From Bacteroidota bacterium (GTDB taxonomy: Bacteria; Bacteroidota; Ignavibacteria; UBA10030; UBA8401): a DNA stretch of 51,834 bases. Numbering within the stretch: the stretch's first letter is position 1; each line of letters begins with the position of its first letter. The stretch is from the NCBI GenBank assembly GCA_008933835.1, contig WBUG01000018.1:1-51834 (forward strand), written 5' to 3'. The notes beneath the pieces were generated by a model. That model saw only the letters and a list, made by a program, of their open reading frames with translations, had not been told where the DNA came from and did no database searches. This document shows, piece after piece, positions 1 to 51,834 of the stretch. The position numbers were made by a program, and so were the translations under genes.

Positions 1-1439
1 CCGGAGGCATCCTCGACGATGGTGCGGACATCGTTGTAGGAAAGCCCGTCCGCCGTACTGTAGCGCCGGAACCGTTCGCCGTCGTACCGGAAGAGTCCGT
101 TGAGGCAGCCGATCCAGATAATCCCACGGGAGTCTTCGGTGACGGCGAAGACGTCCCGTCCGGTGAAGCCGTCGGTCGAATCGAACATCCGCCCCGGGGA
201 GGTAAGCGAAGAGGTGCGGTACAGCACTTGTGCGCCGAACCAGAAGCGTCCTTTCGAATCTTCGAACACGGACCAGACGCACAGGTTCGGGAGGAAGGCG
301 TTGACGGCGGAGGGAACGGCGCGTCCGCCGCTCCATTCGTACACACCGCCGCAGTTCGTCGCGAAGAGGAACGTGCCGTCGCGCCGCCGGGTGAGGGAGA
401 GCATCTTGGTATTTTTCAGACCGTCGGCGGAGCCGATCGTCCAGAGAGGAGAGGGCCGGACACGGAACAATCCGCGGTTCGGCGTGCCGATCCAGTAGTT
501 CCCCTCCCCGTCCTTCATGATGGAGGTGATCTGGTCCTGCCCGTTCGCCGGCACTTCGTCGAACGGCGCGAACCCGTCTCCGTTCCACCGGGCGATGCCG
601 TTGTAGCAGACGGTCCACAGTCCGCCGCCGCGGTCCGGGATGACCCGCAGCGCGAATCGGGAGGTGAGTCCCTCGGACTCGCTATAGAGGGTGAGACGGC
701 CCTCTTCGTACCGTGCGACGCCGTCGCCGTTCGTCGCCATGTACACCACGCCGGAGCCGGCGGGATGCTCGACCCCCTCCCGTACGGTGCTGGAAAGCCG
801 GCCGCGCAAATCCGCAACCCGGACGATGGTGTCGCCCACCGTACGAAGCAGGTCGAAATCGTGCATCAGCCAGACCCCGCCCGGATCGTCGGTCGCACGA
901 CGCGCCAGCGCGGTATCGGTCCGCACGTTCTGTCGTTCGAAGCGGTCCCCCATTCTCCGGTACGGCACGCCGTTCACCGACAGCCACATCACTCCCCGCG
1001 CGTCCTGCGCCACCATCGAGGGAGAATAGACCAGTCCGTCATGGACGATGAGGTACGGAGTGCAGCGGCCGTCACGGAACTCCATGAATCCGTCCTCGGA
1101 CGAAAGCCACAACGCGCCGTCCGACGCTTCGAACAGTCCGAGCAGGCGGTCAGACCGCATACCGGGCGTGTTGTTCCGGTCGAACGTCGTGAACGCCGTG
1201 CCGTCGAAGCGCACCAATCCGCCGTGCGTCGAGAACCAGATGTAACCGTCGCGGGTCTGCAGTATGTCGTTGACCGAGCTCTGCGGAAGGCCGTCCTCCA
1301 TACCCCACCGCGAAACGACGTACCGTTCCGCCGTACGCTCTGCGGCGGGTGCGGACGAGATCATGAATACCGCGAGGAGGGCGAACAGGGACAGGGACGG
1401 GCTGGGGGGGCGGATAACCATTCGGAGCAAAATACGCAT
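1..1439 (-). CDS. Two-component-regulator-propeller sensor protein, N-terminal part (truncated by window edge)
   Basis: The reverse frame is open from an ATG at 1439 to the first base of the window, so the C-terminal part is missing. The product begins with a positively charged, hydrophobic signal-like segment ending near SSAPAAE. It then shows the classic propeller entry WGMEDGLPQSSVNDILQTRD followed by GYIWFSTHGGLVRFDG, and similar blades (TADGLSYNDVRTIVED) continue to the edge. Such propellers form the periplasmic ligand-sensing half of hybrid histidine kinases or of membrane-bound diguanylate cyclases. The output domain lies outside the window, so which one this is cannot be decided. Met7 (1421) is an alternative start. 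It lies 79 bp downstream of the GH18 gene on the same strand, so a role in sensing released sugars is possible but is inference. Confidence 0.85.
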   Translation of the reverse strand, partial: MRILLRMVIRPPSPSLSLFALLAVFMISSAPAAERTAERYVVSRWGMEDGLPQSSVNDILQTRDGYIWFSTHGGLVRFDGTAFTTFDRNNTPGMRSDRLLGLFEASDGALWLSSEDGFMEFRDGRCTPYLIVHDGLVYSPSMVAQDARGVMWLSVNGVPYRRMGDRFERQNVRTDTALARRATDDPGGVWLMHDFDLLRTVGDTIVRVADLRGRLSSTVREGVEHPAGSGVVYMATNGDGVARYEEGRLTLYSESEGLTSRFALRVIPDRGGGLWTVCYNGIARWNGDGFAPFDEVPANGQDQITSIMKDGEGNYWIGTPNRGLFRVRPSPLWTIGSADGLKNTKMLSLTRRRDGTFLFATNCGGVYEWSGGRAVPSAVNAFLPNLCVWSVFEDSKGRFWFGAQVLYRTSSLTSPGRMFDSTDGFTGRDVFAVTEDSRGIIWIGCLNGLFRYDGERFRRYSTADGLSYNDVRTIVEDAS

Positions 1440-1518
1440 TCCGGCACCACTTTTCCAAATCCTCCGCCGGCGGTGAGAGCGCCCCGGACCGGCGTACGGC
1501 CGGCCCGGGAACACAGCG

Positions 1519-4077
1519 TCATTTCACCAGCATCATTTTCCGGGAGAACCGCAAGTTCCCCGACTGCAGCGTGTAGAAATAGATGCCGCTCGCCAGACGG
1601 GAGGCGTCGAACGAGACCGCCGAGCGGCCCGCGTTCCGGTGTCCGTTCACCAGCGTCGCGACCTCACGGCCGACGACATCGTACACTTTCAGCGTCGTCA
1701 TGCCTGACGTCTCGAGGGTGAATCCGATGGTGGTCATCGGGTTGAACGGGTTCGGAAAGTTCTGTTCCAGCGCGAAGGCCGCCGGGGCCGAAGGGTCCTC
1801 GCCGCCGCCCGGCGCGCCGCTGGTGACGGCGTCGAGCTTCATCGTCGACGCGACGTCGAGCACCGGACCGCGGCCGCCGTCCTCCATCAGCTGCGACAGC
1901 GTCCAGACGCTGAAGCCGCGCATGCCGTTCGTCTCGACGAACTCCACCTTGCGGCTCATGGAACGGGCGGTCTCGCAGAACATCAGACTGATGTTCAGGT
2001 CGTACGACCGTCCGGGATACGGCACGGCGACCTGCTTCGTGGAGTCGCGCGTGCTCCAGTACGCCGTCTGCGACAGCTCGTCCCACGCTTCGTCCATCGC
2101 CGTGGTACGGCGCAGGACGGAACGGACGAAGGGCCAGGTCACCACGTTGTCCCCCTCCATCGGGCCGGTCTCGCCGTTCGGATACCCGGAGTTCACGTAG
2201 AGCCGTACCGGCGCCAGTCCGTCCTGGTTCGCATCGCCCCACACCGCGCCGAACCCGCCGATGCCGAGCAGCACTTTGGAGGCGGGAACGCCCGCGTTCA
2301 CCCACCGCTGCAGCAGCACGTCCGCGCCGTACTGGTTGCCGCCGGCGGAATGAAGAGGGGTCACCGGTACCGGAAGGAGCCATCCTCCCCATTGCGGCAC
2401 CGCCATATAGCTCATCGGCGTGAAGGTGTCCACCGCGTCCTTCATCGGAGCGAAGTCCGCCGCGTCGTCGCCGTTGAAACCGGCCGGGACGTCGATGAAC
2501 GCGCCGGGCCAGGCGGTACGGAGCGCCTTCGCGAAGCGCACGAACGACGGGAACTCGATGTCGTTCTCCCAGTCGAGACTCGCTCCGTCGAAACCGACCC
2601 AGGTCAGAAAGCCGGTGACGTTCTGCGCGAAGGTGTTGACCGTTCCGGCCGCGGTGGCCTTGTTCCAGACGCTGTCCACGTTGGAACCCGCGCCGCCGAG
2701 CATGCAGATGACCTTCCGGCCGGCCGCATGTCCCGACGCGATGTACTGGCGCGATTCGGCGATCCAGTTGTTGAACCCGTACCAGTCCGCCTCGGCCGCG
2801 AGGGTCAGCGTATAGCCGGTATCGCTCGGTGTCACCCAGAGGTAGCCGAGGTCGAGCACGGAGACGGCCTCCCACGGTACCTGGTGCGGACCGACCTCGT
2901 TCCACTGGTAGACGGGATGGTCCGCTTTGAAGATAGCGGATGGACGCGACACCGCCGCGGAGGTGGAGAACGAGAACGGCGGCAACGAGGACTGAACCGT
3001 CCTGTTGCCGTACTTGTCCTCCGATGCGATGCGGTACTGGTATGCCGTTCCAGGGGCGAGGTGCGTCAGCACCGCCGTGTGGAGACGCGTGAGGATGGAA
3101 TCGGCGTACACCGTCCCGTACGACCCGGCGCCGTACTCGACCTGTGTCATCGCCGGCTCGTTCGTCCGCCATACCAGCACCGCCCGGTTCTGGTACGTGC
3201 TGATGACCTGACGCTCCGTGATGACCGGCGCGAGCGTGTCGGCCGAAGGGGTGGAGAACGTTCCCGTCAGCACGCTGATGTTGGCCGGCACGCCGGCATC
3301 GCGCTGATGGTCGCGGGCGGCGATGCGGTACTGGTACACGGTCGCCGGAACGAGCCCCGTCACGCGCACCGACCCGATGGTCGCATACTCCGCCGGCGGA
3401 GGAAGGATGACCGAATCGGTCACGCCCTGCACACGGTAGGAGAATGTGAACATCGTCGGTTCGTCGCATTTCCAGGAGACCGTCGCGGCGTCCTGCTCGA
3501 TGTCGGTCGTTTTCACGGAGGAAATGACCGGTGCCGTCGAATCGCTCACGTACTCGAAACAGATGTCGTCAAGATAGACGTGCGGTGTGAGCGTACTGGA
3601 GGCGTTGGTGAAGTAGACGCGGAAGAACGGTTTCCGGTCGGGGTTCAACGCGATGACCGGGATGCGGAGATGGTACCATGTGTTCGGCGAGAGCGCGCCG
3701 GGGAGATACGCCGTCACGGGCACATCGGCGCCGAGGTCGAGCGTGACATGCAGACCGCCGATCTGCGACACGTCGGCGCCGGGGTTGAACCGGAGGTTCA
3801 GATAGGTGTACTGATTGGGGTAATAATAATAGAGCTGCTCCCAGAACGCGCTGCGATGGTCGAATCCGTAGCTTCCCCATTCCGGATAGGTGATCTCGAC
3901 GCACGAGGTGCCGGAGTGCGGTGCGGTGTGGGACTGAAGGTCCACGGTATTGTTCCCCCAGGCGCCGCCGTGCCATTGCGGGAAGAGCGCATCGGCATAG
4001 ACGGTGTCGGTCTGCCCCGGTGCGGTGACGGCGAGGAGTGCAACGAGGGTGATGGTGCGAAGAAGGAAGGAAGGCAT
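1519..4077 (-). CDS. Secreted GH18 (chitinase-like) multidomain protein with T9SS sorting tail
   Basis: An 852-residue protein. The start is placed at 4077 because the residues after this Met form a clean signal peptide (MPSFLLRTITLVALLAVTA); an upstream Met at 4110 would add eleven unlikely residues. In order it has a jelly-roll, carbohydrate-binding-like region (about 25-185), two fibronectin-III or phosphatase-N-like repeats (about 190-370), a GH18 TIM barrel (about 385-715) and a T9SS C-terminal domain (last ~80 residues, signature QNFPNPFNP). The GH18 active-site strand reads DGASLDWE, with Glu504 as the predicted proton donor and Asp502 as its partner. The family hydrolyses beta-1,4-GlcNAc polymers such as chitin, or related glycans; substrate is not decidable here. 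It lies downstream of GH3 and GH30 genes on the same strand. T9SS cargo status predicts export across the outer membrane and probable surface attachment. Confidence 0.9.
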   Translation of the reverse strand: MPSFLLRTITLVALLAVTAPGQTDTVYADALFPQWHGGAWGNNTVDLQSHTAPHSGTSCVEITYPEWGSYGFDHRSAFWEQLYYYYPNQYTYLNLRFNPGADVSQIGGLHVTLDLGADVPVTAYLPGALSPNTWYHLRIPVIALNPDRKPFFRVYFTNASSTLTPHVYLDDICFEYVSDSTAPVISSVKTTDIEQDAATVSWKCDEPTMFTFSYRVQGVTDSVILPPPAEYATIGSVRVTGLVPATVYQYRIAARDHQRDAGVPANISVLTGTFSTPSADTLAPVITERQVISTYQNRAVLVWRTNEPAMTQVEYGAGSYGTVYADSILTRLHTAVLTHLAPGTAYQYRIASEDKYGNRTVQSSLPPFSFSTSAAVSRPSAIFKADHPVYQWNEVGPHQVPWEAVSVLDLGYLWVTPSDTGYTLTLAAEADWYGFNNWIAESRQYIASGHAAGRKVICMLGGAGSNVDSVWNKATAAGTVNTFAQNVTGFLTWVGFDGASLDWENDIEFPSFVRFAKALRTAWPGAFIDVPAGFNGDDAADFAPMKDAVDTFTPMSYMAVPQWGGWLLPVPVTPLHSAGGNQYGADVLLQRWVNAGVPASKVLLGIGGFGAVWGDANQDGLAPVRLYVNSGYPNGETGPMEGDNVVTWPFVRSVLRRTTAMDEAWDELSQTAYWSTRDSTKQVAVPYPGRSYDLNISLMFCETARSMSRKVEFVETNGMRGFSVWTLSQLMEDGGRGPVLDVASTMKLDAVTSGAPGGGEDPSAPAAFALEQNFPNPFNPMTTIGFTLETSGMTTLKVYDVVGREVATLVNGHRNAGRSAVSFDASRLASGIYFYTLQSGNLRFSRKMMLVK

Positions 4078-4139
4078 CGGTCCGCTTTCATTGGTGAGTG
4101 GATGCACCAATATACACGGACCGGCGCCGCGGGAAACCT

Positions 4140-4151
4140 ATATCATGATAT
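4140..4151. promoter_or_regulatory. 12-bp perfect palindrome upstream of the GH18 gene
   Basis: ATATCATGATAT is a perfect palindrome lying 62 bp upstream of the chosen GH18 start, in the 140-bp gap between the GH3 and GH18 genes. Position and symmetry would suit an operator, but there is only one copy and no adjacent regulator, so this is weak. Confidence 0.2.
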
Positions 4152-4217
4152 GGTCAGCGCGTTGTGTGAGGGCGGTCAACTGCGCGAGCAAGGATGATCC
4201 CCTCACCGGCCGGACGG

Positions 4218-6455
4218 TCACGGAACGAGCTCGAACCGCTCCTTCAAACGTATGTCGCGCGACGAGGCGCCGATCATCAGTTCGAACTCCCCCGGTTCAA
4301 CGACGCGACGCGCCGTCCGGTCATAGAACGAGAGCGATTCCCGGTCGATGGTGAAGGTGACGCTCTTCGTCTCACCGGGAGCGAGGCGGACCTTGCGGAA
4401 CCCGCGCAGTTCCTTCACCGGCCGGACGACGGAACCGACGAGGTCGCGCAGGTAGAGCTGCACCACTTCCTCGCCGGCGTACCGGCCCGCGTTGGTGACG
4501 GTGAGCGTCGCGCGGATGCTTCCGCCGGCGGTCATCGTCCGGGCGCTGAGTTGCAGGCCGCCGTACGTGAAGGGCGAATAGCCAAGTCCGTACCCGAACT
4601 CGTACCGCGGATGGATGGAGAGGTCCGTGTACGCGCTGCGGTAGAAGCGGTCGCCGTCCCCGGTCGCCGGACGGCCGGTGTTGTAGTGGTCATAGTAGAC
4701 GGGGATCTGACCGACGCTGCGCGGGAAGGTCATCGTCAGTTTGGCGGAGGGGTTGTAGTCGCCGAAGAGGACGTCCGCGACGGCGTTCCCCGCTTCGCTG
4801 CCGAGCCACCAGGTGTAGAGGATGGCGGACGCCTTCTCTGCGAGGCCGTTGAACACCAGCGGCCGTCCGGCGTTGATGAGCACCACCACCGGCGTGCCGG
4901 TCTTCAGCAGTTCCATCGCCAGTTCCTCCTGCACACCGGGAAGGGAGAGGTCGCTGCGGCTCTTCGCTTCGCCGCTCATGTCCCGCCGTTCGCCGATACT
5001 GAGGATGACCACGTCGGCCTTCTTCGCGATGCGCACCGCTTCGGCGAATCCGCTCCGGTCCGTCCCGTCGATGTCGCACCCCTTGGCGTAGAGCAGCGTC
5101 GTGGAACGGCTCACCGCGGCGCTCACCCCTTCCCACTGCGTGACGATGAAGTTGGAGTCGACGCCGGGAAGTTCGACGTCCCAGAATCCCTTGTTCTGTT
5201 TCACCTCTTTCACGAGCGGACCGATGAACGCGACGGTCTTCAGTCCCTTCGCGAGCGGAAGGATGCCGCGGTCGTTCTTCAGCAGAACGATGCTCTTCCG
5301 CGCCATGTCGCGCGCCGCGTCGGCGTGAGCGGGATCGTTCAGCGCACGCTCTTCGCGCGCGGGGTCGCAGAAGCGGAACGGATCGTCGAACAGACCGAGC
5401 TCGAACTTCTTCGTCAGCACGCGCCGCACCGCATCGTCCACCGCCGCCGCCGGAACGGCGCCGTCGGCGACGAGCCGCGCGAGGGTGCCGGTGTAGCAGC
5501 GGCTCTCCATGTCCATGTCGGTTCCCGCCAGGAGCGCGCTCCGGGCGGCGTCCGCGGCGTCCTTCACGCTGCCGTGGTTGATCATCTCCCCCACCGAACC
5601 CCAGTCACTCACCACGAATCCGCCGAAGTTCCACCGCCCCTTCAGGATGTCGCGCAGCAGGTACGCGTTCCCGGTCGCGGGGACGCCGTTGAGGTCGTTG
5701 AACGAGGTCATGACGGTGCCGGCGCCGGCGTCGATGGCGGCCTTGAAGGGGGGCAGATAGGTCTCCCACAGCATCCGTTCGCTCATGTCCACCGAGTTGT
5801 AATCGCGTCCGCCGACCGCCGCACCGTACGCCGCGTAGTGTTTCACGCACGCCATGACGGCATCCGTGCTGCCGAGACCGCGTCCCTGGAATCCGCGCAC
5901 GCGCGCCGCCGCGATGAGCGAGCCGAGGTACGTGTCTTCGCCCGCCCCTTCCATCACGCGGCCCCAGCGCGGATCGCGCCCGATGTCCACCATGGGAGCG
6001 AAGGTCCAGTGCACCCCTCCGGCGCTCGCTTCGACCGCCGCGACGCGTGCGGCGCGTTCGATGGCCTCCAGGTCCCAGCTGCACGACTCGGCGAGCGGGA
6101 TGGGAAAGGTCGTCTTGTATCCGTGCACCACGTCCTGGCCGAAGAGGAGCGGGATGCGCAGACGCGAGCGCATGGCGATGGCCTGCCACGCCCGGGTCCG
6201 TTCCATGCCGAGCACGTTGAGGATGGAGCCGACCTTCCCCTGCATCACCTGCCGCTCCTTCTCGTTGTCCGGCGTGACCGGACCGGTGGCGACGCCGTTG
6301 TCGGTGTATTGATTGAGCTGTCCGATCTTCTCCTCGAGCGTCATCAGCCGCAGCAGCGAATCGACCCGCTGCGGTATGGTGTTCTGCGCCGCGGCGGCGC
6401 CGGCGAGGATGAGGAGGAGGAACGGAAGAGCGGAACGGAGCGAAGCACGGTGCAT
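4218..6455 (-). CDS. bglX: Secreted beta-glucosidase, GH3 (BglX-like)
   Basis: A 745-residue GH3 enzyme, close to the usual length of periplasmic BglX. The start at 6455 gives a signal peptide (MHRASLRSALPFLLLILAGA) with an AGGGAA ribosome-binding site; the open frame extends upstream to 6536, but that extension is proline/arginine-rich and overlaps the GH30 stop. The GH3 barrel carries KHYAAYGAAVGGRDYNSVDM and the nucleophile Asp284 in GFVVSDWGS. An alpha/beta sandwich domain follows, and a C-terminal fibronectin-III-like domain ends the protein (VVQLYLRDLVGSVVRPVKEL). The family removes non-reducing-end glucose from beta-glucosides. No T9SS tail is seen, so a periplasmic location is likely. 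It starts 77 bp after the GH30 gene on the same strand, suggesting that GH30 products are trimmed to glucose. Confidence 0.94.
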   Translation of the reverse strand: MHRASLRSALPFLLLILAGAAAAQNTIPQRVDSLLRLMTLEEKIGQLNQYTDNGVATGPVTPDNEKERQVMQGKVGSILNVLGMERTRAWQAIAMRSRLRIPLLFGQDVVHGYKTTFPIPLAESCSWDLEAIERAARVAAVEASAGGVHWTFAPMVDIGRDPRWGRVMEGAGEDTYLGSLIAAARVRGFQGRGLGSTDAVMACVKHYAAYGAAVGGRDYNSVDMSERMLWETYLPPFKAAIDAGAGTVMTSFNDLNGVPATGNAYLLRDILKGRWNFGGFVVSDWGSVGEMINHGSVKDAADAARSALLAGTDMDMESRCYTGTLARLVADGAVPAAAVDDAVRRVLTKKFELGLFDDPFRFCDPAREERALNDPAHADAARDMARKSIVLLKNDRGILPLAKGLKTVAFIGPLVKEVKQNKGFWDVELPGVDSNFIVTQWEGVSAAVSRSTTLLYAKGCDIDGTDRSGFAEAVRIAKKADVVILSIGERRDMSGEAKSRSDLSLPGVQEELAMELLKTGTPVVVLINAGRPLVFNGLAEKASAILYTWWLGSEAGNAVADVLFGDYNPSAKLTMTFPRSVGQIPVYYDHYNTGRPATGDGDRFYRSAYTDLSIHPRYEFGYGLGYSPFTYGGLQLSARTMTAGGSIRATLTVTNAGRYAGEEVVQLYLRDLVGSVVRPVKELRGFRKVRLAPGETKSVTFTIDRESLSFYDRTARRVVEPGEFELMIGASSRDIRLKERFELVP

Positions 6456-6532
6456 GGCGTTTCCCTGGACGGCGTTGAACGGAACGGCGGTGCTGGACGG
6501 GACCGGACGGTCCGGTCTCGTCCCGGCCGCCT

Positions 6533-7966
6533 TCAATAGAGGAGCGACTGGATGGCCCGCGGCGGAATGGGGACCGATGCGGTCCGTCCGCCGACGATGA
6601 GACGGTACGTCACCGCCGAGTCGGAGCCGTTCATCACCACCGTCACCATCGAACCGTCCGCGTTGCGGAAGGTGGTGGAGAGCAGCCGGCTCCGGCTGAC
6701 GGAGGTGCCGATGCGGCGGGCGCCGGGACGGATGAACTTCGAGAAATGTCCGATGTAGTAGTACGACGGCGTGTACACGAGCTCGCCCGTTCTCGTGTCC
6801 GCGTGCACCGGCGCGAAGCAGAAGTTGCCGACATGGTTCGGTCCGCCCCGTTCGTCGAGCAGGACGTTCCAGTCGGTCCAGGCGGCGGTGCCGTTGTTGA
6901 AGTCGTTGATCATGTTGATGCCGTACCGTTCGGCGTTCGGCCAGTACTGGTAGTGGTCGTCACGGAACGATTCGGCGCACCCTTCGGTGAAGATGAGCTG
7001 CTTGTCCGGGAAGGCCTCGCGCACCGCCTTGATGTTGTCGAACATCGGCGCGCCGCCGGACCAGGTCTCGTACCAGTGGAAGCCCGTCCCCCACGCGTAC
7101 TTCGACGCGTCCGGGTCGCCGTAGATGACGTTGACGCGGTGGTCGATGAGGTCGCGGTTGTGGTCCCACACCACGATCTTCTTCGCGCCGAGCCCCTCGT
7201 GTTCCATCACCGGTCCGAGGTGGAGCTTCAGGAAGTCGCGTTCCTCCTCCGCGGTGAAGATGCACGACTCCCAGGTCTGCTTCGCCATCGGTTCGTTCTG
7301 CACGGTGACGCCCCAGATCGGAAGTCCTTCCGCTTCATACGCCTTGATGAACCGGGTGAAGTACAGCGCCCAGGCGCGGTAGTGCTCCGGCCGCAGTTTC
7401 CCTCCCTGCAGCATGGAGCCGTTGGTCTTCATGAACGCCGGGGGGCTCCACGGGCTCGCATAGAGCATGAGCGAACCGCCGGCCGCGGCGACGGCCTGTT
7501 TGATGAACGGCACTCTGAACTTCCGGTCATGCTCGATGGAGAAGGTCTTCAGTTCCGCATCCCCTTCCGCGATGTACGTGTAGCTCCCGCTGCTGAAGTC
7601 ACAGCTGTGGATGGTGGTCCGGGCGAGCGTGTACCCTATCCCCTTCTCCGCGTCGAAGTGCGCGGTCATGAACTCGCGCTGTTTCGCCGGCGGAAGTTTC
7701 GCATACACCTCCGCGGAGGCGTCGGTGAGGGCACCGCCGATGCCGAGGAAGGTCTGGAACGCGTTCGCCGGATTGACGAAGACGCACACTTCGGTCTCGA
7801 ACGGCTGAACGGACGCCTCGAACGGCACCGCGGTCTCCTTGGTGAGCCTGAGCGGCGTGTTCTCGGCGGTGGTGTATACAGTTACGGCTGACGAAGGCTT
7901 CTGTCCGGATTCCATGGCGGGAGTCATCAACACGATCAGGAGAAAGGTGAACAGGAATATGCGCAT
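6533..7966 (-). CDS. Secreted glycoside hydrolase family 30 (glucosylceramidase-like / beta-glucanase)
   Basis: A 477-residue protein with a short N-terminal signal (MRIFLFTFLLIVLMTPAM). It has the family GH30 architecture: a (beta/alpha)8 barrel, then a small beta domain. Diagnostic stretches are QTFLGIGGALTDASAEVY near the N-terminus, the acid/base Glu225 in VTVQNEP and the nucleophile Glu328 in LIFTEGC. SPWSPPAFMKTNG is also typical. Characterised GH30 enzymes of this type act on beta-1,6-glucan or as beta-glucosidases/glucosylceramidases; the exact substrate cannot be read. It is the promoter-proximal gene of the GH30-GH3-GH18 series, and a strong dyad lies about 115 bp upstream of its start. 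Confidence 0.92.
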   Translation of the reverse strand: MRIFLFTFLLIVLMTPAMESGQKPSSAVTVYTTAENTPLRLTKETAVPFEASVQPFETEVCVFVNPANAFQTFLGIGGALTDASAEVYAKLPPAKQREFMTAHFDAEKGIGYTLARTTIHSCDFSSGSYTYIAEGDAELKTFSIEHDRKFRVPFIKQAVAAAGGSLMLYASPWSPPAFMKTNGSMLQGGKLRPEHYRAWALYFTRFIKAYEAEGLPIWGVTVQNEPMAKQTWESCIFTAEEERDFLKLHLGPVMEHEGLGAKKIVVWDHNRDLIDHRVNVIYGDPDASKYAWGTGFHWYETWSGGAPMFDNIKAVREAFPDKQLIFTEGCAESFRDDHYQYWPNAERYGINMINDFNNGTAAWTDWNVLLDERGGPNHVGNFCFAPVHADTRTGELVYTPSYYYIGHFSKFIRPGARRIGTSVSRSRLLSTTFRNADGSMVTVVMNGSDSAVTYRLIVGGRTASVPIPPRAIQSLLY

Positions 7967-8316
7967 GAGTGTACCGATTGGATGATTAATCGTAATCGCG
8001 GTTCCACCAAGTCTTTCACGTATTATGCCATAGAATATGGCTGAATTTTCCTCATTTCATGCGATTTCATAGAAAATTGGTTATCAATTCGATAATAGGG
8101 ATTATCATATTGATAACACATCGGGCAAGAGAATGTCTACAATATGGTACCAAATACAGGGTGAAGATGATACAGGTGGCTGATATTAGCCCGAAAGACA
8201 TCCTGGGAAAGGAATAGCCACCGAAAACCACTGTTTTTAATTCAATTTTCGGCAATTCCCCGGCACAGGTTTTGAAAGTGGTGAGGACACCCACAATCCG
8301 ATGATGAGGAAGAGGT
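7967..8316. other. A+T-rich divergent intergenic region
   Basis: About 350 bp separate the divergent GH30 gene and the small membrane-protein gene at 8317. It is clearly more A+T-rich than its surroundings and contains the nested dyad at 8081-8116. A 75-codon reverse frame (8067-8294) shows no recognisable protein and no ribosome-binding site. Promoters for both directions probably lie here, but I could not assign a convincing -33/-7 pair. Confidence 0.5.
8081..8116. promoter_or_regulatory. Nested dyad symmetry, candidate operator
   Basis: Arms TTATCAATTCGATAAT and ATTATCATATTGATAA are complementary at 14 of 16 positions around an AGGG centre, and one further G:C pair flanks them (8080/8117). 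It lies in the divergent region, about 115 bp upstream of the GH30 start and 200 bp upstream of 8317. A dimeric repressor or activator site is the simplest reading. No T-run follows on either strand, which argues against a terminator. Confidence 0.45.
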
Positions 8317-8742
8317 ATGGGTCAACAACAACAATTATTACTGTCGGGCGGCATGTTCATCGTCTTCATTGCGCTGGCGATGGGTGTCCGGCTGTACGAA
8401 GAGAACAACGACGCCATGTATCTGACGCAGATCGAACAGGAGCTCGGATATCTGGCGATGAAATCGCAGGAGTACTACCACAAACCGCTCCATCTCAACG
8501 GCGGGAGCGGAACGTTCGCCGGTGTCATGTCGGCGGACGACCTCACGGTCATTCTGGGCGGATCGCCGCGCACCGCGGCGGGGGATCATACCTACACGCT
8601 TTCGTTCAGTCTCATCACATCGGCAACGGACGATTCGATGACCATCAGTGCGGAGGGTTCCACTCCTCTGCGTGACCGAACCTTCCCCCGGTACGACCTG
8701 ACGGTGACCGGCGGGAGTTTCACCTTGAGGAGGGCCCGCTGA
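8317..8742 (+). CDS. Small membrane-anchored pilin-like protein of unknown function
   Basis: 141 residues. The N-terminus MGQQQQLLLSGG is followed by a single hydrophobic helix (MFIVFIALAMGV, about residues 13-24) and then an amphipathic stretch rich in E, Q and Y. The C-terminal 80 residues look beta-rich and extracytoplasmic. One N-terminal helix continuing into a polar helix resembles a type IV pseudopilin, but the usual prepilin-peptidase site (G/FTLIE) is absent. From memory, FCB genomes often carry short proteins starting MGQQQLLL; this needs a database check. An AGGAAGAGG stretch precedes the ATG closely. It heads the plus-strand block leading into the GspE-type ATPases, so a pilus- or secretion-related role is plausible. 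Confidence 0.6.
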   Translation: MGQQQQLLLSGGMFIVFIALAMGVRLYEENNDAMYLTQIEQELGYLAMKSQEYYHKPLHLNGGSGTFAGVMSADDLTVILGGSPRTAAGDHTYTLSFSLITSATDDSMTISAEGSTPLRDRTFPRYDLTVTGGSFTLRRAR

Positions 8743-8743
8743 C

Positions 8744-9169
8744 ATGCAACCGCTCTACCGTTCCCGTTTTCATCCGTTCTGGGACGGAGCCTTCGTGTTC
8801 CTGACCTCCGCCTTGTGGGTGTACATACCGTACCTCCTCTACGCACCGAACGTGGAGACGTTCGTCGATGCGCTGCCGATGCTCGCCGGCGTGCATGCCG
8901 CGGGACTGCTGCTCTTCTACTCCTTCACGCTCAAGGTCCTGACGGTCTTTCCGTTCGGCACGGTCTTCACCCGTCCCCTCTCGCCGTTCCGGCGGAGCGT
9001 GACGGTGCCGGTCCGTTCCATCGTGCAGGCCGAGATCGTGCGGGGCGCGCGGCCGGTGCTGACGGTGTACCACGACGGCGCGGAGGAGAGCATCGCGCTG
9101 TACGAAGAGGAGATACGGCCGCTGCAGCAGGCGCTGGCGCAGATCGGCATCACCGCGGACAAGACCTAA
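8744..9169 (+). CDS. Two-helix membrane protein, unknown function
   Basis: 141 residues starting 1 bp after the preceding stop, so very likely translated from the same message. Two adjacent hydrophobic segments (about residues 13-33 and 45-65) form a hairpin. The following ~75 residues are soluble, with a short beta-rich pattern (VTVPVRSIVQAEIVRGARPVLTVYHDG) reminiscent of small bacterial PH-like domains. That resemblance is a visual impression, not a family assignment. No catalytic motif is visible. It sits directly before the first receiver/zinc-ribbon/ATPase module and may be its membrane partner. Confidence 0.65.
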   Translation: MQPLYRSRFHPFWDGAFVFLTSALWVYIPYLLYAPNVETFVDALPMLAGVHAAGLLLFYSFTLKVLTVFPFGTVFTRPLSPFRRSVTVPVRSIVQAEIVRGARPVLTVYHDGAEESIALYEEEIRPLQQALAQIGITADKT

Positions 9170-9184
9170 GAGCTCGGGAGGAGC

Positions 9185-9547
9185 ATGAAGAAGATCCTGA
9201 TCGTCGACGATTCGATGTACAACCGCTCGCTGCTCAGCGCGCTGCTGCGCAAGAAGGGCTTCACCGTCGAGACGGCGGAGGACGGTGCGGAGGGGGTGGA
9301 GAAGTTCCGCACATCGATGCCGGACGCCGTCTTCCTCGACTACATCATGCCGAAGATGAACGGCGTGCAGGCGCTGGAACAGATGAAGACCCTCTCGCCG
9401 GACGTCCGCAGCTTCATGCTCACCTCCATCTCCTCCGAAGAGGACGTACGCCGGGCGAAGGCGGCGGGGGCCGACGGCTACATCCTGAAACCGTACGAGC
9501 CGGCGAAAGTGTTCGATCTCCTGCACCGATTCGGACTGATGGAATGA
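9185..9547 (+). CDS. CheY-like single-domain response regulator (module 1)
   Basis: 120 residues, a stand-alone receiver with no output domain. All key residues are present: the acidic pair Asp8/Asp9, phospho-acceptor Asp52 (VFLDYIMPKMNG), Thr80 (FMLTSIS) and Lys102 (YILKPYEP). GGGAGGAGC lies just before the ATG. The stop overlaps the start of the zinc-ribbon gene by 4 bp (ATGA), so the two are translationally coupled. No histidine kinase is encoded nearby, so phosphorylation must come from elsewhere. With no DNA-binding domain, output should be by protein contact. The neighbouring zinc-ribbon protein with a FliM-like tail is the obvious candidate partner (inference). Confidence 0.95.
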   Translation: MKKILIVDDSMYNRSLLSALLRKKGFTVETAEDGAEGVEKFRTSMPDAVFLDYIMPKMNGVQALEQMKTLSPDVRSFMLTSISSEEDVRRAKAAGADGYILKPYEPAKVFDLLHRFGLME

Positions 9548-9876
9548 TGCAGCCCGGACATAGCTGTCCGACGTGCCACCGTCGGTACTACGACCCCCCC
9601 TTCACCTGCGCGGAGTGCGGTACGGAACTGGGGTGGACGTGCATCGCGTGTTCCCACGGGAACCCGCTCCTGTACCGTCATTGCGGCTCCTGCGGGGAGC
9701 CCATTCCGGCCGCCATCGCCGCCATGGTGAACAGCGGCACGCAGCTCCGCATCGTGAACGTGCCCCAGTTCGACGAGGCCGCCGTGACCGAGCTCATCGA
9801 AGAAGGGCACCGCATGGTGGCGCGCCGGACCGTCCGGACGCTGTCGCAATCCGACCTGGACAAACTGTTCGAATGA
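9544..9876 (+). CDS. Double zinc-ribbon protein with FliM-like C-terminal peptide (module 1)
   Basis: 110 residues starting with tandem Met codons at 9544 and 9547; either could be used. Four CxxC pairs (C8/C11, C22/C25, C33/C36, C47/C50) make two zinc ribbons, the last reading HCGSCGEPIP. A linker with a short helix follows, and the protein ends in LSQSDLDKLFE. This end resembles the CheY-P-binding N-terminus of flagellar FliM (LSQAEIDALL in E. coli). It overlaps the receiver gene upstream and the ATPase gene downstream by 4 bp each. A paralogue with the same layout occupies the same slot at 11983-12303. Likely an adaptor between receiver and ATPase; no family name is known to me. Confidence 0.85.
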   Translation: MMQPGHSCPTCHRRYYDPPFTCAECGTELGWTCIACSHGNPLLYRHCGSCGEPIPAAIAAMVNSGTQLRIVNVPQFDEAAVTELIEEGHRMVARRTVRTLSQSDLDKLFE

Positions 9877-11579
9877 TGTTCGCCCGCGAAGACCTCCACT
9901 TCCGCGACCATTGTCTGCAGCGGTCGCTGCTCACCAGGGAGCGCTGGGAGCAGTTCGTGGACCACGCCAGCAACTACGGCATGGCCCGCGGATTCTCGGC
10001 CGCCCTCGTGGAAGCGGGCGTCTTCCCGGCGGAGGAGCTTCCGCGGCTCATCGCCGAGGCCTTCACCGTTCCGGTGATGACCCTCTACGCCGAATCGGGC
10101 TCCGCGCCGAAGGAGATCATCCCCGAAACGGTGATGCATTCCCGCCGCGTCATCCCGATGTTCCTCTTCGGGAACGAGCTGACGGTGGCCATGGTCGATC
10201 CCCCGTACCGAAGCCTTCTGGAGGAACTGGGAAAGATGACCGGGATGAAGATCATCCCGGTGATCACCGACATCACCGACTTCTTCGAGACCCTCAAGAT
10301 CAACCAGGGGGGCTACGATGAGCTGAAGCGGCTCGCGAGCGCCATCGACCTGGAGAAGTACGACCTCATCCGCAGCGGCGAGAAGGAGGTCAAGCGCCTC
10401 GAGCAGATGGGGGCGTTCCCGCCCCTCATCATGCTGGTGGACGAGGTCATCGTCCGCGCCGTGAAGATGGGGGCCAGCGACATCCATCTGGAACCCTTCG
10501 AGCACGAAGTGCGGCTCCGGTTCCGTTTCGACGGCGTGCTGCAGCGCATCGCCTCCTTCCCGGCCACCCTCGCCGACGGACTCGCCGCCGTGGTGAAGAA
10601 CAAGGCGGGGATGGACATCTTCGAGAAGCGGCGTCCGCAGGACGGCCGCCTCTCCCTCACCATCGAGAGCCGTTCGTTCGACCTGCGGGTCAACTCGCTG
10701 CCGACCGTCCACGGCGAGAAGCTCGTGCTCCGCATCCTGAGCAAGGGCTCCATCAACAAGAAGATGGAGGACCTCGGACTGTCGGGACACAACCTGAGCC
10801 TGCTCCTCCACCTTCTGCAGCAGCCGAACGGACTGCTGCTGGTCACCGGTCCCACCGGCAGCGGCAAGAGCACCACCCTCTACGCCGCCATCAACCACAT
10901 CCGGTCGGTGGAGAAGAACATCGTCACCGTCGAGAACCCGGTGGAGTACATGGTCGAGACGGTGAACCAGGTGAACGTGGACCCGGAGCGGAACCTGACG
11001 TTCGCCAACGCCCTGCGCGCCATGCTGCGGCAGGACCCCGACGTGGCGCTGGTGGGCGAGATCCGGGACACCGAGACCGGGACCATCGCGACCGAAGCGG
11101 CGCTCACCGGACATCTCGTCCTCTCCACGCTCCACACCAACGACGCCGTCGGTGCGGTGCCGCGGCTCATCAACATGGGCGTACCGTCGTACTGGCTCGC
11201 GCCGGCGCTCATCGGCGTCGTGGGTCAGCGGCTCGTCCGCCGGCTCTGTCCATCGTGCCGGGAGGAGTACCGGCCGACCGACGAAGTGCTCTACAAAGCG
11301 GGCATCAGCGGTCTGGCGTCGCGGACGGTCTTCTATCGCGCCGCCGGCTGTCCCGCCTGTCACCACCAGGGATACCGGGGGCGCATCGCCATCCACGAAG
11401 TGTTCCGCGTGTCGGAGGAGATCCAGACGCTCATCTACCAGAACGCCGAAACTTCCCGGATCCGCGACGCCGCGGTGAAGGACGGGTTCCGGGACCTCCG
11501 CTTCGACGGACTGAAGAAGGTCATCGCCGGGCTCACCACGCTGGAAGAGGTCCAGCGCGTCACCCGGTCCGCCATCTGA
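9873..11579 (+). CDS. GspE/PilB-family type II secretion/type IV pilus ATPase, intact active site (module 1)
   Basis: 568 residues. The start at 9873 is an ATGA overlap with the zinc-ribbon stop; the open frame continues upstream but only as a shadow. The N-terminal ~150 residues resemble the GspE/MshE N-domain (helical, then VPVMTLYAESG and VIPMFLFGNELTVAMVDP). The motor domain has ASDIHLEP, Walker A GPTGSGKSTT (Lys332), an Asp-box-like TVENPVEY, catalytic Glu396 in VGEIRDTETG, and the His-box LSTLHTND (His421). A C-terminal zinc-binding region (CPSC and CPAC) ends in the usual GRIAIHEVF. All residues for ATP hydrolysis are present. No PilC, PilM-Q or GspD homologue occurs in this window, so its machine is encoded elsewhere or is unusual. 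Confidence 0.95.
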   Translation: MMFAREDLHFRDHCLQRSLLTRERWEQFVDHASNYGMARGFSAALVEAGVFPAEELPRLIAEAFTVPVMTLYAESGSAPKEIIPETVMHSRRVIPMFLFGNELTVAMVDPPYRSLLEELGKMTGMKIIPVITDITDFFETLKINQGGYDELKRLASAIDLEKYDLIRSGEKEVKRLEQMGAFPPLIMLVDEVIVRAVKMGASDIHLEPFEHEVRLRFRFDGVLQRIASFPATLADGLAAVVKNKAGMDIFEKRRPQDGRLSLTIESRSFDLRVNSLPTVHGEKLVLRILSKGSINKKMEDLGLSGHNLSLLLHLLQQPNGLLLVTGPTGSGKSTTLYAAINHIRSVEKNIVTVENPVEYMVETVNQVNVDPERNLTFANALRAMLRQDPDVALVGEIRDTETGTIATEAALTGHLVLSTLHTNDAVGAVPRLINMGVPSYWLAPALIGVVGQRLVRRLCPSCREEYRPTDEVLYKAGISGLASRTVFYRAAGCPACHHQGYRGRIAIHEVFRVSEEIQTLIYQNAETSRIRDAAVKDGFRDLRFDGLKKVIAGLTTLEEVQRVTRSAI

Positions 11580-11596
11580 ACCATCACGGCCGCACC

Positions 11597-11986
11597 ATGC
11601 ACATCAACGACATCTCCGTCCTCATCATCGACGATTCGGACCACATCCGCGCCCTCTTCGCGATGACGATGACCCGCGCCGGCGTCACCCGCTGCCATCA
11701 GGCGAAGAACGGCGAGGAAGGGGTCCGCATGTTCCGGGAACTGCGCCCCACCATCGTCTTCCTGGACAACATGCTTCCGCTCCTCTCCGGCATGGAGGTG
11801 CTCCGTCAGATCAAGGAGACCGACCCGAAGAGCGTGGTCGTCATGATCTCCGGCGCTTCGAACATCGAGACCATCAAGGAGGCGAAGGAGGCGGGTGCGG
11901 CCCACTACATCATCAAACCGTACTCCGCCGGCAAGGTGGTGGAGGTGATGACGAAACTGCTGTCGCTGGAGGGTTCCGCCGTATGA
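11597..11986 (+). CDS. CheY-like single-domain response regulator (module 2)
   Basis: 129 residues from the ATG at 11597; the frame is open upstream, but only this Met gives a normal receiver N-terminus (ISVLIIDDSD). Asp12/Asp13, phospho-acceptor Asp57 (VFLDNMLPLLSG), Ser85 (VVMISGAS) and Lys107 (YIIKPYSA) are all present, so phosphorylation should be possible. It lies 17 bp after the first ATPase gene and overlaps the second zinc-ribbon gene by 4 bp. No strong Shine-Dalgarno sequence is visible, which is common in this phylum. It is clearly a divergent paralogue rather than a recent copy of the receiver at 9185. Confidence 0.94.
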   Translation: MHINDISVLIIDDSDHIRALFAMTMTRAGVTRCHQAKNGEEGVRMFRELRPTIVFLDNMLPLLSGMEVLRQIKETDPKSVVVMISGASNIETIKEAKEAGAAHYIIKPYSAGKVVEVMTKLLSLEGSAV

Positions 11987-12303
11987 TCTGTCCCTCCTGC
12001 AACAACGACAATCCCCGCTCCGCCGTCGAGTGCCTGACGTGCGGCGACAAGCTGACGGTGGCGAGCTGCTCCTGCGGTTTCCGCGCTTCGCTCATCGACC
12101 GGTTCTGCGGTCAGTGCGGAGAGCCGCTGCTCAAGAACCCGCTCTTCGGGACGAAACTGCGCACCGTACCGTCGCGCCGTGCCGCCGCGTCGTTCTCCGA
12201 ACAGGAACTCATGACCCTCGTCGGCATCCAGCATTCCAACTCCCTTCAGGGACGGGCCGCGCCGGCCGTCTCGCAGAAGGACGTCGACGCACTCTTCGAG
12301 TAG
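11983..12303 (+). CDS. Double zinc-ribbon protein with FliM-like C-terminal peptide (module 2)
   Basis: 106 residues. The cysteine pairs are C3/C6, C17/C20, C29/C31 (CxC rather than CxxC) and C42/C45, ending FCGQCGEPLL. This parallels the module-1 protein (HCGSCGEPIP). After a linker the protein ends in VSQKDVDALFE, again matching the FliM-type pattern SQ-x-[DE]-[ILV]-D-x-L-[LF]. The start is an ATGA overlap with the receiver stop; the ATPase gene starts 3 bp after its stop. Conservation of both zinc ribbons and the last residues while the middle diverges suggests these ends are the functional contacts. Role unknown; adaptor inferred. Confidence 0.85.
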   Translation: MICPSCNNDNPRSAVECLTCGDKLTVASCSCGFRASLIDRFCGQCGEPLLKNPLFGTKLRTVPSRRAAASFSEQELMTLVGIQHSNSLQGRAAPAVSQKDVDALFE

Positions 12304-12306
12304 ACG

Positions 12307-13995
12307 ATGAACATCCGGGACGACGACCAGCGGCTCCTGCGGCATCTGCACGGCAAAGGCGTGCTCGACCGCGAACGGCACGAACGGTGCGAACGCACGC
12401 TCGCGCTCTCGCCCGAGCGTTCCATCGTCGACGTGCTCATCGACACGGCCGGGATCGACGAACTGACGGTCGGACAGGCGGTCTCGGAGCTCTACACCGT
12501 GCCGTTCGTCCTGCTCACCCCCAGCATGGTCGCGTGTCACGATGCCGGACGGCGGCAGGATTTCCTGCAACGGTACCATGCGGTGCCGGTCACGAACACC
12601 GGCGTCGAAGTGACCGTCGGATTCTACACGCCGCCGTACCGCACCGTCATCGAGGCGCTGAAGCGTCAGGAGAAGGCGTTCATCGTTCCGGTCATCACCA
12701 CACGGTCCGCGTTCCGTACGGTGGCCGGGGAACGCACCGGCGACGGACAGCGGACGGTGCCGTCGAAGTACGCCCTCGAGCAGCTGGACCTCGCCACGCG
12801 GGACGGCGAGAAGGTGGCGGCGCTGGTGAAGAACGGTCCCCTCCCGACCGCCGACATCCTCACCGACGAGATCTTCATCCGCGCCATCAACGCCGGCGCG
12901 TCGGACATCTACCTTGAACCCTCCGCATCGCACCTGCGGGTGCTCTTCAATATGACGGGGGTCCTCTCCACCATGTTCGTGCTTCCGCGCGAGGTGAAGG
13001 AGCAGATCATCAACGTCATCCGGGTCCGCGGAAACCTGAACATCTTCGAGAAGAACCGTTCCCAGGAAGGGAGCTACGCCGCCACGTACGGTGGTGCGGG
13101 GTTCCAGTTCCGGATGAGCACGCTCTCCACCGGTTCGGGCGAACGGCTCATCATCCGCGTCATCCGCGCCGCGTCCGACGTACCGTCGCTGGAGACCACC
13201 GGCATCTCCCCCGAGAACCTCACCGCCGCCCACCGGCTCGCCCAGCGGTCGCACGGGCTCACCGTCATCGCCGGTCCTCCCGGCGCGGGGAAGACCACCA
13301 CGGCGTACGCCCTGCTCACCTCGCTGCGCGACAGCGGCCGGAACATCGTCACCGTCGAGCGGCCCATCGAAGCGCCGCTGACGTTCGCCAACCAGGTGCA
13401 GTGCGACTCCGGACAGCAGACGGACAACGCCACCATGATCCGGTCCGTGATGCGGTACCGGCCGGACGTACTGTTCATCGGAGCGCTCACCGATGCGGAC
13501 ACCGGACTCGCCGCCGCCGAGGCCGCCCTCTCCGGTGCGCTGGTCGTCACCACCGTCACCGCCGGGGACGTCGAATCGGCGCTCCTCCGGCTGATGAACC
13601 TCGGCATCCCCGAAGCGTGGCTCCCGTCGCTCCTCAACGGCATCATCTTCCAGCGCCTGACCCGCCGGATCTGTCCGGACTGCAGCGAGGCGTACACGCC
13701 GGTGCGGCAGGACCTCGCCGCCGCCGGCATGGCACCGCTGGAGAATCTCATCTCGTTCTACCGCGGCACCGGCTGCGCCGCCTGCCTGCAGACGGGCCAC
13801 AGCGGTCAGCTGGCGGTGCACGAAGTGCTCGAGGTGGACGGTCCCGTCCGCGAAGCGCTCGCCCGGCGCGCCTCCGGCGCCGACGTGCTCGCCGCGGCGT
13901 ACGCCCAGGGGGGAGAACCGTTCCGCTTCGACGCCGCAAAGAAGCTCGTCTCCGGCATCGTCTCGATCGACGATTACCTCCGGCTCATCCACTGA
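12307..13995 (+). CDS. GspE/PilB-family protein with degenerate ATPase site (module 2)
   Basis: 562 residues with the same layout as the first ATPase: N-domain (VPFVLLTPSMVA), motor domain with ASDIYLEP, Walker A GPPGAGKTTT (Lys329) and a C-terminal zinc region (CPDC and CAAC) ending LAVHEVL. Three hallmark positions are changed. The catalytic glutamate of VGEIRD is Ala393 (IGALTDADTG), the His-box LHTND is VTAGD (Thr418 in place of His), and the Asp-box carries Arg (TVERPIEA). The reading frame is intact over full length and codon use matches the neighbours, so it does not look like a decaying pseudogene. Likely a nucleotide-binding but weakly or non-hydrolysing partner or regulator of the first ATPase (inference). 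Confidence 0.9.
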   Translation: MNIRDDDQRLLRHLHGKGVLDRERHERCERTLALSPERSIVDVLIDTAGIDELTVGQAVSELYTVPFVLLTPSMVACHDAGRRQDFLQRYHAVPVTNTGVEVTVGFYTPPYRTVIEALKRQEKAFIVPVITTRSAFRTVAGERTGDGQRTVPSKYALEQLDLATRDGEKVAALVKNGPLPTADILTDEIFIRAINAGASDIYLEPSASHLRVLFNMTGVLSTMFVLPREVKEQIINVIRVRGNLNIFEKNRSQEGSYAATYGGAGFQFRMSTLSTGSGERLIIRVIRAASDVPSLETTGISPENLTAAHRLAQRSHGLTVIAGPPGAGKTTTAYALLTSLRDSGRNIVTVERPIEAPLTFANQVQCDSGQQTDNATMIRSVMRYRPDVLFIGALTDADTGLAAAEAALSGALVVTTVTAGDVESALLRLMNLGIPEAWLPSLLNGIIFQRLTRRICPDCSEAYTPVRQDLAAAGMAPLENLISFYRGTGCAACLQTGHSGQLAVHEVLEVDGPVREALARRASGADVLAAAYAQGGEPFRFDAAKKLVSGIVSIDDYLRLIH

Positions 13996-14010
13996 GCTGC
14001 TCGTTTCCTC

Positions 14011-14041
14011 TTGCTCCCGGTCCGCATCCTCCGTACATTAC
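14011..14041 (+). promoter_or_regulatory. Possible -33/-7 promoter before the FKBP gene
   Basis: TTG at 14011 and TACATTAC at 14034 are 20 nt apart in the 124-bp gap before the FKBP start. The -7 part only partly fits TAnnTTTG. Spacing equals that of the better candidate before the sigma-factor gene. Weak. Confidence 0.25.
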
Positions 14042-14119
14042 AGCGCATTTGAACGGACACACACCGGCGCCTCCGTCCTGCGGGGGCGTTCGCATTTCAT
14101 CCACCAATCGAACGGAACC

Positions 14120-14815
14120 ATGAAGACTCTCCTGCTCATCGCCGCCGGCGCCGGCCTCGCTCTCGCCCTCGCCGCCTGCGGCGGAAAATCGAAGACGGAA
14201 CTGAAGAACGATACGGACAGCGTCTCGTACAGCATCGGCATCGACGTCGGCACGACGTTCGCCCGGCAGGGGATCGAGGTGGAGCCGGAGGCGTTCCTGC
14301 AGGGACTGAAGGACGCGTCCGACACTGCCGCGACGCCGCTGCTCACGCAGGACCAGATGCGGACGGTGATGATGGCGTACCAGCAGAAGATGATGGCGAA
14401 GGCGCAGGAGAAGATGCAGGAGCGTTCCGCGAAATCGAAGGGTGAAGGAGAGCGGTTCCTTGCGGAGAACAAGAGCAAACCCGGCGTCATCACCACCGCC
14501 AGCGGACTGCAGTACATCATCCTCCATTCCGGCACGGGCCGCAAACCGAAAGCGTCGGACCGCGTGACGGTGCATTACCGCGGAACGCTGCTGAGCGGGG
14601 AGGAGTTCGACAATTCCTATTCGCGCGGCGAACCGGTCACCTTCGCGGTGAACGAGGTGATCCCCGGCTGGGCGGAACTCTTCCCGCTGCTCCCGGTCGG
14701 CACCAAGTGCAAAGTCTTCATCCCGCCGCACCTCGCGTACGGCGATCAGGCCGCGGGACCCATCCCTCCCGGTTCCACCCTCGTCTTCGAGGTGGAGTTC
14801 CTCGGCGTCAAATGA
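14120..14815 (+). CDS. FKBP-type peptidyl-prolyl cis-trans isomerase lipoprotein (FkpA/Mip-like)
   Basis: 231 residues. The signal ends in a lipobox (LALAACGG), predicting a lipid-anchored envelope protein. Residues about 35-125 form the helical FKBP_N dimerisation segment (SVSYSIGIDVGTTFARQG and a Lys/Glu/Gln-rich helix). Residues about 130-231 are the FKBP catalytic domain, with VTVHYRGTLLSGEEFDNS, VIPGWAELFPLLPVGTK and the closing GSTLVFEVEFLGV. These match the FkpA/Mip family, which assists folding of envelope proteins. The gene stands alone between the ATPase block and a strong bidirectional terminator. Confidence 0.94.
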   Translation: MKTLLLIAAGAGLALALAACGGKSKTELKNDTDSVSYSIGIDVGTTFARQGIEVEPEAFLQGLKDASDTAATPLLTQDQMRTVMMAYQQKMMAKAQEKMQERSAKSKGEGERFLAENKSKPGVITTASGLQYIILHSGTGRKPKASDRVTVHYRGTLLSGEEFDNSYSRGEPVTFAVNEVIPGWAELFPLLPVGTKCKVFIPPHLAYGDQAAGPIPPGSTLVFEVEFLGVK

Positions 14816-14834
14816 GCGTCTCCGTATCGGGAAA

Positions 14835-14872
14835 TAAAAAAAGACCCATCCGGCCGGATGGGTCTTTTTTTT
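14835..14872. terminator. Strong bidirectional intrinsic terminator
   Basis: The stem AAGACCCATCCGG/CCGGATGGGTCTT is perfectly self-complementary and is flanked by an A-run on the left and a T-run on the right, so it can work on both strands. It lies just after the FKBP stop, between convergent genes. Confidence 0.92.
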
Positions 14873-14927
14873 TATCTGCCCTGAACGTTTTTTCCTTTAA
14901 TCGGACAATATTGTCTTGTTGATATGC

Positions 14928-14950
14928 AAAAAAAACCGGACTTCTGTCCG
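14928..14950 (-). terminator. Intrinsic terminator of the HTH-receiver gene
   Basis: Read on the minus strand, CGGAC-AGAA-GTCCG is followed by G and then eight T. It is 17 nt beyond the stop of the minus-strand regulator gene. The stem is short (5 bp) but the T-run is good. Confidence 0.7.
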
Positions 14951-14966
14951 ACTTGAGTGACGTGTA

Positions 14967-15698
14967 TTATCGTCCTTCAGAGGGCACGGCCACCGGGGGG
15001 CGGCCGTTCACGAGCATCAGCTGCATGCCGAACGTGGCGGCGACGCGGCTGATGTCGGTGACGCTCACCGGTTTCGTCACGCATTCCACGAAGGAGAAGC
15101 CCGCCTTGCGCATGGAGTTCACATCGTTCTGTGACGCGGTCAGTACGATGACCGGTGTCTCTTTCGACGCCGGGTGCGACCGTAACCGTTCCAGCACCTC
15201 CAACGCTCCCCCCTTCGGGATGTTCTGGTCCAGGATGATGAGCGACGGAAGAGGCAGTGAGGAACGTTTCTCGTACGGTCCGGTCGCGTGCACGAACGAG
15301 AGCACTTCGCCGCCGTCATGCACGGTGTGAACGGTGTTGCGCACGTTCGCATTCTTGAACGCATGCACGGTCAGGTCGATGAACGAGCGGTCGTCCTCGG
15401 CGATGAGGATCTCGACCGGCACCGCGTCACGGTTCGGCCGGTGCTGCATCAGCCGGACCGGTTGTCCCTGTCCCTGCGTCTGCAGCTCCTCGCTGCGCGC
15501 GAAGAGGGCGGAGAGCGGAGTACGGAGGGCGCTCGCGATCTTCTCGATGCTTTCGATGGAGATGTTCCGATTCCCCCGCTCCACGTCGGTGATGTAGGTG
15601 CGGTGCAGTCCGGAACGGTTCGCGAGTTCCTCCTGTGTCAGGTCCTGACCAAGACGGATGTCGCGCACTGCGGCACCGACGAATTGACGAAGCTTCAT
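14967..15698 (-). CDS. Fusion regulator: XRE-type HTH plus CheY-like receiver
   Basis: 243 residues. The start at 15698 is chosen because GAGGAG lies 6 nt before this ATG; upstream in-frame Met codons (15719, 15740) lack such a site. Residues about 5-62 are a Cro/CI-type HTH (LTQEELANRSGLHRTYITDVERG). Residues about 93-215 are a receiver with the acidic pair in AEDD, phospho-acceptor Asp157 (LIILDQNIPKGG), VLTAS and a conserved Lys (CVTKPVS); it resembles the Rcp1-like branch. Most response regulators have the receiver first and the DNA-binding domain second, so this order is reversed. No kinase is adjacent. It is a single-gene unit with its own terminator. Confidence 0.9.
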   Translation of the reverse strand: MKLRQFVGAAVRDIRLGQDLTQEELANRSGLHRTYITDVERGNRNISIESIEKIASALRTPLSALFARSEELQTQGQGQPVRLMQHRPNRDAVPVEILIAEDDRSFIDLTVHAFKNANVRNTVHTVHDGGEVLSFVHATGPYEKRSSLPLPSLIILDQNIPKGGALEVLERLRSHPASKETPVIVLTASQNDVNSMRKAGFSFVECVTKPVSVTDISRVAATFGMQLMLVNGRPPVAVPSEGR

Positions 15699-15958
15699 AG
15701 TGTCTCCTCGTTCGTTCATGGTCGAATGATGGGCAAACATGCAGAAAATATCAACAGACTATGAGTGACATGATGGAAGGGGCCGTTCGGAGGATGACCG
15801 CCGTACGGACGGCCGGAGGAGAACGATCGGTGAAAGCAAGATACGGAACGGAACGCGGAGTGCAAAGGGTCGGGATGGAATTCTCATGTTCCGGAACCCC
15901 GGAGGAACGGCAGGATGACGTGCGCTGCTCCGTCGTGGTGCGGAACAGCGCACACCGT
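15699..15958. other. Intergenic region, 260 bp
   Basis: It lies between the start of the HTH-receiver gene and the stop of the large T9SS protein, both on the minus strand, so it must hold the promoter of the former. Small open frames here show no recognisable protein. A short GTGCG/CGCAC hairpin near 15937-15952 lacks a T-run, so I do not call it a terminator. Confidence 0.4.
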
Positions 15959-18900
15959 TCATCGCAACAGCAGCATCTTCTTCGTTGCGGAGAAGAGCGG
16001 CGCGCCGTCCGAGGGCCGCACCGCACGCACGGTGTAGAAGTACGTGCTGCTGGAGAGTCCGCTCGCGTCGAACGGAACGTCGTGAACTCCGCGGAGCAGC
16101 GGTCCGCGGAACGGTTCCGCCGTGCGGCGGCCGAGCAGGTCGTACACCTCCACGGTCACGACGGCGTCCTCCGCCAGCGAGAGACGGATGGTGGTCGCCG
16201 GATTGAACGGGTTGGGAAAGTTCTGATGCAGAGCGAACGTCACGGGAGCCGTGGGGTCCATCTGTGCGCGGATGAACTCGCGCCGACCCACGATGACGCG
16301 GTACGGCCAGGCCGACTCCCGTGCCGGCACGGAGACAGACCGTTCTGCGTCGGGCGTCAGCACCGCACCGGAAACACCGTCCATGACGATGACCGAGTAC
16401 CCTTCCGGTAATGATTCGCCGCCATGGACGATGAGCCGTGAGGACGTACCGTTCGTCTGCTGCAGCACGATGTCCCACCGCTGTCCCTCCCCCAGTGCCG
16501 GACGGATGTCCGACGCGAACCGCGGATGCCGCGGATCCCAATCGGGCCGGTCGAGCCAGACGGCGGTCTGATCGCCGAAAACGGGGGGCTTGCGCTCGTC
16601 GAACTCGTCCATGCCGGCCGATGCGCCGTCGTCCGTTCCGATGACGAGCGTTCGGTCCGTACCCGCATCGGAACGGTGTTCGAGCGTCAGCGCGAACGCC
16701 GGCCGCTGCACGGAAAGGTCCGGCGTATCGGCGAAGGGGAACGGTACAAGCAACGTTGTCGTGCCGGAGAAGTAATAATATCCCGTGTACGGCTTCAGGA
16801 TGTCGGCCTGTTGGAAACCGCCGGTCCCCTCGTAGGCGTACGCCATCGCGCTGCCGGCGAGTCCGTTCGCGCTCCGCACATCGCTCCACTTCACCGGCAC
16901 CGGATAGGGATTGCCGATGATGTTCCATCCGACCCGCGTTGCGACGGCGTACAAGCCGGTCGATGCCGACGGTGAGGGATGAGACAACGTCCCTTCAATG
17001 AGGAGATCGCCCTTCTTCACCAGCCAGTACCCCTCGCCCACGGACGGTACGGCCGCTCCGGTCAGTTCGGAGAGATGCGAAGGGGGCGTACCGCCGTTGT
17101 CGCGGAAGAGACGGAAGTCCGCCGGAGACGAACCGTTGAGGAAGGTCCCGACGGTCTGTGACAATGTGCTCGGGATGGTGACGAGCCGGTAATCGGTCGG
17201 TGCCGACGGTGATTTCGGATAGGAGACCGGCACGACGCTCACCGTTCGCTGGGCCGCCGAGATGAACGATGCGACGGCGGACCAGGCGGACGAGTTCGAA
17301 ACGCTGCGCGCCCGCACACGCCACTGGTACACCGTTCCGGGCGAAAGGCCGGAGACCGTCCACTGCGTCGTCGAAGCCGTGAAGACCCTCCCCCGGATGG
17401 AGGACGAGATGGCCGTTCCGACCTCCACGTCGTACGCGGTGGCGCCGCTGACCGATGTCCAGTTCAACGCGGTGGAACCGGCCGAGACCACGGTGCTGCC
17501 GGTCGGGGACATGAGCGTCGGCGTCGCCAACGCCGTGCCGGGATTGACCGTGGAGTAGTACGTCCTCGTGAAGCCCCAGTCCGGCACGAACAGTCCACCG
17601 ATGGCGGCGGAGTACGACGGAACAGCGAAGAGCGCGTCCTGTGCGATGACCGCCGCGTGTACGGTGGAAGCGTTCAGGTCCACCTGCGCCGTCATGCCGT
17701 TCCTTCCGGTGATGTACACCGTGGAGGCGCTCACGAACGCGATGCCGTACCCGAGCCTCGGCAGTTGTCCCACCTTCTGCCATGACGTACCGCCGTTCGA
17801 CGTCTTCCAGACGGTGGAATCCGACTTGACCGCGACCCCTGCCGTTGCCGTGCGGAACGAGACGCACGAAACGCCGACCATCGAATCCGCGGAGGCTGTG
17901 CCCACGGACTGGAAGTTCCACGACGCTCCGACATCAGTCGTCTTCCAGAGTCCGCGATAGTTCTTCGATCCGACTGTTTTGTACCCGGTCAGATACCCGG
18001 CGGTCTGTACCGGGAAGGAGACGGCGGACGGATAGGTGGTACCGACGATGTACGAATTGTTGTTCACCCAGGTCAAGCCGCCGTTCGTGGAAGAGAGGAA
18101 GGCCATGGCGGTCGGCGTCGACGTACCGATGCCGTCCCCCACGGCCACCGCATTCGTCGTATTGAAGAACTTGATGGAGTTGATGAAATCGGTGGTCGCA
18201 GGGGAATTGTAGACGAGCGTCCATGTCGCGCCATTGTCGGTCGTACGGTAGATCTTTCCCGTTCCCGTCCCTGCCAGGCCGACTCCGCCGGAGAGGAAGT
18301 CCATGGCGTACACGGTCTCGGTCGACGGAATGCCGCTGTTCGCCACGGTCCAGGTGACGGGAGAACCGGCCGTCGGTATCGATGCGGCGCGGGCGACGAG
18401 CCCGTTCTCCCCGCTGAGCCAGAGGTTGCCGCTCCGTTCGATCATGTAGTCGATGGAGCCGGTGGTCAGCGTCGTCGGAACGACGGTCCGCACCATGGCC
18501 GGCAGCGGTTCCGGATACGCCGCCGCCGTACCCGTCACCAGGTATTGGGACGCCGATGCTGCGGACCCGGCGCCGGTCGTGACCGTGATGGTGTACGCCC
18601 CTGCCGCAAGCGACGGGACCACGGCGTTGATCTGTGTGTCGCTCCAGCTGGCGACACCCGCAGCGGCGGCGCCGAACTTCACCGAACCGCTCCCCTGCGA
18701 CGCACCGAAGTTCGAACCGGTGATGGTGACCGAGGAACCGACGGCACCCGAGGGGGGATCGAATCCGGATACGGCGGGTGCGGCATCGTAACCGCCGAGG
18801 CGGTACAGGGAATCGACCTCGGAGGCGCTCAGCGCCCTGTTGAAGATGCGCACGTCGTCGATGGAGCCGTTGAAGGGACGCGACATGTCTTTCTGGTCCC

Positions 18901-20470
18901 CCATCGCGAACCACGCGCCCGAGTACGACACGGTGCCGGTCCAGCCGACGCTCGAAGAGGACTGCAGGATGTTATTGTAGTAGATCTTCCCCGCTTCGCC
19001 GGACTTCCGAGTGGCCGTCACCATCACCCATGTGCCGACCGGAAGGACGGAGGACGAATTGGTGACATGCCACCCGCCGTTACCGATCTGGAAATGAATG
19101 TGTCCCGCGGGATTGACCTGACCGTCCGCGTTGGTGCGGTTGTCCACGAAGATGCTCGCGCCCGACTGCATCCCGTCGTACTGCGACCCGACGATCATTC
19201 CGAGTTCCGCCGGCATCGCGGCGATCTTGATCCAGGCGGAGAGGGTGATCTCGTTCTGGATCTGCAGCGGCGCCGGCACCGGGTCTCCCACCACGATGCG
19301 GTCGTTCACCCCGTCGAACGCGTACGCTCTGTTCGCGACCCCGAAACGGTCCGCCGTCAGCGACGCCCCGGACACGGTCCCGTGCAGTCCGTTGGGCCCG
19401 TTGTCCGACGCGCTGCCGGTGAACGGATAGTAGGCGGCGAGGTCGCTGCCGAGCCGGGCGGCCGGTTCCGGTTCGCTGTACTTCCGCACGCGCAGGTCGT
19501 CCTCATAGCGGATGAGGGACGACGGAGAGTTCACCCAGACGCCTTCGTACGCGAAAACGCGAAGTCCCGTATCGGCGGGAACGGTGCGGTCGGTGATGAC
19601 CGTATGCCATGCCTGCGGTCCGCCCGGTTCCGTGGAGGGGACGGAGAGATCGAAGACGAACGTCCCGTTCGCGCGGCGGGCGACGGAGACGTAGTACTCG
19701 GGATTGTTCGTCATGGCCCAGCTGTCGGTCCGGAAGTTCGTCCCGGAGATCGAACCGCCGGAATGGACCTGCACGCCGAACTCGCCGAAGTCCTGCCACT
19801 GGCAGATGCCGGCCGTGGTGTTGTCGTTGGTCAGCGTGGAGAGACCGATGCGCCGGTAGATGTATCCTCCCTTGCGGAACCGCCCCTCGAACATCACGGA
19901 CCCGGTGAACTTCTGCCGGGAGGCGAGGTAGGTGTTGGACTGCGGAGTGGTCTTCGGCGACTGATGCTCATAGCGGCCGTTCTGTTCGGACGCGCTGCCG
20001 AGATTGTCCGCTGCGGCGATCCACCGCACCGCGTCGAGAGTGTTGTCGTTGAAGTCGTCCCCGAAGAGGAACGCCTTCGTGATGTCGCTGCGGGGGGCGG
20101 CGGCGGGTTCGCCGTACGACAGGTGGATGGTGCTCCGCGCGGACGCCGGGATGTACGGGACCTTCACCCAGATATAGGTGGTGTCCGTGTTCATCCCCCG
20201 GGCGCCGCCGATGCCCGGTTCGATCCAGTACGGCAGGTCGTCCGTGAAGTCGGTCGTGAACCGGATGTCCGAGCCGTCCGCGTTCATCAGGCCCGCGGCG
20301 ATGAGCTGCGCGGTGTTGACCTTCACCAGGACGGTGTAGTCGGTCAGATTCTCTGCGTTGTTCCGGTTGTCGATGGTGACGGGGACGTACGTCCTGGCCG
20401 CCGGAGCGGCGCCGAGCGCCGCGGCGGATGCGAGGAGAAGGAGGAGGAACAATCCGGTATGCGGTTTCAT
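15959..20470 (-). CDS. Very large secreted multidomain protein (DUF2341, LamG, TIG, YCF48/BNR, FnIII) with T9SS tail
   Basis: 1,503 residues. The start at 20470 gives a textbook signal peptide (MKPHTGLFLLLLLASAAA) with GGAG upstream; the 54 residues before it in the open frame are proline/arginine-rich shadow. Approximate order: DUF2341-like domain (YVPVTIDNRNNAENLTDYTV onward); a lectin-like LamG domain (AYYPFTGSASDNGPNGLHG); an IPT/TIG domain (VSGFDPPSGAVGSSVTITG); YCF48/BNR-type propeller repeats (TTDNGATWTLVY, TTDVGASWNF, TSNGGTSWQKVG); a fibronectin-III domain; and a C-terminal region ending in the T9SS sorting domain (QNFPNPFNPATTI). Such architecture suits a surface adhesin or glycan-binding protein. 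No enzyme active site is visible. Confidence 0.9.
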   Translation of the reverse strand: MKPHTGLFLLLLLASAAALGAAPAARTYVPVTIDNRNNAENLTDYTVLVKVNTAQLIAAGLMNADGSDIRFTTDFTDDLPYWIEPGIGGARGMNTDTTYIWVKVPYIPASARSTIHLSYGEPAAAPRSDITKAFLFGDDFNDNTLDAVRWIAAADNLGSASEQNGRYEHQSPKTTPQSNTYLASRQKFTGSVMFEGRFRKGGYIYRRIGLSTLTNDNTTAGICQWQDFGEFGVQVHSGGSISGTNFRTDSWAMTNNPEYYVSVARRANGTFVFDLSVPSTEPGGPQAWHTVITDRTVPADTGLRVFAYEGVWVNSPSSLIRYEDDLRVRKYSEPEPAARLGSDLAAYYPFTGSASDNGPNGLHGTVSGASLTADRFGVANRAYAFDGVNDRIVVGDPVPAPLQIQNEITLSAWIKIAAMPAELGMIVGSQYDGMQSGASIFVDNRTNADGQVNPAGHIHFQIGNGGWHVTNSSSVLPVGTWVMVTATRKSGEAGKIYYNNILQSSSSVGWTGTVSYSGAWFAMGDQKDMSRPFNGSIDDVRIFNRALSASEVDSLYRLGGYDAAPAVSGFDPPSGAVGSSVTITGSNFGASQGSGSVKFGAAAAGVASWSDTQINAVVPSLAAGAYTITVTTGAGSAASASQYLVTGTAAAYPEPLPAMVRTVVPTTLTTGSIDYMIERSGNLWLSGENGLVARAASIPTAGSPVTWTVANSGIPSTETVYAMDFLSGGVGLAGTGTGKIYRTTDNGATWTLVYNSPATTDFINSIKFFNTTNAVAVGDGIGTSTPTAMAFLSSTNGGLTWVNNNSYIVGTTYPSAVSFPVQTAGYLTGYKTVGSKNYRGLWKTTDVGASWNFQSVGTASADSMVGVSCVSFRTATAGVAVKSDSTVWKTSNGGTSWQKVGQLPRLGYGIAFVSASTVYITGRNGMTAQVDLNASTVHAAVIAQDALFAVPSYSAAIGGLFVPDWGFTRTYYSTVNPGTALATPTLMSPTGSTVVSAGSTALNWTSVSGATAYDVEVGTAISSSIRGRVFTASTTQWTVSGLSPGTVYQWRVRARSVSNSSAWSAVASFISAAQRTVSVVPVSYPKSPSAPTDYRLVTIPSTLSQTVGTFLNGSSPADFRLFRDNGGTPPSHLSELTGAAVPSVGEGYWLVKKGDLLIEGTLSHPSPSASTGLYAVATRVGWNIIGNPYPVPVKWSDVRSANGLAGSAMAYAYEGTGGFQQADILKPYTGYYYFSGTTTLLVPFPFADTPDLSVQRPAFALTLEHRSDAGTDRTLVIGTDDGASAGMDEFDERKPPVFGDQTAVWLDRPDWDPRHPRFASDIRPALGEGQRWDIVLQQTNGTSSRLIVHGGESLPEGYSVIVMDGVSGAVLTPDAERSVSVPARESAWPYRVIVGRREFIRAQMDPTAPVTFALHQNFPNPFNPATTIRLSLAEDAVVTVEVYDLLGRRTAEPFRGPLLRGVHDVPFDASGLSSSTYFYTVRAVRPSDGAPLFSATKKMLLLR

Positions 20471-20516
20471 ATCGAAGACTCCGCGGTCGATGGGTCGTGG
20501 CCGAACATGGCGTTCA

Positions 20517-21020
20517 TCAATTGGGACGGCTGGAGGGAGGCGCGGGAAGCGTTCCGGTGCCCCCGCCGGACGGTTCGTCGTCGGATGCGGAAAGGAGGAT
20601 GGCGGCCGTCGCGCCGGCGACGATGGCGGCACCGCCGGCGTAATAGAGCCACGCGGGAACGCCGGTGTTCTTCTCGATCGTCAGTTCGAACTCGATGTCG
20701 TCGAACGGCAGTCCTTTGGGAAGCTGCTTCTTATAGGCCCACAGGATGCGCCGGTTGGGTCCGACGAAGCGTCCGTCGCCGATGTCACCGCGCGACTCCT
20801 TCATCCGCACGCTGAACGCCTTGTCCTTCTCGCGCGTGAGCCGCACCGAGACGTCGTACTCCGCGTCGGGCTCGTCGCCGACCGGCGTATGGAAGTAGGT
20901 GATGACGATGAGGTCGCCGCTCTGTTCGACGGAGGTGATGCCGTAGGTCTGTTTCCCCTGCGGCCGGACCGGTGCGGCGGTGAGTACGGTGAGCACGATG
21001 AGCGTGCCGATGATGCGCAT
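20517..21020 (-). CDS. Small secreted/membrane-anchored protein of unknown function
   Basis: 167 residues starting at 21020, where GGAGG lies a few bases before the ATG. It has an N-terminal signal (MRIIGTLIVLTVLTAAPV) and a beta-rich middle (YGITSVEQSGDLIVITYFHT onward) with a charged stretch (VSVRLTREKDKAFSVRMKE). A second hydrophobic helix near residues 135-155 (LYYAGGAAIVAGATAAILL) is followed by a Gly/Pro/Ser-rich C-terminus, suggesting a C-terminal membrane anchor. I do not recognise a family. It lies between an envelope protein and the giant T9SS protein, all on the minus strand. Confidence 0.75.
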   Translation of the reverse strand: MRIIGTLIVLTVLTAAPVRPQGKQTYGITSVEQSGDLIVITYFHTPVGDEPDAEYDVSVRLTREKDKAFSVRMKESRGDIGDGRFVGPNRRILWAYKKQLPKGLPFDDIEFELTIEKNTGVPAWLYYAGGAAIVAGATAAILLSASDDEPSGGGTGTLPAPPSSRPN

Positions 21021-21085
21021 GAATGCCTCCAGAGTTGATGCGTCCCTGCCCGACCGCGTCGACGGTCCGGGCGCGGGTTCCCGTG

Positions 21086-22234
21086 TCAAAAGGTGAATGC
21101 GACGTAGACGATGCCGACGGAGGTCTTCTGTTCCACCTCGACCTCCTTCGTCACGGTCGTCATCGAATTGGAGACCGTGACCGTGTGGACCGGGTTCGCG
21201 GTATGTTCGCGGTACCCGATGATGACGGCGTCGATGAACGTTATGCCGACGCTGAAACCGAGGCCGCTGGTAAAGGTATTGGCGGACTCCTGTTTCGCCC
21301 ACGGTACGCTGCCGATGGTGCGGTCGGGACGGTGCACCATGGTCACGCCGTAGTCGACCGATGCGTGCAGATGAACGTTGTTCGAGAGCGGCAGCGCCAG
21401 TCCTGCGCCCGGTGCGAACCAGACCATGCCGTAACTTCCCCCCTCGGACGAGACCGTCGTGCCGGTCAGCGACGAAAGTGCGTCGGTGTTGAAGCCCATG
21501 TACACGACCTGGAACGAAAGCGGGAGGTAGAGGAACTCCGCGAGATGGATACGCCCTTCGTAGCCGAGGTTGAACCCTTTCTTGGCGAATCCCATCGAGG
21601 GGAGGTCGCTCATGCCGAGGTCGTCGTGCGGCATGACGTACCCGAGCGTGAGCCAGAACCCGCTCAGGTCGATCCCTTCCTCCTCCGGCGCTCTCGCCTG
21701 CTTCTGCGCCGTCGGCGCCGACAGCGCCGCTCTCCGCTTCGCGGCCGCTTCCCCTTGTACGCCACCCGCGGAGAACGCCGAACGGGCCGCGTCGCGGTGC
21801 GGTCCGACGACCACCGAAACGGTCCGGTTCCCCATCGTCCCTTCCGGGACCCGCACGTCGATGCGTTCCTTGGTCCATGTCAGCACTTCGGCCTCCGTTT
21901 CACCGAAGAGTACCGCACCGTCCGCCGGACGCTGGGCCGGGAACGTTCCGTTCACTCTCACGACGGTTCCGGGTGCGCCGGTGACCGGAGCGAAGCTCTC
22001 CACGTGCGGCACGAACTCTTTGACGATGCGGCGGATCTCGGAGAAGTCGACGAACTCGACCCCCTCCTTCGTCTCGATGACGACGGTCTTCTCGGGGATG
22101 CGTTCGAGGATGGTGCCGGAGACGCTGCGTCCGTTCTTCAGATGGATGACGTCCAGTTCCTGTGATGACAACGGTACGGCGAAGAGGACGAGGAGAGCGA
22201 TGAGACGATGTGGTGTGATGAACAGGGCGTTCAT
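21086..22234 (-). CDS. TIG-domain envelope protein with barrel-like C-terminus (paralogue A)
   Basis: 382 residues. Signal peptide (to about residue 24), then a small beta domain (VIHLKNGRSVSGTILERIPE), an IPT/TIG-like domain (APVTGAPGTVVRVNGTFP), a low-complexity linker (about 165-190) and a C-terminal ~190-residue region. That region has alternating hydrophobic strands and a terminal aromatic (VAFTF), typical of an outer-membrane beta-barrel. It shares its N-terminal layout and many residues (GTILERIP, KTVVIE, EFVDxSEIR, QRPxxGAV) with the product of 25138-26226. The two paralogues bracket the caspase/DUF4384 pair. Function unknown; a barrel with a periplasmic sensor-like N-domain is the likely form. 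Confidence 0.8.
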   Translation of the reverse strand: MNALFITPHRLIALLVLFAVPLSSQELDVIHLKNGRSVSGTILERIPEKTVVIETKEGVEFVDFSEIRRIVKEFVPHVESFAPVTGAPGTVVRVNGTFPAQRPADGAVLFGETEAEVLTWTKERIDVRVPEGTMGNRTVSVVVGPHRDAARSAFSAGGVQGEAAAKRRAALSAPTAQKQARAPEEEGIDLSGFWLTLGYVMPHDDLGMSDLPSMGFAKKGFNLGYEGRIHLAEFLYLPLSFQVVYMGFNTDALSSLTGTTVSSEGGSYGMVWFAPGAGLALPLSNNVHLHASVDYGVTMVHRPDRTIGSVPWAKQESANTFTSGLGFSVGITFIDAVIIGYREHTANPVHTVTVSNSMTTVTKEVEVEQKTSVGIVYVAFTF

Positions 22235-22481
22235 GGCGGCTCAGCGGTCTGATGACGGAATGGAGACAGAGCCGTTTCTATAATACCAATTATCCGTTCA
22301 TCGTGCAATGAATTACCGGAGGATGCCGGAGAAGGCGCCGAGAAACAGGAGCGGCCGCTCTTGATTCAAACGGGAGCGGAAGCATGAGGGGACGGTACGA
22401 AGCGTGGCAGGACAGCGAACAGCGGGAGGCCGACGCAACGGCATGACGCGATCAAGGGACCGGCCGTCGCGGCGGGAGCGG
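22235..22481. other. Intergenic region, 247 bp
   Basis: It lies between the start of paralogue A and the stop of the DUF4384 gene. An A+T-rich patch around 22278-22310 sits immediately upstream of the paralogue A start and may hold its promoter. No clear terminator, repeat or RNA gene was seen. Confidence 0.35.
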
Positions 22482-23315
22482 TCACTTCACGACGGACAAT
22501 ACGATATGGTCCATCGTCCGCCGGTCGAGCGGGATCTTCGCCAGCCAGCGGGAAAGGTCGGTCAGCGTGAGCTTCGGGAGGACCAGTTCGTCCCCGGAGA
22601 AGGTCGCGTTCTTCACCTCCGCGACAGGAACGTCGTCCTTCGTGACGACGAGAATGAACTCCTCAGTGGAGGACTTCGCGTCACCGTCCACGGTGAGGTA
22701 GAGGTCGAACCCTTCGGGAAAGAGGAACTTCTGTTTGGCGCCGAGGCGGTTGTCGCGGGTGAGACCGTTCGGGAAGAGGACCTGGATGGTGTCGCTCTTC
22801 ACGTTGATGATGGTGAGGCGGCAGTCACGGGAGGCGACGATATCGAAGAGGACCGGTTCGCTCTCGCGGTACGTGGTCCGTTTCGTCCGCACGCTCAGCG
22901 AGAATCCGGGGTCGGCGGCGCCGTCGGGCACCACCACGAACGCCTCGAGCTGCGCCTCCACCTGGAAGAGCCGCTCCCCCTTGGCCGCGCTCTTCGTCAC
23001 CCGCACCGGGTCCGAGATGCGGACATTGCGCTCTTCCGTGATGATGCCGCGCGAGGAGGCTTCGGTGAAAGCGCTGTAGTAATCGGAGAGGTCCTTATTG
23101 TCTTCGGTCTGCACGCGGTAGGAGGAGGCGGAGACGACGATGCCCGCCTGGTTCAGCGCGTCCGCCCTCGCACGCTTCACCGCTTCGGTCTCCATCGCGG
23201 CGAAGTTCGTGCCGAAGACGGCCGCTTTCCCGGTCACCCACTTCCCCTTCTCCTGGGCGGAGAGGGTGACGAGGCCGGCGAGGAGCAGGCACAGGAGCGG
23301 GCGGAGGAAGGACAT
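22482..23315 (-). CDS. Secreted DUF4384-like protein with LPP20-like N-terminus
   Basis: 277 residues. A signal peptide (MSFLRPLLCLLLAGLVTLSA) precedes an LPP20/curli-assembly-like module (GKAAVFGTNFAAMETEAVKRARADALNQAG, described here in two halves of that stretch: GKAAVFG and AVKRARADALNQAG). Residues about 135-240 resemble DUF4384 (LSVRTKRTTYRESEPVLFDI, then RLTIINVKSDTIQVLFPN). Its ATG shares one base with the stop of the caspase gene (TGATG), so translation is coupled. DUF4384 domains are often found beside or fused to caspase-like proteases, which fits here. Exact role unknown; probably a periplasmic partner of the protease. Confidence 0.8.
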   Translation of the reverse strand: MSFLRPLLCLLLAGLVTLSAQEKGKWVTGKAAVFGTNFAAMETEAVKRARADALNQAGIVVSASSYRVQTEDNKDLSDYYSAFTEASSRGIITEERNVRISDPVRVTKSAAKGERLFQVEAQLEAFVVVPDGAADPGFSLSVRTKRTTYRESEPVLFDIVASRDCRLTIINVKSDTIQVLFPNGLTRDNRLGAKQKFLFPEGFDLYLTVDGDAKSSTEEFILVVTKDDVPVAEVKNATFSGDELVLPKLTLTDLSRWLAKIPLDRRTMDHIVLSVVK

Positions 23316-25069
23316 CAGTACCTCACCAGCACACGGTCCGGATCGCCGTAGAACTCCGGCGTCTGTTGTCCGCTGATGCGTTTGGAATGGGGTATCATGT
23401 TCGTCTCGACGTACGCCTTCAGTTCGCCGAGCGTGATCTCGCCGTCCTTGTCCTTGTCCGCTTCGCCGCGCAGTCCGGCGGTGAAGTAGTAGGTGAAGAG
23501 CCCGGTCTCGGTCTGGTCGTTGCCGAGGGAGGTCTCCTCCCCACTGGAGGAGTTGATGACGGTGAAGTTCTTATAGGCCGTCCACGGCTTGGTCACTTTG
23601 AGCTTGATCCCCTTGGCGGCGATGAGGTTCTCCTCCTTGTACATGCCGCTCCCGCGCGACGCGCCGCTGAAACAGGCGTCCAGGATGACGGTGACGGAGC
23701 GGGTGTTCAGGCGGTTGAGGTTCTCATAGAACGAGGCGATGGGATAGCCGTAGTCCTCCAGGAAGCGGATGTCGCCGTCCGCCGGGAAGAGGAACGTCTG
23801 GTCCGCGCTCTTGTTCGGGATGCCGTGGCCGGAGTAGAAGACGTAGACGTCGGTCTCGGCGGCGCGGGAGCCGATGAGGTCCCGCAGCTCCCCCTTCTCC
23901 GGGTCGAACATCTTCTTGAAGAAGATGCCGTTCACCTGTTCGTTGGTGTAGAAGAGGATGCGCGACGGGTCGATGCCGAACCGGTTCTCGAAGTAGCGCT
24001 TCATGATCTCCGCGTCGTTCGCGGCGTACGGGGCGGAGACGATGCGGGAGTACCGCTCCACGCCGATGACCACCGCCACCGCGTTCGGATTGCGCGTCTT
24101 GCCGGGGCGAACGTCCTGGATGTCCACGAAATCGCCGGCGGTGTTCTTCGGACCGGTCTTGATGACGGTGACCGTGCGCTGCTGCGATTGTTTCGCCTCC
24201 ACCGCGAGCACCTTCGGCTGCGCCGGTTTCTGGTCCAGCTGGATGGGGAGCTGCCAGTCGGACAGGACGCCGTCCTTCTCCGCGTCCTCGAGCGTCAGGA
24301 AGACCGGCAGGTCTCCCGTTCCGTTGAACCGCGGTGTCGGACTGAGGATGAACGAGAACTCCTTCAGTTCGCCCGAGCGGATGTCCCCGATCTCCCCCTC
24401 GTTGGCGTCCAGCACGATGTTCGGCGAGGTGGTCTTGACGGCGTACTTCACGGCATTGGCCTTCGCCAGACCGATGTTCTGCACCGCCACCTTCACCTGC
24501 ACGCGCTCCCCTTTCTCCAGCAGCCCGTCGTACCGTTTGGCGTAGAGTCCCTCGCCCCGTTCCGAGATCTCGATGCCGGAGAAGTTCAGCTTCGGCGGCT
24601 CGAACTCCTGCGTCGAGAGCTCCAGGTACGCGGTCTCGAGGTCGTACTGGTTCTTCTCCTCGCCGGTGATGACGAACTTGCGGACGCCGGTCTTCACCCC
24701 TTTCCCGGCCAGGATGTTGAAGACGAGCGTCGCCTCTTTCTTCGGCGGGATGAGGTCCACCGTCTTCGGACGGTCCATGTAGATGGCGCGGTCCGGCGTC
24801 TTGGAATCGTCCGTGATGGAGACCTTCAGGTTCTCCGCGTTGCCGATCCCCTTGTTGACGATCTTCACGGTGACGGTGGCGCGCTCGCGGTTCTCGAGGA
24901 TGCCGTTCCCGTTCTCGTCCTTGAACGAGAGCTGTGCGACGAGGTCCGCCGGCCCCGCGGCCGAGGCGTTCTGCTCCTCTTTCGTTCCGAGGCTGCCGAC
25001 CTTGAACTTCACCTGCGCCGAAAGGCCGAGCGTCAGGATGAGGATGGCGGTGATGAGTCGTATTGTCAT
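23315..25069 (-). CDS. Secreted caspase-like peptidase (C14) with CARDB-type repeats and an EF-hand loop
   Basis: 584 residues. A signal peptide (about 1-19) is followed by two CARDB/Ig-like beta domains (about 30-290; VTVKIVNKGIGNAENLKVS and VQVKVAVQNIGLAKANAVKY). The caspase-fold domain (about 325-530) carries the catalytic dyad His415 (FYSGHG) and Cys466 (LDACFSG). Near the C-terminus residues 538-549 (DKDKDGEITLGE) form a perfect 12-residue EF-hand calcium loop. A second acidic stretch near residues 51-61 (DENGNGILENRE) is also calcium-loop-like. A secreted, calcium-responsive cysteine protease is the likely form; substrates are unknown. It is coupled to the DUF4384 gene and lies 68 bp after paralogue B. 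Confidence 0.92.
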   Translation of the reverse strand: MTIRLITAILILTLGLSAQVKFKVGSLGTKEEQNASAAGPADLVAQLSFKDENGNGILENRERATVTVKIVNKGIGNAENLKVSITDDSKTPDRAIYMDRPKTVDLIPPKKEATLVFNILAGKGVKTGVRKFVITGEEKNQYDLETAYLELSTQEFEPPKLNFSGIEISERGEGLYAKRYDGLLEKGERVQVKVAVQNIGLAKANAVKYAVKTTSPNIVLDANEGEIGDIRSGELKEFSFILSPTPRFNGTGDLPVFLTLEDAEKDGVLSDWQLPIQLDQKPAQPKVLAVEAKQSQQRTVTVIKTGPKNTAGDFVDIQDVRPGKTRNPNAVAVVIGVERYSRIVSAPYAANDAEIMKRYFENRFGIDPSRILFYTNEQVNGIFFKKMFDPEKGELRDLIGSRAAETDVYVFYSGHGIPNKSADQTFLFPADGDIRFLEDYGYPIASFYENLNRLNTRSVTVILDACFSGASRGSGMYKEENLIAAKGIKLKVTKPWTAYKNFTVINSSSGEETSLGNDQTETGLFTYYFTAGLRGEADKDKDGEITLGELKAYVETNMIPHSKRISGQQTPEFYGDPDRVLVRY

Positions 25070-25137
25070 GATGGTCTCCTTCGACGATGTCCGCGTCGGG
25101 CGGTGCGGCGCAACGGCCCCGGTGTGCCCGCGCGATG

Positions 25138-26226
25138 TCAGATGCCGATGCCGAGCACGATGGCGCCGTAATCCGATTGCAGTTCGCGGCCGACAAGCTC
25201 GTAGTTCGGCTTCATGATCACCATCCGGTACGACAGGGTCGTGCCGTCGGTGAACATGAGACCGGCGGACCAGGTGAAGCCGAACGGGAACGCGGTCTCC
25301 GATTCGACGCTGGAGGAAAAGAAGGTGCTCCTGATCGTGACGTCCGGCAGTTCGTAGAAGCCGAACGCCGCCTCGCCCGAGACGAACAGGTTGACGTCGT
25401 CGTCCAGCGGCACAAGAAGCCCGAGTCCGGCGTAGATGGCGATGCTCGTGAACATCTCGCTCTCGGACTCGACGGTGGCCGTCCCGCCGATGGACGAATT
25501 CATCGCCTCAAGGTCAAGTCCGTTGAAGCTGGCGATGGTGCCGATGGGGATGTAGAAGTTCTCCGCGATGCGGACGCGCCCTTCGATGCCGAAACCGAAT
25601 CCTCCCGTTGCGAACCCGGCGTCGTTCCCTTCGGTCGCGCCGAACGAGCCGCTGGGCATCGTATACGCGCCGAAGATGGCACCGCCGAGGTCATCGTAGG
25701 ACGATGCGTCATACGACGACGGGGATGAGAACACCGGCGTTTCCGTTTTCGCCTTCACAAAGAACGGCTGTTTCGCCGCCGCCTTCTGATTGCCGGCGAT
25801 GACCGTCACCGGCACGGTACCGGCGTCCATGTCCTCCGGCACCCGGAAGCTGACCGCATCCGCTTTCCATTGCTCGGGTGTGACTCGTTCTTTTCCCAGC
25901 ATCACGGCGCCGTTCGACGGACGCTGTTTCGGGAACGCACCGCGAACCGTCACCAAAGTTCCCGGTTCACCGCTCCTCGGCACGACATCGGTGATCTCGG
26001 GGAAGAACTCGCGCGCGATGTTCCTGATCTCCGAATAGTCGACGAACTCCGTCTCCCCGTTCACTTCGATGACCACGGTCTTGTCCGGGATGCGTTCCAG
26101 GATGGTACCGACGACCGTCGTTCCGTCCTTTTTATAGATGACGTCGAACTCACGACCTTGAGCGGAGAGCGTTCCCGCGGCAATGAACAATGCGGCCGTC
26201 ACCGCGGCGAATTGAAGTATTCTCAT
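25138..26226 (-). CDS. TIG-domain envelope protein with barrel-like C-terminus (paralogue B)
   Basis: 362 residues from the Met at 26226, which begins a clean signal peptide (MRILQFAAVTAALFIAAG); the frame is open to 26283 but the extra residues are polar. Layout matches the protein at 21086-22234: small beta domain (VIYKKDGTTVVGTILERIPD), TIG-like domain (PRSGEPGTLVTVRGAFPKQR), a linker, and a glycine/aromatic-rich barrel-like C-terminus that ends ALVLGIGI-like (here IVLGIGI). No strong ribosome-binding site is visible. It is the first gene of the caspase group on this strand. Confidence 0.8.
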   Translation of the reverse strand: MRILQFAAVTAALFIAAGTLSAQGREFDVIYKKDGTTVVGTILERIPDKTVVIEVNGETEFVDYSEIRNIAREFFPEITDVVPRSGEPGTLVTVRGAFPKQRPSNGAVMLGKERVTPEQWKADAVSFRVPEDMDAGTVPVTVIAGNQKAAAKQPFFVKAKTETPVFSSPSSYDASSYDDLGGAIFGAYTMPSGSFGATEGNDAGFATGGFGFGIEGRVRIAENFYIPIGTIASFNGLDLEAMNSSIGGTATVESESEMFTSIAIYAGLGLLVPLDDDVNLFVSGEAAFGFYELPDVTIRSTFFSSSVESETAFPFGFTWSAGLMFTDGTTLSYRMVIMKPNYELVGRELQSDYGAIVLGIGI

Positions 26227-26326
26227 ACAGACCGATGAATGATGTTGTAGGGAGGTCACACGAAAATAGCGATTCCGCCACATTCATGCAAATTGTTCGA
26301 CGGAACCGATGCATTCCCGCAATAGG

Positions 26327-26351
26327 GAAACACCGGCTGGCGGGCCGGTGT
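26327..26351 (-). terminator. Hairpin after the first CFA-family gene
   Basis: Arms ACACCGGC (26330-26337) and GCCGGTGT (26344-26351) pair perfectly; on the minus strand the hairpin is followed by TTTCCC. A second, wider pair (ATTCCGCCAC at 26272-26281 with GTGGCGGAAT at 26354-26363) encloses it. Terminator function is likely but the T-run is weak. Confidence 0.55.
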
Positions 26352-26379
26352 CGTGGCGGAATGGCGGAATGTGGTTCGA

Positions 26380-27645
26380 CTAATAGGAACGGTTGTTCGG
26401 TCTCGTCAGGACCATCTGCACGACGGAGATGTTCCGGGTGGCGAAACCGGCCTCGCAGTAACTCAGATAGTAGTTCCATTTCCGGATGAAGCGATCGTCG
26501 AAGCCCAGGGCCCGCACCCGGTCCAGCCGGCGGTTGAACGCCTCTCGCCACTGCGCCAGCGTCGCGGCGTAGTCCCCTCCGAAGTCCTTCATGTCCAGCA
26601 GATGCATGTCACCGGTGGCGTTGACCGCCTTCACCATCGCGCTGATGGAGGGAAGGAGCGTGCCGGGGAAGATGTGGGTCTGAATGAAGTCCACACCGGT
26701 GCGGAACTGGTCGTACCGCGAATCCGGCGAGGTGATGACCTGGAACGCCATCAGTCCGTCGGGCTTCACGAGTTCCTGACACTTCCGGAAATAGGCGCCG
26801 AGGAACTCGTGTCCGACCGCCTCGAGCATCTCGATGGAGACGAGCTTGTCGTACCGTCCCGTGAGCGTGCGGTAGTCGGTCAGACGGATGTCGATGCGGT
26901 CCGCCACCCCCTCCCGTTCGAACCGTTCCTTCGCGTACGTGTACTGCTCCTTCGAGATGGTGACGGTGGTGACGCGGCAGCCGTACCGCTTCACGGCGTG
27001 CACCGCAAAGCCGCCCCATCCGCTGCCGATCTCGATCACATGGTCCGCTGCATTGAGACGCAGCTTCCGGCAGAGACGGTCGTACTTCTCCGTCTGCGCC
27101 TCCTCCAGCGTCCGGGCGCCGTTGCGGAAATGGGCGGCGGAGTACGTCATGCCCGGATCGAGCCAGAGAGCGTAGAAGTCGTTGCTCAGGTCGTAATGCT
27201 CCGCGATGTTCCGGCGCGCGCCGGCGACGGTGTTGGAGCGGAGCAGGTGGGCGATGCGGTTGACCCCCTTCAACAGGTTGACCGGCGAGAAGCCCCTCCG
27301 TCCGGAACCGGAGAGGGCCGGCGAGCGGTCGATGTTGTGGATGAACCAGGCGACGACGCCGGTGAGACTGTCGGTCTCCCACTCTCCGTCGATGTACGCC
27401 TCGGCCAGGCCGATGTCTCCGTAGAGCACCGCCCGGCGGAACATGCCGTAGGAACGGACGTGCATCGTGGCGCGGACGTCGGACGACGGGTCGCCGATGC
27501 GGATGGTCTCGCCGTCCGGCAGCGTCAGCAGCATCGTCCCCCTGGTCAGGTCCGCCAGGATGCGCAGGACGATGCGCTCGTAGAGCGAAAACCGTTTGCC
27601 CGACGCGAGCAGGTCGGCGAGGGTGCGTTCTCTCACTTGTTCCAT
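26380..27645 (-). CDS. Cyclopropane-fatty-acyl-phospholipid synthase family methyltransferase (copy 1)
   Basis: 421 residues, close to the length of E. coli Cfa. It has the full family layout: an N-terminal lipid-binding helical domain (about 1-140) and a SAM-dependent methyltransferase domain with motif I VIEIGSGWGG and the flanking NIAEHYDLSNDFYALWLD. The GHEFLGAYF and THIFPG motifs follow. These enzymes transfer a methyl or methylene group from SAM to the double bond of an unsaturated acyl chain in membrane phospholipids. It is the last gene of the lipid cluster and its start overlaps the DUF1365 gene by 13 bp. A second, shorter family member lies at 30572-31600, so cyclopropane formation versus another methylation cannot be assigned from sequence alone. 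Confidence 0.92.
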   Translation of the reverse strand: MEQVRERTLADLLASGKRFSLYERIVLRILADLTRGTMLLTLPDGETIRIGDPSSDVRATMHVRSYGMFRRAVLYGDIGLAEAYIDGEWETDSLTGVVAWFIHNIDRSPALSGSGRRGFSPVNLLKGVNRIAHLLRSNTVAGARRNIAEHYDLSNDFYALWLDPGMTYSAAHFRNGARTLEEAQTEKYDRLCRKLRLNAADHVIEIGSGWGGFAVHAVKRYGCRVTTVTISKEQYTYAKERFEREGVADRIDIRLTDYRTLTGRYDKLVSIEMLEAVGHEFLGAYFRKCQELVKPDGLMAFQVITSPDSRYDQFRTGVDFIQTHIFPGTLLPSISAMVKAVNATGDMHLLDMKDFGGDYAATLAQWREAFNRRLDRVRALGFDDRFIRKWNYYLSYCEAGFATRNISVVQMVLTRPNNRSY

Positions 27646-28412
27646 TGAAGGGCTCCTTGCTGGAGTTCGGGATGCTGATGCTTACGGAAGAAGGGCAGTC
27701 GCCGCAACATGAGCTTGAGCGCCTGCCAGTGGATGAGCGTGATGATCCGGAGCGTCATGAACGGGAACCGGAGCGTGTACCACAGCAGACGGGCGTCGGT
27801 CAGCGGCCGGCGCACGCCGGTGAGCGCCGTGAGGAAGAACTTCTTCCCCTCCTTGTGGTCGTTGATGACCACATGCAGCCGCTCGTCCGGCAGACCGAGC
27901 TGGAAATCGAACGACGCGTCGTGGTCGATGAACGGCGAGACGTAGAAGTGTTTCGTCACCGTCCGCCGGAATCCCGTCTCCGTCCGGTCCTCCCGGCGGA
28001 GCAGGAACGGCTTCACCTCTCCGAACGTGTTTCCCACCTCGGGCACGGCACAGAGCGGATTCCCGGCGGTGTCATAGCAATAATAGAACGAGACGGGATT
28101 GAAGACGTACCCGAATGTGCGCACGTTGGTGATGAGCAGGATGCGTCCGACGGTCTCCCGTACGCCGTTCCGGCGGAGGTACTCTTCCAGGTTCTCCCGC
28201 GCCGTCTTCTTTCCGAGCGGAAGATGGTCCGCGTCCCGGAAACTGAAGAGGTTCGGCCGGTCGTGACTGAACAGCCGCAGAGAACGGTGCAGCGTCCCCA
28301 GTTCGTCCAGGTCCAGCGCGAACATGTACACCCGGTACACGAACCGGTTCTTCAACGGCTCGAGCCGGTGGTGCATCACCGTGCATTCATATAATGAAGA
28401 GCTGAATCGCAT
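27633..28412 (-). CDS. DUF1365 family protein
   Basis: 259 residues, typical length for the family (COG3496). Characteristic stretches are YECTVMHHRLEPLKNRFVYR at the N-terminus, RILLITNVRTFGYVFNPVSF in the middle, and KHFYVSPFIDHDASFDF. The biochemical role is not established, but the family is almost always encoded beside an FAD oxidoreductase and a CFA-type methyltransferase, as here. It overlaps the downstream methyltransferase gene by 13 bp. The Met at residue 13 (28376) is an alternative start. A heptanucleotide repeat lies directly upstream. Confidence 0.9.
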   Translation of the reverse strand: MRFSSSLYECTVMHHRLEPLKNRFVYRVYMFALDLDELGTLHRSLRLFSHDRPNLFSFRDADHLPLGKKTARENLEEYLRRNGVRETVGRILLITNVRTFGYVFNPVSFYYCYDTAGNPLCAVPEVGNTFGEVKPFLLRREDRTETGFRRTVTKHFYVSPFIDHDASFDFQLGLPDERLHVVINDHKEGKKFFLTALTGVRRPLTDARLLWYTLRFPFMTLRIITLIHWQALKLMLRRLPFFRKHQHPELQQGALQWNK

Positions 28413-28418
28413 TCTTTC

Positions 28419-28495
28419 TTCTACCTTCTACCTTCTACCTTCCACCTTCTACCATCTACCTTCTACCATCGACCTTCTACCATCGACCTTCTTCC
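28419..28495. repeat. Heptanucleotide tandem repeat, 11 units
   Basis: Eleven contiguous 7-bp units based on TTCTACC, with variants ATCTACC, ATCGACC, TTCCACC and TTCTTCC. A pyrimidine-rich tail continues to about 28545. On the transcribed (minus) strand it reads as repeated GGTAGAA, which resembles Shine-Dalgarno sequence. It occupies the gap between the FAD oxidoreductase stop and the DUF1365 start. The 7-bp period is not a multiple of three and spans no convincing reading frame. Confidence 0.9.
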
Positions 28496-28546
28496 GTCCA
28501 TCGTTCATTTTTTTCTCTTTTCTTTTTTCTTTTTTCTTTCTCATTA

Positions 28547-29812
28547 TCATCCCCTCCATCCCTCTCCTCCCAACCGTTCCGCCAACTCCACCGCAGAGGT
28601 CAACGCATCCTCATGGAAACCGTACCGGAAATAGCTTCCGCAATAGTACAGCGGTCCTTGTTCGTTCAGCGACGGCAGTTCCTTCTGCGCCTTCATCGCC
28701 TCCACCGAGAAGACCGGGTGAGTGTAGACGATCCGCGTGATGCGTTTCGCAGGATGCACCAGTTCTTCGCCGTTGATGTTGACGAAGTAGTTCTTCCGTT
28801 CCGAGACCTGCTGCAGACTGTTCATCCAGTACACGGTGGAGGGGACCATGGAACCGCGCGCGTCGCCGTCGATGCGGTAGTTCCAGGAGGACCACGCCCG
28901 GCGGTTCTTCGGCATCACCGATTCGTCCGTATGCAGCAGGGCGATGTTCTCCTGGTAGCGGAAGGGGGCGAGCAGGCGCCGTTCGCCTTCCGTGGGGGAC
29001 TCCAGCATCGCCAGCGTTTCGTCCGCGTGCGAAGCGAAGATGACCGCATCGAACCGCTCGGACGCGCCGCTGCGCAGCGTCACCGTGGCGCCATCCCGCT
29101 CCCGGCGCACCGAGGCCACCGGCGCGTTCAGACGGATGCGGTCCCGGAACGGCGCGATCAGCCTCTCCCGGTACGACTGGGAGCCGTGCTGTACCGTATA
29201 CCATTGATGCTGCGTGTTCAATCCGAGAAAACCGTGGTTCTTGAAGAAACGGACGAGTGTGTACGCCGGGAACCCGAGCATCTCGTCGATGGGGGTGGAC
29301 CAGACCGCCGAGCTCATCGGGATGAGGTACTTATAGAGCATGTCGTCGCCGTATCCTTTTTCGCGGATGTACTCTGCGAGCGTCATTTCGGCGTAGCGGA
29401 ACTCCGTCAGCACCTCTTCGCATTCCGTGTTGAAGCGGTCGATCTGCCGGAGCATCGCGATGTAGCGCGGATTGAAGAGGTTCCGCCGCTGGGCGAAGAG
29501 TCCGTTGAGACCGGTGCCGCTGAACTCCAGCCCGCTCGCGCTGTGACGCACGGAGAAGGACATCGAGGTCTTCTTCGTCGGCACCTCCAGCTCCGCGAAG
29601 AGCCGCAGCAGGTTCGGATAGGTGACGTGATTGAAGACCATGAAGCCGGTGTCGATATGGACCGGCGTCCCCTCTTCGTCCACCGTCACCGTGTTGGTGT
29701 GGCCGCCGACGTAGTCGTTCTTCTCGAACAGGGTGACGTCGTACTTCCGGTGCAGGAAGTGCGCCGCGCCCATGCCGGCGATGCCGGTGCCGATGATGGC
29801 GAGTTTCTTCAT
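28547..29812 (-). CDS. NAD(P)/FAD-dependent oxidoreductase (COG2907, amine-oxidase fold)
   Basis: 421 residues. The N-terminus MKKLAIIGTGIAGMGAAHFL is a dinucleotide-binding GxGxxG motif, followed by FEKNDYVGGHTNTV, the GG-doublet region of the amine-oxidase/desaturase flavoproteins. The body (IDTGFMVFNHVTYPNLLRLF) matches COG2907. Members of this group sit with CFA-type methyltransferases and DUF1365 in many Proteobacteria, where related genes have been linked to modification (methylation, desaturation, furan formation) of membrane fatty acids. Here it probably oxidises or desaturates a lipid acyl chain (inference). It begins 52 bp after the stop of the secreted protein at 29865-30575. Confidence 0.9.
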   Translation of the reverse strand: MKKLAIIGTGIAGMGAAHFLHRKYDVTLFEKNDYVGGHTNTVTVDEEGTPVHIDTGFMVFNHVTYPNLLRLFAELEVPTKKTSMSFSVRHSASGLEFSGTGLNGLFAQRRNLFNPRYIAMLRQIDRFNTECEEVLTEFRYAEMTLAEYIREKGYGDDMLYKYLIPMSSAVWSTPIDEMLGFPAYTLVRFFKNHGFLGLNTQHQWYTVQHGSQSYRERLIAPFRDRIRLNAPVASVRRERDGATVTLRSGASERFDAVIFASHADETLAMLESPTEGERRLLAPFRYQENIALLHTDESVMPKNRRAWSSWNYRIDGDARGSMVPSTVYWMNSLQQVSERKNYFVNINGEELVHPAKRITRIVYTHPVFSVEAMKAQKELPSLNEQGPLYYCGSYFRYGFHEDALTSAVELAERLGGEGWRG

Positions 29813-29864
29813 CTCAGTCGTTTGCTGTCGTAGGACGTCGTCGTTCGTCGGGGGAGCGTGATGT

Positions 29865-30575
29865 TCACGGTCCCGGTTTGTCGAATGTCACCCGGACAAG
29901 GTAGGCCTTCCCGCTCCGGTCGTAAATATTGGAAATACCTTCATAGTTCAATGCGCGCCGCGTCTCCGCATCGTACCACACCACCACGGGGTCCACGAAC
30001 AGCCGGATGTACCAATGGTCCGACTCGAAGCGGACCACCATCGCCTTCCGTCCCCGGAACATCTCCTCCCGCTCCTTTACAACGCGGAACTGGAAGTAAT
30101 CAAGCTGGGACGGAACGCCGAGGTTGAATCCCACCTTCTCCCCCCGCTCCAGTCTGTCCCATGACTGACGGACCAGCACGTTCAGTCCCGCATCCACCGC
30201 CACCGTGCCGGGAATGGAGAGTGTCCGTTCGTTCAGCGAGGAGCCGTGCTTCTCCTTCTCGAACAGTTTCAGCCCGCCGGCGGCCGGTTCGGCCCCTTCG
30301 ATCGTTCCGTAGCGGAAATCTTCGAGACGGAACGCCGCCGCGGAGGAGCCGTTGAGCACGATGCGCTTCTCGGCGATGACCGCCCGGTTCGGGTCGCGGT
30401 AAGTGATGACGGAACGGACGTGCTCCCCTCCTTCGTACACCGCTTCGTGCTCTTCGAAGTAGATGACCGTTCCGCTCTTCAGGTCCGTGGCGGTGCCGGT
30501 GTACCGCTGCGTCTCCGTGCGGTTCTCGGACCGAACGACGGACGCCATCAGGAGGATGACAAGGAGTGTCTTCAT
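29865..30575 (-). CDS. Secreted protein of unknown function in the lipid cluster
   Basis: 236 residues. Short signal peptide ([16 protein letters not shown]) and a beta-rich body with repeated antiparallel-strand patterns ([40 protein letters not shown]). This suggests a lipocalin- or DUF3108-like beta fold; the resemblance is structural impression only. The ATG overlaps the stop of the second methyltransferase by 4 bp (ATGA), so the two are coupled. A secreted beta-sheet protein here could carry or sense modified lipids. No family is claimed. Confidence 0.75.
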
Positions 30576-31600
30576 CGCGCTTTCGTGAAGAGGTAGTGAC
30601 TGACCAGCCATTCGTTCCCGTTCCGGTATCCCCACAGCTCGGCGCATGCCATGAAGAAGACGCGCCAGTAGACCCACCATTTCGTCTCGTTCTCCTTGCC
30701 GTACGTTGCCGCCAGGATGGGACGGATCTCCGCTTCGTGCCGGTCCATGTTCGCCAGCCACGCTTCGCTCGTCTTCTGGTAATGCGTCCCCGGCACATGC
30801 CAGTGCTTCTCGATGCGGACATCCTTCGCGAAGTAGAGCAGCAGGTCGTCGCTCGGCATGATGCCGCCGGTGAAGAAGTACCGGGACATCCAATCGCTCT
30901 CGTCCTTCACCTCGAAGAGGTACGCGAAGTCCCGGTGGGTGAAGATGTGGACGAAGAGCTTCCCCTCCGGCCGCAGCATCCGCGAGACCTTCTCCAGCAG
31001 CCGCTCGTAGTTCCGCATGTGCTCGAACATCTCCACCGACACCACGCGGTCGAACTGCTCGTGCAGTTCGAACGTGTTCATGTCCGCCGTGATGATGGTC
31101 AGGTTCGTCAGACCGCGCTTCGCCGCCTCGGCATCGATGTACTCCTTCTGCGTGCGGGAGTTCGAGACGCCGGTGATGGAGGAATTGGGGAACCGGGCCG
31201 CCATGAACAGGGAGAGCGAACCCCAGCCGCAGCCCAGTTCCAGCACCGTCATGCCGTCCTTCAGTTCCGCCCGTTCCACCGTCAGCGCCAGCATGTCCGC
31301 TTCGGACCGGTCGATGGAATCCACCCCCGCGTTCCAGTAGCCGGAGCTGTACTTCATATGCTTTCCCATCACGAGCCGGAAGAACTCCGTCGGCACTTCG
31401 TAGTGCTGTTCGTTCGCCTCGGCGGTGTTCTCGGCGATGGGTCCGCTCTTCAGCCGCGCGATGAGGGCCGAGAGATGCGCCTGCTGCGCCTCCGCGTTCG
31501 GTTTCGTCTCCTCCCGAAGACGCTGCGCGAGCAGACGGCGGATGCCGAAACGGATGAGCGGGTCGGGGAGGAGGTTCTTTTCGAGAAGAGAAGAAATCAT
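30572..31600 (-). CDS. CFA-synthase-like SAM methyltransferase (copy 2, shorter)
   Basis: 342 residues. It lacks most of the N-terminal lipid-binding domain of classic Cfa and begins the methyltransferase part early ([21 protein letters not shown], given as two adjoining stretches [11 protein letters not shown] and [11 protein letters not shown]). Motif I is [29 protein letters not shown] and [13 protein letters not shown] follow. This shape matches the second methyltransferase often present in COG2907/DUF1365 clusters. Substrate is probably an unsaturated fatty acyl chain. It is coupled to the downstream secreted-protein gene, and upstream a perfect 18-bp inverted repeat separates it from the DUF1295 gene. 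Confidence 0.9.
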
Positions 31601-31635
31601 AGGAGAAAAATGATAATCAATTGAATCATTGGATC

Positions 31636-31693
31636 ATTGATTCATCGGTTCATCGGACAATGATTCAATGAATCAATGAACCGATGAATCAAT
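31636..31693. repeat. Perfect 18-bp inverted repeat with inner palindrome
   Basis: Arms ATTGATTCATCGGTTCAT (31636-31653) and ATGAACCGATGAATCAAT (31676-31693) are exactly complementary. The 22-nt centre itself contains TGATTC-AAT-GAATCA. The whole 97-bp gap is built from variants of ATGATTCAT. There is no T-run on the minus strand, so it is more likely an mRNA-stability or processing hairpin, or a repeat element, than a terminator. Confidence 0.85.
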
Positions 31694-31697
31694 TTCG

Positions 31698-32486
31698 TTA
31701 ACGGTTCTTTTTGAACCACGGAACAAACGCGCTCGTGGTCCGCTGGTACTCCCGGTACCGTTCGCCTTTGGAGCGGATCGCGTTCTCTTCGGTCAGCGGG
31801 ATGCCGGTGATGCGGAGCAGCACGTAGAGCATCCCGGCCGGGGCGTACAGGGTGAGCCAGCCCCACGGCGTGACGGAGGCCATCAGGAAGTACGACACCC
31901 AGATGAGCCATTCGAAGAAGTAGTTGGGATGCCGCGAGTAGTTCCACAGACCGCGCCGGCACACTTCCCCCTTGTTCGCCGGGTCGCTCTTGAACGCGTG
32001 CAGCTGCGCGTCCGACACTGCCTGGCCGATCACCGAGACGAACCACACACCGATGCCCGCCACTTCCAGCCAGTGCAGCGAGGGGGAGGGATTCGCCGCG
32101 ATGAGGATGAACGGCACCGTCATGATGACGATGGTGACCGCCTGGTACTGGTAGAACATGAAGTACCGGAACGGGATGTTCTTCCCCCATCCCTTCTCCA
32201 GCATGTCGTACCGTGCGTCGTGGTGCGACCCCAGCACGCGGGTGAAGAGCAGATAGAGACCGAGACGGAGACCCCACAGACCGGTCATCGCACCGAGCAC
32301 CAGCCGCCGCATCGCGTCGCCTTCACCGGACCACGCGTACAGCATGCCGATGAGTGCGAGACCGATCCCCCACCCTGCATCCACGATCATCGGCTTGTTC
32401 GTCACGCGGTAGATGAGCCACAGCAGACACATCATCGCGAAGACGAATCCCCAGCCGTACAACGATGTCAACAGCACCGTTTCCAT
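31698..32486 (-). CDS. DUF1295 family (steroid 5-alpha-reductase-like) membrane protein
   Basis: 262 residues with about seven hydrophobic segments. The C-terminal signature CRRGLWNYSRHPNYFFEWLI, followed by REYQRTTSAFVPWF, is diagnostic of DUF1295, related to steroid 5-alpha-reductase and isoprenylcysteine methyltransferase folds. The family probably uses NAD(P)H to reduce a double bond in a lipid, but this is unproven. It lies 4 bp after the DUF1475-like gene and fits the lipid-modification theme of the cluster. Confidence 0.92.
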   Translation of the reverse strand: METVLLTSLYGWGFVFAMMCLLWLIYRVTNKPMIVDAGWGIGLALIGMLYAWSGEGDAMRRLVLGAMTGLWGLRLGLYLLFTRVLGSHHDARYDMLEKGWGKNIPFRYFMFYQYQAVTIVIMTVPFILIAANPSPSLHWLEVAGIGVWFVSVIGQAVSDAQLHAFKSDPANKGEVCRRGLWNYSRHPNYFFEWLIWVSYFLMASVTPWGWLTLYAPAGMLYVLLRITGIPLTEENAIRSKGERYREYQRTTSAFVPWFKKNR

Positions 32487-32490
32487 ATCG

Positions 32491-32820
32491 TCACTTCCTC
32501 AGCAGAACGTTGTGCAGCCCCTCGCCCTTCTTCAGCCGGAAGATCTGCAGCAGCACGTACGCCGTGACCGCGATGCTGCCGAGTCCGACGAAGAGCACCG
32601 TCCATACTCCCTTCAGAACGATGGACGACTCCTTATAATAGACCCAGAGAAGGAGCACCAGAATGAGCGCGTAGAAATCCCACAGCGTCGCCCGCATCCA
32701 CGGGATGCTCGCCAGGAAATCCCATTCTTTGAACAGATTGCTTTCGAGACTCGTGGAGATGACGATGTAGACGACCCACACGAAGGTGGCGGAAAGAAGG
32801 GCGATAAGACCATTTTTCAT
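32491..32820 (-). CDS. Small DUF1475-like membrane protein
   Basis: 109 residues. The start at 32820 has an AGGAGA site a few bases upstream; the frame is open to 33021, but that extension crosses a terminator. Three hydrophobic helices are visible (GLIALLSATFVWVVYIVI, DFYALILVLLLWVYY, VWTVLFVGLGSIAVTAYVLL). SIPWMRATLWDFYALI suggests Pfam DUF1475, from memory and not checked. It is the first gene after the desaturase terminator, so the cluster promoter should lie in 32821-32895. Confidence 0.7.
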   Translation of the reverse strand: MKNGLIALLSATFVWVVYIVISTSLESNLFKEWDFLASIPWMRATLWDFYALILVLLLWVYYKESSIVLKGVWTVLFVGLGSIAVTAYVLLQIFRLKKGEGLHNVLLRK

Positions 32821-32894
32821 GCGTGTTTCTCCTAATTTCCATAGTGAACGCCCGATTTGCACGAAAAGTTCAAACCAATTCGGACGGTGACAAC

Positions 32895-32925
32895 AAAAAA
32901 CCCCGAAGATTCCGGGGCTTTTTGT
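32895..32925. terminator. Intrinsic terminator between desaturase and lipid cluster
   Basis: The hairpin GCCCCGGAATCTTCGGGG on the minus strand is followed by TTTTTTG; on the plus strand it also ends in a T-run. It lies 8 nt after the desaturase stop and so separates that gene from the downstream lipid operon. Confidence 0.88.
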
Positions 32926-32930
32926 GAGTT

Positions 32931-33674
32931 CTACTGTATCTCCGCACTTCTCGTCATTCGAATGATGCCGAGCCATTCGAACAGCTTCATGAACGGATAG
33001 GTCGGATCGAATTCGAACCATTTCTTGGCGAAGTTCGCACTGTTCGGATAGCGGTGGTGATTGTTCTGGAACAGTTCCCCCATCGTCACGAAGTCCAGCG
33101 GAAGCGTATTGCGGGACTGGTCTCCGGTGTCATGGAAATTGACGTATCCCAGCTTATGGCCGAACCAGTTCACGATGCCGCCGTGAATCGGCCCCATGAT
33201 GAAATGGGCCGGGAGAAGCAGATACCAATACCAGGCATCGGCGTAGTATATATAGAACAGCGTATACGCGATTCCCCACAACACCCGCGGTATCCATGCC
33301 GCCGAGAGACGGTCAAGAACCTTCCATTCCGGTATCCCCTTCTCAAAATTCTCGCCGGGAGAGACTTTCCGCATCAGGATGTCGATGTAGATGTCATAGG
33401 TACGGGACATCATCCGGAACATGCTCTTGAAATAGTGGGGAGAATGCGGGTCCTTCTCCGTATCGCTGTACGCATGATGCATCCGGTGCATCACCGCATA
33501 CGCCCGGGGATTGAGGAAAGAGGAGCCCTGCGTGATGAAGGTGAAGAGATAGAAGAACTTCTCCCAGAACGGGCTCATCGTGAACATCTTATGCGCCGCA
33601 TAGCGGTGCAGGAAGAAGGTCTGGCTGAAGAGGGAAAGGAACCAGTGTCCGACGAAGAAAATGGGGATTGCCAT
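32931..33674 (-). CDS. Membrane fatty acid desaturase (acyl-CoA/acyl-lipid type)
   Basis: 247 residues, on the short side for the family. It carries the three histidine boxes of di-iron membrane desaturases: HRYAAH near the N-terminus, HRMHH, and the late QNNHHRYPNSANFAKKW. Several long hydrophobic segments lie between them. The family introduces a cis double bond, usually at carbon 9, into saturated acyl chains, with oxygen as co-substrate. It would supply the unsaturated substrate for the two methyltransferases downstream (inference). It has its own terminator and is divergent from the M1 peptidase gene. Confidence 0.92.
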   Translation of the reverse strand: MAIPIFFVGHWFLSLFSQTFFLHRYAAHKMFTMSPFWEKFFYLFTFITQGSSFLNPRAYAVMHRMHHAYSDTEKDPHSPHYFKSMFRMMSRTYDIYIDILMRKVSPGENFEKGIPEWKVLDRLSAAWIPRVLWGIAYTLFYIYYADAWYWYLLLPAHFIMGPIHGGIVNWFGHKLGYVNFHDTGDQSRNTLPLDFVTMGELFQNNHHRYPNSANFAKKWFEFDPTYPFMKLFEWLGIIRMTRSAEIQ

Positions 33675-33867
33675 AGGGAGTTCGGTCGATGGTGAAAGAT
33701 ACGGCGGTCTGCGCCGCTCCTATAACCGCCGGAGGCGCGTCCGCGGTTCCATGCCGCAAATATAACTCCCCCGGCACTCACCCGCAAACCGCCGTTCTGC
33801 AAGGATAGTTTTTGAACGGCCGGATTGATATATTGAGGCAATCCACCCTCCACCAACCGAGGATGCA

Positions 33868-35694
33868 ATGAAACTGACCGCGCTCCTGCTCCTGTTCACG
33901 TTGACCCTCAACGCCCAGAAGAAGACCATGACCCCCGACATCCACTCCTACGCCAACTCCGCCGACGTCACTGTCACACACATCTCGCTCGACCTGACAG
34001 CGGATTTCGAAGCGAAGACCCTCTCCGGCACCGCGACGCTCGACCTGAAGAACCTGAAGAAGAGCAGCACGCTGGTGCTGGACACGAAGGGGCTTTCGGT
34101 GGAGGGGGTGACGCTGGACGGCACAAGCGCCGCGAAATACACCATCGGCGAACCGCACGCCATCTTCGGCGCGCCGCTGACCATCACCATCACACCGAAG
34201 ACGAAGCAGGTGACGGTGAAGTATTCCACCTCTCCCTCCGCCGGAGCGCTGCAATGGCTCGAACCGTCACAGACGGCGGGCAAGACGAAGCCGTTCCTCT
34301 TCACCCAGTCCCAGGCAATCCTCGCCCGCACATGGGTGCCGTGCATGGACGGACCGGGGGTCCGCTTCACCTACTCGGCGGTCATCCGCACGCGGCCGGA
34401 CCTGGTCGCGGTGATGAGCGCGGCGGGGAACTCCGGCACGAAGAGCGCGGAGGGGGTGTACCGGTTCGAGATGAAGCAGCCCATCCCCTCCTACCTGCTC
34501 GCGCTGGCGGTGGGTGACCTGGAGTTCCGTCCGCTCGGTCCCCGCAGCGGCGTCTACGCCGAACCCTCCGTCGTGGAGAAGGGGGCGTACGAGTTCGCGG
34601 ACCTGGAGAAGATGATCGCGGCCGCGGAGGAGCTGTACGGACCGTACCGCTGGGAGCGGTACGACCTGCTCGTGCTGCCGCCGAGCTTCCCCTTCGGCGG
34701 GATGGAGAATCCGCGCATCACGTTCGCCACGCCGACCATCCTGGCGGGCGACCGCTCCCTCGTCGCGCTCGTCGCGCACGAACTGGCGCACTCCTGGTCC
34801 GGCAACCTCGTGACGAACGCGACGTGGAACGACTTCTGGCTCAACGAGGGATTCACCGTCTACTTCGAACACCGCATCATGGAGAAGGTGTACGGCGCCC
34901 CCTACGCCGAGATGCTCTCGGTGCTCACGCTGAAGGACCTGCGCGGCACCATCGAAGAAATGGGGGCTGCGAACCCCGACACGCGGCTCAAGCTGGACCT
35001 GAGCGGACGCGACCCGGACGAAGGGGTGACCGACATCGCGTACAACAAAGGATACTTCTTCCTCCGTCTGTGCGAAGAGACCTTCGGCCGCCCGGCGTGG
35101 GACGATTTCCTTAAAAAATACTTCAACGACAACGCGTTCCATCCGATGACGACCGAATCGTTCCTCGCCATCTTCCACAAGCATTTCACCGATACGGCGA
35201 AGAAGAACGCCATCGGCATCGACGCGTGGATCTACGCTCCCGGACTCCCGGCGAACTGTCCCGAGCCCCGCTCGGACGAGTTCACGAAGGTGACCGCGCA
35301 GATCGACGCCTGGAACGCCGGCACGCCCCCGTCCAGACTCGTCACGGCGGACTGGACCACGCACCACTGGCTCTACTTCCTCCGCAATCTTCCCGCGGAA
35401 CTGCGGCTGGAGAAGGTGATCGAGCTCGACTACGCCTTCAACTTCACCCGCACCGGCAACGCCGAGATCGCCTGCGAGTGGTTCCAGCGCTGCATCAAGA
35501 GCGGGTACGAGACCGCCTACGGTCCGATGCGCAACTACCTGATGAACGTCGGCCGGCGGAAGCTCATCAAACCGCTCTACACCGAACTGGTGAAGACGCC
35601 GACGGGACTCGCCTGGGCGAAAGAGGTGTACGCCAAGGCGCGGCCCGGCTACCACTCGGTCAGCACCAACACCTTGGACGCCATCGTGAAATGA
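33868..35694 (+). CDS. Secreted M1-family aminopeptidase (leukotriene-A4-hydrolase-like)
   Basis: 608 residues. A short signal peptide (MKLTALLLLFTLTLNA) precedes an N-terminal beta domain. The substrate motif FGGMENP is followed by the zinc site HELAH (His304, Glu305, His308) and Glu327 in WLNEGF, with the normal 18-residue spacing. The C-terminal ~150 residues look like the helical LTA4-hydrolase-type domain. The enzyme removes N-terminal residues from peptides, here in the envelope or outside. A possible promoter lies upstream (TTG at 33812 and TATATTG at 33829, only 14 nt apart). The GH76-like gene begins 44 bp downstream on the same strand. Confidence 0.95.
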   Translation: MKLTALLLLFTLTLNAQKKTMTPDIHSYANSADVTVTHISLDLTADFEAKTLSGTATLDLKNLKKSSTLVLDTKGLSVEGVTLDGTSAAKYTIGEPHAIFGAPLTITITPKTKQVTVKYSTSPSAGALQWLEPSQTAGKTKPFLFTQSQAILARTWVPCMDGPGVRFTYSAVIRTRPDLVAVMSAAGNSGTKSAEGVYRFEMKQPIPSYLLALAVGDLEFRPLGPRSGVYAEPSVVEKGAYEFADLEKMIAAAEELYGPYRWERYDLLVLPPSFPFGGMENPRITFATPTILAGDRSLVALVAHELAHSWSGNLVTNATWNDFWLNEGFTVYFEHRIMEKVYGAPYAEMLSVLTLKDLRGTIEEMGAANPDTRLKLDLSGRDPDEGVTDIAYNKGYFFLRLCEETFGRPAWDDFLKKYFNDNAFHPMTTESFLAIFHKHFTDTAKKNAIGIDAWIYAPGLPANCPEPRSDEFTKVTAQIDAWNAGTPPSRLVTADWTTHHWLYFLRNLPAELRLEKVIELDYAFNFTRTGNAEIACEWFQRCIKSGYETAYGPMRNYLMNVGRRKLIKPLYTELVKTPTGLAWAKEVYAKARPGYHSVSTNTLDAIVK

Positions 35695-35738
35695 TGGAGG
35701 GAGGGAGGGCGCCTGCCGCGCCTTCCCTCTCCCGCCGC

Positions 35739-36842
35739 ATGAGATCATCATTCATCATCCTCGCCCTCCTTCTCGTCCTCCCCGCGCCGGCGCAGACGAA
35801 GCGTACGGCCTCCGCGCACACCGTCTGGACCGAACGCGCCTCCGCCGTCGCGCAGCGCTTCTACGCGGTGTACACCTCCGGCTGGGAGGGGGCGAACGGC
35901 GCCATCGGCGACGCGTTCCTCTTCCGCGCGACGGGTGACACCGCCATCCTGCACCGCTACCGGACCCGCTTCCCTCTCACCGCCATGTTCAACGGAACAT
36001 GGGTGGACGACCGTGCGTGGATCTGTCTGGCGGAGCTGTACTGGTGGGAGTTCACCGGCAGGAAGAACGGCGTCTGGCTCGCCGACGCGCGGCAACGGTA
36101 CGACGAGGCGAAGAAGGAAGGGCGTTTATCGTCCCACGAAGGTTACTGGAGCTGGTACAACTATCCCCCCCGGTGGAACGTCGGCGAGCGCATCTTCACC
36201 AACAGCAACATGAACCTGATGGCGGCGGTGGCGTGCCGTCTGTATGAGGCGACGGGCGAACGGAAGTATCTGGACGATGCACTGCTGGTGTGGAACGGCG
36301 ACGTTCGGACGCCGGGGGTGGAGCGGACCTTCTACCGCGGCAACGGAGTGTGGGCCGGACGGGGAGGCGCGGCGGCGTTCGGGAAACAGCTGCCGTGGGA
36401 GTCCGCCAGTTACCTCACCCTGCTCAACGCGCTCCACCGCGCGACGAAGGAGGAGCGGTACCGCACCATCGCCGTCGCCTCAGCGCGGCACATCCTGGAC
36501 CCGGCGAACGGCTGGGTGGACGGTGAGGATTTCTATCAGAAGCACATGGACGGCAACGGCGCGTTCGTCCACTACCTGTTCGACGCGTACGACATCTCCC
36601 CGAAAGAGCTCGCCGAAGTGCCGGTGAAAGTGGAACGGATGCTGAACCACGTCTGGACGAACCATCACGGCCGGGCGACGGTGACGCTCCACCGCGCGTC
36701 GGACCACGGCATCCGGAACGGCTGGAACCCGAACGGCGGCGAGGACGGATACGGGGTGGACGAGATCGGCACCGTGCATGCCCAGTCACAGGCCCTGCGC
36801 GCATTCGGAGTCTTCGCATTTTACCACTCACGTCACCGCTGA
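35739..36842 (+). CDS. Secreted GH76-like glycoside hydrolase (six-hairpin fold)
   Basis: 367 residues from the Met at 35739, which begins a signal peptide (MRSSFIILALLLVLPAPA). An in-frame Met at 35691 overlaps the previous stop but would add a polar leader. Family-GH76-like features are the Asp pair in GTWVDDRAWICLAELYWWEF, SNMNLMAAVACRLYEATGER, and repeated helical pairs (LTLLNALHRATKEERYRTIA). GH76 enzymes are endo-alpha-1,6-mannanases, but related six-hairpin proteins have other substrates, so the activity is uncertain. Its last 13 codons and stop are duplicated 2.2 kb downstream, across a low-G+C island. Confidence 0.7.
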   Translation: MRSSFIILALLLVLPAPAQTKRTASAHTVWTERASAVAQRFYAVYTSGWEGANGAIGDAFLFRATGDTAILHRYRTRFPLTAMFNGTWVDDRAWICLAELYWWEFTGRKNGVWLADARQRYDEAKKEGRLSSHEGYWSWYNYPPRWNVGERIFTNSNMNLMAAVACRLYEATGERKYLDDALLVWNGDVRTPGVERTFYRGNGVWAGRGGAAAFGKQLPWESASYLTLLNALHRATKEERYRTIAVASARHILDPANGWVDGEDFYQKHMDGNGAFVHYLFDAYDISPKELAEVPVKVERMLNHVWTNHHGRATVTLHRASDHGIRNGWNPNGGEDGYGVDEIGTVHAQSQALRAFGVFAFYHSRHR

Positions 36843-36853
36843 CCTCGCACCTA
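36800..36853 (+). repeat. Direct repeat copy A: 3' end of the GH76-like gene
   Basis: 54 bp covering the last codons, stop and 11 bp beyond. It aligns without gaps to 39031-39084 with 8 differences. Together the two copies bracket the low-G+C island. Confidence 0.8.
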
Positions 36854-37142
36854 GAATATTTCTCGAAATAGCGTTGGCATCATTCGCTTTTTATGTTGTT
36901 CCTCTCCATTTGCTCAATAAATTGGTCGTATCGTTGGGATCAGATCAACTTGTGAATTCTAGAAAAAGCCCTGGTCATCATTCTGTGACCTAGGTTGCGT
37001 CTCATATGCCGAGCGGCGTCTACTATAATTCAATTATCACAGAACAATTTTCTCAGGTCAGGCGAATGGTGTACTCGAAATGACCGATACAGGCGGAGAG
37101 GGCGCATCTCTCTCCCCTTATTATTGAACAATAGGATACGAA

Positions 37143-38234
37143 ATGCAAGGCTTTCATAAAGTACTCGTCGTAGCGTTTTCCGTGATACCACTATCCTGTA
37201 CCGAGAATTACCAGGGCCCCATCGCACCACCGAAAGACCCGACACAACAGTACGTTTGGAGCATCGATACGATTCGTTATGCACCGATCCCCGGTGGTTT
37301 CGTACAAACAATCATGTTGGACGTTTGGGGGAGCAGCGACACTGCCGTGTATGTCGTTGGACATGATTACTACAGCAGGGGGCAAATGTGGAAGTTCAAT
37401 GGTGTCGCATGGGACAGGTTGATACTATCGGCGAATGAAAGACCGGATGGTATTTTGTCATCCGCATTTTCGCTCTCGGGTCTTTTTGGACTTGCGTGGA
37501 ACGATGTCTATGCATTTGGCGATATCGTCGGATATGATTCAAAAGAACCAACGAAGATGATTTTTATGAAATTGCTGCTGCACTACGACGGTATGTCTTG
37601 GTCTCGTATATCGTTAACCACACCCGGTATTCTTTTGCAAGGCACCGGCAGTCCGGGATCGATCGTTATTGGAGGCGACCGGGGGGAAGTCTATTCTTTC
37701 TCACAAGGCAGTTGGAGCATCGACACGATATCCGGAGAATATCCGTACGGTTTGCCGTCCGTGTATCCGCTGGGTATCTATGGTGAGGCAGTGAATGCAA
37801 TCACTCGACTACACGTCCCTTCCCTCCAAACGGAGCTCCTCCAGCTCATTCGAATCAAGAACGATACTACTATCGTTCTTGATTCGACGAACAGCACGTA
37901 TCCACGATGGGGTACCAATACTTACTGGGGAACCACCTCACCAAATGTCTACGCGGTCGGAACCGGCGGCATCGATCGCTTTAATGGGGTCTCATGGAGC
38001 ACGCTGAACGGTTCGAACAGATTTTCAGCGATTGAAGGAGTGACCGAGCATGATATCTACGCAGTCGATTTTAATGGCGGGGTGCATCATTATGACGGAA
38101 CACGATGGACACTGATTCATACCCTGCCAATCGACCGGGTATTTAGCGCTGATATAGCAGTGTTTCCGAACAGCCTCTTCATCATCATGATATCAGGGGA
38201 TTGCACCATCGTCTTCCGCGGTGTGAAGAAATGA
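37143..38234 (+). CDS. Low-G+C lipoprotein with repeated beta-propeller-like motifs
   Basis: 363 residues. The N-terminus (VVAFSVIPLSC) looks like a lipobox, so an outer-membrane lipoprotein is likely. The body has recurring short blades: VWGSSDTAVYVVG, LAWNDVYAFGD, GTTSPNVYAVGTGG, GVTEHDIYAVDFNGGVHHYD, each a strand pair with the pattern (W/T)xxDVYAVG and often a following WxxF or NGVSW. This resembles the propeller lipoproteins, often mis-annotated as glucosyltransferases, found in Ignavibacteria and relatives. Function unknown. Codon use is unlike the flanking genes, in line with transfer. A perfect 16-bp hairpin lies inside the gene. Confidence 0.85.
   Translation: MQGFHKVLVVAFSVIPLSCTENYQGPIAPPKDPTQQYVWSIDTIRYAPIPGGFVQTIMLDVWGSSDTAVYVVGHDYYSRGQMWKFNGVAWDRLILSANERPDGILSSAFSLSGLFGLAWNDVYAFGDIVGYDSKEPTKMIFMKLLLHYDGMSWSRISLTTPGILLQGTGSPGSIVIGGDRGEVYSFSQGSWSIDTISGEYPYGLPSVYPLGIYGEAVNAITRLHVPSLQTELLQLIRIKNDTTIVLDSTNSTYPRWGTNTYWGTTSPNVYAVGTGGIDRFNGVSWSTLNGSNRFSAIEGVTEHDIYAVDFNGGVHHYDGTRWTLIHTLPIDRVFSADIAVFPNSLFIIMISGDCTIVFRGVKK
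37851..37886. repeat. Perfect 16-bp inverted repeat inside the lipoprotein gene
   Basis: Arms CGAATCAAGAACGATA (37851-37866) and TATCGTTCTTGATTCG (37871-37886) are exactly complementary around CTAC. It lies within codons for IRIKNDTTIVLDS and would form a strong mRNA hairpin. Twelve bases of the arm (TCAAGAACGATA) recur at 38977-38988, just after the next gene. Confidence 0.85.
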
Positions 38235-38327
38235 TTGTTTCTATCGACATCCTCAAGACGGCATCATTGAATGATGATGGTATTACGATTTCAGCCTGGA
38301 CGATACATTAGGAGAAGGGGACGGGAT

Positions 38328-38975
38328 ATGGTACTTCAGAAGAAACATCTGATAATTGTATGCATTATGATGATGTTCTGCCATTCAGATTCTCAATCAC
38401 AGACTCTCGTTGAGATTCAATGCGGTGTGAACGTGGCCAAATTGTCCGACCCCGGGAATCTCATTTCGGGAGTACATTGGAAGACACGATTAGGCTTTAT
38501 TGGCGGAATAAGCACACTTCTCAGCGCTACAGAGAACGTATTGATACATATCGGTTTGCGATATGTTCAGAAGGGGGTGAAATCCGAATGGTATTCCCTC
38601 TTCTATGGGAATGTAGAGGCAATGCTCACCAATCAATACATAGAGTTACCACTGTACATTAAAGTTGCATGTGCCGATTTTGGAACACAAGTGTTTGTTT
38701 TCGGCGGTCCATCTTTCTCATATCTACTCAGTTCAACCCAAACAGCCGATACACAATTCATGGGTCACATCTCACAAAACAGCAAAGAGGATTATCGATC
38801 GTACGACATCACATGTGACGCTGGATTATCCACATCAACACCACTGAATGAACACATATCTTTGACCGTATCAACCTTGTATTCATTCGGTGTAGTCCAT
38901 GTCTCTCGATTTGAGTCAGATATGGCAACAAGGGATTTGAGAATCATGATCGGCACATCATTCACGATTCAATGA
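38328..38975 (+). CDS. Low-G+C outer-membrane beta-barrel-like protein
   Basis: 215 residues from the Met at 38328, with a GGAGAAGGGG stretch upstream; an earlier Met at 38271 lacks a signal sequence. The N-terminal signal (LIIVCIMMMFCHSDSQSQ) is followed by TLVEIQCGVNVAKLSDPGNL, typical of the small porin/OMP_b-brl_2-type barrels of Bacteroidota. Alternating strands with aromatic girdle residues run through the rest (LRYVQKGVKSEWYSLFYGNV), and the last strand is RIMIGTSFTIQ. It lies 93 bp after the lipoprotein gene and shares its low G+C. Confidence 0.8.
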   Translation: MVLQKKHLIIVCIMMMFCHSDSQSQTLVEIQCGVNVAKLSDPGNLISGVHWKTRLGFIGGISTLLSATENVLIHIGLRYVQKGVKSEWYSLFYGNVEAMLTNQYIELPLYIKVACADFGTQVFVFGGPSFSYLLSSTQTADTQFMGHISQNSKEDYRSYDITCDAGLSTSTPLNEHISLTVSTLYSFGVVHVSRFESDMATRDLRIMIGTSFTIQ

Positions 38976-39030
38976 TTCAAGAACGATAGGACTTACTTTC
39001 AGATTCTCCCGAAGGTAGGTCATCAGTTCT

Positions 39031-39084
39031 CGCATTCGGAATCTTCGCATACTGCCACTCACGTCTCCGCTGACACCACACCTA
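39031..39084 (+). repeat. Direct repeat copy B: remnant of the GH76-like gene end
   Basis: It aligns to 36800-36853 (46 of 54 identical) and still encodes AFGIFAYCHSRLR followed by a stop, the counterpart of AFGVFAFYHSRHR in copy A. There is no gene body upstream, so it is a fragment. Confidence 0.8.
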
Positions 39085-39165
39085 CTCTCTTCCCGATGAA
39101 TGGCGCGAATCGCATTCCACCTTCATAACAATTTCTCCGAGGGGTGGCGAACACAACACCGCGTC

Positions 39166-39210
39166 ATGCTGAATCCCGCTCTCTGACGGCCCCCGGCGGG
39201 AATTCAGCAT
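39166..39210. repeat. Hairpin repeat of the ATGCTGAA/TTCAGCAT type
   Basis: Arms ATGCTGAATCCCG (39166-39178) and CGGGAATTCAGCAT (39197-39210) pair with a single bulge. GTCATGCTGAA-type intergenic palindromes are, from memory, frequent in Bacteroidota genomes. It lies in the ~0.85-kb gene-free region after the island. Confidence 0.6.
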
Positions 39211-39366
39211 CCTTCTTACGATGAATGGTGTTCCCACCCTTTATGGACCGCATCTTTCAGATTCCTCACCCCTCACAATAGGAAAGCGAGGGTTCGGGGT
39301 TCGGAATGACAGCGGTGTGTACTCCATCACATCATTCTTGGTCGCCACCGTTCACGAAACACTGTT

Positions 39367-39530
39367 TCCCGCAGATTCCGCAGATGTACGCAGAGAAGAC
39401 TCCACGTTGAAGAGATCATCTGCGGCTTTTTCTGCGAAATCAGCGTTATCTGCGGGAGACATCTTCTGTTTTATCAGCGATGCGCTCACCGTGCAGTTCT
39501 ATTCGTGGTCGGTCGAGCACAATGAGATAT
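39367..39530. repeat. Hairpin-plus-tail repeat, unit 1
   Basis: Outer arms TCCCGCAGAT (39367-39376) and ATCTGCGGGA (39448-39457) pair perfectly; inside, CCGCAGATG (39378-39386) pairs with CATCTGCGG (39417-39425) and CGCAGA (39389-39394) with TCTGCG (39431-39436). A tail beginning TCAGCGATGCGCTC (39474-39487) follows and recurs after unit 2. This is the CGCAGAT-type imperfect intergenic palindrome seen in several phyla. Confidence 0.75.
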
Positions 39531-39543
39531 ATCCAAAAAGCGG

Positions 39544-39715
39544 AACCACAGAGAGCACAGAGTCTTCGCGGAGAACACAAAGATGCTTTATGCTTCTTTG
39601 CGCACTCTGCGGCGTATTGTCGCTCAACTCCGCGGACTCTGTGGTTATTGTATCTCTCAGCGATGCGCTCGGCGTGCAGGGCAGAGCATGGTCAAGCGAG
39701 CACATCGCGTACTCA
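39544..39715. repeat. Hairpin-plus-tail repeat, unit 2
   Basis: Outer arms AACCACAGAG (39544-39553) and CTCTGTGGTT (39637-39646) pair perfectly, with partial internal pairs. The tail TCAGCGATGCGCTC (39657-39670) is identical to that of unit 1, 183 bp away, and later bases (GTGCAG, ATGGTC/GTGGTC, CGAGCACA) also match. Stem sequences differ between units while the tails are conserved. Confidence 0.75.
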
Positions 39716-39789
39716 AACTGTGATTTGTGACTTGTGACGTGGGATTTCTCCCGTGGCGGGGATTCTGAGATACTCTTCATCCCGAAATG

Positions 39790-39816
39790 AAAAAGCCCGG
39801 CATACACCGGGCTTCT
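39790..39816 (-). terminator. Intrinsic terminator after the endonuclease gene
   Basis: On the minus strand AAGCCCGG-TGTATG-CCGGGCTT is followed by TTTC, giving a five-T run. It lies 26 bp after the endonuclease stop and closes the long minus-strand unit that starts with the transhydrogenase genes. Confidence 0.82.
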
Positions 39817-39841
39817 GCATTACAACACGAACGGTGATTCG

Positions 39842-41224
39842 TCATTTCAAGAGGAGCATCTTCCGCTTGGAGGATTCGCCGCGGGAGTCGAGGCGGTAAT
39901 AGTAGATGCCGCCGGAGAGGGCCGACGCGTCGAACGTGACCCGGTGCTCACCGGCGCCGTACACCCCTTCCGCCGGACGCGCCGCGATACGCCCGAGCAT
40001 GTCGTACACGGTGAGGGTGAGCGGCCGTTCCGTCACCACCGAGAACGGTATGGTGGTCGAAGGATTGAAGGGATTGGGATAGTTCTGCCCCAGGACGAAT
40101 CCGGCGGGGAGCGTCCGTTCTCCGCGGACCGACGCGATGCCCGGGGTCTTGAAGGTGACGGTGGTGTCCGGCATCGTCACCGCGTTGATGCTCTTCAGGT
40201 TCTTGATCTGCAGCGCGTACGTCGTTCCCGGCTCCAGCGCCGGGACGTTCAGTTTCAGTTTCGAGACGTCGCTGTTCACCCCCCACTCCACCGAGGCCGG
40301 CGAGCCGATGCCGTGGTCCAGCGTGAAGTTGGCAGCGGTGACCGACGCGGTCGAATCGACGTACCGCGTGAAGTCCACCACAACGCTCTGCAGCGTCGGT
40401 GCGGTGACGGCGGCGACGAGGGGCGCCGCGGCGGTGTTCCAGATCTCCGCGGCGAACTCCGGATGGTCGATGAAGGGATTGCGGTTGTGCTGGATGCCGA
40501 ACACCGCGTCGTTCCGGTTCAGCTCCTTCTGGCTCACCGTATCGCTCAGATGCCACTTCAGCAGCTGCGCACTGTACCACGGCAGCAGGTCCGACTTGTT
40601 CGTGCCGCTGCTCGTGCTCCAGCCGCCGTCCTCGCCGTAGTACCGCACGGACATGTAGAAGGCCGAACGGGCGAAGTCCCCCTTGTACGCGTTGATGGGT
40701 TCGAACACCGTGCCGGTATAGCCCGGAGAGAAGCTCGCTCCCACTTTGCTGCCGTTGGACGAGGTCCACGACGCGACGCCGACCACGCCGAACGCGTAGT
40801 TGCTCCGGCGGTTGTTGACGTATCCGTCCGTGGGATAGACGTGGAAGAGGTCCGAACTCGGGGTGGACTGACTGTTGAACCAGCTCTGCGGCCAGGAATG
40901 CTCGCGGTTGTAGCAGTCCCCCTCCTTGCTGTAGCTTCCGCAGGTCTTCTGTCCGTGCGAGTACTCGTACGCCGGAGCACCTCCCGGCACGTCGGAATAC
41001 ATGTCCCACACCTTCCCGTTCGGCTTGTTGTCGGTGGACTGATAATGCGTGTACAACGAGGAATACGAGACCACGGTGTGGTCTTTGATGATCTGGTGCA
41101 GCTGCGCGCGGAGGGCGGTGCCGTACAGCTTGTAGGCGGTCTGATAATAATCGGCGTTCGGCGATGATTCCTGCGCGACGGCGAGCGACGCACAGAGGAC
41201 GAACGGGAACAGGATCTTCTTCAT
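39842..41224 (-). CDS. Secreted endonuclease I family protein with T9SS sorting tail
   Basis: 460 residues. The start at 41224 has AGGAAG upstream and begins a signal peptide (MKKILFPFVLCASLAVAQ); a Met five codons earlier is possible. Residues about 20-260 are an Endonuclease_1 (bacterial EndA-type, beta-beta-alpha metal) domain with DCYNREHSWPQSWF, DLFHVYPTDGYVNNRRSNYA and QHNRNPFIDHPEFAAEIW. A beta domain follows, and the protein ends in a T9SS sorting domain (GQNYPNPFNPSTTIPF). It should cut nucleic acids outside the cell, as an extracellular or surface nuclease. It starts 11 bp after the GH10-like lipoprotein gene. Confidence 0.93.
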   Translation of the reverse strand: MKKILFPFVLCASLAVAQESSPNADYYQTAYKLYGTALRAQLHQIIKDHTVVSYSSLYTHYQSTDNKPNGKVWDMYSDVPGGAPAYEYSHGQKTCGSYSKEGDCYNREHSWPQSWFNSQSTPSSDLFHVYPTDGYVNNRRSNYAFGVVGVASWTSSNGSKVGASFSPGYTGTVFEPINAYKGDFARSAFYMSVRYYGEDGGWSTSSGTNKSDLLPWYSAQLLKWHLSDTVSQKELNRNDAVFGIQHNRNPFIDHPEFAAEIWNTAAAPLVAAVTAPTLQSVVVDFTRYVDSTASVTAANFTLDHGIGSPASVEWGVNSDVSKLKLNVPALEPGTTYALQIKNLKSINAVTMPDTTVTFKTPGIASVRGERTLPAGFVLGQNYPNPFNPSTTIPFSVVTERPLTLTVYDMLGRIAARPAEGVYGAGEHRVTFDASALSGGIYYYRLDSRGESSKRKMLLLK

Positions 41225-41235
41225 TGCTTCCTTTC

Positions 41236-42801
41236 TCATGGCATGACGGCCGCCGTGTCCGTCTTCACGGTCACGGGCGCCCAGATGCTTTCGTTCCCCA
41301 TCCGGTCCGACGCGGAGACGCCGACGGCGGTGAGGGTCTCGGTGCGCACGCGCGGCGCTTCATCCGCGCGGGCGTTCCGTACCGGTTCCGTCACGGTGCG
41401 GCGGAGCGGGAAGGTCCGTTCCGAACTTCCGCCGGAGACGATGTCGTACGTCCATACGGAATTGTACCGGTAGTAGAGCACCGACCGGAAGACGTCCGAG
41501 GGTGCTGCATGGCTCCACACGACGCGGAGCGAGTCCCCGTCCGTTGTGACGGTGACGGCCGGCGCGGCGGGAGCATCATCGTCCAGCCAGGGGGTCGGCG
41601 GCACGAGGGCGGGGCGTTGGTACGGTCCGGCGGTGAGCATCGGATTCATCACCGTGCTGTCGCGGAGGAACGCTTTCATGCTGAAGTGGACGTGTCCCGG
41701 TCCCTGTGGCACGAATCCCCGCGCGATCATGATCTGATTGAAGATCTCGTCGGCGGTCCGTTCGTCCCTCGGCCGGTTGATGATCATGCCGGGCCACAGG
41801 TGCCGTCCCTTCGTGTTCTCATTCGCCCACCAGCCGAGCAGCACCGGGAAGCTCTGCGGCACCTGGTTCACCGGCCAGTAGAGCTGCGGCGTCCAATAGT
41901 CGATCCACCCTTCGTTCAGCCACAGTTTGGCGTCCGCGAAGAGCCGGTTGTACTGGTCGTAGCCGGTGATGGAAGCGGGATAGCGCGGCCGCCAGATACC
42001 GAAGGGGCTGAGGCCGAACTTCACCGCCGGCTTCTCCGTCTTGATGCCGCGGTAGACCCGTTCGATGAACGTGTTCACATGCGAACGGCGCCAGTCCTCG
42101 CGCGAGAGGGGGCCGCCGCCGCTGCGGTACCGTTCCCAGCTCTCGTCGTCCGGGAACGTGCCGTCCCCGTACGGATAGAAGTAATCGTCGAAGTGGACAC
42201 CGTCGATGTCGTACCGCTTCACCACGTCCATCACCACGGCGTACGACAGGTCCTGCACCTCCTTCAGCGACGGGTCGAGCCAGTACAGGTCGCCACCCGT
42301 CTTGCGGACGAGCTCCGGCCGCTGTTTCGCGACGGACGTGGCGGGGATCTCGCGTCCGCCACGCGCGATGAAGGCGCGGTACGGATTGAACCAGGCGTGG
42401 AGCTCGATGCCGCGCTTGTGCGCCTCGTCGGTCCAGAACCGGAGCGGATCGTAGTACGGTTCCGGCGCCTTCCCCTGTTCCCCCGTGAGGTACGAGGACC
42501 ACGGCTCCAGGTCGCTGGCGTAGAGCGCATCGCAGTGGGGCCGCACCTGGAAGACGACGGCGTTCATCCGCAGCGCCGCGACGGTGTCCAGGATGGCGAG
42601 CGCCTCGCGCTGCTGCTCCTCCGTGGTGAGTCCCGGCCGGCTCGGCCAGTCGATGTTGCCGACGGTGGCGACCCAGACGCCGCGGAACTCGCGTTCCGCC
42701 GCCGGGAGTTCCGGCGGTTCGACGGTGACGCGGCCGCCGCCGCATCCGAAGAAAACGACGGTCGCCGCGAGGGCGGCGACCGTGGTGGTGACCTTGTTCA
42801 T
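41236..42801 (-). CDS. GH10-like (GHL10/DUF187) glycoside hydrolase lipoprotein
   Basis: 521 residues. The start at 42801 has GGAG upstream; the frame is open further but only as shadow. A lipoprotein signal (VVFFGCGG) precedes the GHL10 barrel, with FRGVWVATVGNIDWPSRPGL, VVFQVRPHCDALYASDLEPW, IELHAWFNPYRAF, DIDGVHFDDYFYPYG and the late WIDYWTPQLYW. These match the YngK/DUF187 family, thought to cut peptidoglycan-derived or other glycans. A C-terminal Ig/FnIII-like domain follows. It begins 20 bp after pntB (copy 1), so it may be co-transcribed with the transhydrogenase genes. Confidence 0.9.
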   Translation of the reverse strand: MNKVTTTVAALAATVVFFGCGGGRVTVEPPELPAAEREFRGVWVATVGNIDWPSRPGLTTEEQQREALAILDTVAALRMNAVVFQVRPHCDALYASDLEPWSSYLTGEQGKAPEPYYDPLRFWTDEAHKRGIELHAWFNPYRAFIARGGREIPATSVAKQRPELVRKTGGDLYWLDPSLKEVQDLSYAVVMDVVKRYDIDGVHFDDYFYPYGDGTFPDDESWERYRSGGGPLSREDWRRSHVNTFIERVYRGIKTEKPAVKFGLSPFGIWRPRYPASITGYDQYNRLFADAKLWLNEGWIDYWTPQLYWPVNQVPQSFPVLLGWWANENTKGRHLWPGMIINRPRDERTADEIFNQIMIARGFVPQGPGHVHFSMKAFLRDSTVMNPMLTAGPYQRPALVPPTPWLDDDAPAAPAVTVTTDGDSLRVVWSHAAPSDVFRSVLYYRYNSVWTYDIVSGGSSERTFPLRRTVTEPVRNARADEAPRVRTETLTAVGVSASDRMGNESIWAPVTVKTDTAAVMP

Positions 42802-42821
42802 GACGACTCCGTGCGGTCCGT

Positions 42822-44201
42822 TCAGACCTTTTTGAATTCCGCCACCAGTTCCTGCATCACGTTCTTCGCGTCGCCGAACAGCATCTTGGTGTTCGGCTCG
42901 TAGAAGAGGGGGTTCTCGATGCCGGCGAAGCCGGATGCCATGGACCGTTTCATCACGATGACGGTCTTGGCCTTGTCCACGTCGATGATGGGCATGCCGT
43001 AGATGGGGCTCGCCTTCTCGGTGCGGGCGGCGGGGTTCACCACGTCGTTCGCGCCGATGACGATGCAGACGTCCACCGTGTCCATCGTGGGATTGATGAC
43101 CTCCATCTCCAGCAGCTGGTCGTACGAGACGTTCGCCTCGGCCAGCAGCACGTTCATATGCCCCGGCATGCGTCCCGCCACCGGATGGATGGCGAACTCC
43201 ACCTTCGTGCCGCGTTTCTCCAGTTCGTCGCTCAGTTCGCGCACGGTGTGCTGCGCCTGCGCCACCGCCATGCCGTAGCCCGGCACCACCACCACGCGCT
43301 CCGCCTGTTCGAGCACGAACTTCGCGTCCTCGATGCCGATGCGCTGGATGGGACGCTCCTCGGCGAGCTTGGAGGTGTCCACCTGCGGCGTGCCGACGGC
43401 GCCGAAGAGCACGTTGGTGAACGAGCGGTTCATCGCCTTGCTCATGATGATGGAGAGGATGAAGCCGGACGACCCGTCCAGCGACCCCGCGATGATGAGC
43501 ACCTTGTTGTCGATGGCGAAGCCCGTCGCGGCGGCGGCGAGGCCGGCGTACGAGTTCATCAGCGAGATGACCACCGGCATGTCCGCCCCGCCGATGGGGA
43601 GCACGATGAAGACGCCGATAAGGAACGACAGGGCGATCATCGTGTAGAAGATGGCGTAGTCGTAGGGATTGAAGATGAGGTAGAGGAACATCCCGACCGT
43701 GACGAAGAAGAGGCTCACGTTGACGAGGTTCTGTCCCTTGTAGGTGATGGGGGCCCCCTTCACCATCTCGTTCAGTTTGGCGAACGCCATGAGCGAGCCG
43801 GTGACGGTGAGCGCGCCGAAGAGCACCTCGAACCCGAGGGCGCCCATGAGACCGTTGGTGATCTCGCCCAGGTGCCCCTTCTCGATGTACTCGTTGATGC
43901 CCACCAGCACGGCGGCCAGGGCACCGAAGGCGTGCGACAACGCGATCCGCTGCGGCATGGCGGTCATCGGCATGAAGATGGCCATCGCCGCGCCGATGGC
44001 GGAGCCGACGGCGATGCCGGCGATGATCCATTCCCACGTCACGATCTGCTTGCCGACGAGCGTGCCGATGACGGCGAAGAGCATCCCTGCCTCGGCCATG
44101 TGCATGCCGCGCCGGGCGGACTCGGGATGGCTGAGCCCCTTCAGACCCATGATGAAGAGGACGGACGAGAAGAGGTAGACGATCTCCATCATGTAGTTCA
44201 T
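42822..44201 (-). CDS. pntB: NAD(P) transhydrogenase subunit beta, copy 1
   Basis: 459 residues, normal for PntB. About eight hydrophobic segments (1-270) are followed by the NADP(H)-binding domain III, with VVVPGYGMAVAQAQH, IHPVAGRMPGHMNVLLAEA, VIGANDVVNP and KRSMASGFAGIENPLFY. With PntA it couples hydride transfer between NAD(H) and NADP(H) to proton movement across the inner membrane. His90 (ALSHAFGALAAVLVG) aligns with the proton-pathway His91 of E. coli PntB, whereas copy 2 has Asn there. It overlaps the adjacent alpha-2 gene by 4 bp. It is clearly diverged from copy 2, mainly in the membrane half. Confidence 0.94.
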   Translation of the reverse strand: MNYMMEIVYLFSSVLFIMGLKGLSHPESARRGMHMAEAGMLFAVIGTLVGKQIVTWEWIIAGIAVGSAIGAAMAIFMPMTAMPQRIALSHAFGALAAVLVGINEYIEKGHLGEITNGLMGALGFEVLFGALTVTGSLMAFAKLNEMVKGAPITYKGQNLVNVSLFFVTVGMFLYLIFNPYDYAIFYTMIALSFLIGVFIVLPIGGADMPVVISLMNSYAGLAAAATGFAIDNKVLIIAGSLDGSSGFILSIIMSKAMNRSFTNVLFGAVGTPQVDTSKLAEERPIQRIGIEDAKFVLEQAERVVVVPGYGMAVAQAQHTVRELSDELEKRGTKVEFAIHPVAGRMPGHMNVLLAEANVSYDQLLEMEVINPTMDTVDVCIVIGANDVVNPAARTEKASPIYGMPIIDVDKAKTVIVMKRSMASGFAGIENPLFYEPNTKMLFGDAKNVMQELVAEFKKV

Positions 44202-44485
44202 GACTTCTTCTCCCGCTTCCGGAACATCTTCAGCATCCGCTCGGTGATCATGAACCCGCCCACCACGTTGATGGTGGCGGCGGTGACGGCGACGAAGCCG
44301 AGCACCTGCCCGGTGAGGTGGTCGCTGCCGGCCGCCACGAGCGAGCCGACGAGCGAGATGCCCGAGATGGCGTTGGTGGCGGACATCAGCGGTGTGTGGA
44401 GCGTCGGCGTCACCTTCTTGATGATCTCGAACCCGACGAAGCCCGCCAGGATGAGGATGTAGATGGGATCGATGGAGAATGGCAT
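44198..44485 (-). CDS. pntAB: NAD(P) transhydrogenase subunit alpha-2, copy 1
   Basis: 95 residues with about three membrane helices. Family signature TLHTPLMSATNAISGISLVG, then INVVGGFMITERMLKMF. This is the membrane half of the alpha subunit, encoded separately as in other split transhydrogenases. It overlaps pntB copy 1 by 4 bp and lies 81 bp after pntB copy 2. It has a second version at 45934-46236. Confidence 0.93.
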   Translation of the reverse strand: MPFSIDPIYILILAGFVGFEIIKKVTPTLHTPLMSATNAISGISLVGSLVAAGSDHLTGQVLGFVAVTAATINVVGGFMITERMLKMFRKREKKS

Positions 44486-44566
44486 TGCGTCCTCGTGTTG
44501 GAGCGGGACCGCCGTCAGGGCCGGTCCGCGCGGTTGTTCATGCTGCGGCGATGCGGCGGGACCGCA

Positions 44567-45937
44567 TCACGTCCGTTTGAACTCGGAGACGAGCTCCTGC
44601 AGCACCGCCTTCGCGTCGCCGAAGAGCATCCGGGTGTTCTCTTTATAGAAGAGCGGGTTCTCGATGCCGGCGAATCCGGCCGCCATGGAACGTTTCATGA
44701 CGATGACGGTGCGGGCCTTGTCCACATTGATGATCGGCATGCCGAAGATGGGGCTCGACGCGTCCTCCCGCGCCGCGGGGTTCACGACGTCGTTCGCGCC
44801 AATGACCACCGCCACGTCCACCGCGTCGATGCCGGGATTGACGTCGTCCATCTCCTTCAGCAGGTCGTACGACACGTTCGCTTCGGCCAGCAGCACGTTC
44901 ATATGCCCCGGCATGCGTCCCGCCACCGGATGGATGGCGAACGCGACCTCGGCGCCGTTCTTCTCCAGCAGCGCGGCGAGCTCGTGACAGGCGTGCTGCG
45001 CCTGCGCCACCGCCAGGCCGTAGCCGGGGACGAAGAGGACCGAACCGGCCGCTTCGAGCAGCGCGTACGCGTCCGGCGCGGTGAGGGACTTCACTTCCCC
45101 CTTCTCGCCCGCCGACGCTTTCGCGGTGACGGAACCGAAGCCGCTGAAGAGCACGTTCGCCAGCGACCGGTTCATCGCCTTGCACATGATGTTGGTGAGG
45201 ATGATGCCGCTGGCCCCCACGAGCGAGCCGGTGACGATGAGCACCGTGTTCTGGATGACGAATCCGGCGAGGCATCCCGCGATGCCGGAGTAGCTGTTCA
45301 GCAGCGAGATGACCACCGGCATGTCCGCCCCGCCGATGGGGATGACCGACGTGACGCCGAGCAGGAGACCGACGCCGACCAGCGCGATGAAGATGGGATA
45401 ATTGTTCGCGGGGTCCATCGAGAAGAGGACGCCGCCGGCGAACACCGACAGCAGCACGGCGGCGTTCAGCGTCTGCTGGCCCCGGAAGAGGATCGGCTTC
45501 CCGGTCATCACTTCCTTGAGCTTCGCCCAGGCGATGACGCTTCCGGAGAAGGTGAGCCCCCCCACCACCACGGTGAGGAAGGTGGTGACGGCGGTGTAGA
45601 GGTCCGCCGACGGGTTCTTGTGGTACTCCGCCCAGCCGACGAGCAGGCTCGCCAGTCCGCCGAAGCCGTTGAGCAGCGCCACCATCTGCGGCATCTCGGT
45701 CATCTTCACGACCCGAGCGAGCACTGCCCCCGCCGCGGAACCGATGACCATGCCGAGGAGGATGAACTCCGGCGTGAGGATCCGGAAATGGATGAGCGTT
45801 CCGAGCACCGCCAGGAACATGCCGAGCGAGGAGAGGAGGTTCCCTTTCCGCGCCGTGGCCGGCGCGCTCATGCGCTTGATGCCGACGACGAAGAGGACCG
45901 CCGCCGCGATGTACACCATCTCTGCGAGGAACGTCAT
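44567..45937 (-). CDS. pntB: NAD(P) transhydrogenase subunit beta, copy 2
   Basis: 456 residues. Same domain order as copy 1: a membrane part, then NADP(H)-binding domain III with LFVPGYGLAVAQAQH, IHPVAGRMPGHMNVLLAEA, VIGANDVVNP and KRSMAAGFAGIENPLFY. Position 90 is Asn (ALLNGFGGLASLLVG) where copy 1 and E. coli have His. It is directly next to its own alpha-2 gene (4-bp overlap) and is the pair adjacent to pntAA, so it is probably the standard pair of this operon. Confidence 0.94.
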   Translation of the reverse strand: MTFLAEMVYIAAAVLFVVGIKRMSAPATARKGNLLSSLGMFLAVLGTLIHFRILTPEFILLGMVIGSAAGAVLARVVKMTEMPQMVALLNGFGGLASLLVGWAEYHKNPSADLYTAVTTFLTVVVGGLTFSGSVIAWAKLKEVMTGKPILFRGQQTLNAAVLLSVFAGGVLFSMDPANNYPIFIALVGVGLLLGVTSVIPIGGADMPVVISLLNSYSGIAGCLAGFVIQNTVLIVTGSLVGASGIILTNIMCKAMNRSLANVLFSGFGSVTAKASAGEKGEVKSLTAPDAYALLEAAGSVLFVPGYGLAVAQAQHACHELAALLEKNGAEVAFAIHPVAGRMPGHMNVLLAEANVSYDLLKEMDDVNPGIDAVDVAVVIGANDVVNPAAREDASSPIFGMPIINVDKARTVIVMKRSMAAGFAGIENPLFYKENTRMLFGDAKAVLQELVSEFKRT

Positions 45938-46236
45938 GGTTTCGGTTCCTCGTGCTTCTTGAACATCGAGAGCATCCGGTTCGTCACGAGGTACCCCCCC
46001 ACGACGTTGATCATCGCGAACGCGACGGCCGCCGTGCCGAGCAGCGTGCTGACCCAGTTATGCCCCTCTCCCGCCGCCACGAGCGCGGCGACCACCGTAA
46101 TGCCGGAGATGGCGTTCGAGCCGGACATGAGGGGCGTGTGGAGGATGGAGGGGACCTTGGAGATGACCTCCGTGCCGAGCAGGATGGCCACCACGAAGAT
46201 CATGAGCAGGAACGGAAGGACGGTCAGGATGTCCAT
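45934..46236 (-). CDS. pntAB: NAD(P) transhydrogenase subunit alpha-2, copy 2
   Basis: 100 residues with about three membrane helices. SILHTPLMSGSNAISGITVV and INVVGGYLVTNRMLSMF are the family motifs. It starts 1 bp after the pntAA stop and overlaps pntB copy 2 by 4 bp, so the three form a tight coupled set. Confidence 0.93.
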   Translation of the reverse strand: MDILTVLPFLLMIFVVAILLGTEVISKVPSILHTPLMSGSNAISGITVVAALVAAGEGHNWVSTLLGTAAVAFAMINVVGGYLVTNRMLSMFKKHEEPKP

Positions 46237-46237
46237 C

Positions 46238-47380
46238 TCACTTCACCCCCTCCTTCTTCGGCGCGAACGTCGGATGGACCACCGCGCCGGCGTGGGTGAT
46301 GAGGCAGCCTTTGATGATGTCGTCGTCGAGCTTCAGTTCGAACCGCTTGGACTCCTTGGACCAGAACTCCTCGAGCAGGTTCGTGAGGTTGTTCGTGTAC
46401 ATCTGGCTGGCGTTCACCGCCGCCTTCCCCGGCATGTTGGCGACGCCGACGATGCGGACGCCGTTCTTCACCACCGTCTTACCGAGCACCGCCCCTTCCA
46501 CGTTACCGCCGGTCTCCACCGCCAGATCCACCACCACGGAGCCGGGACGCATGGCGGCCACCATCTCCTTCGTGACGATGACCGGAGCCTTCCGGCCGAA
46601 CACCTGCGCCGTGGTGATGACCACGTCCGCCTGGGCGCAGTACTGTTTCATCACGTCGCGCTGCTTCTTCAGCTGCTCCTCGGTGAGCGCCTTGGCGTAT
46701 CCCTGCGTGGTCTGCCCGGTCTCCCCCAGGTCCACCTCGACGAACTTGGCGCCGAGGGAGAGGACATCGTTCTTGGCGACGGGCCGCGTGTCGAACGCGT
46801 CCACCTTGGCGCCGAGCCGCTTCGCCGTGGCGATGGCCTGCAGCCCCGCCACGCCGGCGCCGATGACGAACACGCGCGACGGCTGGATGGTGCCGGCCGG
46901 CGTCATCATCATCGGGAAGATCTTCGCGAGCTGTTCCGCCGCCAGGATGACGGCGGCGTATCCGGCGAGGCTCGCCTGCGAGCTGAGGGCGTCCAACTTC
47001 TGCGCCCGCGTCGACCGCGGGATCATCTCCATCGAGATGGCCGAGACCTTCTGCTTCGCCATCGCCGCCATGAGCGCCGGCTCGTTGAACGGGTCGAGGT
47101 ACGAGATGTGCACGCTCCCCTTCTTCAGTCCGGCCACCTCCTTCAGCTCCGGTTTGCGCAGCCGCAGGACGATGTCGCCGGCGGCGAGCAGTTTCTTCCG
47201 GTTCTTCTCCACGGCGGCCCCGGCCTTCGCGTACTCCGCATCGGCGATGCCGAGCGAGGCGCCCAGGCCCGCCTCGACGGTGACGGCGGCCCCCTTCTTC
47301 ACGAGCTTGTCGACGCCGGCGGGAAGCATGGGGACGCGGACTTCGGTCTTGACGTTCTCTTTCGGGATGACGATGTGCAT
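46238..47380 (-). CDS. pntAA: NAD(P) transhydrogenase subunit alpha-1 (NAD-binding)
   Basis: 380 residues. This is the soluble dI component, alanine-dehydrogenase-like, with MHIVIPKENVKTEVRVPMLP at the N-terminus, the NAD-binding loop VFVIGAGVAGLQAIATAKRL and DAFDTRPVAKNDV, and a late VGVANMPGKAA. It accepts or donates hydride at NAD(H). It is the first gene of the unit, divergent from the sigma-factor gene. Only one alpha-1 gene is present for two alpha-2/beta pairs. Confidence 0.95.
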   Translation of the reverse strand: MHIVIPKENVKTEVRVPMLPAGVDKLVKKGAAVTVEAGLGASLGIADAEYAKAGAAVEKNRKKLLAAGDIVLRLRKPELKEVAGLKKGSVHISYLDPFNEPALMAAMAKQKVSAISMEMIPRSTRAQKLDALSSQASLAGYAAVILAAEQLAKIFPMMMTPAGTIQPSRVFVIGAGVAGLQAIATAKRLGAKVDAFDTRPVAKNDVLSLGAKFVEVDLGETGQTTQGYAKALTEEQLKKQRDVMKQYCAQADVVITTAQVFGRKAPVIVTKEMVAAMRPGSVVVDLAVETGGNVEGAVLGKTVVKNGVRIVGVANMPGKAAVNASQMYTNNLTNLLEEFWSKESKRFELKLDDDIIKGCLITHAGAVVHPTFAPKKEGVK

Positions 47381-47452
47381 GGTTCGGCTCTCTTTCGTTC
47401 GTAGAATCGTTCAATATATCAATCCTTTGCATGGACAGCAAGGTTCAAATTC

Positions 47453-47482
47453 TTGTAACTCTGCACCGTTTTTGGTACTTTG
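47453..47482 (+). promoter_or_regulatory. Candidate -33/-7 promoter of the sigma-factor operon
   Basis: TTG at 47453 and TACTTTG at 47476 are 20 nt apart, close to the Bacteroidota consensus TTG and TAnnTTTG. It lies about 100 bp before the chosen start, in the divergent gap 47381-47580. Confidence 0.45.
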
Positions 47483-47580
47483 AGGCGTTCACACGTCCCC
47501 GACCCGAGGAACTTGCTCCCCCCGTCCGCTGTTATCCCCCACAGAACGGGCGGCCGCGGGGAGCCCATCACGAAAGCCGA

Positions 47581-48204
47581 ATGTTCCCCATCGCTCTGGC
47601 ACTCGCCGCCAAGGACCCCCGCCATGCGGAGTTCGAAGCGCAGGCGGTGCCGCACATGGAAGTGCTCTACAACTACGCGCTCCGCACCACCGGCAACGCC
47701 GACGACGCGAACGACCTTCTGCAGGAGACCTTCCTGAAGGCGTACCGCTTCTGGGACAAGTTCGAGCAAGGAACGAACCTGCGGGCGTGGTTGTTCAGGA
47801 TCATGAAGAACACGTACATCAACCAGTACCGGAAGGACTCGAAGGAACCGGACACGGTCGATTACGACGAGGTCGAGGGATACTACAACATCATCCGGGA
47901 CGACACGTCGGACGATAACGACCTGCAGCGGAAGATGTTCGGGCAGCTGCTGGACGACGACGTGACGAAGGCCCTGGAGACCCTGCCGGAGGAGTTCCGG
48001 ACCGCGGTCATCCTCTCGGACATCGAAGGGATGACGTACGAAGAGATCGCGGAGTTCCTCCAGATACCGGTCGGAACCGTCCGCTCGCGACTGCACCGGG
48101 GACGGAAACTGCTCTACACTCAACTGTACCATTATGCGAAGGAACGGGGATTCATCGGACGGGGCGGACATGACGGATCACCCGAGACGGAGACGGCATC
48201 GTGA
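47581..48204 (+). CDS. ECF RNA polymerase sigma factor
   Basis: 207 residues. The start at 47581 (MFPIALALAAKD) is preferred over an upstream in-frame Met at 47431 that lies before the candidate promoter. Region 2 is ANDLLQETFLKAYRFWDKFE with LRAWLFRIMKNTYINQYRK; region 4 is LPEEFRTAVILSDIEGMTYE and YEEIAEFLQIPVGTVRSRLH, the promoter -35-type recognition helix. It overlaps the anti-sigma gene by 4 bp, the usual arrangement for a sigma factor held inactive by its partner. An envelope or redox stress role is suggested by the TlpA-like gene that follows, but the signal is unknown. Confidence 0.95.
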   Translation: MFPIALALAAKDPRHAEFEAQAVPHMEVLYNYALRTTGNADDANDLLQETFLKAYRFWDKFEQGTNLRAWLFRIMKNTYINQYRKDSKEPDTVDYDEVEGYYNIIRDDTSDDNDLQRKMFGQLLDDDVTKALETLPEEFRTAVILSDIEGMTYEEIAEFLQIPVGTVRSRLHRGRKLLYTQLYHYAKERGFIGRGGHDGSPETETAS

Positions 48205-48995
48205 ACTGCACTGAATTCCATGATTGCGCGTGCGAGGTGGTGGACCGCCGGCTGAGCGACGACCGGACGAAGGAACTGCTGCAGCACGCCCAGGTCTGTC
48301 CGCACTGCCGGTACGAACTGCAGGCACTGGCCGCCGCCAAGCAGGCGGTGCACGACAAGGTGCCGATGGTCAGCGTGCCGGCATCGCTCTATTATTCCAT
48401 CCTTGACCGGACCGTCCACCGCTCCGGCCTCTCCTGGTTCTCGCGGCTCTTCGGCGTCCGCCTCAACCCGGTCATCGCGGTGACCGCACTGCTCACGGTG
48501 GCGGTCGGGGTCTACTCGCTCCTCAACCCGTACGCGACCGTGTCGGACGACGCGAACATCATCCGGCAGTCCCTCTCCAACTACCAGGCGGTCATCGGCG
48601 GCGCCATCAAGCCGCAGATGGTCGGCGAGAGCGACCGCGTCCGCACCTTCCTCGAACAGGGGGTCGCCTTCGACGTGAACGTCCCACGGATGAAGGACTG
48701 CAACTCCTGCGCCGGCGTCCTCTCGGACTTCAACGGAGTGAAACTGGCGCACGTCGTCTACCAGATCGGCGACGACATCGTCTACATCTACCAGGCGGAC
48801 ATGAGCGAAGCGATGAAGGGAGAGCGCATCGGGCTCCCGGAGAAGGCGAAGGACGAACTGACCCGCACGGACTGGTACATCGAAGAGAATCCCGACGGCC
48901 GGACGGTCGTCCTCTGGAAGTACAAGAACACGCTCTGCGCCGCCGTCAGCGGCATGAAGAAGAGCGAACTCCTCTCCCTGCTCACGAAACGCTGA
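48201..48995 (+). CDS. Zinc-finger anti-sigma factor, membrane-anchored
   Basis: 264 residues. The N-terminal anti-sigma domain has the zf-HC2 motif HAQVCPHC (H-x3-C-x2-C) in a helical segment. A hydrophobic helix (about 90-110, VIAVTALLTVAVGVYSLL) anchors it, leaving a ~150-residue C-terminal domain outside the cytoplasm. That domain contains CNSCAG and an unpaired-looking Cys near the end (NTLCAAVSG), so redox sensing is possible (inference). It overlaps the sigma gene by 4 bp and precedes the TlpA-like gene by 4 bp. Confidence 0.92.
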   Translation: MNCTEFHDCACEVVDRRLSDDRTKELLQHAQVCPHCRYELQALAAAKQAVHDKVPMVSVPASLYYSILDRTVHRSGLSWFSRLFGVRLNPVIAVTALLTVAVGVYSLLNPYATVSDDANIIRQSLSNYQAVIGGAIKPQMVGESDRVRTFLEQGVAFDVNVPRMKDCNSCAGVLSDFNGVKLAHVVYQIGDDIVYIYQADMSEAMKGERIGLPEKAKDELTRTDWYIEENPDGRTVVLWKYKNTLCAAVSGMKKSELLSLLTKR

Positions 48996-48999
48996 GACC

Positions 49000-49566
49000 A
49001 TGACGCTCCGGACCCTCTCCCTGCCCATCATCGCCCTCCTGCTCGCGGGATGCGGCGACGCCAAGAACGACAAGAACGCTCCCGCCGCCGGCAACGCGCG
49101 GTACGTGCAGAACGTTTCGCACGTCATCGAAGCGGGACCCGCCGCGGGGACGAAAGCGCCGGACTTCTCGTGGTACGACGGGAACGGAGCGAAGGTCTCC
49201 CTCTCCGAGGTCGCGAAGGACCGTCCGGTGCTCATCAACTTCTGGGCGACGTGGTGCGGTCCGTGCGTGCGCGAGATACCGGACCTGGTGGCGCTCAACG
49301 AGGAGTACGCCGCGAAGGGTGCGCTCATCATCGGCGTGTCGGTGGACCAGGACGACGACGCGCTGACGCTCGTCTCCGATTTCGCGAAGGAGAAAGGAAT
49401 GACGTATCCGGTCATCATCGACAACGGCGGCATCGCGAAGGCGTACGGCGGCATCCAGGGGATACCGACGACGTTCTATGTGGACCGGAACGGCGTCATC
49501 CGGAACACGCTGGTGGGGATGCGGGACAAGGAGACGTTCGCGAAGGAGTTCGACGCGGTGATGTGA
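49000..49566 (+). CDS. TlpA/ResA-like thioredoxin lipoprotein
   Basis: 188 residues. The signal has a lipobox (IALLLAGCGD), so the protein is lipid-anchored in the envelope. The thioredoxin-fold domain (about 50-188) has PDFSWYDGNGAKVSLSEV, the active site NFWATWCGPC (Cys86, Cys89) and the cis-Pro loop GIPTTFYVDRNG. It likely reduces disulfides in the periplasm, for example for cytochrome c maturation or repair of oxidised proteins. It lies 4 bp after the anti-sigma gene and is followed by a terminator, so sigma, anti-sigma and TlpA-like form one operon. Confidence 0.94.
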   Translation: MTLRTLSLPIIALLLAGCGDAKNDKNAPAAGNARYVQNVSHVIEAGPAAGTKAPDFSWYDGNGAKVSLSEVAKDRPVLINFWATWCGPCVREIPDLVALNEEYAAKGALIIGVSVDQDDDALTLVSDFAKEKGMTYPVIIDNGGIAKAYGGIQGIPTTFYVDRNGVIRNTLVGMRDKETFAKEFDAVM

Positions 49567-49589
49567 GGGACGGAATAACCTGAAACAGC

Positions 49590-49622
49590 GAACCCCGTGC
49601 ACGGCGCGGGGTTCTTCGTTTT
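49590..49622 (+). terminator. Intrinsic terminator of the sigma-factor operon
   Basis: GAACCCCG (49590-49597) pairs with CGGGGTTC (49607-49614), followed by TTCGTTTT. The T-run reaches the stop of the convergent phosphoesterase gene. Confidence 0.8.
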
Positions 49623-50322
49623 AAAGACCGACGAGCAGACGGTCGCCGAGCTTCGGAGGAAGACCGGCGTCGAGGATCTTCCGCCGCGCCGTCTCTGCAT
49701 CGTACCGCAGCCGCACATGCCGGACCTCGCGGCGCTCTGTGTCGAACAGACATATGCAGCTCCGCGGGTCGCCGTCCCGCGGCTGGCCGACGCTGCCGGC
49801 GTTCACGATGTACCGCCCCCCGGGGCGGAGCGCCCGCTCCACCCCTTCTCCGCCGAAGATGACGGGACGGTGCGTATGACCCACGAAGCAGAGCTCCTGC
49901 GGGAACGCTCCGAAACTCTTCTCCGCATCCTCCCACCGCAGCAGGTACCGGAACTCCTCCGGCCGGTCCGGAGAACTGTGGACGTACATCGCCTCCGGTT
50001 CCGAGAAGAACAGCGGCAGCGACGCAAGGTAGTCCGTGTGTTCCGGCGTCAGTCTTGACGCCGTCCAGGCGATGCCCGCCCGCGCGGCGGTGCTGAAATC
50101 GGAGGTGTCGAGCAGTCCCGCGGCCGCTTTATCGTGGTTCCCCATCACCGCCGGAATGCCCCGCTCCCGCAGACGGTCGATGCACGCCGCCGGGTCGGCG
50201 CCGTACCCGACGACGTCGCCGAGACAGACCGTCCGGCGGATGCCGAGCCGGTCGATCTCCTCCAGCGCCGCCGTGAGCGCCTCGAGATTGCCGTGAATGT
50301 CCGATATGACCGCGGTCGTCAT
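49621..50322 (-). CDS. Calcineurin-like metallophosphoesterase (YfcE-type)
   Basis: 233 residues starting at 50322 (MTTAVISDIHGN); a Met at 50349 is possible but weaker. The metal-binding motifs are SDIHGN, LGDVVGYG, GNHD, and the late FVGHTHRP with NAGSVGQPRDGDP. These match the small phosphodiesterases of the YfcE/MJ0936 type, which act on phosphodiesters or nucleotides; the natural substrate is unknown. It is convergent with the sigma operon and divergent from kdsC. Confidence 0.92.
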   Translation of the reverse strand: MTTAVISDIHGNLEALTAALEEIDRLGIRRTVCLGDVVGYGADPAACIDRLRERGIPAVMGNHDKAAAGLLDTSDFSTAARAGIAWTASRLTPEHTDYLASLPLFFSEPEAMYVHSSPDRPEEFRYLLRWEDAEKSFGAFPQELCFVGHTHRPVIFGGEGVERALRPGGRYIVNAGSVGQPRDGDPRSCICLFDTERREVRHVRLRYDAETARRKILDAGLPPKLGDRLLVGL

Positions 50323-50436
50323 GACGCGGTCAATGTACCATTTTTTCATCCATCTTTCACCCGCCCCCGCGTTTCAGTTCATCCTTTTTTTTCGTAGTTT
50401 GATGGGAATTCGGACACTCCCGCACGAACGAACGGC

Positions 50437-50967
50437 ATGAAAAAGACCCTCACCTCCCGGCTGAAGAAGATCAAACTCCTCGTCAGCGATGTCGACGGCG
50501 TCCTGACCGACGGCGGCGCGTACTATTCCGACAACGGTCTCCACCTGAAGAAGTTCAACATCCGCGACGGCATGGGGATGGTGCTGCTGCGCAAGGCGGG
50601 GTACAAGCTCGCCATCGTCACCACCGAGAAGACGAAGCTCGTGGAGCTGCGCGCCCAGCGCATCGGGGTGGACGACCTCGCCCAGGGGATCGTCAGCAAG
50701 GTGGAGGCGGTGGAGGAACTGATGAAGAAGTACTCCCTCACGTGGGAGGAGGTGGCGTTCATCGGCGACGACATCAACGACCTGCCGGTGCTGAAGAAGG
50801 TCGGCTTCGCCGCCTGTCCGGCGGACGGCACCGTCATCAACCGGAAGGCGGCCCACTACGTCACCGAAGCGGACGGCGGACACGGCTGTGTGCGCGAAGT
50901 GTGCGACCTGCTCCTCTCGCTCCACTACAAGGGAGCCGCCATCACCGAACTCTGGCTCCGGAAGTGA
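50437..50967 (+). CDS. kdsC: KdsC-type HAD phosphatase (KDO-8-phosphate phosphatase)
   Basis: 176 residues, normal for KdsC. HAD motif I is VSDVDGVLTDGG (nucleophile Asp18, Asp20), motif II TTEK, and motif III/IV AFIGDDINDLPVL. It has the short C1-cap-less form and the GFAACPADG of KdsC. The enzyme makes KDO, the inner sugar of lipopolysaccharide, which fits a Gram-negative envelope. A glycosyltransferase gene begins 10 bp downstream. Confidence 0.9.
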   Translation: MKKTLTSRLKKIKLLVSDVDGVLTDGGAYYSDNGLHLKKFNIRDGMGMVLLRKAGYKLAIVTTEKTKLVELRAQRIGVDDLAQGIVSKVEAVEELMKKYSLTWEEVAFIGDDINDLPVLKKVGFAACPADGTVINRKAAHYVTEADGGHGCVREVCDLLLSLHYKGAAITELWLRK

Positions 50968-50977
50968 CCGTCGACCC

Positions 50978-51834
50978 GTGAAACGCCTCCTCGTCATCTC
51001 CTACTTCTGGCCCCCCTCCGGCAAGGCGTCCCTCCACTGGCCCCTCTTCGTCATCAAGCATCTCCCGAAGCACGGCTGGCAGCCCTCCGTCGTGACGGCG
51101 GACGAGGACACCTTCTCGCACCGGGATGAGTCGCTCCTGGCGGAGGTGGACCCCGCCCTCACCGTGGTGAAGAGTTCCGCTAACGATCCGTTCGGACTGT
51201 ACCGCTCGTTCCTCGGCAAGAAGAGCGGCGCGCCGCTGGTCGCCTCCGAGACCATCTCGCGGGAGAACACCGACTGGAAGCACCGCCTCGCCATCTGGGT
51301 ACGGATGAACCTCTTCGTGCCGGACGCGCGCGTGGGGTGGAACCTTTCCGCCCTTCCCGCCGCCCGGCGGCTCATCGAACGCGAACCGGTCGACGCCGTC
51401 GTCTCGATCGGTCCGCCCCACAGCTCCCATCTCATCGGTAAACGTCTCAGCCGCCGTTACGGCATTCCGCACATCCTGGTCCTCATCGACCCGTGGGTGG
51501 ACATCGTCTATTATAAGGACTTCACCCGCAGCCGGCCGACCCTTCTGCTCGATACGTACCTCGAGCGGAGCACGCTCGACAACGCTCGCCGCGTCGTCTT
51601 CGTCACCGACACCACGCGCGAAGACTACGTCCGCAAGTACCCGCGCATCGCGGAGAAGTCGCACGTGCTCTACTGGGGATACAACGAGGAATCGTTCGCG
51701 GCCGCCGCAGCCGCCGCGCCGTCACCGGAGCGTGTCGTGCTGCATGCCGGCAACATCTTCGACTATCAGAATCCGCCGGGACTCTGGAAGAATCTCCGCG
51801 CCGCCGTGGACCGGGGCGAACGGCTGAAACTCCG
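50978..51834 (+). CDS. Glycosyltransferase (GT4-like), N-terminal part, truncated by window edge
   Basis: Open frame from a GTG at 50978, 10 bp after the kdsC stop, to the window end (285 codons); no in-frame ATG is close by. The product begins MKRLLVISYFWPPSGKASLH (initiator Met from GTG), typical of the GT4 family N-terminus with a Pro-Pro-x-Gly motif. VDAVVSIGPPHSSHLIGKRL and IPHILVLIDPWVDI follow, with DTTREDYVRKYP. The catalytic EX7E half lies beyond the edge. A role in surface polysaccharide or lipopolysaccharide assembly is suggested by kdsC beside it. Confidence 0.82.
   Translation, partial: MKRLLVISYFWPPSGKASLHWPLFVIKHLPKHGWQPSVVTADEDTFSHRDESLLAEVDPALTVVKSSANDPFGLYRSFLGKKSGAPLVASETISRENTDWKHRLAIWVRMNLFVPDARVGWNLSALPAARRLIEREPVDAVVSIGPPHSSHLIGKRLSRRYGIPHILVLIDPWVDIVYYKDFTRSRPTLLLDTYLERSTLDNARRVVFVTDTTREDYVRKYPRIAEKSHVLYWGYNEESFAAAAAAAPSPERVVLHAGNIFDYQNPPGLWKNLRAAVDRGERLKL

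Follow-up and report, generated by a model that had tools for sequence, protein, structure and literature searches.

Tandem receiver, zinc-ribbon and PilB-like ATPase cassettes in a Bacteroidota genome, with a putative FliM-type CheY-binding peptide at the end of the zinc-ribbon protein

The window analyzed here (the whole 51,834-nucleotide stretch of contig WBUG01000018.1 of a Bacteroidota bacterium, assembly GCA_008933835.1) carries six genes, all on the + strand, that fall into two successive sets, each consisting of a CheY-like receiver (R), a double zinc-ribbon protein (Z) and a PilB/GspE-like ATPase (A). A first-pass annotation made from the letters alone had already described two such sets, and the six genes are confirmed where it had placed them, as is its small protein with eight cysteines in two zinc ribbons, since Z1 and Z2 both have eight cysteines and are both matched by Pfam DZR. 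The features are as follows, with positions counted in the window.

8317..8742, + strand: pilin-like protein of 141 aa (MGQQQQLLL...), lying 5' of set 1 and associated with it through neighbourhood only
9185..9547, + strand: R1, stand-alone CheY-like receiver, 120 aa (Pfam Response_reg, 1.7e-27; phospho-Asp, DD, Lys and Tyr106-equivalent present)
9544..9876, + strand: Z1, double zinc-ribbon putative adaptor, 110 aa (Pfam DZR, 6.6e-6; 8 Cys)
9565..9693, + strand: Z1 double zinc ribbon, C8-C50, from the sequence (Cys columns invariant in the alignments)
9841..9873, + strand: Z1 C-terminal FliM-like putative switch peptide LSQSDLDKLFE (tail conserved in 44/46 Z copies; motif shared with the genome's own FliM)
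9873..11579, + strand: A1, PilB/GspE-like ATPase, 568 aa (Pfam T2SSE, 4.8e-127)
11597..11986, + strand: R2, stand-alone CheY-like receiver, 129 aa (NCBIfam receiver models matched; 37% identical to R1)
11983..12303, + strand: Z2, double zinc-ribbon putative adaptor, 106 aa (Pfam DZR, 2.7e-7; 8 Cys)
12268..12300, + strand: Z2 C-terminal FliM-like putative switch peptide VSQKDVDALFE, from the sequence and alignments
12307..13995, + strand: A2, diverged PilB/GspE-like ATPase and probable pseudo-ATPase, 562 aa (T2SSE, 8.3e-73)
13474..13503, + strand: A2 degenerate Walker B FIGALTDADT, by motif reading

The genes within a set had been described as joined by 4-bp overlaps, which holds for R1/Z1, Z1/A1 and R2/Z2 (ATGA at three of the four within-set junctions) and fails for Z2/A2, where a 3-bp gap is found instead; 17 bp separate set 1 from set 2. 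Pairwise comparison (37% identity for R, 31% for Z and 33% for A) identifies the two sets as true paralogues, with set 2 the diverged one.

The Z proteins consist of zinc ribbons and a tail only, with no FliM domain (PF02154) and no PilZ match in Pfam, and the DZR model (PF12773) places Z2 above its curated cut-off and Z1 0.7 bits under it. In alignments, conservation is concentrated in the cysteine knuckles and in the last ~10 residues, the latter following the pattern [LVI][ST]Qx[DE][ILV]Dx[LIM]F (consensus L-S-Q-x-D-I-D-K-L-F) with Gln and Phe invariant. The strict C-terminal motif was found in 51 of the 3350 ORFs of the fetched loci, all of them Z proteins, some of which were counted in more than one overlapping locus. 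The region between ribbons and tail is variable except for a helix-like segment similar to the tail, Q-[YF]-[ST]-x-x-[DE]-[IL]-x-x-L-L, which lies at about window positions 9766-9804 in Z1 and 12190-12225 in Z2 and may be a second receiver-docking site.

The residues through which Escherichia coli FliM contacts CheY are L6, Q8, I11, D12 and L14 (table in PMC3774744), and, according to PMC9126983, all motile bacteria conserve an 'EIDALL' motif in FliM and FliY. The Z tail corresponds to the CheY-contacting FliM residues position for position, with Phe instead of Leu at the last one, and the genome's own FliM, its sole PF02154 match (on contig C73), begins MAEILSQQEIDSLL and carries the Z-tail motif. 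Going by its L-S-Q-x-E-I-D-x-L-L type sequence at a protein terminus, the tail is best classed as a putative FliM/CheZ-type CheY-binding peptide, even though a profile of Z tails searched against PDB sequences did not recover FliM and gave chance matches only, the motif being short. At least eight relatives carrying Z with its tail yielded no FliM, so the tail does not appear to be retained for the sake of a flagellar system, and crosstalk with flagellar CheY/FliM was rejected as its purpose on these same grounds.

The linkage and tail counts given here are based on 46 Z copies read from ~30 genomes, in which A lies directly 3' of Z in 45 and R alongside Z in 43. Two of the three copies lacking an adjacent R sit at contig ends, and the third (locus L099, Polyangiaceae) is no module member. 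The module occurs in Bacteroidota/Ignavibacteriae, in Nitrospirota and in one Thermodesulfobacteriota MAG. R lies upstream of Z in the Bacteroidota loci and downstream of it in those of Nitrospirota; a scan across genomes of named species returned the order Z-A-R in Nitrospirae MAGs and in one Deferrisomatales MAG. A Z1 search of 60 relatives found the tandem arrangement through most of the family, with Z1 orthologues in more than 10 family genomes, R-Z-A-R-Z-A in further ones and three sets in one of them (L042), while other families of the order have single R-Z-A sets. Full-length Z also occurs in further families in a class-wide search, and in a phylum-wide sample full-length Z matches were confined to the order. 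The first-pass annotation had staked its idea on the arrangement not being peculiar to one genome and on the three proteins co-occurring across species, and this is what was seen, the order recurring in 43 of the 46 Z loci from ~30 genomes and R, Z and A occurring together in three phyla. Such recurrence is more than chance, and the R-Z-A arrangement is a real, conserved module. Its flanks vary by lineage (histidine biosynthesis, a deaminase, a tRNA synthetase and others), which makes the three genes themselves the conserved unit; a place for the module within a type IV pilus operon was rejected for the same variation.

Correlations between the R, Z and A distance matrices are 0.82-0.88, shared ancestry included, and each set remains recognisable as set 1 or set 2 from genome to genome: ATPases of set 1 share 72% identity among themselves and 39% with set 2, and the corresponding values for Z are 59% and 25%. 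The split between the two sets thus reads as predating the radiation of the family. Several single loci deserve a record of their own. The Z of one genome (G213; L109:5645-5857) is interrupted ahead of the tail by an in-frame TAG, through either an error of sequencing or decay of that copy, and in the Deferrisomatales locus (L100:4154-6004) a receiver-GGDEF diguanylate cyclase gene overlaps the start of Z. In one family the module is preceded by a conserved protein of ~370 residues that has receiver and HATPase domains but no HisKA according to Pfam (L051:5090-6205, L052:8030-9133, L054:5110-6225 and L056:5161-6264); this protein is a possible kinase or phosphatase partner of the module.

The module receivers have what is expected of CheY-type single-domain receivers, i.e., the receiver fold, the phospho-Asp, the DD pair, Lys109 and Tyr106, and across 36 of them the phospho-Asp and Lys109 are present in all and the switch Tyr106 in 35. 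At position 99, where CheY has Ala, 29 of the 36 have Lys. The position of CheY Lys119 (the partner of FliM Asp12) is hydrophobic in most, which counts against a FliM-like docking of the tail. The best structural match of the modelled receiver is BeF3-activated CheY (Z 21.5, rmsd 1.4, 35% identity), inactive CheY scoring nearly as high.

A1 has the motifs of a PilB/GspE ATPase (T2SSE) intact (Walker A, Asp box, Walker B, His box and tetra-Cys), and A2 keeps the T2SSE domain, Walker A, the Asp-box Glu and an open frame, but its catalytic motifs are degenerate, Walker B having gone from GEIRD to GALTD and the His box from STLHTND to TTVTAGD. The loss of the Walker B Glu as well as of the His box makes A2 of this genome probably a pseudo-ATPase; its branch length in the tree is 1.27. 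The His box is lost throughout the set-2 clade, most members of which have ST[MIV]L[SA]xx in place of STLHTND. Against the PilB model TIGR02538, A1 scores 539.9 and A2 275.1 bits, both under the cut-off of 675.65, and the GspE score of A1 (513.1 bits) is lower than its PilB score and also under the curated cut-off. The same genome has a third R-Z-A set on contig C68 (L037, 1734-4156), with a single-ribbon Z and a degenerate ATPase in which neither the Walker A Lys (GSGVST) nor the Walker B Glu (GSINE) is kept. In the tree, the Bacteroidota module ATPases form one clade apart from the genome's own two PilB-type ATPases; in a broader tree with a midpoint root, the Nitrospirota and Deferrisomatales ATPases are not joined to this clade with certainty.

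The AlphaFold2 models (R-Z and R-Z-A) were built on homologues from a different genus, with the stop codons read through. In locus L050 the three genes share one frame and are separated by stop codons only, providing a natural linker construct in which the stops were read as residues. The L050 R-Z model (68 aligned sequences) reached a pLDDT of 88.7 and a pTM of 0.71, with the linker (190-200) at pLDDT 44 and the tail at ~93 and helical (233-240), and shows isolated DSSP bridge residues at 91 and 230. As the numbering of this receiver coincides with that of CheY, 91 is the CheY Lys91 position, and 230 is the FliM Ile5 position; the published CheY-FliM complex has backbone bonds A90-L6 and K92-S4 in the same place. 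We infer from these DSSP symbols that the Z tail bridges R where FliM bridges CheY. The R-Z-A model repeats bridge residues 91 and 230 despite the ATPase being available as an alternative partner, at a tail pLDDT down to ~68, zinc ribbons at 57-65 and a pTM of 0.61, and so both read-through models agree on putative docking of the tail on the receiver's alpha4-beta5-alpha5 face. Modelling the three proteins together, which had been proposed as a check, thereby returned the receiver-tail bridge and no supported contact between Z and A (zinc-ribbon pLDDT 57-65).

The genome has a pilus cluster on contig C73 (pilin-like genes, PilC, PilB, PilT and a secretin) and a second PilB-PilC pair on contig C13, and the module's location away from these clusters counts against the explanation preferred here. 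The product of 8317-8742, upstream of set 1, is 35% identical (E 6e-19) to a pilin-like protein of the C73 type IV pilus cluster, which supports a filament role; no pilin-like gene was seen beside the module in the loci of the other genomes examined. T2SSF is found in most module-bearing relatives, but also in 51 of the 60 relatives overall, which makes its co-occurrence non-discriminating. A role in anti-phage defence was set aside, PADLOC giving only marginal, generic ATPase and receiver matches. Elsewhere in the window, both on the - strand, 14967-15740 encodes an N-terminal XRE-type HTH followed by a C-terminal receiver (the reverse of the usual response-regulator order), and 15959-20632 encodes a large secreted-type protein that ends in a NFPNPFNPATTI... 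stretch resembling a type IX secretion sorting domain.

Taken as a mechanism, each set would rather probably be a signal-to-motor cassette, in which Z serves as a phospho-gated adaptor coupling R to the motor ATPase. A histidine kinase encoded elsewhere (the cassette has none) would phosphorylate R, and phospho-R would bind the Z tail in the groove between helix 4 and strand 5/helix 5, much as phospho-CheY binds the FliM N-terminus and the CheZ C-terminus. This binding, suggested by motif identity, the conserved receiver face and AlphaFold2, is the best-supported part of the scheme. The zinc-ribbon head of Z would sit on its cognate PilB-like ATPase, with R binding altering motor recruitment or activity, be it by activation or by braking; strict gene linkage, the parallel divergence of the three genes and the analogy with PilZ are the grounds for proposing such docking. 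A2, in turn, would probably not hydrolyse ATP itself but partner or compete with A1 or with the other PilB-type motors of the genome. The phosphorylation-controlled motor switch working through a zinc-ribbon adaptor, which the first-pass annotation had offered as a working idea, is consistent with all of the findings, and gains in particular from the FliM/CheZ-type tail on Z; its adaptor-ATPase contact is the part that drew no support from the R-Z-A model. The widest form of the proposal, namely a multi-phylum cassette in which a zinc-ribbon adaptor connects a flagellar-type CheY/switch-peptide interaction to PilB-type motors, duplicated cassettes pairing an active ATPase with an evolving pseudo-ATPase as regulatory partner, is more tentative and is given slightly less than an even chance.

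Zinc ribbons are often nucleic-acid binders, and competence is also driven by pilus ATPases, which together would suit a Z that binds nucleic acid in a cassette that governs DNA uptake or transcription instead of a motor; as Z matches no known DNA-binding family beyond the generic DZR and is strictly linked to a PilB-type ATPase, this is the least probable of the alternatives. Hardly more credit is due to the notion that the genes are merely co-transcribed with no physical switch and that the FliM likeness of the tail is coincidental, for although a motif of about 10 residues is short, the tail is invariant over three phyla, is absent from all other ORFs examined and is placed at the FliM site in both AlphaFold2 models. 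Z could also be a CheZ-like phosphatase or sink for the receiver, the tail being a mere tether and the ATPase the receiver's direct target. Such an arrangement would have precedents in the CheZ C-terminal peptide, which binds the CheY face contacted by FliM (Guhaniyogi 2006 via PMC9659070; PMC3774744), and in the single-domain receiver EmvR, which binds PilB and represses its ATPase (PMC11973254); it is nonetheless improbable, the Z alignment having outside the tail no conserved Gln or Asp/Glu to serve as a phosphatase residue, only Cys/Gly ligands being conserved.

Less remote, though still unlikely, is that the ATPase and adaptor serve a secretion/pseudopilus machine and not a motility pilus. 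This would keep the same receiver-Z switch and is thus a variant of the adaptor cassette, with which its share of likelihood overlaps. A1 being under the curated cut-offs of PilB and GspE alike, the genome having two further PilB-PilC sets and the pilin-like gene lying upstream all speak for it, and the A1 score, nearer PilB than GspE (539.9 vs 513.1 bits), speaks against it.

The first-pass annotation knew of no system composed of exactly a receiver, a zinc ribbon and a GspE/PilB ATPase, and in the open literature, the scope adopted here (subscription literature lying outside it), no description of a zinc-ribbon adaptor of PilB or of an R-Z-A module was found. The CheY-FliM switch and the C-terminal tether of CheZ resemble the module in having a stand-alone receiver, an L-S-Q-x-E-I-D-x-L-L type peptide on the target and a conserved Tyr106; unlike in CheY-FliM, the peptide of the module forms the C-terminal end of a zinc-ribbon protein, has Phe and not Leu at its last position, is linked to a PilB-type ATPase and occurs in genomes where FliM was not detected. 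In Xanthomonas, the small protein PilZ links FimX to PilB (PMC11656802). There, too, a small adaptor of ~110-120 residues stands between an extension ATPase and a signal receiver, whereas the module has a zinc ribbon in place of the PilZ domain and takes its input from a receiver and not from an EAL protein. EmvR-PilB in Xanthomonas oryzae and PATAN-PilB1 in Synechocystis, where PATAN regulators act directly on PilB (PMC12288463), are alike in that phosphorylatable response regulators act on the pilus ATPase, and differ in that the portions of the reports drawn upon describe neither a zinc-ribbon adaptor nor a receiver-adaptor-ATPase cassette for either. The archaellum adaptor CheF also stands between CheY and a filament motor, yet is PH-like and binds another face of CheY (PMC9126983). 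Direct receiver control of PilB is already known (EmvR, PATAN), and what is distinctive here is the combination of parts, adaptor included.

The route from chemosensory signals to pilus motors is still under debate, the receivers of the compared systems acting, according to the parts of the sources used, on PilB directly or via second messengers. Being conserved, the Z tail lends itself to targeted mutagenesis and to assays of peptide binding, and the degenerate A2 probably provides a naturally occurring example of a pseudo-motor subunit. If the proposed reading is true, the CheY switch peptide would be a transferable element with uses beyond the flagellum, and a single small protein for each motor would provide a simple, testable route from phosphorylation to pilus or secretion activity.
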